Assembly: GCF_007997295.1 (NCBI RefSeq)
Contig: NZ_VORY01000001.1
Location: forward strand, 1 to 64,000
Reading direction: 5' to 3'
Length of the DNA: 64,000 nucleotides
From: Gillisia hiemivivida
GTDB lineage: Bacteria; Bacteroidota; Bacteroidia; Flavobacteriales; Flavobacteriaceae
Position 1 is the first letter of the stretch; the number at the start of each line of letters is the position of its first letter. Below, one piece after another: positions 1-64,000 of the stretch. The translations under genes and the position numbers were made by a program. The notes under the pieces were generated by a model that ran no database searches, was not told where the DNA came from, and worked only from the letters and a program-made list of their open reading frames with translations.

Positions 1-720
1 TATAAAAGGATAAGGTCCTATCTATCGGTCGATATATCTTATGATTATCTAGCCATCGGTTGACTCTTACCCCCTTTCACTTATATCTGTAAAACTAGAA
101 ATTTATTCCAAATGCAAACATAGGAGCCATCGGGATGCATCGAATTTTTAAAAGTATTTTCCAGTTCATACATCTTATGTTTGCCCCGAGGTTCTTGATT
201 AAGGTCGGAGATACAAAGTATTTCCGACTTTATTATTTATAAAAATCCAATAGTAAAATATGTTGAAATTAAAAACGCCTCTTTTGATAAAACTGAAAAC
301 CAGGTTTTAAAAAAATCTAAATCATAAGTACCTTTTATACTCCTTATAGAAACATAAAAAATTATCTTAAAGTTACTTGATGTATATGGCGGAGGTCCTT
401 TGAAAACAGTATCCGCCAATAATAAGCCATTTCCATTTTATGGGAAGAGGCCTTTTTTGGTTTTAGAAGCTCTTTCGGTTCCTTAAAATTTTGAGATTGC
501 CTATTTAACATGTTTTGCTGATTCCTCCTTATCGGAATAGCGTTTGTAGGAAATTTATTACGTCTATTTTCGATTAGATTTACTCATTTGCAAATAAATA
601 TGTTAAAAGTATTAGATTTTACAGTTCTGAGTTAGGCAGATTATATATTTTTTATATTTTCCCCTATGATATAATTAATTGTTATAATAATGTAATTAAT
701 TATTGAAAAAATAATTTCTA
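1..720. other. Gene-free left edge
   Basis: No convincing gene is visible in these 720 bases on either strand; the only open stretches are short and of unlikely composition. The notable content is a decayed copy of the 5' end of an ABC ATPase gene (separate entry). The short string CCCCGAGGTTCTTGATT (about 184-200) recurs near 7,717, which suggests repeat debris. The last 100 bases are very AT-rich and lead into the histidine kinase gene. Confidence 0.6.
221..318 (+). pseudogene. Decayed 5'-end copy of the ABC ATPase gene found at 16,919
   Basis: Roughly 98 bases align without large gaps to 16,880-16,978, which covers about 40 bases upstream of the start codon and the first 20 codons of the ABC ATPase gene. 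The ATG (260), the TTGAAATTA codons and the later GTTTTAAA stretch are preserved. One A is missing after codon 5, which shifts the frame and leads to an early stop. Beyond 318 similarity ends. I read this as a truncated, non-functional duplicate that carries the parent's leader region. An unmarked recombination scar is the likely origin, but that is inference. Confidence 0.6.
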
Positions 721-2991
721 ATGACCTACCATCAGAAAATTTTTAAAAACATGCCTTTTCCTTGCCTCTTATTTGAGAGAAGAGAGGGGGATTTTGTTAT
801 TAAAGAGCCGAATACTCAATTCTGTAAGATTACAAATAGTAATGAAGAAGAATTAAAAGGGAAATTAATTGAAGAAGTTTTTCCTCAAAATTCATTTTCA
901 TTAGGCTTAAATGAACTCGTCGAATCTTTTAAGATCGCATTTACAAGTCAGGAGCCCCACAAAATAGATGTTCTTAGATATGATCTCTATGATAAGCAAA
1001 ATGATAGTTACCAAGAGAAGTACTGGGAGATTGAGAATATACCTTTACTAGATGAAAACTTTGAAAGCGAATATATTTTAAATGTGGTTAAAGATATAAC
1101 ATTTGAAGTTTTAGAGAGTGAGCGGTGCGATGTTCTGCAGTATAATCTTGATACCAAAACTGAAAACCACGAAGAATTTATTGAACGAATCACTGATGGC
1201 CTTTTTTCTTTAGACCTGGAAGGGAATTTTGTGAGTCTCAATAAGGGCTTTATCGATATTGCAGAAATTCCTGAGTCCGAATTGTTGAAAATGAATTTTC
1301 TGCCATTTTGCGGTCAGGACCATCGTGAAATCATCGTTAAAAAGTTTAATGTAGCTATCGGTGGAAAAAATCAAAAATTTGAGGCAAATTTTATTTCGGG
1401 AAAGGGAAGAAATATGGTCCTTGAAATTTCACTTGTTCCCTTAAAAAATGACGGGAGAATAACTGGCTTATATGGTATTGCAAAAGATATTAGCAGGTTA
1501 AAAGAATCTGAAAATGCTTTATTACAAAGTGAAAGAAAATTTAAGGCACTGGTTCAACAAGGTTCAGATCTTATTGGAATACTTGATTTAGAGGGAAAAT
1601 ATAAATTTGTTAGCGAAACTTCATATCCTGTCCTGGGTTTTACCCAAGAGGAACTTATTGGTAAAACGGCTTTTGATTTTATTCATCCCGGGGATAAAGA
1701 AAGGGTAATCAACCAATTTTCAGAATTGGAGTTGAAAAAACAAATTGAAATCCAACCTTTTCGTTTCAAAAGTGCTAAAGGAGAGTGGAGATGGATCGAA
1801 ACAAAAGCAACCAACCTTGCAAACGATCCAAGCGTTGATGGTATTGTGACAAATTCAAGAGATGTAACAGAACATATAAATTCTCAAAAAGCAATTAAAG
1901 AAAGTGAAGAACGATATCGCTCTTTTTTTGAAAATAGTATAGATGCGGTTATGGTAACCATTCCAGATGGTAGCATATTAGCCGCTAACCCCAGTGCATG
2001 TAAAATGTTTCAAAGAACTGAAGAGGAACTTTGTTTGTTGGGGAGATCAGCAGTAACTGATCCTATGGACCCACGACTGGCAGAAGCTCTTAAATTGAGA
2101 AGAGAAACCGGCACCGCTAGTATGGAGCTTACTTTTGTTCGGAAAGATGGTTCCAAATTCCCCGGTGAAATTACTTCCTCTATTTTTAAAGATGCTAATG
2201 GCAATCCACGTAGTTCATTGATATTAAGGGATGTTACAGAAAGGAAGCTAACAGAAAATAATCTGCTGAAATTAAATAAAGAGCTTAAAAATTATACTAA
2301 AGAACTGTTTGCTGCCAATGAAGGTTTAGAGCAATTTTCCTATATAGTTTCTCATAACCTAAGGGCTCCCATTGCAAATATTATAGGTGTTGCAGATTTG
2401 TTAGAAAAAAGTAATCAGCCTGAAGAGATTCGGAAACAATTACTTAAAGAGATCTTCAATAATATTGGTCGTTTAGATAATGTAATGCAGGATTTGAATG
2501 AAACTTTAAAACTCAACGCTGAATTGTCAAAAAAGCGGGAGTCCGTAAATTTAGAAAGCTTAACACAAAACATTATAGCTTCAAATCAGAATTTAATAGA
2601 TAAAGAGAATGTTAGTATTATAACTGATTTTGGTGCAATTGATAAGGTTTACACCGTAAAAAGCTACCTCTATAATGCCTTTTTTAATCTTATTTCCAAC
2701 AGTATTAAATATCGAAAACCTGAGGTTTCTCCAGTAATCGAAATAAAAACTGAGCGTCTAGACGATCAAGTAATCATTCATTTTAAGGATAATGGTTTAG
2801 GAATAGATCTGGAGAAAAAAAGAGATCAAATTTTTGGTTTTTATAAGCGTTTTCATAACCATGTAGAGGGGAGAGGTCTGGGATTATTTATGGTTAAATC
2901 ACAGCTAGTAATGCTCGGAGGTCAAATTAAAGTAAAGAGTTCATTAGGCCATGGAACAGAATTTACAATCTACTTACAATATAATAATTAA
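721..2991 (+). CDS. Multi-PAS cytoplasmic sensor histidine kinase
   Basis: A 756-residue kinase without membrane segments. Four PAS/PAC-like sensor modules occupy roughly residues 1-135, 150-265, 270-390 and 395-520. A dimerization/phosphoacceptor segment follows with H545 in the Bacteroidota-type box SHNLRAPI. The catalytic HATPase domain shows an N box (NLISNSIKYR), a G1 box (DNGLGIDL) and a G2 box (GRGLGLFMVKSQ). It probably senses a diffusible or redox signal in the cytoplasm and autophosphorylates on His. The response regulator gene starts four bases after the stop codon, so the two form a kinase-regulator pair. The ligand is unknown. The start ATG lies in an AT-rich leader without a clear Shine-Dalgarno sequence, which is normal for this phylum. 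Confidence 0.93.
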   Translation: MTYHQKIFKNMPFPCLLFERREGDFVIKEPNTQFCKITNSNEEELKGKLIEEVFPQNSFSLGLNELVESFKIAFTSQEPHKIDVLRYDLYDKQNDSYQEKYWEIENIPLLDENFESEYILNVVKDITFEVLESERCDVLQYNLDTKTENHEEFIERITDGLFSLDLEGNFVSLNKGFIDIAEIPESELLKMNFLPFCGQDHREIIVKKFNVAIGGKNQKFEANFISGKGRNMVLEISLVPLKNDGRITGLYGIAKDISRLKESENALLQSERKFKALVQQGSDLIGILDLEGKYKFVSETSYPVLGFTQEELIGKTAFDFIHPGDKERVINQFSELELKKQIEIQPFRFKSAKGEWRWIETKATNLANDPSVDGIVTNSRDVTEHINSQKAIKESEERYRSFFENSIDAVMVTIPDGSILAANPSACKMFQRTEEELCLLGRSAVTDPMDPRLAEALKLRRETGTASMELTFVRKDGSKFPGEITSSIFKDANGNPRSSLILRDVTERKLTENNLLKLNKELKNYTKELFAANEGLEQFSYIVSHNLRAPIANIIGVADLLEKSNQPEEIRKQLLKEIFNNIGRLDNVMQDLNETLKLNAELSKKRESVNLESLTQNIIASNQNLIDKENVSIITDFGAIDKVYTVKSYLYNAFFNLISNSIKYRKPEVSPVIEIKTERLDDQVIIHFKDNGLGIDLEKKRDQIFGFYKRFHNHVEGRGLGLFMVKSQLVMLGGQIKVKSSLGHGTEFTIYLQYNN

Positions 2992-2995
2992 AGCT

Positions 2996-3397
2996 ATGGA
3001 TACTTTTAATTACATGGTAGTTGATGATGATCGCACCAATAATTTGATTTGCCAATTGATGATTCAAAAGTTTGATGCGAGTGCAGAAATTAAATTATTC
3101 TTAAAGCCGGAGGAAGGCCTAGAATATATTGAAAATTATGTGGATAAACCCACAGTGCTTTTCTTGGATGTAAATATGCCTACAATGTCAGGCTGGGAAT
3201 TTCTGGATCAATTTTTAGAATTTAAACCTGAAGTTAAAGAGAAGCTTCATATTTATATACTCACTTCGGCTATTCAGAGTTTTGAAAAAGAAAAAGAAAC
3301 ATATCCATTCGTTAAAAAAATTTTGTCAAAACCTCTTAAAAAGGAGTATTTAATAGAGATGAAAAATTCATTTGAAAACAAGTATAATCTAAGTTGA
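2996..3397 (+). CDS. Single-domain response regulator (CheY-like)
   Basis: A 133-residue stand-alone receiver domain. It shows the acidic pocket VVDDD near residue 10, the phosphoacceptor D58 in LFLDVNMP, a Thr/Ser position in LTSA and the conserved Lys in LSKPL. No output domain is present, so it probably acts through protein-protein contact or as a phosphorelay intermediate for the PAS kinase just upstream. I chose the ATG four bases past the kinase stop. An in-frame ATG further upstream (2,951) lies inside the kinase gene and would add 15 residues unlike a receiver N-terminus. Confidence 0.9.
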   Translation: MDTFNYMVVDDDRTNNLICQLMIQKFDASAEIKLFLKPEEGLEYIENYVDKPTVLFLDVNMPTMSGWEFLDQFLEFKPEVKEKLHIYILTSAIQSFEKEKETYPFVKKILSKPLKKEYLIEMKNSFENKYNLS

Positions 3398-3508
3398 ACA
3401 CTATTTAAATCATTGATGTCTAGCCCTAAATAATTGCCAGCTGATGTCTCAATTACTCAATTATCCTTTTAATTTTTACCACTGTGAAACATATAGAGCC
3501 AAAATGTT

Positions 3509-4591
3509 TTATTGATAATCCTTTACAAGATTGTTCCACTCCATAGTTTTTAAAGTGGCGATAAGTACCGGGTTGATTTTTTCCACAAGACCCGATCTTT
3601 TTGGAAAACTGTAACTGTAATAATCTCTTTTCAATGTTTTCTGAAGTACTTCAAGTTCACCATTTAAATTTCTCCTGTCGATCTCATATTTTAATATTGG
3701 CTGGTCATAAACAAATAAAGCAGATTTCTTTTCCTGAATTTTTTGAATACCCTCCCGTTCATTGACTACTTCTTCACTTCTTATGTTGTATTGATCAAGA
3801 AGCTCCTGGGCACTTGATCCGGCTACTGAAATAACTTCAAAATTATCCAAGTCATGAATGGAGTTTATCTCGTCAGATATATTTTGAACAGTAAGAGAAG
3901 ATGCAATTCCCGCAGTTAAACTGGAGATCATAATTATAGCCATAAACATCCAGATTAATCCAATGAACCGCCCTCCAAAGGTTTTAGGAGATTTATCCCC
4001 GTAACCAACGGTGGTCATAGTTACAGCACTCCACCAAAATCCTTGGAAAACTCCTTTCAATCCACTTCCAAATTCTTCTTTATTCTTTTTCCTTTCAAAA
4101 AGCCATACAAGAAAACCGAAAAGAAGGATCACACCCAACAGGATAAGGATGGCAGATATAAAGTTCCAGCTAATTATATTGGCCAGATAAGACCAGATCA
4201 TAGTTTCACTTTTTTTTGCGATGCCTGTATAGGAAATAAAATATGGCTGGGAAAAATCCAGTCGTTTCATTCTTGAATTTGTCACCGTTACCGGGTTGAT
4301 ACTTAAATCTACCTCATTATTTTCAACGGCCTCCATTAAACTTACAAGGGAAGGATACGTTTTATACTCATATTCCAACTCTAGAGATTCATTAACAAGT
4401 TCCCATGAGGAAATACTCAGTCCAGAAAATTCACCGCCCTCCTCTACTATAAAAGGAGGAGTTTCCGTAATACCTATAACAAGTTTTTTATTTGTACCCG
4501 GTGCTGTTAAAGAATCTGATGTTACCTGTGCGCTCCCTATTTCTGAAAAAAAGAAGATATTAATTAGAAATACGGCAATAATAGATTTCAT
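3509..4591 (-). CDS. Glutamate-receptor-like ligand-gated K+ channel (GluR0 type)
   Basis: About 360 residues with a signal peptide (ends near SAQ). A family-3 solute-binding domain is split into two lobes around a pore module: first lobe with VIGITETPPF, then a membrane helix, a re-entrant P-loop containing TMTTVGYGD, another helix (MAIIMISSLTAGIASSL), then the second lobe. The TVGYGD filter is the K+-channel signature. This order is that of prokaryotic ionotropic glutamate receptors such as Synechocystis GluR0. It likely opens a K+ conductance in the inner membrane on binding an amino acid in the periplasm; the ligand is not predictable here. I placed the start at the Met before the signal peptide, 33 codons inside the longest open frame, because the upstream residues are unlike an export signal. 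Confidence 0.85.
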   Translation of the reverse strand: MKSIIAVFLINIFFFSEIGSAQVTSDSLTAPGTNKKLVIGITETPPFIVEEGGEFSGLSISSWELVNESLELEYEYKTYPSLVSLMEAVENNEVDLSINPVTVTNSRMKRLDFSQPYFISYTGIAKKSETMIWSYLANIISWNFISAILILLGVILLFGFLVWLFERKKNKEEFGSGLKGVFQGFWWSAVTMTTVGYGDKSPKTFGGRFIGLIWMFMAIIMISSLTAGIASSLTVQNISDEINSIHDLDNFEVISVAGSSAQELLDQYNIRSEEVVNEREGIQKIQEKKSALFVYDQPILKYEIDRRNLNGELEVLQKTLKRDYYSYSFPKRSGLVEKINPVLIATLKTMEWNNLVKDYQ

Positions 4592-4782
4592 GTTCCTGGT
4601 TTTGGTGAACTCCCAAAATAAGAATTTTTTTTCGGCTGAAGCGAATGAAAAAAGTACTTTGCCAGATTTACCATGGCAACCACCGAGCAATGATAGATTA
4701 AAACAAAATTATGTCCTTCAGCAAATTGTGTAAATTTAATACAACTTTATATTTTTCAATTTCTACAAACAACCTAATGCAT

Positions 4783-4790
4783 TACCTTTG
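4783..4790 (+). promoter_or_regulatory. Bacteroidota-type promoter -7 box (TACCTTTG)
   Basis: TACCTTTG matches the TAnnTTTG consensus of the Bacteroidota primary sigma factor. It lies 21 bases before the ATG of the small membrane-anchored protein, giving a short leader of about 15 bases. Confidence 0.5.
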
Positions 4791-4811
4791 TTTGTAATAA
4801 TTTTTCAGAAA

Positions 4812-5156
4812 ATGGAAGAAGAAAAAAAAGATATTTATCAAACTGCCGAAGTGATCTTGATGATCATTAAATATGAAGGTGAGATTGAAGATGTTATTGA
4901 ATATCCCTTAGAATTTGAAGCCGCTTACAAGGAGTTGCTAGAATACAAGATCATAAAAAAAGGAGAGGAGAAATACCTGCCAGACCTTAATTTCAATAAA
5001 GCTCACGAACTGGGCTTCAGTAAATATGTTGAAACGATTAACAAACCATCAAAATTTAAACAATACATCACCAGCAAACCAGCCCTAGGCGTATTAGCCG
5101 GTGCTGTTTTGGTCACTGCCGGTTACCTGATGCGGACTGAAAAAAAGTATAACTGA
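4812..5156 (+). CDS. Small C-terminally anchored hypothetical protein
   Basis: A 114-residue protein. The first ~85 residues are charged and helical (start MEEEKKDIYQTAEVI). The C-terminus has one hydrophobic helix (LGVLAGAVLVTAGYLM) followed by a short basic tail, which suggests a tail-anchored or single-pass membrane protein. I recognise no domain. I chose the second Met because a TAnnTTTG promoter box ends only 21 bases upstream and would overlap any earlier start. It stands alone, divergent from the K+ channel gene and convergent with the fructokinase gene. Confidence 0.7.
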   Translation: MEEEKKDIYQTAEVILMIIKYEGEIEDVIEYPLEFEAAYKELLEYKIIKKGEEKYLPDLNFNKAHELGFSKYVETINKPSKFKQYITSKPALGVLAGAVLVTAGYLMRTEKKYN

Positions 5157-5183
5157 TCAAGAAAATCGAGTCAAGCCTAAATA

Positions 5184-6074
5184 TTACTTCGGAAACATAA
5201 AATTTTGAATCTGCCTTGTTGTGATTTCAGGATTTGCGCCATTACTTCCGGCAACAAGGGCTCCCATAGCACAAGCAAAATCCAGTGCGGTTTGAGGGTT
5301 CTCTTTTTGAAGTAATTTTGCGGTTAATGAGGCAAGGAAGGAATCTCCGGCACCAACAGTGTCTTTCACTTTAATTTTATATCCACTATTATAATACCAT
5401 TTTTCCTTATGAAAAAGTACAGCTCCGTGATTTCCTTTGGTGACACAAATTGTATTTGGCAGAAAGGTTTTGGCTATAAACTTTATATTCTGCTCCAGGG
5501 AATTGAATTTCGAACCCATCATTTCTGAAATTTCAAATAATTCATCATCATTGAATTTTACGAAATTTGAAAATCGCAGTAGATGTTCAAGCACCTCTTT
5601 TTTATAATGTGGCGGACGTAAGTTGATATCGAAGACTTTATAGGTTGCCGTCCTTAGTAACTCGAATAAGGTATTCCTGCTAATTTCATCTCTGCAAACC
5701 AGACTTCCGAAGATGAATACATCCGATTTTTTGGTGATGTCCTCTATGATATTTGAAACTTCAATTTTATCCCAGGCCGCCGGATGTTTGATCTCGTAAG
5801 ATGCAGAACGTTTCTCATTTAAAATTACCTGAACCTCCCCGGTGGGATAGTTGGAAGTACTGGAAACCGCATCTACAGATATCCCTGAATTTTTTAAATA
5901 ATCACGGATTTCTTCGCCGTTTTTATCCGCTCCAATCTGACTTATAACTGAGGTTTCAATACCCAAAGAATTCATCCTAAAGGCGACATTCAAAGGAGCA
6001 CCACCAATTTTTTTATGATTTGGAAATACATCCCATAAAACTTCCCCAAAGCAAACGGCTTTAATTTTTTCCAT
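5184..6074 (-). CDS. PfkB-family fructokinase
   Basis: A ribokinase/PfkB-fold sugar kinase of about 296 residues. Near the N-terminus it has FGEVLWDVFP and IGGAPLNVAF (substrate-binding Gly-rich segment); near the C-terminus DTVGAGDSFLASL carries the catalytic Asp and anion hole. It most likely phosphorylates fructose to fructose-6-phosphate with ATP in the cytoplasm. It follows the GH32 gene and overlaps its 3' end by about 14 bases, so it is translationally coupled to it. Together with the MFS porter the context supports fructose released from fructan or sucrose as substrate. The start is the Met of MEKIKAVCFG; two earlier Met codons lie further inside the GH32 gene. Confidence 0.9.
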   Translation of the reverse strand: MEKIKAVCFGEVLWDVFPNHKKIGGAPLNVAFRMNSLGIETSVISQIGADKNGEEIRDYLKNSGISVDAVSSTSNYPTGEVQVILNEKRSASYEIKHPAAWDKIEVSNIIEDITKKSDVFIFGSLVCRDEISRNTLFELLRTATYKVFDINLRPPHYKKEVLEHLLRFSNFVKFNDDELFEISEMMGSKFNSLEQNIKFIAKTFLPNTICVTKGNHGAVLFHKEKWYYNSGYKIKVKDTVGAGDSFLASLTAKLLQKENPQTALDFACAMGALVAGSNGANPEITTRQIQNFMFPK

Positions 6075-7680
6075 CTGCATTCTTATTTCCAAAATTAAAA
6101 TGGCTTATCTCTATATTTTTCAGTTCAAAATCCCCTTCGGCTTTTACAGAAAATGAGGTGTAGGGTTTTTTAGGAAAGAAAATCTCGGTCATTAAAGTTT
6201 CTCCTTTATCATAAAACAATTCAATGGAAGTCCTGTCCAGTATCATTAGCACAGATAAAGTATCCGATGAGGAGGTGCGGGGGCCATAGGAAATAGTTCC
6301 TGCAAATTCATCATTGAAATCTATGATTCCTGACTCTTCCCTGTTGATATAAAATTGTTTTTTAGAATGCTTATATCCAAATTTTAAATTTTCTCCTTCT
6401 GCATTACTTAAACTGAATTCATAGTTCGTTTGCTTCAGATTGGGAATTTCAAATTTTATTTCGGCCCTGGTAAGGTCTTTTTCTGCCTCAGAAGCAATTT
6501 CAGCCGAATTTTTTACCATAAGTTGATTCTTCTGAAATAGGGTTTCCTTGTAGGTATCGAGTTCTTTTACCGGCATAGAAAATATCCTGTAGGTATCACC
6601 CACTTTTTTCAGGCTGAGTTCTCTTGCAACTGTCATTGCGCTTCTCCAGGTTTCAGTAGGGACTTCTTGTGCATATAGCCAGTTGGACATCCAGCCCATA
6701 AATAAATTTCGCCCGTCACTATCGGGAATATTCGACCAGGTTACGCCGGCATAATTATCTTTTCCATAATCTATCCAGTGATCATGTTTTTCAGGAAGGT
6801 TTTCCATAGAAGGATCCACCTTAAACTCCTTTCCATTAAAATCCCCAACGAAATATTGAGTCCCGGAACCGCCATTAAATCCACCGGGATTGAGGCTTTG
6901 AATGAGCACCCATTTAATTTCTTCAGAATTCTCCACCTTCATTGGAAAAAAGTCCGGACATTCCCAAACTCCGTCGTGAGCTCCGGTTTCTTCTCCAAAA
7001 TCTGAAAGCAGTTCCCAGTCTTTTAAATTTGGTGATCCATAAAACAGGCTTCTATCTACAGTAGCCAAAGCCATAAGCCATTGTTGATTTTGTTCATCCC
7101 ATATCACCTTAGGATCGCGAAAATCTTTTATATCCGGATTGGCTATTACAGGATTAGCTTCATATTTGGTCCAGGTTTTTCCTTCGTCCAGGCTGTATGC
7201 AATTGCCTGAGACTGATAATCTATCCTACCCTCTGCTTCCCCTTTTGGGTCGTGGTAGGTGAATATTGCAACAACTGGCGGGGTAGTTCCATCTCCAAAA
7301 CCCGAGGTGTTATCAACATCTACTACAGCACTTCCGGAAAAAATATAGCCAAGTTCATCCGGTTCCAATGCGATAGGCAGTTCCTCCCAAGTCACCATAT
7401 CTTTACTCGTTGCATGTCCCCAATGCATGGGGCCCCAAACATTCCCTTCAGGATAATATTGAAAGAATAAATGATAAGTACCATTTAGGTAGAACATTCC
7501 GTTAGGATCATTCATCCAGTTTTCCTGAGGCGTAAAATGGAAATTGGGACGAAAGATCTCATCTGCGGCTACCTCAGCAACTTCCAGTTCTTCGGAATCC
7601 TGCTTTTCATTATTCTTACAAGAAGAAAGGCTCAATATGCCAAATATTGCAAGACTGAGTATTGTTTTGGTTTTTTTCAT
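6061..7680 (-). CDS. GH32 fructan/sucrose hydrolase, lipoprotein
   Basis: A 539-residue glycoside hydrolase family 32 enzyme. The lipoprotein signal ends at LSLSSC (Cys21), so it is probably tethered to the outer membrane or periplasmic face. The five-bladed propeller carries the nucleophile motif WMNDPNG (D58), the transition-state motif FRDPK and the acid/base segment VWECPDFF. A C-terminal beta-sandwich typical of GH32 follows. Length and motifs fit levanase, inulinase or exo-fructosidase. It would release fructose (or split sucrose) for uptake by the adjacent MFS porter and phosphorylation by the fructokinase. Which beta-fructan linkage it prefers cannot be read from sequence alone. Confidence 0.92.
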   Translation of the reverse strand: MKKTKTILSLAIFGILSLSSCKNNEKQDSEELEVAEVAADEIFRPNFHFTPQENWMNDPNGMFYLNGTYHLFFQYYPEGNVWGPMHWGHATSKDMVTWEELPIALEPDELGYIFSGSAVVDVDNTSGFGDGTTPPVVAIFTYHDPKGEAEGRIDYQSQAIAYSLDEGKTWTKYEANPVIANPDIKDFRDPKVIWDEQNQQWLMALATVDRSLFYGSPNLKDWELLSDFGEETGAHDGVWECPDFFPMKVENSEEIKWVLIQSLNPGGFNGGSGTQYFVGDFNGKEFKVDPSMENLPEKHDHWIDYGKDNYAGVTWSNIPDSDGRNLFMGWMSNWLYAQEVPTETWRSAMTVARELSLKKVGDTYRIFSMPVKELDTYKETLFQKNQLMVKNSAEIASEAEKDLTRAEIKFEIPNLKQTNYEFSLSNAEGENLKFGYKHSKKQFYINREESGIIDFNDEFAGTISYGPRTSSSDTLSVLMILDRTSIELFYDKGETLMTEIFFPKKPYTSFSVKAEGDFELKNIEISHFNFGNKNADGKN

Positions 7681-7690
7681 TTCTGAATTT

Positions 7691-7713
7691 TTAATCCCTC
7701 ATTGAAGGTTTAA
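7691..7713. repeat. TTAATCCCTCATTGA-type imperfect palindrome, copy 1
   Basis: An imperfect inverted repeat (TTAATCCC ... GGTTTAA) sits just upstream of the GH32 start. Related palindromes occur upstream of the MFS gene (9,070-9,091) and at the 3' end of the oxidoreductase gene (19,094-19,115). It could be an operator shared by the two sugar genes, or a dispersed palindromic repeat. Confidence 0.4.
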
Positions 7714-7732
7714 TTCCCCCGAGGTTCTTGAT

Positions 7733-9049
7733 TTATTTAAAAGATAATTCTTCGCTGAGTTGCTCCAGGGATTTCCCTTTGGTTTCTGGCATTATAAATA
7801 GGACGAACAATAACTGAAGGAACATCATAAAAGTGAAAAATGCAAATACATAACCTGCTCCTATCGTAGAAAAAAGATAGGGGATCATAGCTGGAATAAT
7901 AGCAGCCAGAACCCAATGAGTGGAAGCACCGAAAGATTGACCTGAAGCTCTTAAATGGTTTGGAAAAACTTCAGATATAAACACCCAAATTACGGCTCCC
8001 TGGCCTATGGCATGGGAAGCAATAAACAGGAATAGGAATATAGGGATCCATAATCCGCCCCAATTAAGAAAAAATGCAGCTGCTACCAGGCCTAAGGAAA
8101 TAATGTATCCAATGGAGCCAAAGAGCATCAGTTGTTTTCTACCGAGTCTGTCAATAAGAAAAACCCCCAGTAACGTGAAGAGCAAATTTACTACTCCAAT
8201 TCCAATGCTGCTTAAAAGTGCTGTACTTACTCCCAAACCTGCCTCTTCAAATATTCGGGGAGCATAATAAAGGAATGCGTTTATTCCTGATAACTGATTA
8301 AAGAATGCGATAAGGAAGGCCAGCAGAAGTGGGAACCTGTATTTTCGCATAAAGATATTTTCCCCTGATAATTCCACTTCCGATTGTGCCTTAATTTCCA
8401 CCATCTTTTGCTTCACATCATCTTCAGGATTGATGATGTGAAGCACTTTTTCGGCCTCTTCATACTTTTTCTTAGAGATTAACCAGCGGGGACTTCTGGG
8501 CACAAAAAACACAAAAATAGTATAGAAAACAGCGGGGATCGCTTCAACACCCAACATCCATCTCCAGGGTTCTGCCCCGGTATTTCTAAGAAGATAGTTC
8601 GATAAAAATGCGATCAAAATCCCTAAAACGATATTGAATTGATAAAGGGAAACCAAACGGCCCCGGTCTTTTGCAGGGGCGATCTCTGAAACATAGGTAG
8701 GTGCGGCAATTGTGGAAACTCCTACTCCTACACCACCCAAAAATCTAAAAATCGCGAAGGTTACGGGGTCATTTGCAAATGCCGATCCCACGGCAGAAAT
8801 CACATAAAAGATTCCAATCCAGATCAGGGTGGTTCTTCTACCTAAGCGGTTGGTGGGGATACCACCAAAAATTGCTCCCGCCACGGTTCCCCATAACGCC
8901 ATGGTCATAACCACGATTCCATGATAAGCATCAGAGGTTCCCCAAAGTTCCTGTAATTGCTTGTCTGCACCTGAAATTACAACGGTATCAAAACCAAATA
9001 AAAAGCCGGCCATAGCGGCGGTTATAGACCATACCAAAATCTTATTCAT
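7733..9049 (-). CDS. MFS sugar porter (sugar:H+ symporter family)
   Basis: A 438-residue membrane transporter with twelve predicted helices. Family signatures are present: NRLGRRTTL between helices 2 and 3, DRLGRKQLM between 8 and 9, PRSPRWLISKKKYEEA after helix 6 and PETKGKSLEQL at the C-terminus. Similar proteins import hexoses or xylose with protons across the inner membrane. It is first in the co-directional set porter, GH32 and fructokinase, so fructose or a short fructan-derived sugar is the expected substrate. A palindromic repeat lies 20 bases before the start. There is no SusC/SusD pair nearby, so outer-membrane passage must rely on another porin. Confidence 0.9.
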   Translation of the reverse strand: MNKILVWSITAAMAGFLFGFDTVVISGADKQLQELWGTSDAYHGIVVMTMALWGTVAGAIFGGIPTNRLGRRTTLIWIGIFYVISAVGSAFANDPVTFAIFRFLGGVGVGVSTIAAPTYVSEIAPAKDRGRLVSLYQFNIVLGILIAFLSNYLLRNTGAEPWRWMLGVEAIPAVFYTIFVFFVPRSPRWLISKKKYEEAEKVLHIINPEDDVKQKMVEIKAQSEVELSGENIFMRKYRFPLLLAFLIAFFNQLSGINAFLYYAPRIFEEAGLGVSTALLSSIGIGVVNLLFTLLGVFLIDRLGRKQLMLFGSIGYIISLGLVAAAFFLNWGGLWIPIFLFLFIASHAIGQGAVIWVFISEVFPNHLRASGQSFGASTHWVLAAIIPAMIPYLFSTIGAGYVFAFFTFMMFLQLLFVLFIMPETKGKSLEQLSEELSFK

Positions 9050-9935
9050 ATGTATATGTTTATTGTTTTTTAATCCCTCATTGGGGATTAATTCACCTTC
9101 TCTCTAGCTATCGGGAGCAATTCGCATATCTTCAGCAGTGCTTGTATCGTATTCACTTGATGCTCATTTCATAAGTGGTTATTTTTAGGTTATATGAAAT
9201 TAGCATAACTCGATTGAGACTAGCAAAGAAATTCATGTTAAGTTGATCTTATATAGAGGATTTAGGAGAGTGTTCAGCTGTTCATCAGAAATAAATAACT
9301 GGTATCCATATTTAAATCTACGTAAATTTAAAATAATAGTTGAGACCTATCATAAGACTTCATAGAACTTATAAAACATAATTTCCTGCTAAAATTTGTT
9401 AATTGTAGTGCCTTGGAAAAATGCGATTGAAATTGAAGTGGAAGATCTTAATTCAAAAACCGATTCCTATCCCGAAATAAATATTATTTTTTATCCTATG
9501 GATGGTAAAAACTTCCTAGTTGGATGTATCTCTTGAAAAGGACAAAAATGATATGGGTTTGTTCCCGACCACATATATCAAAAATGCCGCTCAAATTTTT
9601 AAAAATATGGGATACCGATTATATAAGTTTTCATTGTCGTCCGACAAAAAATATAAGATCGCTGCGCTGCTAGATTCAAGACGTAAGACTTTATTCCAAC
9701 TAATTGAAAATCAATATTTTAATCTGTATAAATTTTTGAAAAAGGAAAAAATAATTCTGTGTTCCAATAGCAAGCTTCTAAACATTGAAAACAGTCTTAA
9801 TCCCCGTTACTTCTAGCCTCACCGAAATCCAGAATTTTTTTACCGGACAATACTAATAAGTTTTATATTATTCTGTTAGACTACGCTCAGAAAGATGAAA
9901 ATTAAGCGGAAGGGATTAACAATTTAAGTTTGTAT
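9050..9935. other. Long intergenic stretch with a possible broken small gene
   Basis: Besides the palindrome at 9,070-9,091 there is one coding-like stretch on the plus strand. From about 9,403 a frame reads PWKNAIEIEVEDLNSKTDSY and closes at 9,537. A second frame opens at 9,520 and continues to 9,816 (LFPTTYIKNAAQIFKNMGYR and onward). The two could be one small gene split by a frameshift, but I recognise no family and codon quality is poor towards the end. The rest (9,100-9,400 and 9,820-9,935) holds nothing I can identify. Confidence 0.3.
9070..9091. repeat. TTAATCCC palindrome, copy 2
   Basis: TTAATCCC and GGGGATTAA form an inverted repeat just upstream of the MFS porter start. It is the best-preserved of three related palindromes in the left part of the window. 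Confidence 0.4.
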
Positions 9936-10637
9936 TTATAAGGAATTCTCTACTTTATCTTTGACTATTGGCCCTAGAACATCCCAAACATTCTCTGCCA
10001 GAATCTTTTGTCCTTCCGCTGTGGGATGAATTCCATCTGACTGGTTAAGTTCAGGGTTTCCACCCACGTCTTCAAGTAAGAACGGAACCAGATAAACATC
10101 ATTTTTTTCAGCAAGTTCGGGAAAAATGTTTCTGAAGCCTGAAGCATATTCCTGCCCCATATTTGGAGGGATTTGCATTCCTGTGAGAATTATTTTTGTT
10201 TGAGAATTTTTTGCTTGAACTGTGTTGATAATTGCCTGTAAATTATTCCGGGTCTCCTCCAGCGGAACTCCCCGTAACCCATCATTTGCACCTAATTCCA
10301 GCACGAAAATAGCTACATCCTGATTTAGTACCCAATTGATCCTGTTTCTTCCAGCAGCTGTGGTTTCCCCGCTTAAACCTGCATTTACAACTTCATATTC
10401 CAGACCCAAGGAATCGATCTTTTCCTGAATTATTGCAGGAAAGGCATCTTCCGGATCAAGGCCCATTCCGGCTGTAAGACTGTTACCAAAGAATAAGATA
10501 ATTCCATTTTCTTCAGAAGTTTCCTCACCAGAAACCTGCTCTTCCACAACAACTTCTTTGTCCTTTTTTGCTGTTTCACCACAAGAAGTTAACAGAAGGA
10601 AAGCAAACAAAACATAAAATATCGACAAGTTTCTCAT
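9936..10637 (-). CDS. TesA-like SGNH/GDSL esterase, lipoprotein
   Basis: A 233-residue SGNH-fold hydrolase. The lipoprotein signal ends at LLLTSC. Catalytic blocks are visible: FFGNSLTAGMG (block I with the Ser nucleophile), GLSGETTAAG (block II Gly), LELGANDGLRG (block III Asn) and DGIHPTAEGQ (block V Asp-His). This matches arylesterase/thioesterase I (TesA). It is likely a periplasmic or membrane-tethered esterase with broad acyl-ester specificity. It is divergent from an ABC ATPase/permease pair, the same three-gene neighbourhood as tesA-ybbA-ybbP in proteobacteria, with 70 bases between start codons. Confidence 0.88.
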   Translation of the reverse strand: MRNLSIFYVLFAFLLLTSCGETAKKDKEVVVEEQVSGEETSEENGIILFFGNSLTAGMGLDPEDAFPAIIQEKIDSLGLEYEVVNAGLSGETTAAGRNRINWVLNQDVAIFVLELGANDGLRGVPLEETRNNLQAIINTVQAKNSQTKIILTGMQIPPNMGQEYASGFRNIFPELAEKNDVYLVPFLLEDVGGNPELNQSDGIHPTAEGQKILAENVWDVLGPIVKDKVENSL

Positions 10638-10707
10638 AGCAAAGGTTTTAAATCAAAATCATTTCTTTATTTTGTTTTATCCGAATTAAAAATTACAAAA
10701 TCTAAAG

Positions 10708-11394
10708 ATGGCAAAGATATTAAACGTTCACAACTTAGATAAGACCTATTCCAGCGGATCTAAAAAACTGACCGTGCTGCAGGATATCAGCCTCAGCATT
10801 GAAGAAAGTGAAACTTTTGCCATTGTTGGACCTTCCGGAAGCGGAAAAACAACTCTTCTTGGGTTATGTGCAGGACTTGACAGGCCCAATTCCGGATCTA
10901 TAGAATTGTGCGGAACAGAAATTGAAAGGCTTACTGAAGACGAAAGGGCAGTCCTACGAAATAAAAATGTAGGCTTTGTTTTTCAGGATTTTCAACTCCT
11001 TCCAACACTTACGGCTTTAGAAAACGTAGCTGTCCCTTTGGAACTTCAGGGATCTAAAAATGCTTCCAAAATAAGCCGGGAACTACTTGAAAAAGTTGGA
11101 TTAGGGGACCGATTTCATCATTATCCAAGTCAACTTTCAGGAGGGGAACAACAGCGGGTTGCTGTGGCAAGGGCTTTTTCCAATGAACCTTCAATTCTTT
11201 TTGCAGATGAGCCTACAGGAAATCTGGATGCTGAAACCGGAGAAAAAGTTATTGACCTTTTGTTTAACTTAAATAAAGAATCAGGTACAACTTTGGTAAT
11301 AGTAACCCACGATCTTGAGCTGGCACAAAAAACACAACGCATTCTTAGGCTTAAAGGTGGAAGAATCATTGAAAACCCAATATCCGCATCCTGA
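10708..11394 (+). CDS. YbbA-like ABC transporter ATPase
   Basis: A 228-residue ATPase of the LolD/MacB/YbbA family. Walker A is GPSGSGKTT, the Q-loop is VFQDFQLLPTLTALENV, the signature is LSGGEQQRVAVARA, Walker B is ILFADEPTGNLD and the H-loop is VTHD. It powers the membrane-embedded FtsX-type permease encoded next; the stop and start codons overlap by one base (TGATG), so the two are coupled. Substrate is unknown for this family. Opposite orientation to the TesA-like esterase gene supports an assignment to the YbbA/YbbP branch rather than LolD proper. Confidence 0.9.
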   Translation: MAKILNVHNLDKTYSSGSKKLTVLQDISLSIEESETFAIVGPSGSGKTTLLGLCAGLDRPNSGSIELCGTEIERLTEDERAVLRNKNVGFVFQDFQLLPTLTALENVAVPLELQGSKNASKISRELLEKVGLGDRFHHYPSQLSGGEQQRVAVARAFSNEPSILFADEPTGNLDAETGEKVIDLLFNLNKESGTTLVIVTHDLELAQKTQRILRLKGGRIIENPISAS

Positions 11395-13952
11395 TGAATA
11401 GCGACAAAGTCACCACATCCTCGCGGGCCAATTTTGGGTGGATCTTAAAAATGGCCTGGAGAGACGGGAAAGCCAGCGGGAGCAAACTGATCCTTTTTAT
11501 GGCGTCCATTGTTTTGGGGATCGCTGCGGTAGTTTCCATTCAATCCTTCGGTCAAAACCTTAAAGAAAACATTCAGCTACAATCTAAATCCTTGATGGGT
11601 GCCGATTTTACTATTGACAGTGATAAACCTGTTAATGAGAGGGTGCAGGGAATTATAGATTCTCTTGGCGGTGCAGGCGCCCGGGAAATAAATTTTGCTT
11701 CCATGGCAGCTTTTCCTTCCACCCAAGCTACAAAATTGGTACAGGTAAGAGGCATTGAAGGGAATTTCCCTTTTTATGGAGAACTGGAAACAGAACCTGC
11801 TACTGCTGCCAATAAATATCAACAAAAAGGAGCCGCTCTTGTAGATGCAACTCTTATGCTGCAACTGGGGCTGAAGACCGGTGACAGGATTAAAATTGGT
11901 GAAATAAGCATCCCCATAGCAGGAACCCTTATATCTGTTCCCGGAAGCACTTCGATTTTCAGTTCTATCGCGCCACCGGTATTAATGCCTTATGAACTTA
12001 TTGAAAAAACAGGACTGGTGCAAACCGGAAGCAGAATAGGTTATGACTATTATTTTGTAGCAGATCCCGGGACTAGCATGGAAAAACTGGAGAACAGCCT
12101 GGAGGATGTTCTAGACATTAACGATGCCGATCTGGACACCCATACTTCTACAAGTGAACGTTTAGGCCGCAGGTATGAAAATTTTGGAAAGTTCCTCAAT
12201 CTTGTCGCCTTCATCGCTTTGCTTTTGGGATGTGTAGGAATAGCAAGTGCTATAAGTATCTATATAAAAGGAAAACTACGTGCAGTTGCAGTTTTAAAAT
12301 GTATTGGAGCTTCCCGGAGACAAACTTTCCTCATTTATCTCACTCAAATTGCTTTTATGGGATTGCTGGGAGGAATAATAGGAACGGCCGCAGGTATTTT
12401 ACTTCAGCAACTATTCCCATTATTCTTAGGAGATTTATTGCCCGTAGATGTGCAAATGAGCTTTTCACCACGTGTAATTTTAATGGGTGTTTTACTTGGG
12501 GTTTTTATGTCTGTTTTATTTGCACTCTATCCATTGATGGGAACTTTGTATGTTTCCCCACTTCAGGCTTTGAGGGTTCAAGGTGAAGGGAAAGAAAATT
12601 CAGGAAAAGCAGGAATTTTGGTTTTAGCAGGGATATTCATTTTTATCCTTCTTTTCTCTTATTGGCTTCTGGAAGACTGGAGATATTCCCTTGCATTTGT
12701 GGCAGGAATTGTTATAACCTTTTCTATACTTTCAGGAATAGCCAAATTGTTTATGAAAGCTATTAAAAAATACTTTCCATCCTCCTGGGGTTTTCCTGCA
12801 CGACAGAGCTTATTAAATCTCTTCCGCCCGCAAAATCAAACGCTCACTTTAATCCTTTCTATTGGGGTAGGAACTTTTCTTATAAGTACCTTATATTTTA
12901 CAAAAGATGTATTGCTCGCACAAGCCTCAATTGAAGCTCAAACTGACAGTCCCAATATGATCCTGCTCGATGTACAAACAGGGCAGCAGGAAGAAGTGGC
13001 CCAAACTATTTCAGGAAGTAATCTGCCAGTAATAAATAATATTCCAATAGTCACTATGCGGGTTAACAGCATCAGAGGAAAACCAGTTAACGAGATCGAA
13101 AAGGATTCAAGTTCCGGGGTGAATAATTGGATTTTGAACCATGAGTTCCGGGTGACTTACAGGGATTCTATCATTGCTTCGGAAACTATCGAACAGGGAG
13201 AATGGGTTTCTGATATTGGGGACACAGAGCTTGTACCTATATCCATTAGTGACAATTTTGCTGAAGATGCAAAAGTTTCCGTGGGTGATAGATTAACTTT
13301 TAACGTTCAGGGAGTGCTTTTAAATACCGTTGTAGGAAGCGTAAGAACCGTTGACTGGAGCCGGATGCAGATGAATTTTTCTATTGTTTTTCCTGAGGGG
13401 GTTTTGGAAGATGCACCACAATTCCGTGTATTGACAACACTGGTTACCGACGAGGAATCTTCAGCACGACTACAACAGGAACTGGTAAGTAAATTTCCTA
13501 ATGTTTCTATAATAGATCTCAGGCAGGTTTTAACTGTTATTGAAGGACTTCTTGCCAAGATCTCCTGGCTTATCAATTTTATGGCCTTTTTCAGTATTCT
13601 AACCGGAATCATCGTCCTTCTTGGTGCTGTACGCACAAGTAAATATCAAAGGATCAAAGAGAGTGTATTGCTAAGAACCATCGGCGCCACAAGTAAACAG
13701 ATTTTAAAGATACTGGCTTTAGAATATATCTATCTTGGAGTTATTGGATCCTTATCAGGAATATTGCTTTCCCTGATCAGTAGTCAATTATTAGCCTGGC
13801 AGGTTTTTGACACGCCTTTTGTCCCTTCTCTGTTCCCGTTCCTGGTACTTCTACCTGGAATAAGCCTTTTGGTACTTATAATTGGTTTGGCAAATAGCAT
13901 AAGTGTAATAAAAAGCCCTCCCCTTGTAGTGCTAAGAAAAGAAGGTTTGTAA
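11394..13952 (+). CDS. YbbP-like ABC transporter permease (FtsX domains)
   Basis: An 852-residue inner-membrane permease. It has an N-terminal helix, a large periplasmic domain, a first FtsX helix group (about residues 260-390, with IALLLGCVGIASAISIYIKG), two further helices, a second membrane anchor, a second periplasmic domain and a C-terminal FtsX group (about 715-850). This duplicated architecture is that of YbbP. Together with the preceding ATPase it forms a MacB-like mechanotransmission ABC complex. A role in handling lipids or lipoproteins in the envelope is plausible from the esterase neighbour, but is inference. Confidence 0.88.
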   Translation: MNSDKVTTSSRANFGWILKMAWRDGKASGSKLILFMASIVLGIAAVVSIQSFGQNLKENIQLQSKSLMGADFTIDSDKPVNERVQGIIDSLGGAGAREINFASMAAFPSTQATKLVQVRGIEGNFPFYGELETEPATAANKYQQKGAALVDATLMLQLGLKTGDRIKIGEISIPIAGTLISVPGSTSIFSSIAPPVLMPYELIEKTGLVQTGSRIGYDYYFVADPGTSMEKLENSLEDVLDINDADLDTHTSTSERLGRRYENFGKFLNLVAFIALLLGCVGIASAISIYIKGKLRAVAVLKCIGASRRQTFLIYLTQIAFMGLLGGIIGTAAGILLQQLFPLFLGDLLPVDVQMSFSPRVILMGVLLGVFMSVLFALYPLMGTLYVSPLQALRVQGEGKENSGKAGILVLAGIFIFILLFSYWLLEDWRYSLAFVAGIVITFSILSGIAKLFMKAIKKYFPSSWGFPARQSLLNLFRPQNQTLTLILSIGVGTFLISTLYFTKDVLLAQASIEAQTDSPNMILLDVQTGQQEEVAQTISGSNLPVINNIPIVTMRVNSIRGKPVNEIEKDSSSGVNNWILNHEFRVTYRDSIIASETIEQGEWVSDIGDTELVPISISDNFAEDAKVSVGDRLTFNVQGVLLNTVVGSVRTVDWSRMQMNFSIVFPEGVLEDAPQFRVLTTLVTDEESSARLQQELVSKFPNVSIIDLRQVLTVIEGLLAKISWLINFMAFFSILTGIIVLLGAVRTSKYQRIKESVLLRTIGATSKQILKILALEYIYLGVIGSLSGILLSLISSQLLAWQVFDTPFVPSLFPFLVLLPGISLLVLIIGLANSISVIKSPPLVVLRKEGL

Positions 13953-14030
13953 AATAATCCGGTTCCTTTAGGCACTTCACAAGTCTTATAAATATTTTTA
14001 ATCAATGCGTTTACTTTGAAGGAATTAAAG

Positions 14031-14183
14031 ATGAATATTGATACTAAAGGCTTCAAAAAAACACCTACTCTGAACCATTGGCTCGAAAAGCCTGCTTTTT
14101 ATTTCTTCTCAAGAATACTTTCTCAGTTTTCTAAACATTTTTCAGTACAAACTATTAATTACCTGCATTTGGAACATCGATAA
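14031..14183 (+). CDS. Possible 50-residue protein
   Basis: An ATG preceded by AAGGAATTAAAG opens a 50-codon frame with a plausible amphipathic composition (for example HWLEKPAFYFFSRILSQF). It runs convergently into the 3' end of the M14 peptidase gene and overlaps it by 29 bases. I recognise no family. The ribosome-binding site and clean composition argue for it; the short length and overlap argue against it. Confidence 0.3.
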   Translation: MNIDTKGFKKTPTLNHWLEKPAFYFFSRILSQFSKHFSVQTINYLHLEHR

Positions 14184-16752
14184 TTGGTCCGAAGAAAAGC
14201 GCGTTGAAAAACAGCTTATTCGTACCATACCAGGTTCCCCTAAAATTAGGGTTATCAATAAAAGAGATCACCTTTCCTGAACCAACTTTACTCACCATAA
14301 TAGAACTTGTACCAGGAAGCTTCTCAAGGTTTTCTTTGGAAACATATCCGCTAACCAAAGGATTCTCCTTATAAATGGCCACATTGCTGTAAGGATTCTT
14401 AGATTGTTTAAGGAGCGTATTGGAATTCCTGTAAACCAGTAAATCCCTGTCCGTATATCCAAAACCTAGGGGGTGTGTGGTATCCAGGTCTACACGGTAA
14501 ATGGAACCTCCAATTACTTTTGCTCCTTCTCTGGCTTCTGCACTCGCATAATCATACCGCAACTTCCCGGCATCTTCCTCTACCAGCGTATCGCTTTCCT
14601 TAACCAGTTCTTCATTGATCAGTTTATTATTGATCGCCCAGTTAACAGCCGATTTTTGAGCTATAAGGGTTCCACCATTCTCAACCCATTCTTTGATCCT
14701 TTTTACACCCGATTCTTGCAGAAGGCTATAATTTCCGTCCACCATAATCAGCTCATTATAATCTTCAAGGTTCAACCTTTCAAAATCCAGAATATCAACC
14801 TTGGGCAGTGGCATATCAAGTTTCATATCCATCAGAAACCATATCTCTCCTGCTTCATAACTGGAAACACCTTCTCCAATAATCATCAGTGGTTTTGGAG
14901 AGATCACTTTTTCAAAGTTCCTGCTTCCCAAATCAATTCCGGAGCTGCTCAGGCCTCCACTTACAGCCTGGATATCTAGCTTATGCTCAATTGCAACATC
15001 CTGCAGAAGCTTATGTAAGTTTTCCGAAGACATTTTTTGCATCGCTACAGGCACAAGGATACTCCCCGGAGTATATTGTTTTACGCCATTTCCGGTTTGA
15101 ATGCTGAAAGACTGGTATGCTGTTTTTGTAATCACCTCTTCTTCCAGTAACTCCTGAAGCACCCGGGGCGCGTTGTAATCCTGCCAGCTGAACAAATATG
15201 CATAGTTACTTTTATTCAACGGATAATTTTTTGCTGCAAGGAAACTGGAATCTATTTGTTCTCCCAAACCGGCCGAACTGAATTGCCTTGAACTCAAAGT
15301 CGCGGAAGGTAGGCCGTAGGCGTGAACCATTGACCAGGCTGAAGTGTCGTAAAAAAGGCTGTCGTGGAATTCCACAACCGTATCAAACATGGTCGCAACC
15401 ATCCTGAACTGGGCCTGTTCCCCGGGAACGATATATGAGGATTCCTTAGCAAAGTTGCGGTTAGCAGTTTTTAGATCCTTTTGTGACTGATATACCTTGA
15501 TCTTATGTTGAAGCAAAAGATCTATGAAAGCCCTTGCTTTATTCTCATCGCCACCATCGCTGAAAATATATCCTTCCCCGGGATGATCTTTAGCCTGTTC
15601 TATAGCCGATTCAAAATATTCTTTCTGATGTTTGAGAAAGACATTTTTATTTTCCACCGCAGCTTTTACAGTAGCAATGCTATTCACCAGATGATTCCTG
15701 ATGGTAAACGGAAAAGAAAGATCCCCGTGGATACTTTCCTGAAGATGTCCCCGCGAACTAGCCTGTTCAAAAACCAGCCCCAGGCCTCCCTGAATATCCG
15801 GATAAGTGGACCCGTAACCGGGATAGGAATTGTCAAAGACCTCCTTTGTGAAATATAAGGAGCCGATCTTATTCATCGCATTGGCAAAATAAGGCTCTAA
15901 CAAATAGTTCAACTGATCGTAATTGCTTCTGGGGATAATTGGGTTTTCAGATCCGTATTGTTTTGTCGGTTCAAAAAAATAGGTGCTGTTTGCACCCATC
16001 TCATGAAAATCTGTCACAACATTGGGATACCATTTATGATAAAATTTCAACCTCGCCTGACTTTCAACATGTGCCAGCGGCAACCAGTCTCTGTTGAGAT
16101 CAAACCAGTAATGATTTGTTCTTCCGCCGGGCCAGGCTTCATTATGCTCACGGTCTACTGCACTTGCCACCGGCGGGAAACCCTTATGGCTATTTACCCA
16201 GGTGGTATGACGATCCCTGCCATCCGGATTCAGTACCGGTTCTACAAAGATCACTGCTTTTTTAAGATATTCCTCAACCTTTGGATCCTGAGAAGCAGTA
16301 AGATACCAGGCTGTTAACATAGAAGCTTCACTGCTGGAAGGTTCATTTCCATGAACATTATATCCCAACTGTATTATTACCGGCATTCCTTCAAGGGAAG
16401 GTAAAGACACCTGAGGATTGGTAAGTTTTAAATGTTCTTCCCTAATACTTTCCAGATTTCTATAATTCTCTTGGCTGGTGATGGTAGCTACAATCATCGG
16501 TCTTTGTTCATAGGTCTCTCCTATTTCCTGCACATGAACTTTATCTGAAAGCCGGGACAGTTCTCTGAAATAAGCAACAATCCTGTCATGGCGCGTATGA
16601 AACTCCCCAACATCGTAACCAAGAAATTCTGAAGGACTCGGAATTTTGGGATCAAAGGAACCCTGGTTTAGAAAAAAATAATCTTCCTGAGAGAACAGCG
16701 GAAAAGACAGAAATAAAAAAATTAAAATTAAGCTGGTATATCTTGTTTTCAT
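14155..16752 (-). CDS. Secreted M14-family zinc carboxypeptidase with large C-terminal region
   Basis: An 865-residue protein with a cleavable signal peptide ending at PLFSQ. The peptidase domain (about residues 40-370) shows the zinc pair in YNVHGNEPSSSEA, the substrate-binding segment NPDGRDRH, the Arg segment FDLNRDWLPLAHVESQ, the third zinc ligand in TDFHEMGANSTYFF and a likely catalytic Glu in LGLVFEQASSRG. The C-terminal half contains a class I amidotransferase-like region (about 620-760), a known arrangement in Bacteroidota M14 proteins. It probably trims peptides or cell-wall material in the periplasm or outside the cell. It is monocistronic. Confidence 0.88.
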   Translation of the reverse strand: MKTRYTSLILIFLFLSFPLFSQEDYFFLNQGSFDPKIPSPSEFLGYDVGEFHTRHDRIVAYFRELSRLSDKVHVQEIGETYEQRPMIVATITSQENYRNLESIREEHLKLTNPQVSLPSLEGMPVIIQLGYNVHGNEPSSSEASMLTAWYLTASQDPKVEEYLKKAVIFVEPVLNPDGRDRHTTWVNSHKGFPPVASAVDREHNEAWPGGRTNHYWFDLNRDWLPLAHVESQARLKFYHKWYPNVVTDFHEMGANSTYFFEPTKQYGSENPIIPRSNYDQLNYLLEPYFANAMNKIGSLYFTKEVFDNSYPGYGSTYPDIQGGLGLVFEQASSRGHLQESIHGDLSFPFTIRNHLVNSIATVKAAVENKNVFLKHQKEYFESAIEQAKDHPGEGYIFSDGGDENKARAFIDLLLQHKIKVYQSQKDLKTANRNFAKESSYIVPGEQAQFRMVATMFDTVVEFHDSLFYDTSAWSMVHAYGLPSATLSSRQFSSAGLGEQIDSSFLAAKNYPLNKSNYAYLFSWQDYNAPRVLQELLEEEVITKTAYQSFSIQTGNGVKQYTPGSILVPVAMQKMSSENLHKLLQDVAIEHKLDIQAVSGGLSSSGIDLGSRNFEKVISPKPLMIIGEGVSSYEAGEIWFLMDMKLDMPLPKVDILDFERLNLEDYNELIMVDGNYSLLQESGVKRIKEWVENGGTLIAQKSAVNWAINNKLINEELVKESDTLVEEDAGKLRYDYASAEAREGAKVIGGSIYRVDLDTTHPLGFGYTDRDLLVYRNSNTLLKQSKNPYSNVAIYKENPLVSGYVSKENLEKLPGTSSIMVSKVGSGKVISFIDNPNFRGTWYGTNKLFFNALFFGPIIDVPNAGN

Positions 16753-16918
16753 AAAAGAAATTTGATTGTTTTCAATATTTCAGGCTCCTTTAAAAAAGCA
16801 ATTATAAAATTGGCGGAAGGATCTAAATGAGGCTTCAATATAATTATAAAAATTAAAAGTTCCTTCCTTTAGGAAATTGTTTCCGACCTTGTTATTTAAT
16901 AGAATCCAATAGCTAAGT

Positions 16919-17890
16919 ATGTTGAAATTAAAAAATGTCACTTTTGGTTACAATGAAAAACCTGTTTTAAAGAAAATCACATTACAAATTGCTGAAGGAG
17001 ATCATGTATCCCTGATCGGGGAAAGCGGTTGTGGAAAAAGCACCTTGCTTCAATTGATCTACGGGCTTCATCACACTAATGGCTTAGTTTCTTGGAATGA
17101 AAAGGAGTTAAAAGGGCCAAATCACAATTTGGTTCCCGGAGAACCCTTTATAAAATATTTAGCGCAAGATTTCGACTTGATGCCTCCTCTTACTGTGGCA
17201 GAAAATGTGGGAAAACATTTGAGTAATACTTATCCAAGAAAGAAAAAGAAACGGGTCTTAGAGCTCTTAGAAGTTGTAGAGATGGCAGAGCTTGCAAATA
17301 CAAAAGCAGGAGATCTCAGTGGAGGACAACAGCAGCGAGTTGCTTTAGCCAGAGCTCTTGCCAACACCCCAGAATTGTTATTACTGGATGAACCTTTTAG
17401 CCATATAGATCATTTTAGAAAGAACAATCTTAGGCGCAAACTCTTTGCTTACCTCAAAGAAAATAAAATCACCTGCATTATTGCTACCCATGACAGCACC
17501 GATGCGCTTTCGTTTGCAGATAAAACCATTGTGCTTAAAAATGGAAAGATCCATGCAAATGAGACTCCTCAGCAACTTTATAATAATCCGCCAAATAAGT
17601 ACATCGCATCGCTGTTTGGAGATATCAATGAAGTGATGTTAAAAGAAATCTCACCTAAAGAAACAAGTAGAAAACTGATCTTGTTATACCCTCACGAAAT
17701 AAAAATGGTTAAATCTTCAGACATAAAAGTTGAAGTGCTTGCATCTTATTTTAAAGGAGATACTTTTCTTATAAAAGCGGCTCTAAAAAAGCAGATCATC
17801 TATTTTGAAAATTCGGAAGAAATTCAAGTTGGAGAAATCGTGAATCTAGCAGTAGACAAGAATCTTATTGCTTCTAGAATCCGAAGCTAA
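16919..17890 (+). CDS. Orphan ABC transporter ATPase with C-terminal TOBE-like domain
   Basis: A 323-residue ATPase. Walker A is GESGCGKST, the signature is LSGGQQQRVALARAL, Walker B is LLLLDEPFSHID and the H-loop ATHD. After residue 225 a beta-rich tail with LLYPHEIKMV resembles the regulatory TOBE segment of PotA/FbpC-type importers of polyamines, iron or molybdate. No permease or binding protein is encoded beside it, so its partner is elsewhere. A decayed copy of its leader and first codons lies at 221-318. The following gene runs convergently and overlaps by four bases. Confidence 0.85.
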   Translation: MLKLKNVTFGYNEKPVLKKITLQIAEGDHVSLIGESGCGKSTLLQLIYGLHHTNGLVSWNEKELKGPNHNLVPGEPFIKYLAQDFDLMPPLTVAENVGKHLSNTYPRKKKKRVLELLEVVEMAELANTKAGDLSGGQQQRVALARALANTPELLLLDEPFSHIDHFRKNNLRRKLFAYLKENKITCIIATHDSTDALSFADKTIVLKNGKIHANETPQQLYNNPPNKYIASLFGDINEVMLKEISPKETSRKLILLYPHEIKMVKSSDIKVEVLASYFKGDTFLIKAALKKQIIYFENSEEIQVGEIVNLAVDKNLIASRIRS

Positions 17891-18330
17891 CTTATTGAAA
17901 CGATAGTTCCAGAAACAGCATTAAAACTAAAAGAATCTCCTACAGATTTACCAATTAATGCCTGGCCTATTGGAGAACCAGCGCCAATTACATATGCTTT
18001 TTTGTCGCCTACTATCACTTCGCCTATTGGAATACAGATAAAATAAATAGCGTTAGTAGCTTCCACCAAACTTCCCATTTTAACTATCTCGGTAGCTGCG
18101 TTACGCTTTGCAAGCTCTAAAGTAACCTGTAGTTTTTGAAACTGTTGTAATTGCGTAGAAAGCTTGTGTATCTCTATATTGATCATCTCTCTACTAGTTT
18201 CATATTTATCCCCAGCGCTACTCTTAGATTCATTGGTTAAAGCCAATTCCAGATCTTGTATGGAATGGGATATTCTAGCTATCTTTTCTTCCAAATAGCC
18301 TTCACACTTTTTATAAAGTTCCTCTTTCAT
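17887..18330 (-). CDS. GreA/GreB C-terminal domain protein
   Basis: A 147-residue protein. Residues 1-80 form a coiled coil (EEKIARISHSIQDLELAL); the C-terminal ~65 residues resemble the globular FKBP-like domain of GreA/GreB, with SPIGQALIGKSVGDSFSF close to the GreA consensus SPIARALIGKEVGD. It likely binds RNA polymerase near the secondary channel. The coiled coil is shorter and different from GreA's acidic-tipped one, so cleavage stimulation is uncertain. It starts one base after the mtgA stop codon and so is cotranscribed with it. I chose the Met of MKEELYKKCE; an earlier start would overlap mtgA. Confidence 0.75.
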   Translation of the reverse strand: MKEELYKKCEGYLEEKIARISHSIQDLELALTNESKSSAGDKYETSREMINIEIHKLSTQLQQFQKLQVTLELAKRNAATEIVKMGSLVEATNAIYFICIPIGEVIVGDKKAYVIGAGSPIGQALIGKSVGDSFSFNAVSGTIVSIS

Positions 18331-18331
18331 T

Positions 18332-19003
18332 TTAATTTTTAATACTGAATGGTCCATAATTTCGCATTTGGCGAACGATCCAAGTTTTTCTTCGTGCAAT
18401 ATAACTACTTGCGGGGTCAGCTCTATAAACTCTTGGATTTGGTAATATGGCTGCGATAGCTGCCGCCTCGTAAGTATTCAATTTTGAAGCTTGTTTATTA
18501 AACCAATGTTGGGAAGCAGCTTCTGCACCATATACCCCTTTTCCCATTTCAATACTATTTAGATAGACTTCCATAATGCGCTGTTTGCTCCACAGGGTTT
18601 CTATAAGAAAGGTGAAATAAACTTCCATACCTTTTCTAAACCAATTCCTACCAGGCCATAAAAACACATTTTTAGCAGTTTGTTGAGAAATAGAACTCGC
18701 ACCGCGAACACGTTTTCCTTTATTGTTGTTTTCAATAGCTTTTTCTATGGCTTTCATATCGAAACCGGAATGATTCAAAAAGTTTTGATCTTCACTGGAA
18801 AGTACTGCCAGTGGCAAATATCCTGAGATCTCATTATAAGAAACCCAATCATGTTTGATAGGTTCTTCCGGGTTTTCAAAATATCTAATTAACATTAGCG
18901 GGGTTAAAGGAACCGGAACCCATTTATAAAGTAATACCATGAATATGCTAAAGCCAATAAGGCCAAGGATAAGCTTTAAAAGGAACCTGAAAAATTTCTT
19001 CAT
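18332..19003 (-). CDS. mtgA: Monofunctional peptidoglycan transglycosylase
   Basis: A 223-residue GT51 enzyme with one N-terminal membrane anchor (FRFLLKLILGLIGFSIFMV). Catalytic segments are present: SSEDQNFLNHSGFDMKAIEK with the first Glu, RGASSISQQTAKNVFLWPGR, and the second Glu region KQRIMEVYLNSIEMG. It polymerises lipid II into glycan strands on the outer face of the inner membrane. There is no transpeptidase domain, and the length is typical of MtgA. The start is the Met before the KKFF anchor. Confidence 0.93.
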   Translation of the reverse strand: MKKFFRFLLKLILGLIGFSIFMVLLYKWVPVPLTPLMLIRYFENPEEPIKHDWVSYNEISGYLPLAVLSSEDQNFLNHSGFDMKAIEKAIENNNKGKRVRGASSISQQTAKNVFLWPGRNWFRKGMEVYFTFLIETLWSKQRIMEVYLNSIEMGKGVYGAEAASQHWFNKQASKLNTYEAAAIAAILPNPRVYRADPASSYIARRKTWIVRQMRNYGPFSIKN

Positions 19004-19093
19004 ATTATAATTTAATGTAAACAATCATTTCGAAAGTTCAAGAAGCAGAAGGCTTGAAAACCAATTTTCAAAACTGAGAAAGTCCTTGGAAAA

Positions 19094-19115
19094 TTAAACC
19101 CTCAATGAGGGATTA
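19094..19115. repeat. TTAAACCC/GGGATTA palindrome, copy 3
   Basis: An inverted repeat related to those at 7,691 and 9,070 overlaps the last codons of the oxidoreductase gene. Its location at a gene end argues that the family is a dispersed repeat rather than a sugar operator. Confidence 0.4.
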
Positions 19116-20220
19116 GATCTGCTAATTCTCTCCCTACCAAACTTCCAATGGCAACGCCCATTCCTCCTAACCGAACTCCGCAATAGGTATTATTAGAAAG
19201 CTGCTTTATAATCGGTTTCTTTTGAATTCCTACTCCCATGATTCCGCTCCATCGCCTATCTATTTCGAAATCTACATTCGGCAAAATAGTCTCTCTCAAA
19301 AGTGCTTCTAATTTATTCTGAATAAGAGCTGTTTCACCAAGAGTGGTAGTTTCTTCTGTCTCAATATCCAGATTTCTCCCGCCTCCAAGCAAGATACGAT
19401 TATCTATATTTCTGAAATAATAAAAACCTTTGTCTAAATGAAAAGTTCCTTTTATCTGAAGGTTTTCTATCGGTTTTGTAATAAGAACCTGAGCTCTTGC
19501 CGGTTTTACTGACTCCAAGCCTAGTTGAGATGCAAAACCATTGGTGGCGATAAGTAGCTTTTTTGTGGAAAATTCAAATTGATCTGTCTTGATCTTTACT
19601 GAAGAATCTCCTTCAGAAAATTCTTCAACACTTATATTATTTAGGATCTTGATTCCTGCTTTACGCGCTTTTTGAAGCAAGGCTTCCATCATTTTCCCGG
19701 TGTTTATTTGACCTTCAAATTTGTTGAAGATCACCACTTCTTCGATCTTTTTAAAATTGAATTTATTTGGAACTTTACTAAAAACATCCTCATTGAATAC
19801 AGGATTTAAAAGCTTATTCACATAATCCATTTTAGAGTGGCACTCTTCCAAAAGTGATCTGTCCTCTGGAGTGAAAAGCTCATATCCTCCCCATAGATTG
19901 AAGTCTATGGCGTTATCTCCTAAAGTCTCACGTAACAAGGCTAACCCATCTACACGTTTTTGAACCAGTTGCACCACTTCTTCCTCTGAGTGCGAATTAA
20001 GATCGTCCATAATTTCGGAAAGGCTTCCAAAACATGCAAATCCGGCATTCTTGGTACTTGCTCCATTTGGTAAAAATCCGCGTTCTAAGATCAGGATATT
20101 GTCTTTCGGGAATTTTTCTCTCAGTCTGAGGGCTGCATTAAGACCAACAATTCCGCTGCCAATAATAGTGTGTTCTATATTAGATAGCCAAGACTGATGT
20201 TCCCAGTAGGATAAGTTCAT
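19102..20220 (-). CDS. FAD-dependent oxidoreductase (DAO family)
   Basis: A 372-residue flavoprotein. The dinucleotide-binding motif IIGSGIVGLNAALRL lies near the N-terminus, followed by ERGFLPNGASTKNAG, which is typical of glycine/sarcosine oxidase-like DAO proteins. The C-terminal part has RWSGIMG and GVRLGGMGVAIGS, the second FAD-contact region. It probably oxidises an amine or amino acid. It is not clearly linked to its neighbours; the substrate cannot be deduced. The last codons coincide with a palindromic repeat. Confidence 0.85.
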   Translation of the reverse strand: MNLSYWEHQSWLSNIEHTIIGSGIVGLNAALRLREKFPKDNILILERGFLPNGASTKNAGFACFGSLSEIMDDLNSHSEEEVVQLVQKRVDGLALLRETLGDNAIDFNLWGGYELFTPEDRSLLEECHSKMDYVNKLLNPVFNEDVFSKVPNKFNFKKIEEVVIFNKFEGQINTGKMMEALLQKARKAGIKILNNISVEEFSEGDSSVKIKTDQFEFSTKKLLIATNGFASQLGLESVKPARAQVLITKPIENLQIKGTFHLDKGFYYFRNIDNRILLGGGRNLDIETEETTTLGETALIQNKLEALLRETILPNVDFEIDRRWSGIMGVGIQKKPIIKQLSNNTYCGVRLGGMGVAIGSLVGRELADLIPH

Positions 20221-20329
20221 GCGTTTAATTTAGCTGTGAAATTACATAAAGTTTGGGAGAAAATTTTATGGAGAAATCGCTTCTCTCCCAATAGTTATCG
20301 TGAGAGAAGTGACAATCGTGATGCATTTT

Positions 20330-21060
20330 GTCATCCTGACGAAGGAAGGATCTCATATTAAAGAAGATTACTGCTTCTTAGAGATTCTTCGCTATGCTCA
20401 GAATGACAAGTCCGATTAATGATGATTAGCGAGTTACGACAGGCCAAAAGTGACAATAGAAATTCCATTTGTCATCCTGGCAAAGGAAGGATCTCATTTA
20501 TAAAACAATAAGTAGTGCTCCTTGGAGATTTTTCACTGCGTTCAAAATGACAATGCATACTTTAGTACGTAGGATGAAATGAAGACTTCTCGATTCTAAT
20601 TTAGAGACTATTTTATTTTTATTTGTCATCCTGACGAAGGAAGGATCTCATTTATAAAACAATAAGTAGTGCTCCTTAGAGATTTTTCACTGCGTTCAAA
20701 ATGACAATGCATACTTTATTACGTAGGATGAAATGAAGACTTCTCGACTCCAATGTAGAGACTGTTTTATCTTCATTTGTCATCCTGGCAGAGGAAGGAT
20801 CTCATTTATAAAACAATAAGTAGTGCTCCTTGGAGATTTTTCACTGCGTTCAAAATGACAATGCATACTTTATTACGTAGGATGAAATGAAGACTTCTCG
20901 ACTCTAATGTAGAGACTATTTTATCTTTATTTGTCATCCTGACTAAGGAAGGATCTCATTTATAACACAATAAGTAGTGCTCCTTAGAGATTTTTCACTG
21001 CGTTCAAAATGACAATCGCATGCTTTGTTACTTATGAATAAATGATGGCTTCTCGTCTTC
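20330..21060. repeat. Tandem array of 154-bp hairpin-bearing repeats (five copies)
   Basis: The string GTCATCCTG recurs at 20,330, 20,471, 20,625, 20,779 and 20,933. The last four are exactly 154 bases apart and the middle units are nearly identical; the first and last units are diverged or partial. Each unit contains an imperfect inverted repeat about 80 bases across: GTCATCCTGACGAAGGAAGG at the left and its partner ending CTGCGTTCAAAATGAC at the right. This resembles the GTCATCCTGAG...GAATGAC palindromic repeats scattered in Bacteroidota genomes, here expanded in tandem. No open frame crosses the array. Confidence 0.85.
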
Positions 21061-21088
21061 ACTCAAAGTGAAAATGAAAAGTAAAATT

Positions 21089-21186
21089 TGGGTTAGGGAT
21101 AGCAGCGGGTAGCTCCCAAGACCTTTTTGGATTGGGACTATGAGCGAATAGCCCGGCCGCTCTTTTAAGAGGAGCGGAAACCCCAT
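21089..21186. other. Structured intergenic element downstream of accC
   Basis: A GC-richer block (GGGTTAGGGATAGCAGCGGG ... AATAGCCCGGCCGCTC) ends in a hairpin, CCGCTCTT/AGAGGAGCGG. It lies between the repeat array and the accC terminator. Similar GGATAGCAGCGG...AGCCCG blocks are, from memory, recurrent between genes in flavobacteria. I cannot name an RNA family. Confidence 0.35.
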
Positions 21187-21192
21187 AAAAAT

Positions 21193-21212
21193 AGCCCCGA
21201 AAATTCGAGGCT
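21193..21212 (-). terminator. Terminator of the acc operon
   Basis: On the minus strand AGCCTCGAA and TTCGGGGCT pair with one mismatch around a two-base centre and are followed by ATTTTTATG. It lies seven bases after the accC stop codon. Confidence 0.75.
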
Positions 21213-21218
21213 TATAAG

Positions 21219-22571
21219 TTATTCTTCTTTGATGGGATCCATTTTCCAGTCCTCCATAAATTTAGTTGTGTAATTCCCGTCTACATAATCTGGATGATCC
21301 ATTAACTGCCTATGGAATGGAATAGTGGTTTTTACACCTTCTATAACGAACTCATCCAAAGCGCGTTTCATTTTACTGATAGCTTCTTCTCTGGTTTGAG
21401 CAGTTGTGATCAATTTAGCGATCATAGAGTCATAATTTGGAGGAATAGAATATCCACTATATACGTGCGTATCTATTCTCACACCATGACCTCCGGGCGC
21501 ATGTAAATTGGTGATCTTCCCTGGTGAAGGTCTAAAGCCGTTATAAGGATCTTCCGCGTTAATTCTACATTCTATAGAGTGCAGTTTTGGGAAGTAATTC
21601 TTCCCGGAAAGCGGAATTCCAGCCGCAACCAAAATTTGCTCCCGAATAAGATCGTAATCTATTACTTGTTCTGTTATTGGGTGTTCTACCTGGATACGAG
21701 TATTCATCTCCATGAAGTAGAAATTCCTATGCTTATCTACCAAGAACTCTACAGTTCCGGCTCCTTCATAATTAATGAATTCTGCTGCTTTAACAGCTGC
21801 GTCTCCCATTTGCTTTCTCAACTTATCTGTCATGAAAGGCGAAGGTGTTTCTTCGGTAAGCTTTTGATGTCTTCTTTGGATAGAGCAATCTCTTTCTGAA
21901 AGGTGACATGCTTTTCCTGTACTATCTCCAACAACCTGAATCTCGATATGGCGTGGCTCTAAAATGAGTTTTTCCATATACATCCCATCATTTCCAAAGG
22001 CAGCGGCAGATTCCTGACGAGCAGAGTCCCATGCGTCTTCCAGATTCTCTTCTTTCAATACGGCCCGCATTCCTTTACCACCACCACCGGCAGTAGCTTT
22101 AAGCATTACAGGAAAGCCCATATCTTGTGCAGTCTTTAAACAATCTGCATAATCTTTAAGCAAGCCCTCTGATCCTGGGATACAAGGAACGCCTGCAGCC
22201 GTCATGGTTGCTCTGGCTGATGCTTTATCTCCCATTTTATCGATCATATCTGGACTGGCACCAATAAATTTGATGTTATGTTCCTGACAGATCTTTGAAA
22301 ACTTAGAGTTTTCAGCTAAAAATCCATATCCGGGATGAATAGCGTCTGCATTTGTTATTTCTGCTGCAGCAATTATGTTTGAAATTTTTAAATAAGACAG
22401 ATTACTAGGAGGTGGTCCTATACAAACTGCTTCATCTGCAAAACGAACGTGAAGACTTTCGGCATCTGCAGTAGAATATACTGCAACCGTTTTTATTCCC
22501 ATTTCTCTGCAGGTACGGATAATTCGCAATGCGATCTCACCCCTGTTGGCAATTAATATTTTTTTAAACAT
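21219..22571 (-). CDS. accC: Acetyl-CoA carboxylase, biotin carboxylase subunit
   Basis: A 450-residue ATP-grasp biotin carboxylase, of normal length. It opens with [20 protein letters not shown], carries the ATP-binding loop [12 protein letters not shown] and the metal/catalytic segment [18 protein letters not shown]. It carboxylates the biotin on AccB with bicarbonate and ATP, the first half-reaction to malonyl-CoA. It is last in the minus-strand cluster fabH-accB-accC, 54 bases after accB, and is followed by a terminator. Confidence 0.97.
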
Positions 22572-22625
22572 ACCTTTATATTTTTTACTGAAACAGTAAA
22601 ATTAAAATCTATTAGGAAGGTCGAT

Positions 22626-23129
22626 TTAAGACGGATCTACCAAGAATAATGGTTGATCGAATTCTACTGGGGAAGAATCGTCTACTAGTACTTTTACAAT
22701 CTTACCAGAGACTTCACTTTCAATTTCATTGAAAAGTTTCATCGCTTCGATCACACAAAGAACGTCTCCTACTTTAATGCTGTCTCCCACTTCCACAAAA
22801 ACAGGTTTATCCGGAGATGGCTTACGGTATAAAGTTCCAATAATTGGAGACTTTACAGTGATGTGTTTTGAAGATTCGTCTGGGGCAGATTCCTGAGAAT
22901 CGCCGGCAGCGGCTTTAGGAGCTTCTTGTGCGACAGCCGGAGCTTGTTGTTGCTGAGGCATGGCTTGCTGCATTTGTCCTTGCATTGGCATTTGTTGAAA
23001 ATAAGTTGGTTCCTTATCTTCAGATCCTGTTTTGATGGTGATCTTAATATCATCCATTTCGAGTTTTACCTCACTAGCACCAGACTTTGCTACAAACTTG
23101 ATTAAATTTTGAATTTCTTTTATATCCAT
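22626..23129 (-). CDS. accB: Biotin carboxyl carrier protein of acetyl-CoA carboxylase
   Basis: A 167-residue carrier. The N-terminal part (EIQNLIKFVAKSGASEVKLE) is followed by a long Gln/Pro/Ala-rich linker (residues 44-85) and a C-terminal biotinyl domain with VIEAMKLFNEIE, in which K131 is the biotinylated lysine. It shuttles carboxybiotin from AccC to the carboxyltransferase, whose genes are not in this window. It lies 26 bases after fabH and 54 before accC. Confidence 0.96.
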   Translation of the reverse strand: MDIKEIQNLIKFVAKSGASEVKLEMDDIKITIKTGSEDKEPTYFQQMPMQGQMQQAMPQQQQAPAVAQEAPKAAAGDSQESAPDESSKHITVKSPIIGTLYRKPSPDKPVFVEVGDSIKVGDVLCVIEAMKLFNEIESEVSGKIVKVLVDDSSPVEFDQPLFLVDPS

Positions 23130-23155
23130 AATAAGAATATTAGGGTGTTGAATTG

Positions 23156-24151
23156 TTAAGAATTATAGGCCCATTTGAGATAAATAGATCCCCATGTGAA
23201 TCCGCCTCCAAATGTCGCAAATATTAAATTGTCTCCTTTTTTAAATTTTTTCTCGAAATCGCTCAATAATAATGGCAAGGTCGCAGAGGTTGTGTTTCCG
23301 TATCGCTCAATATTCATCAATACTTTCTCCTCTCCGAGATTCATCCTGCTTGCAGTTGCACCAACAATGCGTTTGTTTGCCTGGTGTGCAATTAACCAAT
23401 GAACATCATCATTAGTAAGATTATTCTTTTTCATGATCTGTTCACTCACATCGGCCATATTGGAAACTGCATATTTAAATACTGTTTTTCCATCTTGCTG
23501 AACATAGTGTCTTTTACTTCCTACCGTTTCTTCTGAAGGTGGCATCAAAGATCCACCGGCTTCGATCTTTAAAGAATGCCTTCCAATCCCATCGCTGCGT
23601 AAAATTTCGTCCTGTAAACCTAATCCTTCAGTATTTGGTTCAAACAAAACAGCTCCGGCACCATCACCAAAGATGATACAAGTTGTTCTGTCTGTATAAT
23701 CTATTATAGAAGACATTTTATCGGCTCCTATAAGCAATACTTTTTTATATCTACCAGATTCTATATAAGCACTTGCTGTAGACATTCCATATAAAAAACC
23801 GGAACAGGCAGCTTGAAGATCATATCCAAAAGCATTTGTAGCTCCTATTTCTGTAGCCACATAAACAGCTGTTGCTGCTACAGGCATATCTGGAGAAATT
23901 GTGGCTAGTATAACCAGGTCTATTTCTTCAGGATTAATATTTGCTTTAGTTATAAGGTCTTGGGCGGCTTTTATAGCCATAAAGGAAGTTCCTAAAGTAG
24001 GGTCTTTAAGGATGCGGCGCTCTTTAATTCCAGTGCGTGAAAAAATCCATTCATCATTGGTGTCCACCATTTTCTCCAAATCTTTATTGGACAAAATATC
24101 GGTAGGGACATAGGCACCTACAGCTGTAATTGCTGCTGTGATTTTATTCAT
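23156..24151 (-). CDS. fabH: 3-oxoacyl-ACP synthase III
   Basis: A 331-residue thiolase-fold enzyme. The active-site Cys116 is in DLQAACSGFLYG; the His and Asn of the triad are in LIAHQANKRI and ERYGNTTSATLPL. It condenses acetyl-CoA (or a branched starter) with malonyl-ACP to start fatty-acid synthesis. It leads the fabH-accB-accC set. A strong stem-loop with AGTACT arms lies in its leader and a rho-independent terminator separates it from rpmF, so it probably has its own promoter. plsX, often found between rpmF and fabH, is absent here. Confidence 0.96.
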   Translation of the reverse strand: MNKITAAITAVGAYVPTDILSNKDLEKMVDTNDEWIFSRTGIKERRILKDPTLGTSFMAIKAAQDLITKANINPEEIDLVILATISPDMPVAATAVYVATEIGATNAFGYDLQAACSGFLYGMSTASAYIESGRYKKVLLIGADKMSSIIDYTDRTTCIIFGDGAGAVLFEPNTEGLGLQDEILRSDGIGRHSLKIEAGGSLMPPSEETVGSKRHYVQQDGKTVFKYAVSNMADVSEQIMKKNNLTNDDVHWLIAHQANKRIVGATASRMNLGEEKVLMNIERYGNTTSATLPLLLSDFEKKFKKGDNLIFATFGGGFTWGSIYLKWAYNS

Positions 24152-24184
24152 AAAAATCTAATTTTAAACTCTTTGCAATAGTTA

Positions 24185-24214
24185 AGTACTCTTTCTTAGA
24201 GAAAGAAAAGTACT
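24185..24214. promoter_or_regulatory. AGTACT stem-loop in the fabH leader
   Basis: AGTACT at both ends and TTTCTT/AAGAAA inside form a 12-bp stem with one bulged C and a five-base loop, 34 bases before the fabH start. It could be an operator for a fatty-acid regulator or an RNA structure in the leader. No T-run follows, so it is not an ordinary terminator. Confidence 0.4.
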
Positions 24215-24273
24215 GAAAATTCTTTTGAATCGGGTTGCAAATTAAGGCCTTTTTAGGACTTATTCAACTTAAA

Positions 24274-24301
24274 ACAAAAAACTCCCACAATGTGAGAGTT
24301 T
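24274..24301 (-). terminator. rpmF terminator
   Basis: On the minus strand AAACTCTCACA and TGTGGGAGTTT form a hairpin followed by a run of six T. It lies 22 bases past the rpmF stop and separates the ribosomal gene from fabH. Confidence 0.75.
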
Positions 24302-24323
24302 GTATTCTAGCAAAGCTCTATAA

Positions 24324-24521
24324 TTAGGCTTGTACCTCTTCTGTATTATCAATTAAAACCTGACCACGGTAATATAATTTACCTTCATGCCAATGAGCTC
24401 TGTGATACACATGTGCCTCTCCTGTAGTAGGATCTTTTGCAATTTGTGGAACAGTAGCTTTATAATGTGTTCTTCTCTTATCTCTTCTCGTTTTGGAGAT
24501 TTTTCTCTTAGGATGTGCCAT
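24324..24521 (-). CDS. rpmF: 50S ribosomal protein L32
   Basis: A 65-residue basic protein that begins [20 protein letters not shown], diagnostic for bacterial L32. The [14 protein letters not shown] segment matches the Bacteroidota form without the zinc Cys residues. It follows the DUF177 gene by nine bases, the usual yceD-rpmF pairing. Confidence 0.97.
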
Positions 24522-24530
24522 TGCTACGTA

Positions 24531-25073
24531 TTATTTATCGTTTAATAAGTTTTTTAATTTATTCCAGCGAGGATCTATATTTTCCTCATTGTCATTATCT
24601 TCATTAGTTCCTTTCGGACTTAATTCTTCCAGTTTATCGAGTACATCAGATTTTAATGTTCCATCTTCTATACCCGGATGAATTCTTTTATGCGGAACTG
24701 CTAACACGATGATCTCATACACATATTGTGCTATGTTAATCTCGTATTCTCCATGAGGCAATATTAATAACTCCTCATTTTCATCGTTAAATTCATCTCC
24801 AAAATTCACAACCAATCTCAAACTACCAGAAATTGGCATATCAAAAGGTTCGTTTGTGAGATCGCAATTAACGTTCACAGTTCCCGAAGTTTCAAAGAAA
24901 AGCTCCATCATAGTTGCTTTCTTGTCTAACACTAAATCTACATGTAGATTTGCATTATTGAAGTCTTCGTATTCAAAATGTTCAAATAACTCTTTGCCAA
25001 TCTCGTACTCAAAACCGTGACTTCCAATCTTAAGCCCTACAAATGGGATTGTATATGCCGCTAATTTCCTCAT
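24531..25073 (-). CDS. YceD/DUF177 family protein
   Basis: A 180-residue acidic protein. The central segment VNVNCDLTNEPFDMPISGSL carries the DUF177 core (one of the CxxC-type positions retained). Family members are encoded directly before rpmF in most bacteria and are linked to 23S rRNA maturation or accumulation. The C-terminal third is highly acidic and Asn-rich (NEDNDNEENIDPRWNKLKNL), and DPRWNKLKNL is the usual ending. A TAnnTTTG promoter box lies 44 bases upstream. Confidence 0.88.
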   Translation of the reverse strand: MRKLAAYTIPFVGLKIGSHGFEYEIGKELFEHFEYEDFNNANLHVDLVLDKKATMMELFFETSGTVNVNCDLTNEPFDMPISGSLRLVVNFGDEFNDENEELLILPHGEYEINIAQYVYEIIVLAVPHKRIHPGIEDGTLKSDVLDKLEELSPKGTNEDNDNEENIDPRWNKLKNLLNDK

Positions 25074-25116
25074 ATCATCATCGTTTTCACGCGCCCGCCC
25101 TCGAGCTAAGGCAGGT

Positions 25117-25124
25117 GCAAAGAT
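25117..25124 (-). promoter_or_regulatory. Promoter -7 box of the DUF177-rpmF unit
   Basis: On the minus strand TATCTTTG matches TAnnTTTG. It is followed by a leader of about 40 bases that includes an unusually GC-rich segment (CTCGAGGGCGGGCGCG). Confidence 0.55.
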
Positions 25125-25168
25125 ATAAAATATAATGAATTAACTATTCGTTATAAACAATATTTTGT

Positions 25169-26215
25169 TTATATCTTTTTCCCTAGTTTTTTCAGGGGGT
25201 TTCGAGTGATTTTTTGATATTCCTCTCTCGTTTTATATATTTCTAAGGCTTTAAAGACCGCTTCTTTAAATGAATTTATGTTCGCACAATCTTTACCGGC
25301 AATTTCAAAAGCTGTCCCATGATCTGGAGAGGTTCTAATCTTTCTCAAACCGGCAGTATAATTTACCCCTTCTCCAAAAGATAAGGTTTTAAATGGAATT
25401 AGACCTTGATCATGATAAGATGCGATCACAGCATCAAAATTCGCATGATTCTTGGAACCGAAAAAACTATCTGCTGCATAAGGGCCATATACCAAATGCC
25501 CTTTATCTCTAATTTTTTGAAGCGTAGGCTTTAATATTTCTTCATCTTCATTGCCTATTAATCCATTATCTCCACTATGAGGATTAATTCCTAATACTGC
25601 GATTTTTGGTTTGGAAACTCTAAAATCTTGCTTCAGGGTCTGGGTAATAGTGGCTATCTTCTTTTCAATCAATTCTGGAGTGATCACGTTTGCTATGTCC
25701 TTTAATGGAACATGATCTGTTAGCAAACCAACTTTTAAATTATCGGAGATCATGAACATCAAGCTATCTCCTTTTAGTTGTTTCGCTAAATAATCGGTAT
25801 GACCCGGAAATTTAAAATCTTCAGACTGAATTGTATTTTTATTAATTGGGGCTGTTACCAGCACATCAATTTCATCGGCAACTAAAGCATTTGTTGCAGC
25901 TTCCAGAGATTTAAAGGCATATTTTCCACTTTCCGGATCTTCTTTTCCGAAGTTTATTTCTACACTTTCCTTCCAAATATTTACAACATTGATCTTTCCT
26001 TCAATTGCATCAGCAGCAGATTCTACTCCTTGAAAATTTAGAGAGAGTTTAAAGTGTTTCTTATAAAAATTTAAAGTTTTAACAGAAGCAAAAATAATAG
26101 GGGTACAAAAATCCAGCATTCTAGAATCTTCAAAAGTTTTTAGAACTATTTCTCCACCAACACCATTTAGATCTCCAATACTGATTCCTAATTTTATCTT
26201 TTGAACGGACTTCAT
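25169..26215 (-). CDS. pdxA: 4-hydroxythreonine-4-phosphate dehydrogenase
   Basis: A 348-residue PdxA. It starts KIKLGISIGDLNGVGGEIVLK and contains the metal-binding His of PGHTDYLAKQL, the segment NPHSGDNGLIG, and SYHDQGLIPFKTLSFGEGVNYT with TSPDHGTAFEIAGK near the end. It oxidises 4-phosphohydroxy-L-threonine with NAD+ in pyridoxal phosphate synthesis. It is divergent from ribE, with a shared 59-base promoter region. Confidence 0.96.
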   Translation of the reverse strand: MKSVQKIKLGISIGDLNGVGGEIVLKTFEDSRMLDFCTPIIFASVKTLNFYKKHFKLSLNFQGVESAADAIEGKINVVNIWKESVEINFGKEDPESGKYAFKSLEAATNALVADEIDVLVTAPINKNTIQSEDFKFPGHTDYLAKQLKGDSLMFMISDNLKVGLLTDHVPLKDIANVITPELIEKKIATITQTLKQDFRVSKPKIAVLGINPHSGDNGLIGNEDEEILKPTLQKIRDKGHLVYGPYAADSFFGSKNHANFDAVIASYHDQGLIPFKTLSFGEGVNYTAGLRKIRTSPDHGTAFEIAGKDCANINSFKEAVFKALEIYKTREEYQKITRNPLKKLGKKI

Positions 26216-26250
26216 AATTATTCCCCTTTTTTATTTATATTTTTACACCA

Positions 26251-26258
26251 CAAATGTA
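26251..26258 (-). promoter_or_regulatory. Promoter -7 box of pdxA
   Basis: On the minus strand TACATTTG matches TAnnTTTG, 36 bases before the pdxA start codon. Confidence 0.5.
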
Positions 26259-26274
26259 ACAATAATCTACAACC

Positions 26275-26862
26275 ATGTTTACCGGAATCGTTGAAGAAGT
26301 AGGAGAAATACTTGAAATTAAGAAAGATAAAGGCAATCTCAATATTTATGTCGCTGCCTCTATGACCTCAGATTTAAAGATAGATCAGAGTGTAGCTCAT
26401 AATGGGGTTTGTTTAACTGTAGTTGCTATAAATGATAATTCATATCTGGTCACAGCTATTCAAGAAACATTAGAGAAATCTAATTTAGGAAGTTTAAATG
26501 CGGGAGACCGCGTCAATTTAGAACGAGGAATGAAGTTGGGAGCAAGATTAGATGGGCATCTTGTGCAAGGACATGTAGACCAAACTGCTGAATGTGTTGG
26601 CGTTAAAGAAGAAAATGGAAGTTGGGTCTTCACTTTTAATTATGATTCGGCTTTAGGAAATATAACTATAGAAAAGGGGTCTATTACCATAAATGGGGTT
26701 AGCCTTACTGTAGTGAATTCTGAAATCCATCAGTTTAGTGTGGCCATTATACCTTACACCTATGAACACACCACATTTAAAAATCTAAAACAAGGGGAAA
26801 CTGTAAATCTTGAATTTGATGTTATTGGGAAGTATGTAAAACGTTTAACTCAAATGGGTTAA
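26275..26862 (+). CDS. ribE: Riboflavin synthase (alpha subunit)
   Basis: A 195-residue trimeric-type riboflavin synthase. It begins with the diagnostic MFTGIVEEVGE and shows two lumazine-binding repeats: the first with AHNGVCLTVVAI, the second with LVQGHVD and ITINGVSLTVVNS. It dismutates two 6,7-dimethyl-8-ribityllumazine molecules to riboflavin. No FMN riboswitch is seen upstream; only 59 bases separate it from pdxA. Confidence 0.96.
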   Translation: MFTGIVEEVGEILEIKKDKGNLNIYVAASMTSDLKIDQSVAHNGVCLTVVAINDNSYLVTAIQETLEKSNLGSLNAGDRVNLERGMKLGARLDGHLVQGHVDQTAECVGVKEENGSWVFTFNYDSALGNITIEKGSITINGVSLTVVNSEIHQFSVAIIPYTYEHTTFKNLKQGETVNLEFDVIGKYVKRLTQMG

Positions 26863-27230
26863 GCCACTTTTTTAGATCTTAAATAATAGATCCCAAGCCC
26901 AAGACCAGCTATTAAAAGGTATGGTAATTTAGAATCTATTGGTAAACCTGGTGGCGGTGGTACACCTTGCCTGCAGTCCCTGGCTAGTCTGCACTCTCCC
27001 CTGCAAAAACGTTCTCCCGATTCACAATTTGGCCCCTTGTTCTGCGCATAAGATTCAAAATTAAAAGAGGATAAAAGAATAAGTGCCACAACAGAAGTGC
27101 GCAATAACAATTTGGATGGTTTTGAAACAATATTCCAAAAAGCCTCGCAAAGATTTATTCCGAATAAAAAAACCGCTCTTATTTCTAAGGCTAGGTAGAT
27201 TAAGGTTTTTCTCATCATAATTACGTGCAA
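26859..27230 (-). CDS. Small Cys-rich exported/membrane protein (PPPPGLPID type)
   Basis: A protein of up to 123 residues with an uncertain start. Residues about 40-62 (SKLLLRTSVVALILLSSFNF, then AQ) look like a signal peptide, so a start further downstream, possibly non-ATG, is likely. The mature part has six Cys (CESGERFCRGECRLARDC). The C-terminus has PPPPGLPIDSKLPYLLIAGL and ends in a short basic tail after one membrane helix. Flavobacteria encode many small proteins ending in a Pro-rich segment, one hydrophobic helix and RSKK. The Cys-rich insert is unusual. It overlaps the ribE 3' end convergently by four bases. Confidence 0.6.
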   Translation of the reverse strand: MHVIMMRKTLIYLALEIRAVFLFGINLCEAFWNIVSKPSKLLLRTSVVALILLSSFNFESYAQNKGPNCESGERFCRGECRLARDCRQGVPPPPGLPIDSKLPYLLIAGLGLGIYYLRSKKVA

Positions 27231-27568
27231 TTTACTTTATATATAAATCACTTAAAAACTTGTTACGCAATATTAACGTAATAATTCCCAACGAAGTTTC
27301 AAAAATTTAAAATTAATCGAATAAAAGAATCAAAACACCTTTTTATTGAATTTTGAATACACATAATGAGATTAACTCTAACAATACTTATTTGCCAGCT
27401 TTTTTTATAAGCCAACTATGAATTTTAATGAAATTTTTAGGGTTCTTAATCTATTCAAGCTTAAATAGATAAGTAGAATAAAGATACATATCTTAATTTC
27501 ATTTCAAAAATTAATTTTAAACAGCATTTGGGCAAAGAAATCAAGACTGATTAATGAGACTATGACAT
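27231..27568. other. AT-rich intergenic stretch left of the element
   Basis: No gene or clear structure is visible here. The minus-strand tRNA terminator follows immediately to the right. Confidence 0.5.
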
Positions 27569-27598
27569 AAAAAAAGCCTCTCACAAAGTGAAAGGCTT
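27569..27598 (-). terminator. Original tRNA terminator, now displaced
   Basis: On the minus strand AAGCCTTTCAC and GTGAGAGGCTT pair around TTT and are followed by TTTTTAT. It lies just outside the left att repeat, where the terminator of the uninterrupted tRNA gene should be. Confidence 0.75.
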
Positions 27599-27608
27599 CT
27601 AATTATTC

Positions 27609-27652
27609 TGTGGTCCCACCTGGACTCGAACCAGGGACCACCTGATTATGAG
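27609..27652. repeat. Left attachment site (44-bp direct repeat, tRNA 3' fragment)
   Basis: Forty-four bases identical to the tRNA at the right end, covering the 3' half from the anticodon CAT to just past the acceptor stem. Similarity stops abruptly on both sides. It cannot encode a tRNA by itself. Confidence 0.9.
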
Positions 27653-27770
27653 ATGAGAAAAATGGAGTTTCTTTTAGCTTCTTTTGCTTTCTTATATCTT
27701 GATAATAAACACTTTAACTAAATTTAATTTTCTTTAAGCAAGATTTGTTTTACCTTAGAACAGTGATTTG

Positions 27771-27789
27771 TTGTACCTATGTTGTACCC
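27771..27789. promoter_or_regulatory. Integrase arm-type repeat, left copy
   Basis: TTGTACCTATGTTGTACCC consists of two TTGTACC units ten bases apart. An identical copy lies at 62,694-62,712, inside the other element end and in the same orientation. The paired units flanking the core sites fit arm-type binding sites of a tyrosine recombinase. Confidence 0.55.
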
Positions 27790-27800
27790 AATTTTTGCTT

Positions 27801-29009
27801 ATGGCGACAATTAAAACTGTTCTAAGAAAGAAAAAATTATCTGATGGTTCGTTCCCTATTTGTTTACGCGTAACCAAAGACAGAAAAACCAAATATTTCT
27901 CTACGATATTTAGGTCTATGCCATATGAATGGAATGAAAGTTCTGGTGATTTCAGAAAGAATGCTGAAAATTACATTCAAAGTAATCGGTTATTACTAAA
28001 GCTAAAATCTCAGGCCTTTAAAGTTTACACTGCTTTGGAAATTGAAAATAAGCATTTCAGCCTAGATGATTTTGAAAATTGTTTTCGTGAAGAGAAAAAT
28101 CCAGTTCAAAATAATATTTTTAATTTTTGGAAAGAGATTGTAGATGAAATGAATACTGCTGGCAGAACTGGAAATGCGCGAGTTTATAAAGATGTACTAC
28201 ATGTTGTAAAGCTTTTTCATAGAAGTCATCATCTACTCTTCAAGGATGTTACTCCCAGCTTTCTAAATAAATTTGAAGTTTTCTGCAGGGCTCGCGGTGG
28301 AACCGATGGCGGTATTGCGATAAAAATGAGAGCCATAAGAGCTATTTATAATTTTGCAATACAACGAAATTTAGCCAAAGAAGAAGCATATCCATTTAAG
28401 GATTATAAAATTTCTAAACTAAAAGGTAAAGGATTGAAAAAAGCACTCAGCTTTCCCGAAGTATTGGAAATTATTAAACTGGATCTGAATAAGTATCCGC
28501 ATTTAACAAACTGTAAGCATTATTTCACATTCAGTTTTTATACAAGAGGTATGAACTTCACCGACATGCTTTGGCTTGAATGGAAAAATGTAACTGAAGA
28601 TCGTATCTATTATACACGTTCAAAAACCAAAGGAAATTTTACAATTAAAATCCTCCCACCTGTTCGTGATATCCTCAACTATTATAAAGAGAGATCTTTA
28701 AACACGAAATATGTATTTCCACTACTTTTAAGCGATGACCTTACTTATGCCCAGGTTGCAAATAGAAAGCACAAAACTTTACAACGGTACAATAAAGAAT
28801 TAAAAGAAATTGCCCAAATATGCAATATCAATAAACCTCTTACTAGTTATGTCGCGAGGCACAGTTTTGCAAATTCCTTAAAGCAAAAAGGAGTGGCTAC
28901 AGATGTAATTAGTGAATCTATGGGACATCAGAATTTAGCTATTACCCAGGCTTATCTTAAAGAACTTGATAATTGTGTTTTGGATGATGCTAGTGAGTTG
29001 TTACTGTAG
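27801..29009 (+). CDS. Tyrosine site-specific integrase
   Basis: A 402-residue phage-type integrase of the Bacteroidota class. It has an N-terminal arm-binding domain (TVLRKKKLSDGSFPICLRV), a SAM-like core-binding domain (about residues 100-200) and a catalytic domain with the first Arg in FYTRGMNFTDMLWL, the Arg of SYVARHSFAN, the His of SMGHQNLAITQ and the Tyr nucleophile in QAYLKEL. It should catalyse integration and excision at the tRNA att site. I chose the ATG of MATIKTVL; an upstream TTG in frame lies inside the arm repeat. It reads away from the left att site. Confidence 0.93.
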   Translation: MATIKTVLRKKKLSDGSFPICLRVTKDRKTKYFSTIFRSMPYEWNESSGDFRKNAENYIQSNRLLLKLKSQAFKVYTALEIENKHFSLDDFENCFREEKNPVQNNIFNFWKEIVDEMNTAGRTGNARVYKDVLHVVKLFHRSHHLLFKDVTPSFLNKFEVFCRARGGTDGGIAIKMRAIRAIYNFAIQRNLAKEEAYPFKDYKISKLKGKGLKKALSFPEVLEIIKLDLNKYPHLTNCKHYFTFSFYTRGMNFTDMLWLEWKNVTEDRIYYTRSKTKGNFTIKILPPVRDILNYYKERSLNTKYVFPLLLSDDLTYAQVANRKHKTLQRYNKELKEIAQICNINKPLTSYVARHSFANSLKQKGVATDVISESMGHQNLAITQAYLKELDNCVLDDASELLL

Positions 29010-29149
29010 GAGATTATCTAAAGGTCTAAATAAATCGAATAGCAAGATCTGGTTTAATATTCCAATCTTAATAAGTTTAGCACCTATGCATCATGATTAG
29101 CAAAATCATCGATTGTATCAATTTTAAGAAAAAACCAACCATCTTTGGT

Positions 29150-30259
29150 TTACTGTAGATTATAAATAATTTGGGTTTTTACTTTATAAAACTCTAATTT
29201 ATGGCAAACTCGTCCACGGAGGATACTAGGATGTATTCCTATATATTTTGCATGATCAATTAGGTTAGCGTCTTTTAATGGCTCTAGACCATATTTTTCA
29301 AAGTACTGACTCCATTCAGAATCAGAAATCAAAAACTCCTCTGCAAACCTGTTTGCTTCTTTTTCTTCAATTGAATTTTTGTAATTTTTTTCTTCATTCT
29401 TGGAATCTAAATCTATAAAGCGACACTCATTATTGTTAACCAAGTGCTTAAATATATGTCCTAATTCGTGAAAAAGCGTAAACGCAAAATTATCTACTCG
29501 CTTATGTCGTATCGACATTCCTATTGCTGGGTTGCCGTTACTCCAAAATGAAATTCCATCAACAGGTGATTTAGTCCCCTTTTTTTGAATAATTAACTTA
29601 ATACCATATTCAGCGAGCAAATTTATAGAAGATTTTATGGTATCTTCATTCTCAGTAATAATCTCCTTCAATTTATGTATCAATACATTTTGACATGTAT
29701 AATTAAAATTTGGAACAAGAAACATACTAGCCTTATACTCTACTAATTTAGACCATCCTATTATATTGATAGGGTCAATTGCAAGCTTTGTAGATTTTCT
29801 GAATCGAGAAAAACTAGGTTCTGTTCGCATATTTGCTAGTTGTTCAAAATGTTCCACATCATAAATAGTCTTAATCAGTTTTACATCATCTATTGGATCT
29901 CCTTTCAGAATTTTTTCCTTTTTCAAAAAACTGTAAGCAATTTTATCCTTAATAAAGTTAAGTTGTTCAATCGCCTCTAATCTCTCACTATTCTTTGCCT
30001 TCATCCGTGCGGAATCCAGATCATAATTCTTCTGGGCTTCCATCCAAAAATCGGCATCAATTCCCAGAGCTTTCTCCAATAGAATAGCTAAATCAGCATT
30101 AAGGTTTCTCTTACTTTTAATAAACTCATTTAGTTGGCTTCTTTTAAAACCTATTATTTTTGCAAATTCTGATTGAGAAATATCAGAAGCATCTAATTCA
30201 TCCTTTAAAATTTCTCCTGGATGCGTAGCAATAAATGGCGTTAGGTCTGTTGCTTTCAT
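29150..30259 (-). CDS. higA: HigA-like antitoxin fused to an ImmA/IrrE metallopeptidase
   Basis: A 369-residue protein. Residues 10-70 form a XRE-type helix-turn-helix (HPGEILKDELDASDISQSEF is the usual HigA opening). Residues about 180-300 form an ImmA/IrrE zinc peptidase with HELGH at 264-268. It should neutralise the HigB toxin and repress its own promoter. The fused protease could link antitoxin loss to stress. It follows the toxin gene by two bases (reverse order compared with most toxin-antitoxin pairs, as in higBA). Close relatives are common in mobile elements. Confidence 0.88.
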   Translation of the reverse strand: MKATDLTPFIATHPGEILKDELDASDISQSEFAKIIGFKRSQLNEFIKSKRNLNADLAILLEKALGIDADFWMEAQKNYDLDSARMKAKNSERLEAIEQLNFIKDKIAYSFLKKEKILKGDPIDDVKLIKTIYDVEHFEQLANMRTEPSFSRFRKSTKLAIDPINIIGWSKLVEYKASMFLVPNFNYTCQNVLIHKLKEIITENEDTIKSSINLLAEYGIKLIIQKKGTKSPVDGISFWSNGNPAIGMSIRHKRVDNFAFTLFHELGHIFKHLVNNNECRFIDLDSKNEEKNYKNSIEEKEANRFAEEFLISDSEWSQYFEKYGLEPLKDANLIDHAKYIGIHPSILRGRVCHKLEFYKVKTQIIYNLQ

Positions 30260-30261
30260 AA

Positions 30262-30582
30262 TTACTCGTAGTGTTTACTGAGTTCTTCTAATTCAAAAAT
30301 ATCAATTTGTAGGGAGCCTTTTTCTGAAGCTATTTCGTTAAAAATAATTCTATATTGCTTATTCACCCATACAGCGCTTTTACCGCTTAGATTGCCCTTT
30401 TTCTTTTCGTATCGTAAACTCTTCAACTGATAAAGTTGTTCAACTCGGGTAATGGATTTTAGCGTATTAACAGTTTTTATATACTGTTTAACTAAAGCAG
30501 GGTTAGATTTATACTCTTTATGTTTATTAGTTTTCCCTTCATAAAGGTCTTCTAAATAATCTTTTAAAAATAAAATAGTCAT
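30262..30582 (-). CDS. higB: HigB/RelE-type toxin
   Basis: A 106-residue toxin of the RelE/HigB fold. The C-terminal half shows the fold's core, SLRYEKKKGNLSGKSAVWVN and YRIIFNEI, with basic residues suited to mRNA cleavage on the ribosome. It is first in the operon with HigA-ImmA two bases downstream. The promoter is overlaid by a perfect inverted repeat. The role is probably stabilisation of the element, possibly phage defence. Confidence 0.85.
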   Translation of the reverse strand: MTILFLKDYLEDLYEGKTNKHKEYKSNPALVKQYIKTVNTLKSITRVEQLYQLKSLRYEKKKGNLSGKSAVWVNKQYRIIFNEIASEKGSLQIDIFELEELSKHYE

Positions 30583-30594
30583 TTAATCCTTTTG

Positions 30595-30635
30595 CAAATA
30601 TATTATTTTGTTCACGATTATGTGAACAAAATAAT
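30595..30635 (-). promoter_or_regulatory. higBA promoter with perfect 14-bp operator
   Basis: On the minus strand the -7 box TATATTTG (30,602 to 30,595) lies 12 bases before the higB start. Directly upstream, ATTATTTTGTTCAC and GTGAACAAAATAAT form a perfect 14-bp inverted repeat with a six-base spacer (30,602-30,635), covering the spacer and -33 region. This is the expected arrangement for autorepression by HigA. Confidence 0.8.
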
Positions 30636-31322
30636 GTTAATAATTAATCAAAGTTTATTCATTCCCTAAAAATCTCTCCAATATAAAGAAATTAACTTCC
30701 TTCTTATCCTGTAATCTCTTCATAATATTTTATGTCTATCATTAAACTTATCGAACATTTAATCAATAGTTCTCTATCCATTGAGTTTAGCGGAATCAAT
30801 TGGAGTAAAAAAATATATCATTTTCTGATTTCCTTCCCAAATAGAGCCCTAGGGCTTTTAGGAGGCTCACTTTCGGTGAGCAACATTCCGATATTCAAAA
30901 ATGCCGTAAAATTAAATATTGCTAATGCTTTTAACCGACTAATCTTCTACGTATCAATCAATTGTTTTCACAGAGGGACATCAGTGTCCCTCTGTGAATT
31001 ATCTTCCATGGGAAAGAGGAATCTTGAAGTCATTAACATTTATCTGAATTGAAAATAACACGCTTGAACGTTTATTTGCAAGACATCCATTAAAAATTAT
31101 GCTTGTTTAAAGAAATAAGGAAAGGTATAAAAGCAAAAGACACACCCTGGGACGCTGTGCAAATGGGTAGCGTGGTGTGTACTGTTATAGCAAAATTACA
31201 AACTTTATTCCGATTAAAATTACTTGTATTCTCAAAAAAAACACCTTAACACTAGTGTTTACGAGGATTTCCTTTTATGGGTGTCCAATTAGATACTGTT
31301 TATAAAGTTTATACTACCCGTC
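30636..31322. other. Structured non-coding block between higBA and the defence operon
   Basis: A 106-codon open frame (30,732-31,052, plus) exists, but it is crossed by strong hairpins and has no recognisable domain, so I do not call a gene. Hairpins: GCTCACTTTCGGTGAGC (about 30,866-30,882); a perfect 14-bp stem with four-base loop (30,967-30,998); a two-part stem at 31,140-31,180 (separate entry); and the palindrome AACACTAGTGTT (31,248-31,259). Confidence 0.45.
31140..31180. ncRNA. Candidate structured RNA or complex hairpin
   Basis: ACACACC (31,140-31,146) pairs with GGTGTGT (31,174-31,180), and ACGCT (31,152-31,156) pairs with AGCGT (31,169-31,173), leaving a five-base bulge CTGGG on one side and a 12-base loop. 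There is no T-run, so it is not a standard terminator. It lies 140 bases past the end of the defence operon. The family is unknown; strand is undetermined. Confidence 0.35.
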
Positions 31323-32024
31323 CTAAGACAATTTATTTTCCAATTTATCTTTCCACTTTTTCCAAGTAGGCATTATAGTGTCCAATGTTCTATAAAATTC
31401 TTTGTTGTGATTGGCAACCACCAAATGACACATTTCGTGCACTAAAACGTATTCAATACACTTTGAGGATGCTTTTATAATTTCTGGATTCAATACAACT
31501 TTATCTATGGTATTACAACTCCCCCAGCGCTTTGTCATTCTTCTAATTTCAATGGTCGGCATTTTAAAATCATACTCTTTAAATCTGGAATGCGCTTCAA
31601 TAGCTAACGAATTAAACTTTTTTTCAGCATGAGAATAATACCAGTGTGCTAAAAGTTTTTTGACAAGCTCTTGTTTTATTTCGTCCTTACAGACTACTTC
31701 TAGTTTTCCAGCTTTAAGTTTTACCTGATTTTCTGAACCTAGACTGACTTTCAATAGATAGGATTTACCTAAATAGTGATGTGTTTCGCCAGAAACATAG
31801 TTTCGCTTTGGTGTTCTTGGTAAAAACTGCTCAAAGTATGCTTGTTGTTTTACAATCCATTTGGCGCGTTTTTCTACTTTTTGCTCAATATCTTGAAATG
31901 AACTATTGTTTGGAGCTATTATATGTACCGAACTATCTGGATGCACTTCTATTCCCAATGTTTTCCGATTGGATCTTTTGAGTTCATAAAAAATCTCCTG
32001 ACTCCCGTATTGTATTTTATTCAT
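31323..32024 (-). CDS. YgjP/SprT-like zinc metallopeptidase (DUF45)
   Basis: A 233-residue protein with the zinc motif VLVHEMCHLV and the downstream His/Glu region HNKEFYRTLDTIMPTWKKWK. The preceding RRMTKRWGSCNTIDKVVLN (KWGSC-type strip) is diagnostic for the M48-related YgjP/DUF45 family. These genes very often end type I restriction operons. The start codon overlaps the hsdR stop by one base. Its role in restriction is not established; it may process HsdR or protein adducts on DNA. Confidence 0.88.
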   Translation of the reverse strand: MNKIQYGSQEIFYELKRSNRKTLGIEVHPDSSVHIIAPNNSSFQDIEQKVEKRAKWIVKQQAYFEQFLPRTPKRNYVSGETHHYLGKSYLLKVSLGSENQVKLKAGKLEVVCKDEIKQELVKKLLAHWYYSHAEKKFNSLAIEAHSRFKEYDFKMPTIEIRRMTKRWGSCNTIDKVVLNPEIIKASSKCIEYVLVHEMCHLVVANHNKEFYRTLDTIMPTWKKWKDKLENKLS

Positions 32025-35000
32025 CAGAAATTATTTTTAGCTACTCTCAAGCATTTAATTAAGATTGAATCAATTTCATCAAAGCTTATCTCAATACCTA
32101 ATTGCGTTCTTTTCCCAATTAGATAATCTTCTATTTCATTCTCCATTCGGTTTTGAACATCTACATTCTTTTTCCAGTCTGTTATGATAAGATTGTTAAC
32201 GATGGCTTCAATTTCAAGTCCTGCTTGGGCCACTTTATTTTTACTGATTTCTTTGTCTAGCTTTTTGTTTAAAACTTCATTTAGCGCTCCATAAAAAGCA
32301 CGTGCTCTTGGCTTGTTTTGCAGGCCTTCAGGAATTCCATCCTGATAGCCATTTGCCAGATCTTCACGTGTTTTTCGCATAGCCTCTAAATATTCTTTTT
32401 CTGTGAGTCTTCCGTCGTAAAAATCATTTATGGTTTTTTCAATGAGTTGGGAGAACTTTTTGTAAAAAGCTTCATCTTTTTCCATATTCTCAGTAATCAC
32501 CCTTTTCATCTGGTTGGCGATAAAATCAGCTTTTGAAGCTGCTGTTTTACCATAGGCTTCCAAGGTTTCTTCCACCATATTTTTATCAAATATGTTTATT
32601 TCGCTAGCCATCACTTGTACTTCGTCTGCATCTATGTATGTGTCCAGTAGTTTACGAACCCTTGGTTCATATTCTTTGTAGGAAATTTTTTCTGCATATC
32701 TAAACTGAACTGATAAACGCAAACTCTGAAATTTCTTCAATTCATTTTTATAAAAACCAATTTGCTCTAAATTGAATTCAACATAAAAATCATCTGATGC
32801 CAATGCAGTTTGTAATAGCCTGGCAAAGGCAGAAACGCGGTCATAGAATTGATCTCGCAAGTCTTTTTCTGAAATATGCCTTTCTAAAGCTTCAATATCG
32901 TTTCTATTATAAACTCCTTTAAAAATGTCCCAAACTTCGGCATGACGTACAGGAAGTTTTCGTATTTCATCTTTAATATCTACAACAGTGTTTTTCAAAT
33001 CCTCTTCATCAAAATCTTCTAAAGCACTATATTCTGTTAAGGCTTCATCTAACTTTCCTAATACTCCCACATAATCAATGATGTGACCGTATTCCTTTCC
33101 GGTAAATAATCTGTTTACACGCGCTATGGCTTGGAGTAAATTATGAGCTATTAAAGGCTTAGCTAAGTAGAGGACTGTGTTTCGAGGTGCATCAAATCCT
33201 GTGAGCAGTTTGCTTACAACTATTATAATTTCAACTTCATTGCTTTTTTCTTTAAAACGGTCGATGACATAGCTTTCATAAGCTTCTTGATCGTTAAAGC
33301 GCTCCAATATTCTTTCCCAATATTTTCTGGATTCACTGGTGCTTTCCGACCAAACATCATCATTATTTTGTCTGCTATCGGGTGGTGTGAAAACAACTCT
33401 AGTATTTATTTTTAGCGCGTCATTGGATTGCGTTTCAAAATACTTTTGATATTTAATCGCAGTATCAATTTTTGGAACTGCAAGTTGGGCTTTAAAGCCT
33501 GTGCCTTTCCAGTTTTCAGAAAAATGCTTGGAAATATCAAAAGCGATTTCCTCAATAACATTGTCTGACTCGTAAATTTTTGCAATGGTGGCAAACTTCT
33601 TTTTTAAATCTTTTTGTGCTTCTTCGCTTAGTGGTGCTGCCAAGCGTTCAAAACCTTTATCGATTTGTTTTTTATTGATGCTTAGTTTTGCCGATCGCCC
33701 TTCATACAATAACGGAAGTACCGCACCATCTTTTACCGCTTGGTCTATGGTATATTTATGAATAAAGCCACCAAATTTCTTAGACGTACTTTTTTGGGAT
33801 TTCATTAATGGTGTTCCTGTAAAACCAATGTAGGATGCATTGGGAACAATACGTTTCATATTGGCGTGAGCCGAGCCATATTGGCTACGGTGACTCTCAT
33901 CTACCAACACAAAAATATTTTGCGATTTATCTTTAAAAGTAGCACGCTTTGTGGCAATTTCAAATTTGTCGATAATGGTTGTGATGATCTCGTTGCCTTT
34001 ATCTTGTAATAGCTCAATTAAATCGTTACCGCTTTTAGCTTTTTTTACATGTTTACCACAATTGACAAAGGTTTTAAAAATTTGTTTGTCAAGGCTTATT
34101 CTATCGGTTACGATAATAATTCTTGGGGATTCTATAGAAGTATCTAATGCTAATGCTTTGGATAACATAACCATTGTTAAAGATTTACCGCTACCTGTGG
34201 TGTGCCATATTACACCACCTTGACGATTGCCTTCCTTATTGCGTGATTTTACACGCTGGATGGTATCCTGAACTGCGAAATACTGTTGGTAACGACATAT
34301 CTTTTTATCGGGACCATCAAATACAATGTATTTATAGGTTAGATCTAATAAGCGTTTTGGACTGCATAATGCATAAATACCTTTGTCCTGCTCGGTGACT
34401 AAACGATCTTCCGAAGGAGTTTGATTTATTTTCTTTTTTAAAAGTTTGGTGACTTCCTTTTCTACATCTTCTTTCCAAAATGACCAAAATTTAGCTGCTG
34501 TACCTGTTGCGCCATATTTGACTTCGTTTGGATGCACTGCTAATAATAGTTGCGCATAATAAAATAATTTGGGAATTCCCTCCTCTTCTCTTTGATTTCT
34601 AATGTTCTGCGAAATGGCTTCATCTAAAGATTCGTTTTTATCTCTGCGCTTGTTTTCAATAACCACAAACGGAATTCCATTTACAAAGAGCACAATATCT
34701 GGACGACGTTTTCCTTTACCGCCTTCTACTTCAAATTCTTCTGCAACGTGAAATACATTATTTTCTGGGTTTTTCCAGTCGATATAATTTACGGTGTATG
34801 CCTTGCGGTCGCCTTGGACGGTTTCGTTGAAACTTTTTCCTAAAGTAATTAAATCATAAACACGCTCGTTGGTTTGCACCAAGCCTTCGTTGGGCACATT
34901 TTTTAAAGCATTGACAGCTCCTTGAATACTTCCAGTAGAAAATTTATAGGCTTCGTTTTTATAGGTAAACGTATTGATTTTTGACAACTGCTGCGCCAGA

Positions 35001-35152
35001 ATATCATCTAAAATAACGTTGGTATACATTTCGCCACGTGCTTCAAATACCTGGTCTTCGCACAAATATTGCCATCCCATTTTTTGAAGTAAGCTAATCG
35101 CTGGTTTTTGTGAGTCGTCGTATTCCGTGTAGTTTGTTGACATAAATTTCAA
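32024..35152 (-). CDS. hsdR: Type I restriction endonuclease subunit R
   Basis: A 1,042-residue motor-nuclease. The N-terminal PD-(D/E)xK nuclease shows RRPDIVLFVNGIPFVVIENK. Helicase motifs follow: HTTGSGKSLTM (Walker A), LVDESHRSQYG (DEAD-like), IGFTGTPLMK (motif III), VSKLLTGFDAPRNTVLY and LLQAIARVNRLF (motifs V-VI). The C-terminal helical part binds the methylase complex. It translocates and cuts DNA lacking the host modification. It is separated from hsdS by the three-gene CBASS cassette and one small gene, an unusual split. A 193-base gap precedes it. Confidence 0.96.
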   Translation of the reverse strand: MKFMSTNYTEYDDSQKPAISLLQKMGWQYLCEDQVFEARGEMYTNVILDDILAQQLSKINTFTYKNEAYKFSTGSIQGAVNALKNVPNEGLVQTNERVYDLITLGKSFNETVQGDRKAYTVNYIDWKNPENNVFHVAEEFEVEGGKGKRRPDIVLFVNGIPFVVIENKRRDKNESLDEAISQNIRNQREEEGIPKLFYYAQLLLAVHPNEVKYGATGTAAKFWSFWKEDVEKEVTKLLKKKINQTPSEDRLVTEQDKGIYALCSPKRLLDLTYKYIVFDGPDKKICRYQQYFAVQDTIQRVKSRNKEGNRQGGVIWHTTGSGKSLTMVMLSKALALDTSIESPRIIIVTDRISLDKQIFKTFVNCGKHVKKAKSGNDLIELLQDKGNEIITTIIDKFEIATKRATFKDKSQNIFVLVDESHRSQYGSAHANMKRIVPNASYIGFTGTPLMKSQKSTSKKFGGFIHKYTIDQAVKDGAVLPLLYEGRSAKLSINKKQIDKGFERLAAPLSEEAQKDLKKKFATIAKIYESDNVIEEIAFDISKHFSENWKGTGFKAQLAVPKIDTAIKYQKYFETQSNDALKINTRVVFTPPDSRQNNDDVWSESTSESRKYWERILERFNDQEAYESYVIDRFKEKSNEVEIIIVVSKLLTGFDAPRNTVLYLAKPLIAHNLLQAIARVNRLFTGKEYGHIIDYVGVLGKLDEALTEYSALEDFDEEDLKNTVVDIKDEIRKLPVRHAEVWDIFKGVYNRNDIEALERHISEKDLRDQFYDRVSAFARLLQTALASDDFYVEFNLEQIGFYKNELKKFQSLRLSVQFRYAEKISYKEYEPRVRKLLDTYIDADEVQVMASEINIFDKNMVEETLEAYGKTAASKADFIANQMKRVITENMEKDEAFYKKFSQLIEKTINDFYDGRLTEKEYLEAMRKTREDLANGYQDGIPEGLQNKPRARAFYGALNEVLNKKLDKEISKNKVAQAGLEIEAIVNNLIITDWKKNVDVQNRMENEIEDYLIGKRTQLGIEISFDEIDSILIKCLRVAKNNF

Positions 35153-35345
35153 ACTTTATTAACAGATGAAGGCTATCCTTTATCTTTATATATTTTTTAT
35201 TAGAAACTTTTCTTTTCTCTATAAGACAAATATTGATAAATAACTACAGAGTGTCTTATAGAATGTCCTATAGAATTACTTTAAGGTTTTATAAGTTCTC
35301 CATCTTCTTTCTCCAACTCCTTCTATCTAACCCTCTTCTATCATT

Positions 35346-35828
35346 TTAGCTAATTGTCTTTTGATTGTTGTCTTTAACTTGTTTATGCGGTTTAAATGGA
35401 TGTTCCCATCTACCAGTAATAAGATATAATTCATAATAGACGAACCACTCTAAAGTCCAAGGGATTATAGTATTATATATATTGTGTTTTTTACTATCCC
35501 AGTACAGATTGTCTGTTTCTGGATGATACAAGCATAAACTTTCTCCCTTTGGATACATATGAATATCATCGTGAAATTCGATATGTGGCTCTATAACGTG
35601 AATGTCAGGTGAGTTTTTACCGCTATAAGTTATACTAAAACTATAAGGTTTAGAGTACCTAGTTGGCTTATAATTTCCTTTGCAGTATAATCCATTTTTG
35701 TCTATTGAACAGGTCAAAAAATCATAACGCGATTCAACAAACTTTTTCTCTCTAATAAGTATTGCTTTTATTAGAAGATTTTGCTTTCTTAGTTTGAATC
35801 TGTTTTTATGATATTTCTTAACCCCCAT
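35346..35828 (-). CDS. CBASS E2-like conjugating protein (type II-short)
   Basis: A 160-residue E2-fold protein. IHMYPKGESLCLYHPETDNLYW carries the likely catalytic Cys99 in the E2-type loop seen in CBASS-associated E2 proteins. It is preceded by a beta-sheet core (YSFSITYSG, PDIHVIEPHIEFHDD). No E1 or JAB domain gene is nearby, which defines the type II-short architecture. Family knowledge: such E2 proteins bind the cyclase C-terminal Gly and prime or tether it. Its start overlaps the cyclase 3' end by 11 bases. Confidence 0.8.
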   Translation of the reverse strand: MGVKKYHKNRFKLRKQNLLIKAILIREKKFVESRYDFLTCSIDKNGLYCKGNYKPTRYSKPYSFSITYSGKNSPDIHVIEPHIEFHDDIHMYPKGESLCLYHPETDNLYWDSKKHNIYNTIIPWTLEWFVYYELYLITGRWEHPFKPHKQVKDNNQKTIS

Positions 35829-36828
35829 AATTTGTATGTGGTTTATGTTTCACTCCTTCTGAATTTTCAGAAATTAACCCTGATTTTTGTGAATAAGCCG
35901 TACCGCTTAAAACACTTTTCGATATTGCTCTTAAAGCCGCTTCCTTCGCATCAATATCTTCATCTTCTCCCTCAGGAAATCTATCACCTAAATATTTCCT
36001 CCAAAGTTTACTAGATTCAAGCTGATTATCTGATTCTATCGCCTTTTTGGCATCATCAATAAAATCAGCAATTGCATCTAAAAAATTTGATTTCTGGTCT
36101 GTCGTAAGTTTTCTACAGACATCATCATAAGGTGTAACCGGCATTTCTAAAAACCAAGTGGAATCTATCTGATCCTTAATTTTTTTAATAACCTCATATA
36201 AAGCTATATCATCTCTGTCATTAGATTTTAAATGCTCTACAGCCCAAATACTAAATGCAAGACCTGATGGGAATTTACCTTTCGTATTATCTGACCAAGC
36301 CTTTAAATATCTCACAAGACGTTTCAATTGACGTAAATTAGGATGATTGTTGAACCATATATAAAAATCCTTGGGATCGCTTTCATTCCAGCCATTATTG
36401 CTTGTAGCAAGATTAGGATGGCTGTGCTCATCTTTATTAAAATGATAAACCGGTAAATCTATATGAAAGTCACCTTTATAAATTACTCTGATACATTTTC
36501 CTTTTTTTGAAGTCGTAGTTGAAGTGATATTTTCAACAGCTTTATATACCTGATCCATAACTGTAGATGCAGTAACATCCGGGTCTACTTCGTCAAAATA
36601 TACTCCTAAGTCTAGATCGCAAGTATCATCTTTAGTGCGAATCATTGTTCCCATTTTGTAAGAACCTTGAATCCATGTACCTTTAAAATTGTATTTTGAT
36701 TTTTCTTTAAAATGTTCAATTATTTTGGTTTTTATATTCTCACGTGCAGTTTTTATTTTCTCTACCTTAGAAGGCGTAACTTCTAGTTTTTCATTAAAGT
36801 TTAAAAACAGTTTATTGCAATTTGCCAT
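35818..36828 (-). CDS. CBASS CD-NTase (cGAS/DncV-like cyclic nucleotide synthase)
   Basis: A 336-residue nucleotidyltransferase. Catalytic features are the GS motif GSYKMGT (G55-S56), the two metal Asp in CDLDLGVYF (D71, D73) and the third Asp in FHIDLPVYHF (D124). The C-terminal helical domain ends with LWRKYLGDRFPEG. The last residues are NYGG, a Gly-Gly tail suited to E2-mediated conjugation. On phage infection it should make a cyclic oligonucleotide that activates CapV. I chose MANCNKLF, 25 bases after the capV stop; the longer frame overlaps capV with residues unlike a CD-NTase. Confidence 0.88.
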   Translation of the reverse strand: MANCNKLFLNFNEKLEVTPSKVEKIKTARENIKTKIIEHFKEKSKYNFKGTWIQGSYKMGTMIRTKDDTCDLDLGVYFDEVDPDVTASTVMDQVYKAVENITSTTTSKKGKCIRVIYKGDFHIDLPVYHFNKDEHSHPNLATSNNGWNESDPKDFYIWFNNHPNLRQLKRLVRYLKAWSDNTKGKFPSGLAFSIWAVEHLKSNDRDDIALYEVIKKIKDQIDSTWFLEMPVTPYDDVCRKLTTDQKSNFLDAIADFIDDAKKAIESDNQLESSKLWRKYLGDRFPEGEDEDIDAKEAALRAISKSVLSGTAYSQKSGLISENSEGVKHKPHTNYGG

Positions 36829-36853
36829 ATTATTTATTTTTAAAGGTTTTGTT

Positions 36854-37903
36854 TTAGTTAGTTGATGGATAACTATTCCACCGACTGCTATTTTTAATAC
36901 TTGATACAATAGATTGACCATAATTTTGGTATTTATTACTTGCCATACTCATAAGTTTCTGAAGTTTCATCTTATTATTAGAGTCCATTGCCAGCTTAAA
37001 TGTGCTTGGCAACTCTTCCTGTATTCTATAGTATTTAAATACTTTATTTTTGATACCTCCTGTTCCTCCTGCGTAAATAGTACACAGGTCGTGCACGTGC
37101 TGTGCCTGTGCTTGCATCATTAAATCTATGATCCTAATTTTAGACATCCAGTAGATTTTCCCAAAAGCTTTATTAAATGTCCCAAACAAAATTTTGGATC
37201 TTGTTTCGTTATAAGTGGTATAACCTGTTCCAATTGAGTATAACTCAATATCCTCATAATTAACACCAAGGGCACAATGAGCTTCAGTTAAACCTATTAA
37301 AGATGGATTATTGGCAAAAACACCCCCATCGATCCTCATGAAAAATTCACGTTTTTCACCTTTGTCATTCTCATAATTATTTGAGTAAGGATCAAAATAA
37401 GTAGGAGCTGCTGCCGTAGCCATTGCAATCTGATAGGCTGGAATATGCTTATCAATATGATAAGACTCTTTGTGGGGTGTTTTGAAAACCTTTGGCTTTG
37501 CATTTATGAGATCATAGCCAGTAATGCAAACACGAGTTTTTAGGTCATTTATAAGGGGTGTTTTACCATTAAAGCTCTCAGAAAACTTCTCTCTTACTAA
37601 ATTTTCAAGATTGTTATTGCTATATTTTGCTCGTCGGACACCGAATCTCCCATTAAAAATAAGAGGTTTTGAAAAAATTGATTTTCTATTTTCTACATAT
37701 AGGTTTTGTGCCTCTTTTGCAGGAATTTTAAGTGCCAAAGCCAAGGCTAATATACCTCCTGTTGAAGTGCCACAAATCAAATCGAAATGATCAGCCAAAT
37801 GGCCACCTAAATCCGCTTCTAGTTCTGATAGAAACCTTGCGGGATAAACACCTCTAATTCCACCCCCATCAATACTTAATATTTTAAATTTTTTTACTGC
37901 CAT
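36854..37903 (-). CDS. capV: CBASS effector, patatin-like phospholipase CapV
   Basis: A 349-residue patatin-like phospholipase. The oxyanion hole is DGGGIRGVYPA (residues 12-22), the nucleophile S47 is in CGTSTGG and the catalytic D192 is in RIDGGVFANNP. No membrane segment is present. On binding the cyclic nucleotide made by the neighbouring cyclase it should hydrolyse inner-membrane phospholipids and kill the infected cell. It leads the three-gene CBASS cassette and lies 61 bases after the small gene that follows hsdS. Confidence 0.9.
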   Translation of the reverse strand: MAVKKFKILSIDGGGIRGVYPARFLSELEADLGGHLADHFDLICGTSTGGILALALALKIPAKEAQNLYVENRKSIFSKPLIFNGRFGVRRAKYSNNNLENLVREKFSESFNGKTPLINDLKTRVCITGYDLINAKPKVFKTPHKESYHIDKHIPAYQIAMATAAAPTYFDPYSNNYENDKGEKREFFMRIDGGVFANNPSLIGLTEAHCALGVNYEDIELYSIGTGYTTYNETRSKILFGTFNKAFGKIYWMSKIRIIDLMMQAQAQHVHDLCTIYAGGTGGIKNKVFKYYRIQEELPSTFKLAMDSNNKMKLQKLMSMASNKYQNYGQSIVSSIKNSSRWNSYPSTN

Positions 37904-37964
37904 CCTATTTTTAAATTATCACACATTTTTCTCTAATTTACAATCGTAGTAATAAGAGTTAATT

Positions 37965-38261
37965 TTAATTTAAGCTTGCTCTTTCCTGAGCCACGGCCTG
38001 TTTGTATTCTATTTCGTTATTGTATTTATGTAGTTCTGTAATTTTTCCTTTTACACGGTCAGTATTAGTATTGTCATATGCGCATACCACTCTCAAATAG
38101 ACTTCATTGTTCAAATTAATATTCGTAACTATATCCTTAGCTTTTTCCACCTTGCCGTTCAATGCTTTGTGGTATTCTGAATATAATTGCTGAATATCTT
38201 CATCAAATTCAGCTCTTTGTTTAGGTGTTAAATTTTTAATAATCTCAAATTCTTTTTCCAT
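37965..38261 (-). CDS. Small helical protein of the defence operon (unknown)
   Basis: A 98-residue protein without a recognised domain. It is predicted mostly helical and charged (EFEIIKNLTPKQRAEFDEDI; later NEIEYKQAVAQERASLN). It sits between hsdS and capV, 10 bases after the hsdS stop with the start I chose (MEKEFEII); a longer frame overlaps hsdS by 23 bases. The position would fit an accessory of either the RM system or CBASS. No function can be assigned. Confidence 0.6.
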   Translation of the reverse strand: MEKEFEIIKNLTPKQRAEFDEDIQQLYSEYHKALNGKVEKAKDIVTNINLNNEVYLRVVCAYDNTNTDRVKGKITELHKYNNEIEYKQAVAQERASLN

Positions 38262-38271
38262 ATTCTTTGTT

Positions 38272-39600
38272 TTAAATCTTAATCCGTTTCTCACCAGTCA
38301 ATAACTGCTGCATTAAACCTTTCTTTTGATTTTTTAATTGTTCCAGTTTTATCTTTAGTTGTAAAATCTCTTTAGTACAGTTATCAAGAATATTGGATAT
38401 TTTTTGTTGCTCTGAAAGCAGTGGAAGGGGAATCAAGACCTTTTTCAAACCGCTTGAGTAAATATGAACTACAGAATGACCTTGACCTATTTGGAAAAAT
38501 TGCTTTTTAACTAAATCACTATTAAGTAAATAACCCAGATATCGAGAATCTTGATTGTATTGTTTTAAAATAATAATATCACCACCTGCATAAGCTGTTT
38601 CTAAACCTAAATAAACTATAGACTTACCAATATCTTCTAATTTTTCTCCAGATCCTGCAAATAAGATGTCTCCATATTTAATAGGATTACTACTTTTAGC
38701 TGAGTCGGGATTGATCTTGGATATAAATGAATATGTACTGTAATTATATTTTGTATATATTTCTGCATACCTAACACTGGGTAAACCATCAAACCCATTT
38801 TCTAAAATATCCTTTTTAGCTATTCCTTTACCTCTAGAAAATACACCTAGTTCATCTAAAGATTTCACATTCCATTTTTCATCAAACCCAGGAAACCGCT
38901 TCTTCCCAGTTAACAACTGCTGCATTAAGCCTTTTTTAAGTGCTTGTTTTTGGGTAATAAGCTTTTCTTGTGCTACTATGGCTTTGTCCCAAGTGTTAAG
39001 GATACTGGCTATTTTTTGTTGCTCTGGAAGTGGTGGAACTGCAATAGTAAAATTATTAATATCCTTTGCTGAAATATGAGGAATACCTGAACTGGTCTTT
39101 ATTGAATCCACATACCGAATAAAGTTATTACTAGAAACCCAATGAAAAAGAAAAGACTGTGACATTGTTATCAAAGTCCTTATTCTCGCTACACGCTGGA
39201 CTAGTAATAGAGGTAAGAATTCTTTACCGACTATACTATAATTTCTACCAACTAGAGAACCGTCCATAGAAATTACAATATCTCCATCCTCTAATAAATA
39301 TTTAGCTAGGTTTAAATTATTGGAATTCTCCCAAAACATCTCATTCTTTTCATCAAAACGCAGATTACCTCTTGTGATATTTATCCCTCGACATAATCTT
39401 GTGCCTCTATTTTCCAGATTAAATTCATTGCTTTTAAAAGCAAAACCATTTAACTGATTTACATAATTCTTTATGCTTGAATAAATCCAATCCTCTGGAA
39501 TCAAACCCAATTTGGTCTGTTTGTACCCAACCTTTTCTTCTACCAAACCTGTGCTGAGCGTTGTCGAAGTAGCAACCTCATCTTGTGTGTGTTTACTCAT
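38272..39600 (-). CDS. hsdS: Type I restriction-modification specificity subunit
   Basis: A 442-residue HsdS with two target-recognition domains (about residues 30-180 and 230-390), each followed by a conserved coiled coil. The repeats LPEQQKIASILNTWDKAI and LSEQQKISNILDNCTKEI, and the two copies of KKGLMQQLLTGKKRF/KRI, mark the circularly repeated spacers. Each TRD reads one half of a bipartite target. It overlaps the preceding small gene by eight bases. A second, half-size S gene lies upstream of hsdM. Confidence 0.94.
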   Translation of the reverse strand: MSKHTQDEVATSTTLSTGLVEEKVGYKQTKLGLIPEDWIYSSIKNYVNQLNGFAFKSNEFNLENRGTRLCRGINITRGNLRFDEKNEMFWENSNNLNLAKYLLEDGDIVISMDGSLVGRNYSIVGKEFLPLLLVQRVARIRTLITMSQSFLFHWVSSNNFIRYVDSIKTSSGIPHISAKDINNFTIAVPPLPEQQKIASILNTWDKAIVAQEKLITQKQALKKGLMQQLLTGKKRFPGFDEKWNVKSLDELGVFSRGKGIAKKDILENGFDGLPSVRYAEIYTKYNYSTYSFISKINPDSAKSSNPIKYGDILFAGSGEKLEDIGKSIVYLGLETAYAGGDIIILKQYNQDSRYLGYLLNSDLVKKQFFQIGQGHSVVHIYSSGLKKVLIPLPLLSEQQKISNILDNCTKEILQLKIKLEQLKNQKKGLMQQLLTGEKRIKI

Positions 39601-39943
39601 AATGCTCGGTGTAAAGCGGATCGTCGGTAAGGTCGGTTATAATACTAGACCTATAAAAATCAAACCATTGGTTAAATAGTTTCCAACTAAGCGCAGGAAA
39701 TGTACTTTCGTCTGTGCATTGTCCAAAGAGTTCGTTGAGAAAAATGTTTTTCCAGTATTTTTTGAGCTCTTTTTTAGGGTCGTCTAGAAAGAGCTCATCT
39801 TCTAGCAAATAACTGTTATGCTCATCTCGATCTCCTGCATTAGTTTGTGGTAAATCTGGAAATAGGGCATTGCTCCAATCGTGAAATGGCTGTTTTGGTA
39901 TTACCATTAATGCGCTTCTATTTATGGTAGGATATATTATCAT
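39593..39943 (-). CDS. Hypothetical protein in the RM operon
   Basis: A 116-residue acidic protein, unknown to me by function. It is rich in aromatic residues (WSNALFPDLPQ; LSWKLFNQWFDFYRSSII) and looks globular and cytoplasmic. Its ATG directly follows the rhuM stop (TAAATG), and its end overlaps hsdS by eight bases, so it is tightly coupled to both. Such proteins occur as passengers near plasmid and RM genes, but I cannot assign a family with confidence. Confidence 0.6.
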   Translation of the reverse strand: MIIYPTINRSALMVIPKQPFHDWSNALFPDLPQTNAGDRDEHNSYLLEDELFLDDPKKELKKYWKNIFLNELFGQCTDESTFPALSWKLFNQWFDFYRSSIITDLTDDPLYTEHYE

Positions 39944-40972
39944 TTAGTTTTTGTTTTTATTGTTTGGTAATAAGCTATCAAAATCACTATTGAAATCAAT
40001 ATCTTGGTTTACTCTAAATGTTTCAAACATTTTTTCAGCTAAATTTTTAGCAATTTTACTACTTATATTTCCAGCACTTTTTAAAACCTTATAATCGTTA
40101 AACACTAAAAAGGCATCTAGCTTTTCTATCCAATCCGTCATTTGCATAGGAATATTTCGTTTTGCTTGATTTTCTGCATAATCCAAATACATGACAACAA
40201 TACGGTTAAGCGCATCCAACTCATTTTCTTGTAAATAATTTTTTGCAATGCTAACATCACTTTTCAATATTTTACCTTTAGGACTGTTTTTCCAATGGGT
40301 TAATCCCATACCTGGTTTGTTGACATCTGCCCTTTTTGAAATAAGTTCTGCTGCTGTAGCGCCAGTAATTGCCCAATGCAGTTTATTCTGAACAGTTTGG
40401 TAAAATGTTTTGGTGGTTTCACTTTTAGCATCATAATCTATACTACATTGCGCATAGATATCTGTAATCTTTTGATAAAAACGACGTTCTGAAGCACGTA
40501 TTTCTCTAATACGTTCCAATAGTTCATCAAAATAATCTCTACCAAACTGCTTACCTTGTTTTAAACGTTCATCATCAAGCACAAAGCCTTTTATAATATA
40601 GTCGCGTAAAGTTTTAGTTGCCCAAATCCTAAACTGCGTGGCTTGTTTAGAGTTAACCCTATAGCCTACCGAAATAATGGCATCGAGATTATAGAACTGC
40701 GTGTTATAATTTTTACCATCCCCGGCAGTTATTCGAAATTTTCGAATAACTGAATCCTCATCTAATTCTCCGCTTTTAAATACCTCTTTCAGATGATAAT
40801 TTATGGTATTCACCTCCACACCAAAAAGTGATGCCATTTTCTTTTGTGAAAGCCAGAAGGTCTCATCTTCATACAATACCTCAATCGTACTTTTTTCTAA
40901 TGCAGTTTCATAGAACAAGATTTGCAATTTATTAAACTGGTCTTGAGTTTTATCAATTTTACTCATATCCAA
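39944..40972 (-). CDS. RhuM-family protein
   Basis: A 342-residue RhuM-like protein. The N-terminal region shows LYEDETFWLSQKKMASLFGV, a winged-helix-like segment, and KNYNTQFYNLDAIISVGYRV with FRIWATKTLRDYIIKGFVLD, the RhuM signature. RhuM proteins were named from a Salmonella pathogenicity island and are common between hsdM and hsdS of type I systems; their role is unknown. A DNA-binding or toxin-like function has been proposed. The start overlaps the hsdM stop by 8 or 14 bases depending on which of two Met is used. Confidence 0.88.
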   Translation of the reverse strand: MDMSKIDKTQDQFNKLQILFYETALEKSTIEVLYEDETFWLSQKKMASLFGVEVNTINYHLKEVFKSGELDEDSVIRKFRITAGDGKNYNTQFYNLDAIISVGYRVNSKQATQFRIWATKTLRDYIIKGFVLDDERLKQGKQFGRDYFDELLERIREIRASERRFYQKITDIYAQCSIDYDAKSETTKTFYQTVQNKLHWAITGATAAELISKRADVNKPGMGLTHWKNSPKGKILKSDVSIAKNYLQENELDALNRIVVMYLDYAENQAKRNIPMQMTDWIEKLDAFLVFNDYKVLKSAGNISSKIAKNLAEKMFETFRVNQDIDFNSDFDSLLPNNKNKN

Positions 40973-42476
40973 GTTCTTTTAAGTGTTTATTCATTTCTGC
41001 GCGTACTCCTACCAACTCCGCTTCTAATTCTTCTATATTTTGCTGCACTTCTGCTATATTCACTGGTTCTTCTTCTTCAAAAGTATCTACATAGCGCGGA
41101 ATGTTAAGGTTGTAATCATTCTCTGCCACTTCTTTTGGTTTTACAACCGAACTATATTTCTCAATAGTTTCAAAATCTTTATAGGTAGCAACAATTTTAT
41201 CAATGTCCTGTGTTCTCAGAACATTCTGCTTTTTACCGTCTTCAAAATCTTTACTGGCATCTATGAATAGTATATTCTTTGTGGTTTTTGCTTTGTTGAA
41301 AATAAGAATTGCAGCAGGAATTCCTGTACCATAGAACAAGTTAGTGGGCAAACCAATGACTGCTTCCAGTAAATTTTCTTCAATTAGTTTTTGACGAATT
41401 TTTTGTTCTGCGCTTCCGCGGAAAAGCACTCCGTGTGGCACAATAACACCAACTTTCCCCTTTGGTGCCGTCGTTTCGATCATATGGAGAATAAAGGCGT
41501 AATCTCCTTTAGATTTTGGTGGAATACCACGAAGAAAACGCTTATAGCGATCGGCTTCAGCATTCTCATGTCCCCATTTATCAAGACTAAAAGGTGGATT
41601 TGCCACAACAATATCAAACTTCATTAAAGCATCACCTTCAATTAGTTTAGGGTTATTAATGGTGTCACACCATTCAATTTGTGCAGAATCCATTTTATGC
41701 AAAAAGCAATTCATTTTGCTCAATGCCCAGGTATCACCATTACTTTCCTGTCCGTATATGGCAAAATTATTTGTTGGCTTACCCTGTGCATCTTTAGTTT
41801 CTTCTGCAACTTTGATCAATAGAGATCCTGATCCACAAGTAGGATCAAAGATGCGGTCACCTTCTTTAGGTGATACTAGTTTTGCTAATAATCCAGAAAC
41901 TTCTTTTGGAGTGAAGAACTCCCCTCCTTTTTTACCCGCTCCAGACGCAAATTTTTCTAAGAGGAACATATAGGCTTCTCCAAGAATATCTTGCTTCCCT
42001 TCCCAAAGCGATGGACGGAAGTCTAACTCTGGTTTTGCAAAGTCATTAATCAAGTTTTTGAGGCGTCGGTTACGGTCTTTAGTTTGCCCTAATTTATCTG
42101 AATTAAAACTGATGTTTCTAAATACTCCATCTAGTTTTTCAATGTTGTACTCTTCTATTTTAGCAAATATTGTGTCGATTTTCTCACCTATATCAGTGTC
42201 ATTTCTATGTTCATAGATATAATCGAAAGAACAATTGGGAGGCAACACGAATCGCTCACGTTTTAGTTTTCTTTGAATAAGCTCTTCGTCATCTCCATAG
42301 CGTTCTTTAAGTTCATTATAATGGTCTTTCCAAACATCACTTAAGTATTTGATGAACATAAAAACTAATATATAGTTCTTATATTCTGATGAATCAAATG
42401 CACCTCTGAAAGTGTCACAAGCATTCCATAATGCTGCATTTATTTGATCTTGTGATGGTTTTGTTTTACTTGACAT
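40959..42476 (-). CDS. hsdM: Type I restriction-modification DNA methyltransferase
   Basis: A 505-residue N6-adenine methylase. The N-terminal HsdM domain (residues 1-150) precedes the catalytic core with FDPTCGSGSLLIK (SAM binding) and VVANPPFSLDKW (catalytic NPPF). A C-terminal coiled region (EEPVNIAEVQQNIEELEAEL) contacts HsdS. It methylates the two half-sites that HsdS recognises. It starts one base after the half-size S gene and overlaps rhuM. Confidence 0.96.
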   Translation of the reverse strand: MSSKTKPSQDQINAALWNACDTFRGAFDSSEYKNYILVFMFIKYLSDVWKDHYNELKERYGDDEELIQRKLKRERFVLPPNCSFDYIYEHRNDTDIGEKIDTIFAKIEEYNIEKLDGVFRNISFNSDKLGQTKDRNRRLKNLINDFAKPELDFRPSLWEGKQDILGEAYMFLLEKFASGAGKKGGEFFTPKEVSGLLAKLVSPKEGDRIFDPTCGSGSLLIKVAEETKDAQGKPTNNFAIYGQESNGDTWALSKMNCFLHKMDSAQIEWCDTINNPKLIEGDALMKFDIVVANPPFSLDKWGHENAEADRYKRFLRGIPPKSKGDYAFILHMIETTAPKGKVGVIVPHGVLFRGSAEQKIRQKLIEENLLEAVIGLPTNLFYGTGIPAAILIFNKAKTTKNILFIDASKDFEDGKKQNVLRTQDIDKIVATYKDFETIEKYSSVVKPKEVAENDYNLNIPRYVDTFEEEEPVNIAEVQQNIEELEAELVGVRAEMNKHLKELGYE

Positions 42477-42477
42477 T

Positions 42478-43065
42478 TTATAATTTGTTTAAAAGTTGCT
42501 TGGTGGTTAATTTATTTTTTAGATCCAATATTTCACTACTTATTGCCAACTCCTTAGTATGAAGATCTGCAATAGTAGCAATTTTAGTTTGTATTTCTAA
42601 TGATGGAAGAACTATTGGTGTTTCTTCTAAAGTTGTTTTATTTATACTGGTGTTGTAGGTTCCGGATTCTTTGGTTTTGAAATAATTTTGAACATTTTTT
42701 TGATTGATATACCAAGCAACAAAGTCTGGGTTAGCCAAGTTCTTGTTTACCTTAAGTACAAACATAGCAGACGAAGCTATAGTTGGGATATCATCAGTAC
42801 TCTTAAATACAGTTGCAAAATTGTTAGCTCCTTTTGCTACAAAAAGGACATCCCCCACTTCTAAGTAGTATTTGCTTTTTATCTTATTATTGTTAATCAG
42901 GTAACAATCATCACCTATAGCCGTATAATTATCTTCAAAGTCTTTTAGTTGTATCACACGAACACCTCCATTCTGGACGTGTTTGATCTTACCTCTAAAA
43001 GAGTATCCAGAGGAAAGTCCTTGGTTAACTATAATTGATTCTAAAGTAACTATTTTATTTTGCAT
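42478..43065 (-). CDS. Half-size HsdS (single target-recognition domain)
   Basis: A 195-residue S-type protein with one TRD (about residues 5-150; GKIKHVQNGGVRVIQLKDF, YLEVGDVLFVAKGANNFATV) and one C-terminal helix (LPSLEIQTKIATIADLHTKE). It is the first gene of the operon. Half-S proteins can dimerise to form a symmetrical specificity unit, or swap with a full HsdS to change the recognised sequence. I chose MQNKIVTLES, 28 bases past a -7 box, over a longer frame that would begin upstream of the promoter. Confidence 0.85.
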   Translation of the reverse strand: MQNKIVTLESIIVNQGLSSGYSFRGKIKHVQNGGVRVIQLKDFEDNYTAIGDDCYLINNNKIKSKYYLEVGDVLFVAKGANNFATVFKSTDDIPTIASSAMFVLKVNKNLANPDFVAWYINQKNVQNYFKTKESGTYNTSINKTTLEETPIVLPSLEIQTKIATIADLHTKELAISSEILDLKNKLTTKQLLNKL

Positions 43066-43092
43066 ATTTATAAATACATAATTGCTACGATG

Positions 43093-43100
43093 CAAACATA
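43093..43100 (-). promoter_or_regulatory. Probable main promoter of the RM-CBASS operon
   Basis: On the minus strand TATGTTTG matches TAnnTTTG and lies 28 bases before the half-S start. No other gap above 200 bases occurs in the following eleven genes, so much of the operon may depend on it. Confidence 0.55.
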
Positions 43101-43235
43101 ATAAAATTAAAACAATAAGCAATATTATTATTCATAATCATTACGTTGCAAATTTATAAAGCAAAAAGTCCAGACAAAAATATGTGTCTGGACTTTTAAA
43201 TTGAACTTAGTTATCGGTGCTGATGTACTTAATAG

Positions 43236-44360
43236 TTATTCCGTATTTTTTAAAAAATCTCTAAAATTTTCATTCGTAATTACTTTTACTTCTGTATTAT
43301 AAGTCTCTACAAAAGTTTTAGGGATTTTTACTTTACTTTTTGCGTTCCACTTTATTTCAAAACCAGTTACTTTTCCAGCTTCTTCCTCTACATAATCAAT
43401 TTCCTGTTGCTGCACAGTTCTCCAAAAATAGCCTTTGCATAACGAGCTATTATAGGCGTTATACTTTAGACGTTCTGCTATCAAAAAGTTTTCCCAGAGG
43501 TTACGCTTATCCTGGCGCATTTCTAATGGATTTAAATCACCAATTATCATATTTCTAACTCCAGTATCATAAAAATATATCTTTTGATTGGTTTTGATCT
43601 CGTTGCGTAAATTTTTACTGAAACTTGGAAGTTTAAACACCACAAATGCCTGGCATAGTAAGTCTATATAATTAGAGACCGTTTTTTTATCTATACCTAA
43701 TAACTGTGCTAATTCATTATAGCTAACCTCGCTTCCTATTTGAAAAGCCAAAGCACGTAATAATTTTTCAAGAATTTCAGGCTTACGTATTCCTCCATAA
43801 TTTAATAGATCCTTATATAAATAGCTATCTGTTAGTTGTTTTAGAATTTCTTTTTCGTCTCCAAAATTATTAATCACATCTGGATACATCCCATATACAA
43901 TTCGTAATTCTAGTTGTTGTTGAGCTTTTAGATAACCAACGTTATTTTCAAATTCATCCCAAGAAATAGGATAAAGCTGATATTCCCATTTTCTACCTGT
44001 GAGCGGTTCTTGGGTCTGGTTATTGAGTTCGAAAGCAGATGAGCCACTCACAAGTAATTGAACAGATTTTAGTTGATCTGTAATTAATTTTAGTGTAAGT
44101 CCAATATTATCTATACGCTGTGCTTCGTCTATAAACACAATTTTATTGTTCCCAATAATATTTTTAAGTTGTTCTAAATTCGGATTGGAGATTAATTTTC
44201 TCACGGTTGGATCATCACCATTCAAAAAGAGATATTCTTTACCTTCCAGTAACTTATTGAAAAGTGTAGTTTTACCAACTTGTCGTGGACCAATTAATAG
44301 TATCGCCTTGCCGGTTCCAAAACGATTAATAATCTTGTTTTCTAAATCTCTTTTAATCAT
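43236..44360 (-). CDS. AAA-type ATPase with DUF4143 domain
   Basis: A 374-residue ATPase. Walker A is LIGPRQVGKTTLFNKLL, Walker B is KIVFIDEAQRIDNIG and the sensor is LVSGSSAFEL. A winged-helix-like segment (SYNELAQLLGIDKKTVSNYI) precedes the C-terminal DUF4143 domain, which ends with a PD-(D/E)xK-like strip (QEIDYVEEEAGKVTGFEIKW). Such proteins are abundant in mobile islands, and their function is unresolved; several are suspected toxins or regulators. Its promoter region holds two palindromes that it might bind. Confidence 0.85.
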   Translation of the reverse strand: MIKRDLENKIINRFGTGKAILLIGPRQVGKTTLFNKLLEGKEYLFLNGDDPTVRKLISNPNLEQLKNIIGNNKIVFIDEAQRIDNIGLTLKLITDQLKSVQLLVSGSSAFELNNQTQEPLTGRKWEYQLYPISWDEFENNVGYLKAQQQLELRIVYGMYPDVINNFGDEKEILKQLTDSYLYKDLLNYGGIRKPEILEKLLRALAFQIGSEVSYNELAQLLGIDKKTVSNYIDLLCQAFVVFKLPSFSKNLRNEIKTNQKIYFYDTGVRNMIIGDLNPLEMRQDKRNLWENFLIAERLKYNAYNSSLCKGYFWRTVQQQEIDYVEEEAGKVTGFEIKWNAKSKVKIPKTFVETYNTEVKVITNENFRDFLKNTE

Positions 44361-44363
44361 CTT

Positions 44364-44413
44364 TAGGGAGTGTAATCCCCAAATATACTATTTTTTAGGG
44401 ATTGTAATCCCTA
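44364..44413 (-). promoter_or_regulatory. Promoter flanked by two TAGGGATTGTAATCCCTA palindromes
   Basis: A perfect palindrome TAGGGATTGTAATCCCTA (44,396-44,413) and an imperfect copy (44,364-44,381) lie 32 bases apart, about three helical turns. On the minus strand the -7 box TATATTTG (44,387 to 44,380) lies between them. The imperfect copy ends three bases before the ATPase start codon. This is a typical layout for repression of the ATPase gene. Confidence 0.65.
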
Positions 44414-45283
44414 AATTTTAAATTTAATTAGACTAATAGTATTGAAGATTGCCCTATTCTATGGAGTTTGAACAATTTTACAAAAAAATGTTGACGATTT
44501 GTGAACCTTTATGATTGATTTGAACGTTCTTCTTTCAAATAAGTGAAAAGACAAAATTTGCTCAGTTTATTATAATCGTTCTTCGGAAGTGCATTTAGAG
44601 ATAACATAAAATTGGATTTTAATGAACCGGAAGGTTGTCCATATTTTTCCTTAAGTTCATTAATCCTACATTATTAAATTATCATTTGAATTGCATGTTT
44701 AAGAGTTACAACATTGAATCCAGTTGTTAAGGCAATACTGCTCAAAGAAAGATTATACCTATACTCATTTCGTATTTGTAAGCCTATGAAAACATAAAAC
44801 CAAGACCAAAATCCTTATACCTGAAGGTTACTTATTCAGGTCTATAAAATACAGGCTAGTTAATCACATCATAGATCTGAAATTTACCTGGGTCAATGAA
44901 AGTGTGCTTAGGGAAATCCCTGTACCCTAAATCAGCTTCCCGTAAAATGAAATATGAGGAGTTTAGAAATGAGTTGTCCCAAAATGCGAATAAACTTTCT
45001 CCACTATCCTAGCAAATGTTTTTATTAAACAGGGTTGAATTTAGATAACAAAATTTTCCGGTTACAACTCAATATACATAAATCCCTATCCTTTCATCCA
45101 ACAATAATGGAACCACTTAACTTTTAATTAATCAAAGCTTAAAATCGAATTTTGAGAACTACTTCGAAAAATGTTTTCATTTGCGGGTGAAACTATATAT
45201 TATTTTAACACAGTAAATTTTATTAATAAAAATCAATAAAACAGTTATAAGAAGAAAAACAATTATTGAATTAGTCAAAGCCA
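44414..45283. other. Gene-poor stretch with degraded coding sequence
   Basis: No intact gene is visible. Two short minus-strand stretches look like fossil coding sequence: about 44,509-44,670 (separate entry) and about 44,675-44,800, which reads LSLSSIALTTGFNVVTLKHA. The remainder up to 45,283 has no structure that I can name. Confidence 0.4.
44509..44670 (-). pseudogene. Probable C-terminal remnant of an unknown gene
   Basis: About 53 codons read INELKEKYGQPSGSLKSNFM and onward to a stop, with normal amino-acid composition but no start and an in-frame stop just upstream. I read this as the tail of a degraded gene. The family is not recognised. Confidence 0.3.
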
Positions 45284-45319
45284 AAAACCCGCCTCTGTTC
45301 CAACAGGGACGGGTTTTTT
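45284..45319. terminator. Strong isolated terminator hairpin
   Basis: AAAACCCG and CGGGTTTT with CTGTT/AACAG inside form a hairpin flanked by A-runs on the left and T-runs on the right, so it could act in both directions. No intact gene ends at it, so it marks the end of a lost gene or of a small RNA. Confidence 0.6.
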
Positions 45320-45420
45320 CTATAATCAAATAATATAATGCCTAATTGAATTTAAAATGGAATTAACATGAAAATGCTTGGTGGCGGCGTTCATTAAATT
45401 AGCCCAAAAATAAAATCTAA

Positions 45421-45632
45421 AATAAAAAAATTACAATCATCGATTTTCGCCCTGCTGTTCTCAATAATGGCAATTGGGCAATCTCATTTAAAAGGTAGAT
45501 ATAATTGAAATGAATGTAATTATTTCTAAAGACAGGCAAATAGCGGTTTCTCATGAACTCTTTATCTTTTTTAAATATATGTTAGTAATCCTGAAGGGAA
45601 AGCAATTGAGTGTAAGAATATTGCTTAATATA
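45421..45632 (+). pseudogene. Decayed glycerophosphodiesterase gene
   Basis: A signal-peptide-like stretch (KKLQSSIFALLFSIMAIGQS) runs directly into IEMNVIISKDRQIAVSHE, which matches IEMDVVISKDHQVVVSHE of the intact GDPD gene at 49,387. Then, in another frame, YVSNPEGKAIE matches its YVSKPSGDIIA. The segment between signal peptide and active site, and everything after, is missing or frame-shifted. It is therefore a broken paralogue from a related but not identical gene. Confidence 0.7.
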
Positions 45633-45758
45633 AACTTCTGATTAACAAAACTCCGTCTTTTTTAAAAAGTTAATATAAACTTCACACCTTAACCTAAACT
45701 TTAGAAAAAGATAATTTAAGCAACAAGTTTACCTAACCTACTTTCAGAGCCAGCCCAT

Positions 45759-45766
45759 TACTTTTG
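45759..45766 (+). promoter_or_regulatory. Promoter -7 box of the PhoX-like gene
   Basis: TACTTTTG matches TAnnTTTG and lies 30 bases before the start codon. Confidence 0.55.
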
Positions 45767-45796
45767 AATTCAAATAATAACCAAACAATTTAAAAA

Positions 45797-47359
45797 ATGA
45801 AGAATTTAAAAATGGGAATTTGTAAACCACTCATCTTTGCGCTGCTGGCCTCTGTAATTATTAGTTGCGAGCCAGAAGACGGTGTGGATGGAATGGATGG
45901 CGCAAGAGGCGAGCAAGGGGAACCGGGGTCTCAAGGTCCTGCTGGTGAAAACGGTGAAGAATTTATACCAGAACCAATCATTTTTGCAAACAAATCTGCT
46001 TTAGAGCCTCTTGTACTAATTAACCCATCTTTTGGACAGGTTAAGGCTTACTCCCTTTTAAGTACTACCGATAATATTAATGGATTTAACCTGGCCGGTT
46101 CTGCCGATGGTGCTGGATTTCTAAACGATCCAGATAGCGATGGTTATATTTATGTAGTGAATAATGAAGACCATTATGCTGTATCAAGAGTTTATTTGGA
46201 CGAGAACCTTATTCCATATAAAGGTGATTATCTTTTGAATTCCGGGGTGGCAGATTATGCAAGACAGTGTTCAGGCACCATGTGGGAGGCTGCTATACAC
46301 GGTGGTTCAAGTGATCTTTTTCTGTCAGCTTCAGAAAGTATTAATTACGATGTAAAAGGTATTGATCCTTACATAGCAACTCCAACTCCTACAGCAGATT
46401 TTGGTTTGGATGCACTAGGAGAATTTTCCTGGGAAAATGCTGTTCCACTTCCTAAGGGAGCATTTAATGGCAAAACCATAATCATTGGCGGGGATGACGA
46501 TTCAAGTGGGTCAGAAGGTCAGGTTAGCATGTACTTGTCAGAAAATGGTGATGCCGATCTTGAAGGAGGTAAGATCTTGGTGCTTAGATTTAAAGAAGTT
46601 TCTGATGGTGCCGATGGAAAAATGGCTGTGGCAGATGGTACAACTTACAATGAAGGAGATCTTGATTTTCAAAAAGAATATGAAGTCGAATTTGTTGAAA
46701 TTCCTAGCGGTGCTTCAATGACAAAAAATGAAATGGAAACTGCATGTACCAATGTTAACGCTTCACAATTCATGAGAGTGGAAGATGTCGATTACGGGAA
46801 AGGTTCAGATGCCAATGCACGAATTGTATATTTCAATGTAACAGGACGTGGTCCTAATGCTGGAACTTATAATGACTGGGGAACCGTTTACAAACTTATT
46901 CTAGATGATAATGATCCAACACAAGGAAAATTAACGCAAATCATTAGTGGTAATACAGATACTAACAATATGGATGGTAACCTTGCTCAATTACAAAGCC
47001 CTGATAACATCTGTGTAACTGAAAATTTCGTTTACATTCAGGAAGATCCTAACTCTTTTGATCGTGGCCATAATGCTTACATTTATCAAAGTGATTTAAG
47101 TGGAAATAATATTAGCGTAGCGCTAAGAATTGTAGTAGATCAAACATTAGCTAAAGATTCTGGAACTCAGTTTTCAGGAGAATTTGGCTCGTTAATCGAT
47201 ATTTCTGATAAAATAGGCGTAGAAGGCACTTTCCTTCTGGCTGTGCAGCCCCACTATTGGAAGGATCCATTCTTCCAAGGTCTTGACGGTCATTTTAATT
47301 CGAACCGTGAGGATGATCAGGGATCTCAAATTGTACTTTTACAGGGACTTCCTAGGTAA
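45797..47359 (+). CDS. PhoX/DUF839-like lipoprotein with collagen-like segment
   Basis: A 520-residue lipoprotein; the signal ends at SVIISC. Residues about 30-52 form a short Gly-X-X collagen-like stretch (DGARGEQGEPGSQGPAGENG). The remainder is a propeller-like domain with CSGTMWEAAIHGG and LQSPDNICVTENFVYIQED, which recall the PhoX/DUF839 phosphatases. Negative residues are abundant, consistent with Ca2+ binding. It is probably a cell-surface or periplasmic enzyme that releases phosphate from organophosphates. The family call is moderate, since I see no complete PhoX active site. The di-heme peroxidase and GDPD follow. Confidence 0.6.
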   Translation: MKNLKMGICKPLIFALLASVIISCEPEDGVDGMDGARGEQGEPGSQGPAGENGEEFIPEPIIFANKSALEPLVLINPSFGQVKAYSLLSTTDNINGFNLAGSADGAGFLNDPDSDGYIYVVNNEDHYAVSRVYLDENLIPYKGDYLLNSGVADYARQCSGTMWEAAIHGGSSDLFLSASESINYDVKGIDPYIATPTPTADFGLDALGEFSWENAVPLPKGAFNGKTIIIGGDDDSSGSEGQVSMYLSENGDADLEGGKILVLRFKEVSDGADGKMAVADGTTYNEGDLDFQKEYEVEFVEIPSGASMTKNEMETACTNVNASQFMRVEDVDYGKGSDANARIVYFNVTGRGPNAGTYNDWGTVYKLILDDNDPTQGKLTQIISGNTDTNNMDGNLAQLQSPDNICVTENFVYIQEDPNSFDRGHNAYIYQSDLSGNNISVALRIVVDQTLAKDSGTQFSGEFGSLIDISDKIGVEGTFLLAVQPHYWKDPFFQGLDGHFNSNREDDQGSQIVLLQGLPR

Positions 47360-47378
47360 TTACAATATTTGATTTTAC

Positions 47379-47401
47379 AGGCTTCCGTTTTGCGGAAGCC
47401 T
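47379..47401 (+). terminator. Hairpin between the PhoX-like and peroxidase genes
   Basis: AGGCTTCCG and CGGAAGCCT form a perfect nine-bp stem with a five-base loop, followed by a weak T-rich stretch. It may reduce read-through into the peroxidase gene rather than stop it fully. Confidence 0.55.
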
Positions 47402-47432
47402 AATCCATTTTTGATTATAACTTAAAAACTAT

Positions 47433-49247
47433 ATGCGCATTCTAAAAATAGTACTTATCATTTTTATCGTTTTCATGACTTCCTGTAAACAATCGAATTC
47501 TGAAGAATATATTGTTAACTGGGACGAAACCCGGCAGTATTATCTTGTCCATCTTAAACAAGCCATTCAGGGCTTAAAAGAATTACAAACTAAAAATCCA
47601 GAGGACAGTAAAAATAAAAAGTTATTCGCTGAAATCAGAAGGGATTTTAAAATAGCTGAACCTTACGCCTCATATTTGAACCCTGAAGTCGGCCATCGGG
47701 CTAATGGTCCTGCTTTACCAGTTTTTAGGGAAGATAATGGAAGGGTGCTTGCACCTATTGGATTACAAAAAATAGAGGAAAGTATTTATGAAGGTGGAAT
47801 AAGTGAGGGAGATTTTCAGAAGGAAATTGAAAATACTGTTGGTCTGCTGAAGGTGCTTCAAACAAATATCGAAAAAAGAGAATTAACTCCACAGCGGTTT
47901 TTTGTAGCTATACAACAGCAACTAATGCGTGTTATCAGTTTTTCCATGTCAAATTTTGACACCCCAATAAGTTCTCAGGGTATAAAGGATGCTGCGTTGA
48001 CATTGGAAAGTTTAAGATCGGTCTATGAAAAAACATTACAGTACGATATTAAGACCAAAAAACCGGAATTGAACAAGGAATTTTTAGAAATTCTGAATGA
48101 AGCTGTAGCATTGGCAAATAATTATAATGGTGAAAATGAAGATTTTGATCGCTATGATTATATACGCAATTACCTGAACCCAATTACCAGAAAATGGAAA
48201 GAAATAAGGGATGAAAGCGATTATTGGGAAGGTTCTGAAGATTTCCCTTTCAATTTCAATGCACCTACCTTTTTCGAACCTGATTCTTTCAATTTACGAT
48301 ATTTCACTCCAACAGTCAACAGAAATCCAAACGAAGACGAGATTAGGTTAGGGGAAAAATTGTTTTTTGATCCTAATTTATCTGAAGGCGGACAGGTTTC
48401 CTGTGCTTCCTGTCATAATCCTGCTAAGGCATACCAGGATGGACTTCAAACGGCACTAGATAATAGTGGTAACTCCCTTGAACGAAATACTCCTGGACTT
48501 ATAAACGTAGCCTATCAGAAAAATTTTTTCTGGGATGGTCGTGCCGAAGATCTATTGAGCCAGATCAACCAGGTTTTTACCAATAAACGAGAATTTAATA
48601 CTGAAGTACACCAGTTTTCAAATAACATTCTAAAGGACAGCACCTACAAAAAATTGTTTAAAAAGACTTTCGGTAGGGTACCAAGAACCAATAAAGAAGT
48701 GGTTAAAGCAATTTCTTCCTATGTTTCCACACTGCAAGGTTTTGATTCAAAATTTGACAAGAATATTCGCGGGGAAGAAAATAACATGACAGATGAGGAA
48801 ATACTGGGATTCAATTTATTTATGGGAAAAGCCCTGTGTGCTACTTGCCATTTTATGCCTTTAACCAATGGAACAGTTCCACCATTTTTTAGTGAAACCG
48901 AAAGAGAAGTTATTGGTGTACCCGAAAGCGGAAAAAACGAAGTTTGGGCTGACGATCCGGGATTTTATGTTATGTATAAAGAACCTGCTCATTGGGGAAT
49001 GTTTAAAACTCCAACAATTAGAAATGTTGAAGTTACCGCACCTTATATGCATAATGGAATTTATGAAACACTTGAGGAAGTGATAGATTTTTATAACCAA
49101 GGGGGGGGTGATGGTCTTGGATTTGATATTCCGCATCAAACCCTTCCCTTTGATAATCTTGATCTGTCCCAAAAAGAGCAAAAGGCTTTAGTAGCTTACA
49201 TGAAAACTTTAACCGATGAAGGTAGACCTAGAAAGATTCCACAATAA
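47433..49247 (+). CDS. Di-heme cytochrome c peroxidase (MauG/CcpA family) with N-terminal extension, lipoprotein
   Basis: A 604-residue lipoprotein (signal ends VFMTSC). The N-terminal ~280 residues are helical and resemble the imelysin-like extensions found in some flavobacterial peroxidases. The C-terminal domain has two c-type heme sites, CASCH (324-328) and CATCH (469-473), and the ligand region TPTIRNVEVTAPYMHNG. It probably reduces peroxides, or oxidises a protein or ligand, in the periplasm. It is 73 bases after the PhoX-like gene and followed by GDPD in the same direction. Confidence 0.85.
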   Translation: MRILKIVLIIFIVFMTSCKQSNSEEYIVNWDETRQYYLVHLKQAIQGLKELQTKNPEDSKNKKLFAEIRRDFKIAEPYASYLNPEVGHRANGPALPVFREDNGRVLAPIGLQKIEESIYEGGISEGDFQKEIENTVGLLKVLQTNIEKRELTPQRFFVAIQQQLMRVISFSMSNFDTPISSQGIKDAALTLESLRSVYEKTLQYDIKTKKPELNKEFLEILNEAVALANNYNGENEDFDRYDYIRNYLNPITRKWKEIRDESDYWEGSEDFPFNFNAPTFFEPDSFNLRYFTPTVNRNPNEDEIRLGEKLFFDPNLSEGGQVSCASCHNPAKAYQDGLQTALDNSGNSLERNTPGLINVAYQKNFFWDGRAEDLLSQINQVFTNKREFNTEVHQFSNNILKDSTYKKLFKKTFGRVPRTNKEVVKAISSYVSTLQGFDSKFDKNIRGEENNMTDEEILGFNLFMGKALCATCHFMPLTNGTVPPFFSETEREVIGVPESGKNEVWADDPGFYVMYKEPAHWGMFKTPTIRNVEVTAPYMHNGIYETLEEVIDFYNQGGGDGLGFDIPHQTLPFDNLDLSQKEQKALVAYMKTLTDEGRPRKIPQ

Positions 49248-49386
49248 TGCAATAAAAAGAGAAGCCGGAATATTTGTTTAGTTGGGTTGTATTAGGTCTT
49301 TATCTTGCCAAATTTTAAATATGTTGGCAGAGTTTTATATTCCCAAAAGTCTCAACTTAGTGAAGGATATTTTCAAATTTATTATT

Positions 49387-50334
49387 ATGAGAAAAATAAA
49401 TATCATATTCATCGCTATTTTAGTGATGATTTCCTGTAAGAAAAATACAAGAAATAAAGAAACCTTAGAACCTCCTGTACGAATTTCCGAAATACAGGTG
49501 CATGGACATAGGGGAGAAAGAGGCTTGATGCCCGAAAACAGTATTCCCGGCTTTATTGCCGCTATTAATGATGGTGCAGATATAATTGAAATGGATGTGG
49601 TAATATCTAAAGATCATCAAGTGGTGGTTTCTCATGAGCCTTTTATGTCTTCAGTCTATGTCTCAAAACCTTCCGGGGACATCATAGCTAAAGCAGATGA
49701 GAAAAACTACAATTTGTACCAGATGCCGTATGACAGTATCAGGAAGTTCAATATTGGATTAAAAGGCAACAAATTCTTCCCGGAACAACAAAAAATTGCA
49801 GCCTATAAACCTCTGTTGTCAGAGGTAATAGGCAGTGTGCAAAATCACCTTAAAACCAATAACTTGAAACCAGTAGGTTACAACATTGAACTAAAATCTG
49901 ATAAAAAGGAATACGGAATTTCCCAGCCCCCTCCGCTAGAGTTTGTAAAATTGGTCATGGAAGTTCTGGAAAAAAACAAAATTCAGGGACCTGTCAATAT
50001 TCAGTCTTTTGACCCTGAAATTCTAAGGGTGGTGCATAAATTTTACCCTGATATGAAGCTTGCCTACCTGGTTTATGAAGAGGGAATTCAAAAAAATTTA
50101 GAGGAATTGGATTTTGTGCCTCAAATTTATAGTCCTTCTTATTCGCTCGTAAAAAACAAGGTATTTGTAGATTCAATAAAAGCATTAAATATGGAATTAA
50201 TACCGTGGACCGTTAATGATAAGCTTGCGATACGTAAAATGATTAACTTAGATGTACATGGAATCATAACCGATTTTCCTTTTAGGGTAAAAAAGGAAAT
50301 AACAAGGAATAAAAAGGTCTTAAAGAAATGGTAA
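49387..50334 (+). CDS. Glycerophosphodiester phosphodiesterase, lipoprotein
   Basis: A 315-residue GDPD. The signal ends at LVMISC, so it is a lipoprotein. The TIM-barrel active site shows HGHRGERGLMPENSIPGF (two catalytic His region), EMDVVISKDHQVVVSHEP (metal-binding Glu/Asp and second His) and NIELKSD. It cleaves glycerophosphodiesters to glycerol-3-phosphate and an alcohol, fitting a phosphate-scavenging role with the PhoX-like protein. I chose the Met just before the signal peptide; the longer frame adds 35 residues unlike a signal. A decayed paralogue lies at 45,421. Confidence 0.9.
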   Translation: MRKINIIFIAILVMISCKKNTRNKETLEPPVRISEIQVHGHRGERGLMPENSIPGFIAAINDGADIIEMDVVISKDHQVVVSHEPFMSSVYVSKPSGDIIAKADEKNYNLYQMPYDSIRKFNIGLKGNKFFPEQQKIAAYKPLLSEVIGSVQNHLKTNNLKPVGYNIELKSDKKEYGISQPPPLEFVKLVMEVLEKNKIQGPVNIQSFDPEILRVVHKFYPDMKLAYLVYEEGIQKNLEELDFVPQIYSPSYSLVKNKVFVDSIKALNMELIPWTVNDKLAIRKMINLDVHGIITDFPFRVKKEITRNKKVLKKW

Positions 50335-50656
50335 CCTTTAAATGATATTAAATAAATAAGAAATAGGTTATCATTCATTTTCTTTGAATCAATCTTTAAA
50401 GTTTGTTTGCTAACTAAAGATTATTGGATAATTAAGTGCACGAATGTAGGGTTTCGTGCACTTTTTTATTTTTATATATAAATTGCTTCAGAGAACTTAT
50501 CAGCAAAATATCTCCCCAAAAGTAATACTAAGTTTGATTTCAATTCTATTAGATGGAGAAAACGGGTTGACAACATGGTAAATTCTTAATTGTACTAACT
50601 AATTCATTTTTTTAAGGATTTTGCCAAAGCTTAAAATGACTTTGTTCTCAACTCCC
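50335..50656. other. Intergenic stretch with GDPD terminator
   Basis: It contains the strong terminator at 50,434-50,466; nothing else is identifiable. Confidence 0.5.
50434..50466 (+). terminator. Terminator after the GDPD gene
   Basis: AAGTGCACGAA and TTTCGTGCACTT form an 11-bp stem with a seven-base loop and a following T-run. Confidence 0.8.
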
Positions 50657-50923
50657 TTAACTAAGGCAATATTTACACAATTTTACATGTTCAAATTTTT
50701 CCTCTCCTGCTTTGAGAAGATCAGATAAGTTGCCAAAAAATCCAAGTTTTTTTCTCCCTTCCTCATCTGGAAGGAGATCGCAGGTGTTGATATGAATAAT
50801 ATGGATTTCATTAAGACGTGCTTTTTTCTCAATGTAAAAAGAGGAGACAGCTTCTCTTTTTATAAAAGGCAGGAATATATGATCTGAAAGAAATTTTCTA
50901 ATGTTCACTAATGATGTTTCCAT
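50657..50923 (-). CDS. Small hypothetical protein with C-terminal CxxC
   Basis: An 88-residue protein (start METSLVNIRKFL). It has a possible beta core (NEIHIIHINTCDLLPDEEG) and ends with HVKLCKYCLS, a CxxC pair that could bind metal. A longer frame begins 16 codons earlier. No domain is recognised. It stands alone, divergent from the hybrid kinase gene. Confidence 0.6.
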   Translation of the reverse strand: METSLVNIRKFLSDHIFLPFIKREAVSSFYIEKKARLNEIHIIHINTCDLLPDEEGRKKLGFFGNLSDLLKAGEEKFEHVKLCKYCLS

Positions 50924-51065
50924 TAAAATTAGGTAAGATTGATGATTTTTATATTGAGCCAAAATTATCAAATAGTAAAATTTTTGAAAAAAACTTGATC
51001 ATCAGGTATAGATAGAGCCTAAAATTAATTTTAAGTTCATACTAAACTAACTTCGCTCCCTAGTA

Positions 51066-53354
51066 TTGATCTTATTTTTGCAGAAATTAGCCCCTACTGC
51101 AATTTTGAAAATTCGATTAAAATCTCTGGTATTTCAAATATGGCTATCGTTTTTAGCCCTATCGTTCATTCTTGGATTATGGCTTTTCCTCTTTTTAAAA
51201 ACCCAGGATAAAACTGAGCATTTATCACACTTTTCCTCTGAGGTTACCCGCATTCAAAATGATTTTTCAGAAAATATAATCAATTATCAGAATTTCATTT
51301 TAAGCGGTTACAAAGAAGTGGATTTTTACACCAAGGATACCCAACCCGACATTAATAATTACCTGAAAAATCTTACAGCGATTCACTCGAGATTATTGAA
51401 CCTCGAACAAAATTCTGAAGAATATAAGATAGGGACCAATAGCCAATTCAGAGTACTGATTAGTAATAACAACCAACTTATCCAACTTGCCGATTCACTA
51501 AAAACCTTAATTAAATATCGCGGCTTCAAAGATTATGGTGTAGAAGGAAGGATGCGTAACTCAGCTCATGCACTGGAAGATTCCAGTTATATTATTAGGG
51601 CTGAAATATTGCAATTACGGAGGCATGAAAAAGACTTCTTGCTTAGAGGGGATGAACAGTACGAACTGAAATTTAATTCTTTACTGGACAGCCTTAAAAA
51701 AAGATATTTAGGAAAGAAGAAAATTCAAGGTTTGCTCAATCAGTATTCTGGCTCCTTTAACGAATATGTCGCATTGAGCAATATTTTAGGAATCTATTCG
51801 GAAAATGGTCTTTTAGTAGAAATAAAATCTGTACATCGGAAAATTAACGGGATATTTTCCAGCATGGAAGAGAAGAGTGCTGCACGCATCCTAGAACTAA
51901 ATAATCAGCATACCAATTACCTAATTATCCAAACGATTTTTATAGCCATCATAGCAATTTTTGTGAGTCTTTTTTTAGCAAAGACACTTACACATGATAT
52001 TAAACTGCTGAATGAAAATTTTAAATATTACATTAGTTCAGATTTCCTTAAAAACCAAGACAAAGAAATTTCTAAACCAGATTTTAAACCTTCTTCCATC
52101 GAGATTAAAAATCTATTTGCCAATTTCCAATTATTAAAGGAAACCCTCAATAAAACAGTGTTGCGTTTAAATAAGGAAGTAGAAAAATCAGAAAAAGCGG
52201 CCAATTATAAAACAAGGTTTCTGGCTAATATGAGTCACGAGATTCGTACACCGCTCAATGGAATTTTGGGAATGCTTCAACTTATAGGAATTGAGAAATT
52301 AAGCACTGAACAACAGAAGTCTCTTGAGGTAGCTGAATATTCTGCAAATCATCTGTTAGATGTAGTAAATATGATCCTTGATTATTCTAAACTGGAGGTT
52401 GGCAAAATGTCTGTTGATACACGTCCTATAGATCTAAGGCTCATCCTAAATAACTTAGAAGGAATTTTCCATTACCAAGCAATGGAGAAAAACCTGAAAT
52501 TTCTTGTTGAATGCGCAGAGGAAGTTCCTCAAAAAATTAATGCAGATTCTATGCGTATTCAACAAGTGCTCTTGAACCTCTTAAGCAACGCATTAAAGTT
52601 TACGCATCACGGTAGTGTACTCTTAAAAGTTTCTAAAGATTCAGAAACAGAGAATGAGGTAACCCTCAATTTTGAAGTGATAGATACTGGAGTTGGAATA
52701 AAGAAAAAAGATACATCCAAGCTTTTTGAAGCTTTTGAACAGCAAGATATTTCCACTACCCGTAAACATGGTGGAACCGGTCTTGGACTTACTATTACCA
52801 ATCAGCTAATAGAATTGATGGGAGGCCAGCTCCTGCTGGAAAGTCAAATAAACAAGGGGTCGAAATTTTATTTCAGTTTGTCTTCTGAAAAGGTGAGCAA
52901 TTCTTATAAGCAATCAACTAGCATCGGGAATTTTCAGAAGAAACCACCACCCTTGGGTGATTATAAGGTGCTGGTTGCTGAAGACAATAAAATTAACCAG
53001 TTAGTGATAGTTAAGATGCTGAACTTATTAGGTATAAATTCAGTACTGGCTAAAGATGGCAGGGAAGCCTATGAGCTTTTTCTTCTGGAGGATTTCGATC
53101 TTATTTTAATGGATATTCACATGCCTATACTGAATGGACTTGAAGCCACAAATATGATCAAGACACATTCAAAATATACAATAAGCAAGCCTCCAATAAT
53201 CGCCATTACCGCCAGTGCATTTGAAGAAGATCGCGATGAAGCACTTTCTAAAGGAATGGATGATTTTATTACCAAGCCCATCCTTTTCAAAGTACTTGTG
53301 TACACCATGAAGAAATACCTTCCACATTTGGTTAGTGCCAATACCTCATTTTAA
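51066..53354 (+). CDS. Membrane hybrid histidine kinase with receiver
   Basis: A 762-residue hybrid kinase. A first membrane helix (IWLSFLALSFILGLWLFLFL) and a second near residue 295 (IIQTIFIAIIAIFVSLFLA) bound a periplasmic helical sensor of the four-helix-bundle type. HisKA follows with H391 in MSHEIRTPLNGILG, then HATPase with NLLSNALKFTHHG, DTGVGIKKKD and HGGTGLGLTI, then a receiver with DLILMDIHMP and ITKPI. The start is a TTG, the only candidate before the first helix. It overlaps the GH1 3' end convergently by nine bases. The signal is unknown. Confidence 0.92.
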   Translation: MILFLQKLAPTAILKIRLKSLVFQIWLSFLALSFILGLWLFLFLKTQDKTEHLSHFSSEVTRIQNDFSENIINYQNFILSGYKEVDFYTKDTQPDINNYLKNLTAIHSRLLNLEQNSEEYKIGTNSQFRVLISNNNQLIQLADSLKTLIKYRGFKDYGVEGRMRNSAHALEDSSYIIRAEILQLRRHEKDFLLRGDEQYELKFNSLLDSLKKRYLGKKKIQGLLNQYSGSFNEYVALSNILGIYSENGLLVEIKSVHRKINGIFSSMEEKSAARILELNNQHTNYLIIQTIFIAIIAIFVSLFLAKTLTHDIKLLNENFKYYISSDFLKNQDKEISKPDFKPSSIEIKNLFANFQLLKETLNKTVLRLNKEVEKSEKAANYKTRFLANMSHEIRTPLNGILGMLQLIGIEKLSTEQQKSLEVAEYSANHLLDVVNMILDYSKLEVGKMSVDTRPIDLRLILNNLEGIFHYQAMEKNLKFLVECAEEVPQKINADSMRIQQVLLNLLSNALKFTHHGSVLLKVSKDSETENEVTLNFEVIDTGVGIKKKDTSKLFEAFEQQDISTTRKHGGTGLGLTITNQLIELMGGQLLLESQINKGSKFYFSLSSEKVSNSYKQSTSIGNFQKKPPPLGDYKVLVAEDNKINQLVIVKMLNLLGINSVLAKDGREAYELFLLEDFDLILMDIHMPILNGLEATNMIKTHSKYTISKPPIIAITASAFEEDRDEALSKGMDDFITKPILFKVLVYTMKKYLPHLVSANTSF

Positions 53355-54743
53355 TACGGAAAAAATTGCTGACTTACTTAGGAAATTTTGAAACCATTTG
53401 CCAGATGATTTAATTATTCTTTTCTGGGTTTCATAGTCTATATATACCAGGCCAAACCGGGGATAATATCCCTCGGCCCACTCAAAATTATCGGTAAAAC
53501 TCCACACGAAATATCCCTGTACATTCACACCATCATTTTTCGCCTTGAGGACCTGTTTCAAATATTCCTTGAGGAAATCTAGCCGTTCCCTGTCATGAAC
53601 TTTGCCGTTTTCATAGGTATCTGGGAAAGCGGCGCCATTTTCGGTAACGTATAATTTCTTAATATTTTTATAGGCTCCAAATTTATGCAGCATCTTGTAA
53701 ATTCCCTCTGGATAAACTTCCCATTTCATAGTGGTCACCGGAACTTTTCTCTTTGTTGCTGTAATGTTTTTGGCTTGTAAATATGGGACAAGCCAGGAAT
53801 GTTTAATAATTTCCCGGGTGTAATTCTGAATTCCAATAAAGTCGAAATCAAATTTTACAAGCTCGTCATCTTCCGGTCTATAATATTTATTGAGTTTTTT
53901 AAGGAAAGGAAGTTCATCCAATGGATATCCCATTCCCAAAGCAGGCTCAATAAATAGGCGATTAATTAAAGCATCTACCCTAATAGCGGCCTTCCTATCT
54001 TTTTGGCTATTGCGAAAAGGTTCAATAGAAGAGCAGGAAAAAGTAGTTCCGATATTTGCGTTTTCAACGTGTTTTCTTAAAATTCTTCCTCCTTCGGCCT
54101 GGCAAAGTGTGGCATGGTGCATCGCGGGAATGAAATTTTTTAATCTCCTCCGCCCTGGAGCATGTATCCCTAAAAAATATCCAACTCCTGTAAAAACCAT
54201 CGGCTCGTTCAGGACGATCCAGTTTTTAACCCTGTCCCCAAACGTTTCAGCACATATTTTTACATAGTCACCAAACCAGTTTAGGATTTCCCTGTTGGTC
54301 CAACCTCCTTTATCCTCCAAGGCTTGAGGCAAGTCCCAATGATAAAGAGTTATCCAGGGTTCTATTCCATTCTCCAGACATTTGGAAATAATCTTATTAT
54401 AAAAATCAAGACCCTTTTGATTCACAGACCCGCTGCCGGTGGGAATAATCCTTGACCAGGAAAGGGAAAACCTGAAATTGGGAATATTCATAGATTTTAA
54501 AAGATCTATATCCTCTTCATAACGATTGTAAAAATCACAAGCGACTTCAGCCGACTGGTTTTTAAAGATCTTCCCTTTTTTGGTTGAAAAATTATCCCAT
54601 ATAGACAGTCCTTTTCCACCTGCCGCAGGGCTTCCTTCGGTCTGGAATGCCGCAGTTGAAACTCCCCATTTAAAATCTGGTCCAAAGTCCTTTTTGCTGA
54701 ACAGTCTTCCATCAGTTTTAAAAATGTTATGTTTTACAATCAT
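53346..54743 (-). CDS. GH1 beta-glucosidase-type glycosidase
   Basis: A 465-residue family 1 glycoside hydrolase. The (beta/alpha)8 signatures are FKWGVSTAAFQTEG near the N-terminus, acid/base NWIVLNEPMVF and nucleophile LYVTENGAAFPD, with WSFTDNFEWAEGYYPRFG near the end. No signal peptide is visible, so it is probably cytoplasmic. It is last in an operon after a metallophosphoesterase and a glycosyltransferase; its ATG directly follows the glycosyltransferase stop (TAAATG). It may act on a glycolipid or imported glucoside. Confidence 0.93.
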   Translation of the reverse strand: MIVKHNIFKTDGRLFSKKDFGPDFKWGVSTAAFQTEGSPAAGGKGLSIWDNFSTKKGKIFKNQSAEVACDFYNRYEEDIDLLKSMNIPNFRFSLSWSRIIPTGSGSVNQKGLDFYNKIISKCLENGIEPWITLYHWDLPQALEDKGGWTNREILNWFGDYVKICAETFGDRVKNWIVLNEPMVFTGVGYFLGIHAPGRRRLKNFIPAMHHATLCQAEGGRILRKHVENANIGTTFSCSSIEPFRNSQKDRKAAIRVDALINRLFIEPALGMGYPLDELPFLKKLNKYYRPEDDELVKFDFDFIGIQNYTREIIKHSWLVPYLQAKNITATKRKVPVTTMKWEVYPEGIYKMLHKFGAYKNIKKLYVTENGAAFPDTYENGKVHDRERLDFLKEYLKQVLKAKNDGVNVQGYFVWSFTDNFEWAEGYYPRFGLVYIDYETQKRIIKSSGKWFQNFLSKSAIFSVLK

Positions 54744-55781
54744 TTAAATAACTTCAAGGTCTTTTGAAACTGAAGTTTCTTTAGAAGGATAATTCTGGTG
54801 GTAGGTAGAAAGTACAATGTCAATAATTGAAGAAGTCCTATCTGGAAAATCCACGCTAACAATACAATCATTTGCAAGCCATTTCTCTATTTCAGAATAC
54901 TGTTTTGTTTTAAGATTTTTAAGAACGGATACTCCTAATTTTTCCAAAGCTGCAGCATTACAATGTTGTTCAAACTGATTTTTCATCGGAATAACTAGTA
55001 GCTTTTTTTTAAGGTATAACACTTCAGCCGGAGTTTCGAAGCCTGCACCGCACATCACTCCTTTTGAAGAAGCCAGGCTTTCTAAAAACAGCTCGTTGTT
55101 CACAGGCTGAATCTCGATATTCTGGAAACTTGTTGCCTGTTTGTTATGTTTTGAAAAGACCTTCCATTGTACCTTGGGGAAATTGCCGAGAATTTTCAAA
55201 AGCTTTTTATCTGAATAGGCAGGAAGGTAAACCGTATAATGCCCCTTGTTGGCTATTTTTAGTTCACGAACCTGTTTTCTTATAACCGGTGTGAAAATAT
55301 TGTCATTTATCTGGCTGAAATGAAAGCCGAATTTTGTTTTTGCCGGAGCATATCGTTTCAGAATAAAACGGCCGAAAGGGTCTTTTTTGATCGGTTGAGG
55401 GGAACAGATATCTAGTACCGCTGCCTGATGGCTTAATGCAATGCAGGGAATTCCTTTTAAAAGGGCGGCCCAGGCCGAAACGGGTTCAAAATCATTAATG
55501 ACCAGGTCATAATGCTCTAAGGGCAAATTCCGAATTTCATTAATAAGCCTTTTGGTTTTGTTCTTAGCAAATGTTTGCCAAAGATCTACACCGCCATTTT
55601 TCCCGAAAATAAAACTCAGCCCTTTCAGGTTGAATTTTATCTCATAAGGAAGCCCGACATCCGCCTGTACTCCACTAACGAGAATATCCACATCGGCTTT
55701 TTCTCTAAGGGCTGGAATAATATCTAAAGCCCGGCATAAATGCCCGTTTCCAGTACCTTGAATGGCATAAAGTATTTTCAT
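54744..55781 (-). CDS. Glycosyltransferase (MurG/UGT-like, GT-B)
   Basis: A 345-residue GT-B protein. The N-terminus KILYAIQGTGNGHLCRALDI is a MurG-like Gly-rich acceptor loop; the C-terminal nucleotide-sugar site is GVMCGAGFETPAEVLYLKKK followed by KNQFEQHCNAAALEKLGV. It probably transfers a sugar from a nucleotide donor to a lipid or sugar at the membrane face. It is four bases after the metallophosphoesterase gene and directly followed by the GH1 gene. Confidence 0.85.
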   Translation of the reverse strand: MKILYAIQGTGNGHLCRALDIIPALREKADVDILVSGVQADVGLPYEIKFNLKGLSFIFGKNGGVDLWQTFAKNKTKRLINEIRNLPLEHYDLVINDFEPVSAWAALLKGIPCIALSHQAAVLDICSPQPIKKDPFGRFILKRYAPAKTKFGFHFSQINDNIFTPVIRKQVRELKIANKGHYTVYLPAYSDKKLLKILGNFPKVQWKVFSKHNKQATSFQNIEIQPVNNELFLESLASSKGVMCGAGFETPAEVLYLKKKLLVIPMKNQFEQHCNAAALEKLGVSVLKNLKTKQYSEIEKWLANDCIVSVDFPDRTSSIIDIVLSTYHQNYPSKETSVSKDLEVI

Positions 55782-55785
55782 GAGC

Positions 55786-56649
55786 TTACCTGGTTTCTTG
55801 AATTTTTATAATACTAAATTCCTTTATTAAATTTTCAAAAATCTCGTTGTTTGAAAGGGAATGGGTTTTGGATTCCTTTTCCATTTTAAGTGCGCGTAAT
55901 GCAGGAAGGTCTTCCATAAAATGGTAAACACGCCACTTCCCCTTATGATATTCCAATGATGTTAAATTCTCCACCCAGTCTCCAGAATTGAGATATGTAA
56001 CTTCTCCATCTGAATTAGAAATTTTTTTTATTTCAGGATGATGGATATGCCCGCAAACCACATAATCATAGCGGTTACTTATAGCAATATCTGCCGCGAC
56101 CTGTTCAAAATCATTGATGAATTTAACAGCTCCTTTTACACTATTTTTGATTCTTTTTGAAAATGAAATTTTTCCGCTCCCGAATTTTTTCGAAATATGA
56201 TTGACAAACCGATTGATTAATATTAACAGATCATAACCTTTCCCTCCCAGTTTGGCAAGCCATTTTGAATGTTTCATGGTCACATCAAAAACATCTCCGT
56301 GAAAGATCCAAGCTTTTTTACCATCCAGTTTCAGTACCAATTTGTTGACAATCTTTAGGCTTCCCATTTGAAAGCCCACAAATTTGCGCAGCATTTCATC
56401 ATGATTTCCCGTGATATAATATACCTCAGTCCCTTTGGCCATTAAACCCGTAATATGTTTAATTACCTGCATGTGAGATTGTGGCCAGTAGCGTTTGTTG
56501 AATTGCCACATATCTATAATATCTCCATTCAGCACTAGTTTTTTGGGTTTCACACTTTGGAGGTACGATATAAGTTCTTCCGCGTGACAGCCATAGGTGC
56601 CTAAATGGATATCGGAAATTACAAGAACTTCAACTTCGCGTTTTTTCAT
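55786..56649 (-). CDS. LpxH-like metallophosphoesterase
   Basis: A 287-residue calcineurin-like phosphoesterase. Metal-binding motifs in order: LVISDIHLGTYG, VLNGDIIDMWQF, YITGNHDEM, IFHGDVFDVT and YVVCGHIHHPE. This set resembles UDP-2,3-diacylglucosamine diphosphatase and its relatives. It may act on a lipid-linked diphosphate. It leads the operon with the glycosyltransferase and GH1 genes. Whether it is the cell's lipid A enzyme or a paralogue cannot be decided here; being in a mobile element argues for a paralogue. Confidence 0.85.
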   Translation of the reverse strand: MKKREVEVLVISDIHLGTYGCHAEELISYLQSVKPKKLVLNGDIIDMWQFNKRYWPQSHMQVIKHITGLMAKGTEVYYITGNHDEMLRKFVGFQMGSLKIVNKLVLKLDGKKAWIFHGDVFDVTMKHSKWLAKLGGKGYDLLILINRFVNHISKKFGSGKISFSKRIKNSVKGAVKFINDFEQVAADIAISNRYDYVVCGHIHHPEIKKISNSDGEVTYLNSGDWVENLTSLEYHKGKWRVYHFMEDLPALRALKMEKESKTHSLSNNEIFENLIKEFSIIKIQETR

Positions 56650-57148
56650 AGAGGTGGTTAAAAAGGTTAAGTGTAGGTAGTCCGAAAATTTTGTTTGGAT
56701 ATTGATTTGGAGAAATCACTGAGCTTATTCTTGTTTTATAAAATACTGTTATAATATTTTCCTGTAAGAATTGATAGAAGTTACCTGATATTAAAATTTT
56801 GGAAGCAGTAGAGAGAAAGTTCTTTGAGCTTTTCTGTGAAGAAATTCTCAAATAGTTATTTTTGTTAGTATCGAAATTAAGGTTTCTCAAATTTTCGCTA
56901 ATTATTTTACTAATGTAGCTGAGTCTTATTAACTTAAAGTCAAGCTAGTATTAAATATTTATTTCCTTATCTAGATAATATTATTACACACGCAAGGAGA
57001 AATTGTATAAATTATTTTGAAGCTATAAACTAATGACAGATTTTTAATATTGAATTAACTTACTCATAATACAGCTATAACATTACTAGTAAAAATAAAC
57101 ATTATCTTAAAAGAAATGTGGAAGTTTATTATCTCAAATTAAGAAAGG
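56650..57148. other. AT-rich gap
   Basis: No supported gene is present. One 86-codon minus frame (56,630-56,890) overlaps the phosphoesterase start and has poor composition, so I leave it out. Confidence 0.45.
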
Positions 57149-57235
57149 ATGGAGCTTATAGCATTAGCAATAATAGTTGTGTTACTTGTAGCTATTCTTT
57201 TATATTGCAGGTGGTTTATAAATAGAAACAAATAA
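57149..57235 (+). CDS. Possible 28-residue single-pass membrane protein
   Basis: ATG preceded by AAGAAAGG opens a 28-codon frame: a hydrophobic helix (IALAIIVVLLVAILLY) followed by CRWFINRNK. The purine-rich site and the clean helix with a basic tail fit a small membrane protein or a type I-toxin-like peptide. It is on the opposite strand to the mobilization operon. Confidence 0.4.
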   Translation: MELIALAIIVVLLVAILLYCRWFINRNK

Positions 57236-57277
57236 AATGCCCCATATCTACCATAACTAACCTGCGCGTGGATCCTG

Positions 57278-57325
57278 TGCTGTTTTTATAGCGTACGGGA
57301 AGTTAAGCGTTAAATAAAAACAGCA
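57278..57325. repeat. Perfect 12-bp inverted repeat
   Basis: TGCTGTTTTTAT and ATAAAAACAGCA are separated by 24 bases, with weaker pairing continuing outside (GCGC...). It lies between the end of the mobilization operon and the cargo. It may be a terminator for the mobilization operon, or part of a transfer or resolution site. Confidence 0.5.
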
Positions 57326-57432
57326 TAGGGCGCATACTACTTATGATCTATAATTTACAGTAAAAAATTACCGTTTTATAGGGGTTATGGAACCATTTAC
57401 TGTAAAATTAGGATAATTTGCGGCAAGGTCAA

Positions 57433-57444
57433 TTGTCATGACAA
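57433..57444. repeat. TTGTCATGACAA palindrome, left of the mob genes
   Basis: A perfect 12-bp palindrome three bases beyond the last gene of the mobilization operon. The same 12 bases occur in the centre of the inverted repeat upstream of mobC. Confidence 0.6.
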
Positions 57445-57447
57445 ATC

Positions 57448-57897
57448 CTACTTTTTTCCTTCCAGCCACTCGCAATAATCATCTTTAATTTCAGGATTTA
57501 TAGAAAGATATTGCTGATAACTATCATTCTCTGATTCCAAGATTATTCGGTAAATTTCAAACTTCTCTTTCTCTAATGCTCTGGCGGTATATCCAAAATA
57601 ACCCAATAAACTTAATGCAATTATTCCAAGTGCTCCGAATAGGATCAACAGGTAATTCGGAATTATTCTGGCATGCTTTAGCTTCTTCTCTATTTCTTTG
57701 AGAACTTCATCTTTTAACCGGTTTTCTTCTTCCTGTTTTTCCAAGAAAATGTTCAGGTTCTTTTCGAGTGCTTCTGTAGTAATTGGAATGCTTAAATTTA
57801 AGAGTTGTTTTGAAAGCAGTTCGAGTTCCAAAATTGCTGCTTTAAAGTCAGCCATCTCATCGGTCATGAGCTCCATAATTTCATCAAGCTTTTTCAT
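57448..57897 (-). CDS. Mobilization accessory protein with coiled coil and membrane helix
   Basis: A 149-residue protein. The N-terminal ~85 residues form a coiled coil (ELELLSKQLLNLSIPITTEA). One membrane helix follows (YLLILFGALGIIALSLLGYF). The C-terminus faces the opposite side. It directly follows the relaxase gene, as small coiled-coil membrane proteins do in Bacteroidota mob loci. It may tether the relaxosome to the membrane. Confidence 0.65.
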   Translation of the reverse strand: MKKLDEIMELMTDEMADFKAAILELELLSKQLLNLSIPITTEALEKNLNIFLEKQEEENRLKDEVLKEIEKKLKHARIIPNYLLILFGALGIIALSLLGYFGYTARALEKEKFEIYRIILESENDSYQQYLSINPEIKDDYCEWLEGKK

Positions 57898-57909
57898 CCT
57901 TTTAATTTT

Positions 57910-58776
57910 TTAAAATCCTATTCCTGTATCTAAGCTTCTCTTTATTACTTGTTTCACTAAGTTTTTGGCTATACTAGCTGCCATATTAGTGCTGACTTGA
58001 ACTGTCTTATCCATCAGTTTCAAACTGTTGGGTACTTCTTTCATCCTTATGTATGCTGAATTTCTAGTGATATCTCCAATGAGTTTACCTCCAGTCATAG
58101 ATCTATGCACATCGCTTCCTTTTAAGTTGATGCCTTTATATTCAAATCGGAAGCCTTGTATTTGATTTGATTTATTGATACTTGGAATCACTTTTACCTG
58201 ATGCTCTTTCATTTTATTAATATATTCATCCAGTGATTTCGGTCTTGTTTCCAGTACCCGGTCATTGATCTGTTTTATTGCCAGTCGCTGCGGATTTAAT
58301 TCCTGTAATTTTTGTTGTTGCACTTCTCTAACTCTTGTTAGACCTAGCTCTTTTGCTACATTATCTGCGGCTAGCTGACTTCGTTTTCCAATAAAACTGT
58401 CATTGTACGCCTTTCCATCAAATCCTATTCGGTTAGTATTGATATGCACGTGAGTATGTTCTTTATCCCGGTGAACAAATCCAATGGATTGGTTGTTTTG
58501 CAGGTTCATCTCCTTTAAAAACTTTTTAGAGAGTTCTTCCAAGTCTTTTACGCTTAAATCTTTTCCATCTTCAATCGTAGGACTTAAGATAAAACTCAGG
58601 GTATTATTGATGCAACGTTCATTTTGCGACTGAATGATCTTGAATTCCTCAGTGATTTCTTGGGGAGTATCCCCGGCCAGATATTCTTTAAGAACTACTT
58701 CGGCATCCTTTTCTTGGTTCCATCCATAATCTATAGAGGCTCCCGTTCTTGCTATGGAATTTCCCTTGCCGATCAT
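57910..58776 (-). CDS. Relaxase / mobilization nuclease
   Basis: A 288-residue relaxase of the MobA/VirD2-like (MOBP) superfamily. The metal-binding triad is in HTHVHINTNRIG; Tyr in GASIDYGW near the N-terminus is a candidate for DNA attachment. It nicks oriT and pilots the strand to the recipient. Its start overlaps the mobC stop by four bases (ATGA). Length and motif order match relaxases of Bacteroidota mobilizable elements. Confidence 0.92.
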   Translation of the reverse strand: MIGKGNSIARTGASIDYGWNQEKDAEVVLKEYLAGDTPQEITEEFKIIQSQNERCINNTLSFILSPTIEDGKDLSVKDLEELSKKFLKEMNLQNNQSIGFVHRDKEHTHVHINTNRIGFDGKAYNDSFIGKRSQLAADNVAKELGLTRVREVQQQKLQELNPQRLAIKQINDRVLETRPKSLDEYINKMKEHQVKVIPSINKSNQIQGFRFEYKGINLKGSDVHRSMTGGKLIGDITRNSAYIRMKEVPNSLKLMDKTVQVSTNMAASIAKNLVKQVIKRSLDTGIGF

Positions 58777-59069
58777 TTTCTGAAATTATTTAAATGTGTT
58801 CTTATCTCTTCCGACAACTGTTTTACTTCTTTAGCCAGCTGAGGATTCCCTTTTTTAAACATATTGCTGATCCGGCTAAAGTTGTTTTTGTATTGCACGA
58901 GTAGTTGATAACATTCTAAATGCTCTTGGGTAATCCTTTCTACTATATTTTTCTGAAAAGCAGTGGAGCGCAGATATTCGGAAAGGGAAATACCTGCTTT
59001 GGCCGCTCTGTTTTTGAGTAGTTTTTTCTCGTAGATCGAGCAGCGTATCTGGATGTATTCCCTTTTCAA
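58773..59069 (-). CDS. mobC: MobC relaxosome accessory protein
   Basis: A 98-residue DNA-binding protein. The N-terminal REYIQIRCSIYEKKLLKNRAA is the ribbon-helix-helix-like part, followed by the MobC segment (SLSEYLRSTA) and a helical C-terminus. It assists the relaxase at oriT. Its upstream region contains a strong inverted repeat that is the best oriT candidate. Confidence 0.88.
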   Translation of the reverse strand: MKREYIQIRCSIYEKKLLKNRAAKAGISLSEYLRSTAFQKNIVERITQEHLECYQLLVQYKNNFSRISNMFKKGNPQLAKEVKQLSEEIRTHLNNFRK

Positions 59070-59100
59070 CTTTTCTTTTTAAATCTTTGCAACCTCCGGG

Positions 59101-59143
59101 AGCAAAGCAAGATTGTCATGACAATGACACATCTTGCTTTGCT
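59101..59143. other. Candidate origin of transfer (oriT)
   Basis: AGCAAAGCAAGAT (59,101-59,113) and ATCTTGCTTTGCT (59,131-59,143) form a perfect 13-bp inverted repeat. The loop holds TTGTCATGACAA, itself palindromic. It lies 32 bases upstream of mobC. Placement and structure fit an oriT or a MobC operator. Confidence 0.6.
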
Positions 59144-59219
59144 ATCCCAAATGAAATCTCCCTTGTGGCTTTTAAATTTTTAATTGTAGGTCTCATTAAA
59201 CTTTTATCTTTGTTCGTAT

Positions 59220-60074
59220 TTAAATTAATTGCTCATTTAAATCTTTATAACCTTCAAAGAGGCAACTTTTATCTCTGAGGTTTTTATAGTCTTGAATCAG
59301 TTCTTTCGAATATTTTATTCCCGCTGTATCATTATCCAAATACCGATCAACTTCATTATAATTTTTAAACAAATAGGAAACTGGTTTTAAAAAAGAGAGT
59401 GAGTTTAAAACAATCACATCTATATTTATAAGTTCATTAGGAAATAATATAGCCATAGATAATAAATCAAACATCCCCTCTAAAATTATCAGACGATCTG
59501 AATGGGTCTTCAAATAGGTATAGGCTTTTGGGGAACTGGAGTTTTTAAAGAATTTATTCCGAAGTTCCCATCCGTTTAAATGGTTCCGAAGTCCCATGGC
59601 AAAATAGTTTCTCCCTTTGAAGCCGTACCAAATTTCGTTACAGTATAGATTTGCTGTTTTTATTGAAATTTTTCTGGAATCTAAATATTGGATCAAAGCC
59701 TGATGTTGTATTGGCTTCACTTCATAAACTTCAATTTTTGGAGAGTTTTCCTTGTTTAAAATAGGCTGCTGAAAAGAAAAAAGATCACCCTTGTCATTTA
59801 GAAGTTCCAAGACCTGCTTAACTGAACACTTATTAAGTGCCACAATCAAATCCAGCCCGTTTCCGCCCTTTCCTACTCCATGGTCATGCCATTTGTTCAA
59901 AATCAAAGAAACCTTGAAAGAGGCCTGCGTTTCTGACCGAAGGGGACTCAGAAACCAGGCTTCTTTCTCCGTTGTCCTGTTTGGAAAGTGCCCGAATCTG
60001 GCCAGCGTTTTTACGATGGAAAGATTTCGGGCTCTTTCGCAGGTTACAAATGAATATTTTTTTTTCATTAGCAT
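59220..60074 (-). CDS. Toprim-domain DNA primase
   Basis: A 284-residue protein. The N-terminal part (SLILNKWHDHGVGKGGNGLD) resembles a CHC2-like primase zinc region without its cysteines. The toprim domain shows LIILEGMFDLLSMA (catalytic Glu) and VDRYLDNDTAGIKYSKELI (DxD-type). It likely primes replication of the excised element or of the transferred strand. It is cotranscribed with the helicase gene upstream, separated by a 234-base repeat-rich gap. Two Met codons are possible starts, two codons apart. Confidence 0.85.
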   Translation of the reverse strand: MLMKKKYSFVTCERARNLSIVKTLARFGHFPNRTTEKEAWFLSPLRSETQASFKVSLILNKWHDHGVGKGGNGLDLIVALNKCSVKQVLELLNDKGDLFSFQQPILNKENSPKIEVYEVKPIQHQALIQYLDSRKISIKTANLYCNEIWYGFKGRNYFAMGLRNHLNGWELRNKFFKNSSSPKAYTYLKTHSDRLIILEGMFDLLSMAILFPNELINIDVIVLNSLSFLKPVSYLFKNYNEVDRYLDNDTAGIKYSKELIQDYKNLRDKSCLFEGYKDLNEQLI

Positions 60075-60095
60075 TTATTCAAACTATTAGATCAA

Positions 60096-60310
60096 CTTGA
60101 TATCACTCATCATTATTTTTTTGATGAGAAAACGATGAGCACGAAAACCCTTGATATCACTAGCCTTATTCCTTATCTCTCATCATTCATCAAAAGAAAG
60201 AATACTTTAATAGCATTTTCTTCAGTAGTTTGCTGAATTGTAAGAAATGATGAGCGTCTAAAGGCAACATCCGAAAAGACTAGGGTTCGCAGTGTCATCA
60301 ATCTCTCATC
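60096..60310. repeat. Iteron-like repeats between helicase and primase genes
   Basis: CTTGATATCACT occurs twice (60,096 and 60,150). GATGAG or its complement CTCATC occurs six times (60,106, 60,123, 60,134, 60,179, 60,249, 60,305), often extended to CTCATCAT/ATGATGAG. The cluster between replication genes fits a replication origin for the circular form. Confidence 0.5.
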
Positions 60311-61520
60311 ACGCTTTATTTTGTAGCGCCTCACCAAAATTCTTCGATAAAAAGGATTTGCCTACCGTAAAATATCGTCCTATAGAATCTGTCAATCCTA
60401 GCCCTCCATCTTGCCAGATTATCATTTTTTTGTAGGTTAGTGAATTGTCTTGATTGGTTAGTTTCCAATCTTTTTTGAGAATTTGCCGTAATTGGGTAAG
60501 ATCGGTTTTGACCCGGGTACGGTTCAATACTTGGAGCGCATCTAAAGGACAAAGGTCTATCTCATCCACATCAAAAGTTTCCATCGCACTCAAGATCATG
60601 CTAGCCAGTTCTTTTTCCACCCTACTGCGATTATTTTGCATTAGATTTTCCAAAGCATCGGTTTTGATTTCTTCAGTAGAAAACCACATTCTTGTTTTAT
60701 GCCGAGTAGATAACTGACGATTCTGTAAATAATTTAAAAATGCCGGTATTTCAGTTTCTAGATGATCTAAAAAATGGGTTTCTTCATTTTTAAGTGAAGG
60801 AATTTTCAAAACCCAAAAACGAGTTTCATCGCTGTCGATCTTGATAAAATTATCTTCATTGTTGCTGCAGAGGATAAACTTTCCAAAGAATTCTGCTTCC
60901 CGCTTATCCTTTCCTTTAGCTTCAATTTTATTGAAATTAGTTGTGCTCAAATATTTAATTCGTTCGGTAAGTTCTTCTTTATTGAACAGGACTTCATCAA
61001 TACAAATAAGTAATTTATTGGTCCAATCTGAATTAAACTGACTGCTAAAATCGTCATTGATCACATACGTAAAATTGTTGTCAAAAATAGTTTTTAACCA
61101 TTTTAGGAAAGTCGTTTTGCCAGTGACCCGTTCTTTGGAAACCAAACATAAAATGGGTAATACTTGAGTAGGCTTGGAATATAATAGTTGTAAGTAATCT
61201 AATCCTAGTTCCAATTGATTTCCAAAAATATGTTTTACCAATCGCAATGAAAAATCGACCTTTCCCTCCTTTGGATTATAAGGCAATGGACTATAGGTAT
61301 TGTAAAATCCATAGAGTTCTTGTTTGAAATTCTGATGGCTTGGAATACAGGTAAAGCCATCATATTTGTTAATATTGCCTATAAAATCTTTACCATGGTC
61401 AGTCCTAAGGGTTTCGATCTTCCAAGGCACTATGATTTTATTGAAATTTCCAGAAATAGTTGGCACATTTACTGATTTATAATAGCAAGTGCCCACGCGG
61501 ATGTAAGAAGTGTTCTTCAT
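60309..61520 (-). CDS. Primase-helicase family (SF3/D5-like) ATPase
   Basis: A 403-residue replication protein. An N-terminal region of about 120 residues precedes an ATPase with Walker A LVSKERVTGKTTFLKWL, Walker B-like LLICIDEVLF and sensor FILCSNNEDNFIKID plus the Arg region DETRFWVLKIP. This arrangement matches the DUF5906/VirE-linked helicases of Bacteroidota mobile elements. It likely unwinds the element's origin. It follows the HTH gene by 17 bases. Confidence 0.85.
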   Translation of the reverse strand: MKNTSYIRVGTCYYKSVNVPTISGNFNKIIVPWKIETLRTDHGKDFIGNINKYDGFTCIPSHQNFKQELYGFYNTYSPLPYNPKEGKVDFSLRLVKHIFGNQLELGLDYLQLLYSKPTQVLPILCLVSKERVTGKTTFLKWLKTIFDNNFTYVINDDFSSQFNSDWTNKLLICIDEVLFNKEELTERIKYLSTTNFNKIEAKGKDKREAEFFGKFILCSNNEDNFIKIDSDETRFWVLKIPSLKNEETHFLDHLETEIPAFLNYLQNRQLSTRHKTRMWFSTEEIKTDALENLMQNNRSRVEKELASMILSAMETFDVDEIDLCPLDALQVLNRTRVKTDLTQLRQILKKDWKLTNQDNSLTYKKMIIWQDGGLGLTDSIGRYFTVGKSFLSKNFGEALQNKA

Positions 61521-61537
61521 CTGATAGTGTATTTGAG

Positions 61538-61828
61538 TTACTTTCTGTTTGACAGAAGTTTCTTATTAAACTGCTGTTCCAGAAACTCGTCTGAAAGATC
61601 AGGATCACCAAGAAGCCAAGCGTCAATCCTTTCTTTGTCAAAAAACTTTTGGCGGATGTTTGGATTGTTTCCCGTTGGGATAAGCTTTAAATGGGTAAGC
61701 TTATAAATTTTGCTTTTTGAAAGTCCGGTATATAGTACCAGATCTTCAACGTTCATTACTTTTTTTCTGTGGGATAGTAGTCCTTTAATATCCTCTAATA
61801 ATCCCAATAATTCATTTTGCTCATTCAT
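61538..61828 (-). CDS. Helix-turn-helix (excisionase/MerR-like) protein
   Basis: A 96-residue DNA-binding protein. NVEDLVLYTGLSKSKIYKLT is a winged HTH_17-type helix pair, followed by LIPTGNNPNIRQKFFDKERI, the usual wing. Such proteins precede replication/mobilization genes in Bacteroidota elements and act as excision factor or regulator. It is the first gene of the operon. A TAnnTTTG promoter and a 16-bp palindrome lie upstream and may be its autoregulatory site. Confidence 0.85.
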   Translation of the reverse strand: MNEQNELLGLLEDIKGLLSHRKKVMNVEDLVLYTGLSKSKIYKLTHLKLIPTGNNPNIRQKFFDKERIDAWLLGDPDLSDEFLEQQFNKKLLSNRK

Positions 61829-61854
61829 AACATTTAAGTTAAATTTAGAAATGA

Positions 61855-61892
61855 GTAAAAGGCCTTTTACATTTTTGTACAGGACAAACTTA
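61855..61892 (-). promoter_or_regulatory. Promoter and palindromic operator of the mobilization operon
   Basis: On the minus strand the -7 box TAAGTTTG (61,892 to 61,885) is followed by the perfect palindrome GTAAAAGGCCTTTTAC (61,855-61,870) within the expected leader. The HTH gene starts 27 bases after it. Confidence 0.6.
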
Positions 61893-61952
61893 TGAAAACA
61901 AATACCTGTAAATCAATACGATAACTCACATAAGAAAGAGATTATGCTATAA

Positions 61953-62627
61953 TTATTCCTTACCAAGCATGCGTTTGACTAATTCTCGCTGATTTTTAGA
62001 ATTTATTTTTTCCTGATCATTTTTCCAAAAGGAAAAACTTGACTTTAAGGTGTTTTCTTTTAGCGATTCACCGTTCATTAGAAAAGAATTAATGAGCAAT
62101 TGGAAGAAGCGTTTTTTTCGATCTCCACTAAACTCTTGAATACCTCCTGCCAGTAATTCATCAAACAATACAAAAAGAATTCTATGATTGGCAGACTCCC
62201 CGCTTTTATTACCAATTTTGAAATTGATCTGAGTTTGGACATTTCTTCCTTGCAGCAGTTTATTAAATTCTTTTTGCGAATCTTCATCAAGATCGAGAAG
62301 ATCATATCGAATTTTAGAATTCTTAATCGGTGCTATGGTAAAAGAGTGCCTATCTTTTTGAAGATGTTTATCTGACTCATGGCGTATGGCAAGCCACAAT
62401 AAAATGATGGCCAAAAGCAGAACCATTACCATAAAGGCAAAAGCGTTTTCTATTAACACCGTGAATCCGAATACTGCAGAAATCAATAAAATATACAGGA
62501 TGAAAAGTGCCATCAAAAAATAAAAAATATGGCTCGGATTGCCTTGCAATTTATCTTCCAGGAAAAAGTTGATGCTGGATCGTATCCTAGCCAAAACCTT
62601 TCCAGAATTGAGAATAAATTTTTCCAT
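61953..62627 (-). CDS. Hypothetical membrane protein of the element's right end
   Basis: A 224-residue protein with two adjacent membrane helices (FYFLMALFILYILLISAVFG; FAFMVMVLLLAIILLWLAI) after a ~35-residue N-terminus. The C-terminal ~130 residues are cytoplasmic and charged. I recognise no family. It lies next to the right att site, upstream of the replication/mobilization operon and in the same direction. Confidence 0.65.
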   Translation of the reverse strand: MEKFILNSGKVLARIRSSINFFLEDKLQGNPSHIFYFLMALFILYILLISAVFGFTVLIENAFAFMVMVLLLAIILLWLAIRHESDKHLQKDRHSFTIAPIKNSKIRYDLLDLDEDSQKEFNKLLQGRNVQTQINFKIGNKSGESANHRILFVLFDELLAGGIQEFSGDRKKRFFQLLINSFLMNGESLKENTLKSSFSFWKNDQEKINSKNQRELVKRMLGKE

Positions 62628-62693
62628 GGCTGCACTTGCTTCAATCGAATAAATATAACCAAAAGAAAGATAAAAAAGTAGCGCTCAAAAATG

Positions 62694-62712
62694 TTGTACC
62701 TATGTTGTACCC
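62694..62712. promoter_or_regulatory. Integrase arm-type repeat, right copy
   Basis: TTGTACCTATGTTGTACCC, identical to the copy next to the integrase gene and in the same orientation, 51 bases inside the right att repeat. Confidence 0.55.
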
Positions 62713-62725
62713 ACCTCCAACAAAG

Positions 62726-62751
62726 AAGGCTCCCGATCTCTCGGAAGCCTT
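62726..62751 (-). terminator. Terminator after the tRNA, inside the element
   Basis: On the minus strand AAGGCTTCCGA and TCGGGAGCCTT pair around GAGA. It replaces the original tRNA terminator that was moved to the far left end. Confidence 0.55.
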
Positions 62752-62762
62752 GTCTTTACTAG

Positions 62763-62806
62763 TGTGGTCCCACCTGGACTCGAACCAGGGACCACCTGAT
62801 TATGAG
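62763..62806. repeat. Right attachment site (44-bp direct repeat)
   Basis: Identical to the left att site; it forms the 3' part of the intact tRNA. The identity ends exactly at the anticodon. Confidence 0.9.
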
Positions 62807-62838
62807 TCAGGTGCTCTAACCAGCTGAGCTATAGGACC
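62765..62838 (-). tRNA. tRNA with anticodon CAT (Met elongator or Ile2)
   Basis: A 74-base cloverleaf: acceptor stem GGTCCTA/TGGGACC, D arm with AGCTCAGCTGGTTAGAGC, anticodon stem CCTGA/TCAGG with loop CTCATAA, T arm with GGTTCGAGTCC. CCA is not encoded. A CAT anticodon with this loop is either elongator Met or Ile2 (lysidine-modified); sequence alone does not settle it. It is not initiator Met, since no GGG/CCC triple is in the anticodon stem. Confidence 0.93.
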
Positions 62839-62862
62839 GGCTCAATAGGTGTAATGAGGGCG

Positions 62863-62870
62863 CAAATTTA
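62863..62870 (-). promoter_or_regulatory. Promoter -7 box of the tRNA gene
   Basis: On the minus strand TAAATTTG matches TAnnTTTG, 25 bases before the mature 5' end. Confidence 0.55.
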
Positions 62871-62999
62871 TGTAATTGCTTTTTAGTGAACAAGCATTTT
62901 TTAAAGAATGTTTATCGACCTTCTTCCCTAACAACACTAATGCATTTAGGTTCAGCATTAAAATGGAAAAATTCGGTCTTATTTTTCAATATTAATGAA

Positions 63000-63407
63000 T
63001 TATTCTGCAACTTTTTCCTGACATATTTCCACTAAAACTCCGTTAGCAGATTTTGGATGCATAAATGCAACTAGCTTATTGTCGGCTCCAGGTTTCGGGA
63101 AATCATTCAGTAAGACAAAGCCTTCTCCTTTTAAACGTTCGATTTCAGATTGAATATCTTCTACATTAAATGCGAGATGATGAACCCCTTCTCCCCGCTT
63201 CTCCAGGAATTTAGCAATAGGACTCTCTGGGTTAGTAGCTGCCAGTAATTCAATTTTGCTGTCTCCTACTTTAAAAAAAGAAGTATCTACTCCTTCGCTT
63301 TCTACTTTTTCTGTTTTGTAACTGGCTACTCCTAGAATCGCTTTGTACGTTTTATTGGCCTCCTCTAAATTTTTAACCGCAATACCAATATGTTCTATCT
63401 TATTCAT
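63000..63407 (-). CDS. mce: Methylmalonyl-CoA epimerase
   Basis: A 135-residue vicinal-oxygen-chelate protein. NKIEHIGIAVKNLEEANK carries the first metal His; GEGVHHLAFNVEDI the second; VLVEICQ the Glu. It interconverts (R)- and (S)-methylmalonyl-CoA in propionate metabolism. It is divergent from rbfA. Confidence 0.92.
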   Translation of the reverse strand: MNKIEHIGIAVKNLEEANKTYKAILGVASYKTEKVESEGVDTSFFKVGDSKIELLAATNPESPIAKFLEKRGEGVHHLAFNVEDIQSEIERLKGEGFVLLNDFPKPGADNKLVAFMHPKSANGVLVEICQEKVAE

Positions 63408-63529
63408 TCTTTATTTTATTTTCTAATTATGTTGCGGATCTGGTATAAAAACTGGTTGATCCGCCTTTTGGTTTTTCGTAACTTCTTTCAGTTTTCCGAT
63501 TATAAAAATACTATAATCTTTAAATATGG

Positions 63530-63537
63530 TACTTTTG
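63530..63537 (+). promoter_or_regulatory. rbfA promoter -7 box, near-leaderless
   Basis: TACTTTTG matches TAnnTTTG and ends only four bases before the rbfA ATG, so transcription would start at or just past the start codon region, giving a leaderless or nearly leaderless mRNA. Confidence 0.45.
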
Positions 63538-63541
63538 CAAG

Positions 63542-63934
63542 ATGGAAACAAATAGACAAAAAAAAATAGGTGGGGTTTTGCAACAGGATTTAGCTGAAAT
63601 CCTTCAAAATCACTTGAGAGATTCTGGGGTAACGGGTGTTTTGATCTCGGTTTCTAAAGTAAAAGTAACTACAGATCTTTCTATAGCAAAAGCATATTTG
63701 AGCGTTTTTCCTTCAAAAAATGGAGAAGCGATCCTAAATGATCTTAATGAAATAAAATATAAAATTAAGCATGAGCTGGCACAACGAACTAAAAATCAGT
63801 TGCGCAGAATGCCAGATCTAACATTTTATGTGGATGATTCGTTGGAATATATAGACCAGATTGAAAAGTCTATGAAAGGGGAGGATAATCCCATTTCTAA
63901 GCCAGATCTATTAGACAAAAGGAAAAAATCTTAA
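63542..63934 (+). CDS. rbfA: Ribosome-binding factor A
   Basis: A 130-residue RbfA (KH-fold). Begins RQKKIGGVLQQDLAEILQNH and contains VSKVKVTTDLSIAKAYLSVF and RMPDLTFYVDDSLEYIDQIE, the family signatures. It helps late 30S maturation at the 16S 5' domain. A lipoprotein-release-type permease gene starts one base after its stop. Confidence 0.95.
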   Translation: METNRQKKIGGVLQQDLAEILQNHLRDSGVTGVLISVSKVKVTTDLSIAKAYLSVFPSKNGEAILNDLNEIKYKIKHELAQRTKNQLRRMPDLTFYVDDSLEYIDQIEKSMKGEDNPISKPDLLDKRKKS

Positions 63935-63935
63935 T

Positions 63936-64000
63936 TTGAATTTCCCCTTTTATATTGCAAAGCGGTATTTGTTCACCAAAAGTTCGAATAATGCCATAAA
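63936..64000 (+). CDS. ABC permease of the lipoprotein-release type (start only)
   Basis: The window ends after about 21 codons. A TTG one base after rbfA opens NFPFYIAKRYLFTKSSNNAI, which matches the usual N-terminus of flavobacterial LolC/LolE-type FtsX permeases (PFYIAKRYLFSKKS...NAIN). The gene order rbfA followed by this permease is common in this group. Confidence 0.7.
   Translation, partial: MNFPFYIAKRYLFTKSSNNAI

Follow-up and report, generated by a model that had tools for sequence, protein, structure and literature searches.

A CBASS system nested in a type I restriction-modification operon

We found eleven genes on the minus strand of the window (the whole 64,000-nucleotide stretch analyzed, positions 1 to 64,000 of NZ_VORY01000001.1, GCF_007997295.1, from Gillisia hiemivivida) in the order half-S, hsdM, rhuM, U116, hsdS, U98, capV, CD-NTase, E2, hsdR and ygjP/DUF45, forming a type I restriction-modification (RM) operon that houses, between its hsdS and hsdR genes and on the same strand, a complete second defense system, CBASS (ORF list and PADLOC). 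The ORF list, Pfam and PADLOC bear out the order and spacing that the initial annotation gave for this string, the larger intergenic gaps being those between U98 and capV (61 bp) and between E2 and hsdR (193 bp, by ORF coordinates). The genes and associated features are:

43131..43150, minus strand: operator-like site 1, TGCAACGTAATGATTATGAA, with 2 mismatches to TRCATMRTANNNATTATGYA
43075..43094, minus strand: operator-like site 2, TGCATCGTAGCAATTATGTA, which overlaps a TATGTTTG box at its end
42478..43122, minus strand: half-S, first gene, a half-size HsdS with one Methylase_S unit (PF01420, 2.6e-10)
40959..42476, minus strand: hsdM (N6_Mtase PF02384, 1.8e-109; PF12161, 5.5e-29)
39944..40972, minus strand: rhuM, cargo of the hsdM-hsdS gap, PADLOC candidate PDC-S05 (PF13310, 1.9e-114; PDLC04851, 3.7e-153)
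39593..39943, minus strand: U116, 116 aa, after rhuM, no family match
38272..39600, minus strand: hsdS with two Methylase_S units (PF01420, 9.8e-26, two stretches)
37965..38261, minus strand: U98, 98 aa, small gene of the hsdS-hsdR gap, with homologs in the relatives' gap
36854..37903, minus strand: capV, patatin-like phospholipase, CBASS effector (PF01734, 7.2e-28; PDLC00758, 1.6e-95)
35818..36921, minus strand: CD-NTase, SMODS/DncV-like (PF21654, 5.6e-20; PF18144, 5e-19; PDLC00774, 9.4e-115)
35346..35828, minus strand: E2-like conjugating enzyme of CBASS (PDLC00862, 5.7e-54)
35180..35385, minus strand: scar, a degraded 3' remnant of an earlier SLFN_AlbA_2 cargo gene together with the adjoining downstream DNA (DNA match to L003 and L006)
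32024..35152, minus strand: hsdR (SWI2_SNF2 PF18766, 9e-82; HSDR_N PF04313, 9.8e-43)
31323..32024, minus strand: ygjP-like (DUF45) metallopeptidase (YgjP PF01863, 7.2e-55; HEMCH motif present)

This one locus thus holds HsdM, a two-unit HsdS and an HsdR with nuclease and translocase motifs (RRPD..IENK, TGSGKS and DESH), and motif inspection finds the RM and CBASS motifs of the operon all intact. Listed starts are TTG for half-S (43122; alternative ATG at 43065) and for hsdR (35152; alternative ATG at 35143).

E2-only CBASS systems combine an effector and a lone E2 with a CD-NTase whose C-terminal glycine serves conjugation. Systems with E2 but without E1 go by the label 'type II-short'. The window cassette has the same parts as E2-only CBASS in general, adjacent to one another (PADLOC), and differs in lying inside an RM operon: CapV displays the motifs DGGGIRG, GTSTG and DGG, the CD-NTase those of GSYKMG and DLD along with a C-terminus (HTNYGG) that ends in glycine, and the E2, for which PADLOC is the sole library with a match (Pfam has none), offers Cys99 as candidate residue. 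The cassette contains no E1 or JAB gene, and there is no further minus-strand ORF of at least 60 aa between capV and hsdR. As listed, the CD-NTase ATG (36921) overlaps capV by 68 bp; an alternative ATG at 36828 is probably the better start, because the best PADLOC model begins at residue 32.

As to the small genes, U116 has no family in Pfam or PADLOC, homologs in six other loci and an unusable AlphaFold2 model (pLDDT 38). U98 (ATG for 38261; alternative GTG at 38294) is without a Pfam or PADLOC family above cut-off, and its model (pLDDT 81, from three sequences) retrieved no PDB fold at E <=0.001; its homologs occupy the hsdS-hsdR gap of loci L005, L050, L132, L135 and L164, the copy in L135 giving a weak CARF_HEPN match (E 0.0059).

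A remnant of earlier cargo and a probable shared promoter

Judging by DNA similarity, most of the 193 bp separating E2 from hsdR is the remnant of an earlier SLFN_AlbA_2 gene: the scar matches L003:9524-9744 at 77.8% over 221 columns (E 1.5e-45) and L006 at 75.7% over 140, the SLFN label of L006 being given by similarity to identified cargo and not by its own library scan. It overlaps the last codons of E2, is out of frame with E2 and has one stop inside. A separate hsdR promoter was considered as the cause of this gap and set aside, most of the stretch being old cargo, although a promoter may lie inside the scar. Matches to promoter patterns in the window are at chance level (6 against 6.6 expected; sigma-70 type, 51 against 53.2 expected), so internal promoters, also in the scar, may exist.

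The paired operator-like sites before half-S are found in the window and in all seven close kin with upstream DNA covered. Co-orientation and tight packing lend indirect support to a likely co-expression of CBASS with the RM genes. The initial annotation went further in one of its two suggestions, namely that such joint expression may let abortive suicide serve as a backup for failed restriction.

Defense cassettes recur in two bays of related operons

We examined 122 hsdR loci, gathered in sets of 80, 12, 20 and 10, among which hsdR was called in 121 (all except L055) and the hsdS-hsdR stretch is complete in 96. Dropping the near-copies L061, L038 and L149 leaves 93 distinct loci, including the second operon of the window's own genome (L135); L019 was dropped as a near-copy too, being incomplete in any case. 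Outside the sample, the hsdR matches at E <=1e-150 are G444 (the same locus as L007) and G415 and G244, both cut by contig ends. Genes in relatives were taken from a simple longest-ORF caller and named either with profiles built from proteins of the window or through their resemblance to cargo that Pfam or PADLOC had identified (the cyclases of L137, L158, L159 and L161 by such similarity and not by their own library scan); the Pfam and PADLOC scans covered part of the 183 cargo proteins of the first sample, and the names are to that extent a partial cargo census.

The constant frame of these operons is half-S, hsdM, hsdS, hsdR and ygjP, with two cargo bays, hsdM-hsdS and hsdS-hsdR. A half-size HsdS precedes hsdM in 73 of the 90 hsdM-bearing loci (three near-copies included), and hsdS and hsdR lie at least 300 bp apart in 81 of the 93 distinct relatives. 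A CBASS or Pycsar cyclase is present in the bays of 15 of the 93 loci (12 in hsdS-hsdR, 3 in hsdM-hsdS; PycC of L031 is in pieces), and L135 has, likewise between hsdS and hsdR, a pair of genes resembling PycC and PycTM. The nesting of CBASS in the type I RM operon, noted from the window alone, is confirmed by the Pfam and PADLOC identities and by the same arrangement in relatives, and because it recurs there it is more than chance.

The window's HsdR clade has ten members, nine of which have a readable gap, holding CBASS with CapV (two), SLFN, SLFN-HATPase (two), reverse transcriptase, Pycsar, TIR-SLOG and CBASS-1TM. On the CD-NTase tree, nested copies are interleaved with free ones, with seven gains or losses, at least four of them forced; a single lineage of RM-bound CD-NTases is ruled out by this tree. 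Among the window-type CD-NTase loci with surroundings examined, 17 of 21 have no gene nearby that matches our Hsd profiles, and the window type of CBASS therefore does not need RM.

These data bear on whether the nested CBASS could monitor the RM complex and fire in response to phages that block restriction or escape it, in the manner of PrrC, as the co-orientation of the bay genes and the recurrence of cyclases in 15 of the 93 loci might suggest. We regard such coupling as unlikely. The bays accommodate upwards of six different cargo types, the 17 of 21 relatives of the window CD-NTase that by Hsd profiles are not beside RM also speak against it, and RM inhibition is not a known trigger of CBASS. 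Because the nested CD-NTases are not one lineage, a partner-specific interface is not expected, and the exchange of cargo likewise argues against a PrrC-like link. The positional logic is shared with prrC inside ecoprrI, where a type I RM locus likewise contains the gene of an abortive effector; PrrC is activated through EcoprrI inhibition (PMC12707154), whereas no such link is expected for the window CBASS.

Dense packing of a defense island, without selection for co-expression, might also produce such nesting: the region around the operon is variable and is bounded by an integrase on one side and tRNA-Met on the other, and cyclases occur in the relatives' flanks as well (4 loci among the same 93). 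Per kb, however, cyclases are 9.3-fold denser in the bays (307 kb) than in the immediate flanks (762 kb; binomial p 8e-6). Six of the seven cyclase seeds were taken from bay genes and match their own loci by construction, so this first count (15 loci, 9.3-fold) is inflated and leave-out counts are fairer; once every seed is barred from counting its own locus, 12 bay against 4 flank cases remain (7.4-fold, p 1.7e-4), and the window CD-NTase as single seed gives 4 against 1 (p 0.026). Among genes of at least 100 aa, 277/281 in the bays share the orientation of the operon (187/191 and 90/90 when split) against 353/645 in the flanks (161/276 and 192/369). The flank control reduces general clustering of defense genes and does not remove it, and with densities of 7.4 to 9.3 times those of the flanks we hold packing alone to be quite improbable.

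Cargo turnover among close kin

The closest kin of the window HsdR, L002 (94%) and L003 (92%), hold other cargo than the window, and in comparison with relatives DNA homology breaks sharply at the start of hsdR and the end of hsdM. Within 24.5-48.5 kb, no convincing target duplications or att repeats surround the bay or the operon, the repeats there being the two halves of HsdS and a single 23-bp pair at 87%. A Mesonia locus, L020, resembles the window in the same places (half-S to U116, 74% DNA identity; CD-NTase to E2, 78%) and also has CapV, its capV matching the window less well. The window RhuM is 86% identical to that of L020 and 45-48% to those of the seven other close kin compared, a contrast that is itself a sign of exchange.

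That RM and CBASS form one old, vertically kept unit, as the matching tracts and the CapV in place in L020 might imply, is very improbable given that L020 falls outside L002 and L003, with their other cargo, on the HsdR tree, that the SLFN scar of the window is absent from L020, and that RhuM shows the contrast above. The suggestion in the initial annotation that the RM operon is an insertion hotspot is, on the sequence comparisons, well supported: the check it proposed, for recurring defense genes in the hsdS-hsdR slot elsewhere, found recurrence among the 93 relatives, and turnover of cargo in the closest kin, the sharp homology edges and the SLFN scar likewise back it.

A proposed RM chassis with exchangeable cassettes

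We posit, with a probability of about 0.82, that the type I RM operon is a chassis whose bays exchange co-oriented defense cassettes, and that in the window CBASS replaced SLFN_AlbA_2 and is co-expressed and layered with restriction. The hsdM-hsdS and hsdS-hsdR bays would take up and swap cassettes, nearly always in the orientation of the operon, and the CapV, CD-NTase and E2 cassette would have displaced the SLFN_AlbA_2 gene, whose remaining 3' end would now make up most of the 193-bp gap. The sequence edges suggest that the route was homologous recombination between related operons across the conserved tracts of hsdM, hsdS and hsdR. Transcription of the cassette probably starts at the promoter before half-S, under the paired operator-like sites. 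In a CBASS of this kind, sensing of an infection leads the CD-NTase, which E2 regulates, to synthesize a cyclic nucleotide, and CapV then disrupts the membrane; the window system should work alone biochemically. Since the two systems would be layered and co-expressed, and not physically coupled, restriction would act first and abortive death second.

A further-reaching version, which we put forward as possible yet doubtful, is that the operon family is a general self-regulated plug-in platform, in which half-S would bind the paired bipartite sites at its own promoter and thereby switch any docked cassette, second-messenger suicide systems such as CBASS and Pycsar being the most striking, together with restriction. 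Half-S would here be freed from restriction and, with HsdM, the sites may be methylated. When half-S and the operator were tested for co-variation beyond common descent, half-S identity tracked HsdM identity across kin. If this version is true, one genome could run two platforms with different operators and second messengers, as is apparently the case here.

Relation to known embedded defenses

A potential recombination hotspot at such an RM site was already proposed in 2025 from other cargo in PMC12255303, where the text consulted gives neighbors of RptR and not a census of RM cargo. The RRDM island of enteropathogenic E. coli described there comprises RptR, HsdM, HsdS, DarTG2, HsdR and an M48 peptidase; like the window, it has a defense cassette between hsdS and hsdR and a metallopeptidase gene downstream, and its first gene encodes a small DNA-binding protein with repeated promoter sites, comparable to the paired operator-like sites of the window (PMC12255303). 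Unlike the window cargo, which is CBASS, that of RRDM is a toxin-antitoxin, and its first gene is RptR (79 aa; PMC12255303), whereas that of the window is a half-size HsdS (PF01420) and not an RptR. In Vibrio cholerae, the type I RM cluster of VPI-2 likewise contains an independent second defense, TgvAB, but this is a type IV (GmrSD-like) restriction system without second-messenger signaling, unlike the window CBASS; the same source cites a like case from Campylobacter jejuni, in which RloF is found between hsdR and hsdS (PMC11411939). We saw no CBASS or Pycsar inside type I RM in print within open-licence PubMed Central, a scope that does not establish absence, and the part of PMC12988326 available to us has nothing on it. 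Embedded PrrC, RloF, TgvAB and DarTG2 have been published, and recurrent docking of CBASS and Pycsar did not turn up in that literature.

Single reports of embedded defenses hereby become a pattern that can be counted, in which CBASS and Pycsar turn up again and again inside RM operons. A search rule follows, namely to inspect the contents of hsdM-hsdS and hsdS-hsdR gaps, and several scanned bay proteins without a family match are candidate new defenses. For this operon family, the arrangement provides a genomic setting for asking whether selection favors restriction and abortive infection jointly when the two are layered and co-expressed.

Architecture and setting of the RM-CBASS operon

The open reading frame listing of the window bears out the eleven minus-strand genes of the initial annotation in their claimed order and spacing: half-S (a half-size HsdS), hsdM, rhuM, U116 (116 aa), hsdS, U98 (98 aa), capV, CD-NTase, E2, hsdR and ygjP/DUF45. 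Nine of the eleven were identified by Pfam and PADLOC (E2 by PADLOC only), with no match to a family of either for U116 and none above the cut-off for U98. The parts are intact: HsdM, HsdR, CapV, the CD-NTase and the peptidase have their catalytic motifs, and E2 has a candidate cysteine. The cassette has an E2 and no E1 or JAB gene within it, and its CD-NTase ends in HTNYGG, in keeping with type II CBASS of the E2-only kind. As listed, the CD-NTase gene and capV share 68 bp; because residue 32 is where the best PADLOC model sets in, the true CD-NTase start probably lies at 36828. The predicted fold of U98 (helix-helix-three strands-helix) has no PDB match. Among the loci searched (L-numbers denote fetched loci of relatives, L135 being the second RM operon of the same genome), U98 occurs in six hsdS-hsdR gaps including the window's, directly after hsdS in four:

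37965-38261, minus strand: U98, also in L005, L050, L132, L135 and L164

The genus relative G1018 shares the chromosome up to 27529 and again from 62764, where the tRNA-Met is located, placing the operon within a variable region that carries a tyrosine integrase gene (27768-29009). The content of this integrase-to-tRNA-Met stretch (27529-62764) is missing or replaced in G1018 and in a second genus relative, G1019. G1019 shares this integrase and, with a match that starts at 43147 immediately before half-S, the window's DUF4143 gene; the roughly 11.8 kb that they enclose there contain no gene matching the RM profiles used. The RM-CBASS unit is therefore itself cargo. A HigB-like toxin and an HTH/IrrE-type antitoxin-like gene occupy 29150-30582, between integrase and RM operon.

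Defense genes recur in the gaps of related RM operons

We sampled 80 loci around hsdR relatives and a further 42 from family- and phylum-wide genome draws, in which hsdR (E up to 1e-150) was found in 14/299 and 32/395 genomes, respectively, the own genome included. The frame of half-S, hsdM, hsdS, hsdR and ygjP is found again in relatives, with a half-size HsdS upstream of hsdM in 73 of the 90 loci having hsdM, and both the hsdM-hsdS and hsdS-hsdR gaps are variable. The distance from hsdS to hsdR is below 300 bp in 12 of the 93 distinct complete loci and larger in 81, and defense genes recur in this slot across these loci, as the initial annotation had envisaged. Identified gap cargo includes several kinds of CBASS, Pycsar, TIR-SLOG genes, an OLD/AriA-like ATPase, SLFN_AlbA_2, a UG5-nitrilase-type reverse transcriptase, Shedu, Argonaute, a Ser/Thr kinase, YhcG and DUF3800; RhuM or Fic frequently occupies the hsdM-hsdS gap, and some scanned cargo proteins belong to no family. 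L135 (G000:C23:226500-243500) belongs to the same family, its HsdR being 40% identical to the window's within the matched region. Its hsdS-hsdR gap holds U98 together with a Pycsar-like pair, one gene PycC-like (323 aa) and the other PycTM-like (175 aa), a two-gene cassette that recurs in this gap in L128 and L187. In L184 (11002-14209), a CapV-CDN-E2 cassette lies upstream of an hsdR that appears as two open frames.

A CBASS or Pycsar cyclase sits in a gap in 15 of the 93 loci: between hsdS and hsdR in L005, L008, L020, L031 (in pieces), L036, L037, L128, L135, L137, L154, L159 and L163, and between hsdM and hsdS in L013, L158 and L161. Four loci have one in the flanks (L049, weak; L053; L062; L142), giving a 9.3-fold higher density in gaps (binomial p 8e-6; 307 kb of gap, 762 kb of flank). 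Since six of the seven cyclase seeds were taken from gap genes, we recounted with each seed's own locus left out, obtaining 12 vs 4 (7.4-fold, p 1.7e-4); with the window CD-NTase as sole seed, there were four gap matches (L020, L036, L159, L163) vs one in a flank (L142; p 0.026). Gap genes of at least 100 aa are almost uniformly co-oriented with the operon (187/191 and 90/90, vs 161/276 and 192/369 for flank genes), as expected if cargo depends on the operon transcript for its expression.

Seen from the other side, the window CD-NTase matches in 24/395 phylum genomes (E up to 1e-3) and 13/395 class genomes (E up to 1e-30), own included in both, making 33 distinct genomes besides its own. Among the 21 better matches, whose surroundings were fetched, three are nested between hsdS and hsdR (genomes G022, G765 and G734), a fourth (G142) comes after hsdS in a differently ordered RM operon, and 17 have no gene matching Hsd profiles in the fetched DNA, some of which ends at contig ends. 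Two of the remaining 12, weaker matches fall in the hsdR sample: that of G150 is nested (L163), and that of G085 (L142) lies next to, not within, an RM operon and on the opposite strand. A striking case is L187 (G734:C80:110000-129900), in which both gaps of one RM operon are loaded, the hsdM-hsdS gap with a CD-NTase and Fic, and the hsdS-hsdR gap with CapV, a CD-NTase and the PycC-like and PycTM-like genes. When 27 CD-NTases were placed in a tree, nested and free ones were interleaved, implying seven gains or losses of nesting, of which at least four are forced by well-supported branches; cassettes have therefore entered or left the gaps several times.

Cargo turnover and an SLFN scar

In the HsdR tree (FastTree), the window's nearest neighbors are L002 and L003; L004-L007 join next, and L008, L009 and L020 after them. 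Nine of these ten have a readable gap, and the cargo turns over among them: CBASS-CapV in the window and L020, SLFN in L002, SLFN-HATPase in L003 and L006, a reverse transcriptase in L004, Pycsar in L005, TIR-SLOG in L007 and CBASS-1TM in L008. DNA similarity to L002-L008 and L020 has an edge at the hsdR start (35134-35160), and a second edge lies at the hsdM end (40950-40975) in L002-L008, not in L020, whose match continues through rhuM into U116 (74% DNA). Beyond the edges, islands of similarity are left at hsdS, at U116 in some loci and in a short piece of rhuM; in L020, the stretch from CD-NTase to E2 also matches (78% DNA).

The 193 bp before hsdR are no ordinary spacer. Positions 35385-35180 align with the terminal part of L003's SLFN_AlbA_2 gene and with the sequence that follows it (77.8% over 221 columns, E 1.5e-45); for the L006 counterpart the figure is 75.7% over 140. 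The frame of this remnant has one stop, is not that of E2 and underlies the last E2 codons; in L020, which lacks the scar stretch, only about a dozen bases separate E2 from hsdR. The simplest account is that CBASS took the place of SLFN cargo in the window's lineage. Short repeats, CTATCGGACAT and GTTCCCCAAAA, lie between cargo and hsdR in L003 (9630-10000), L002 (9750-10000) and L008 (9900-10000), and are possibly remains of SLFN-type cargo.

Paired sites upstream of half-S

On the operon strand between 31 and 44 kb, the Bacteroidetes-type promoter pattern has its sole match at 43178-43149, just before half-S; it is weak evidence, because such matches are no commoner in the window than by chance. 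Weak evidence, too, is that no minus-strand terminator-like site was found within 32.6-41.8 kb. Two bipartite sites lie in front of half-S:

43150-43131, minus strand: copy 1 of TRCATMRTA-N3-ATTATGYA, 2 mismatches
43094-43075, minus strand: copy 2 of TRCATMRTA-N3-ATTATGYA, no mismatch

Such pairs, each copy with up to two mismatches, are present in 7/7 close kin with upstream sequence. Single matches are common (56 in the genome for the 16-bp core with up to one mismatch, vs 50 for the reversed control); what stands out is that the sites come in pairs and where they lie. In front of half-S, 21/69 loci carry a pair of 20-bp sites that agree at 16 or more positions. Such a pair is also present in 11/409 control upstream regions, a comparison in which GC content (0.39 vs 0.29) favors the observed set, and in 3.1% of composition-matched shuffles; not every one of the 21 is a clean operator-like pair. 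In the window (42478-43200), L002-L006, L008 and L020, the operon opens with a conserved half-size HsdS whose promoter carries paired bipartite sites. Among close kin, HsdS is only 34-65% identical with the sites retained, and RhuM is absent in L135, leaving half-S as the best candidate reader. L135 has a different site pair and a half-S only 26% identical. Any co-variation of half-S and sites among the loci is confounded with common descent, half-S identity following HsdM identity. Half-S is a candidate autoregulator, and in layout it resembles RptR, which is the repressor encoded by the first gene of the RM-DarTG2 island of E. coli (PMC12255303).

Implications for a possible layered defense

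Embedding of other systems in type I RM loci is already known, namely for PrrC (PMC12707154), TgvAB and RloF (PMC11411939) and DarTG2, for which the hsdS-hsdR site was named a potential hotspot (PMC12255303); the literature retrieved by our search, as far as its text was available, contained nothing that describes CBASS or Pycsar as regularly carried in these gaps. The proposal of the initial annotation that the hsdS-hsdR slot is an insertion hotspot is well supported by the recurrence, the turnover and the SLFN scar; the exchange itself would, we infer, proceed by homologous recombination. The operon would likely be read as one transcript, and restriction and CBASS may act in layers.
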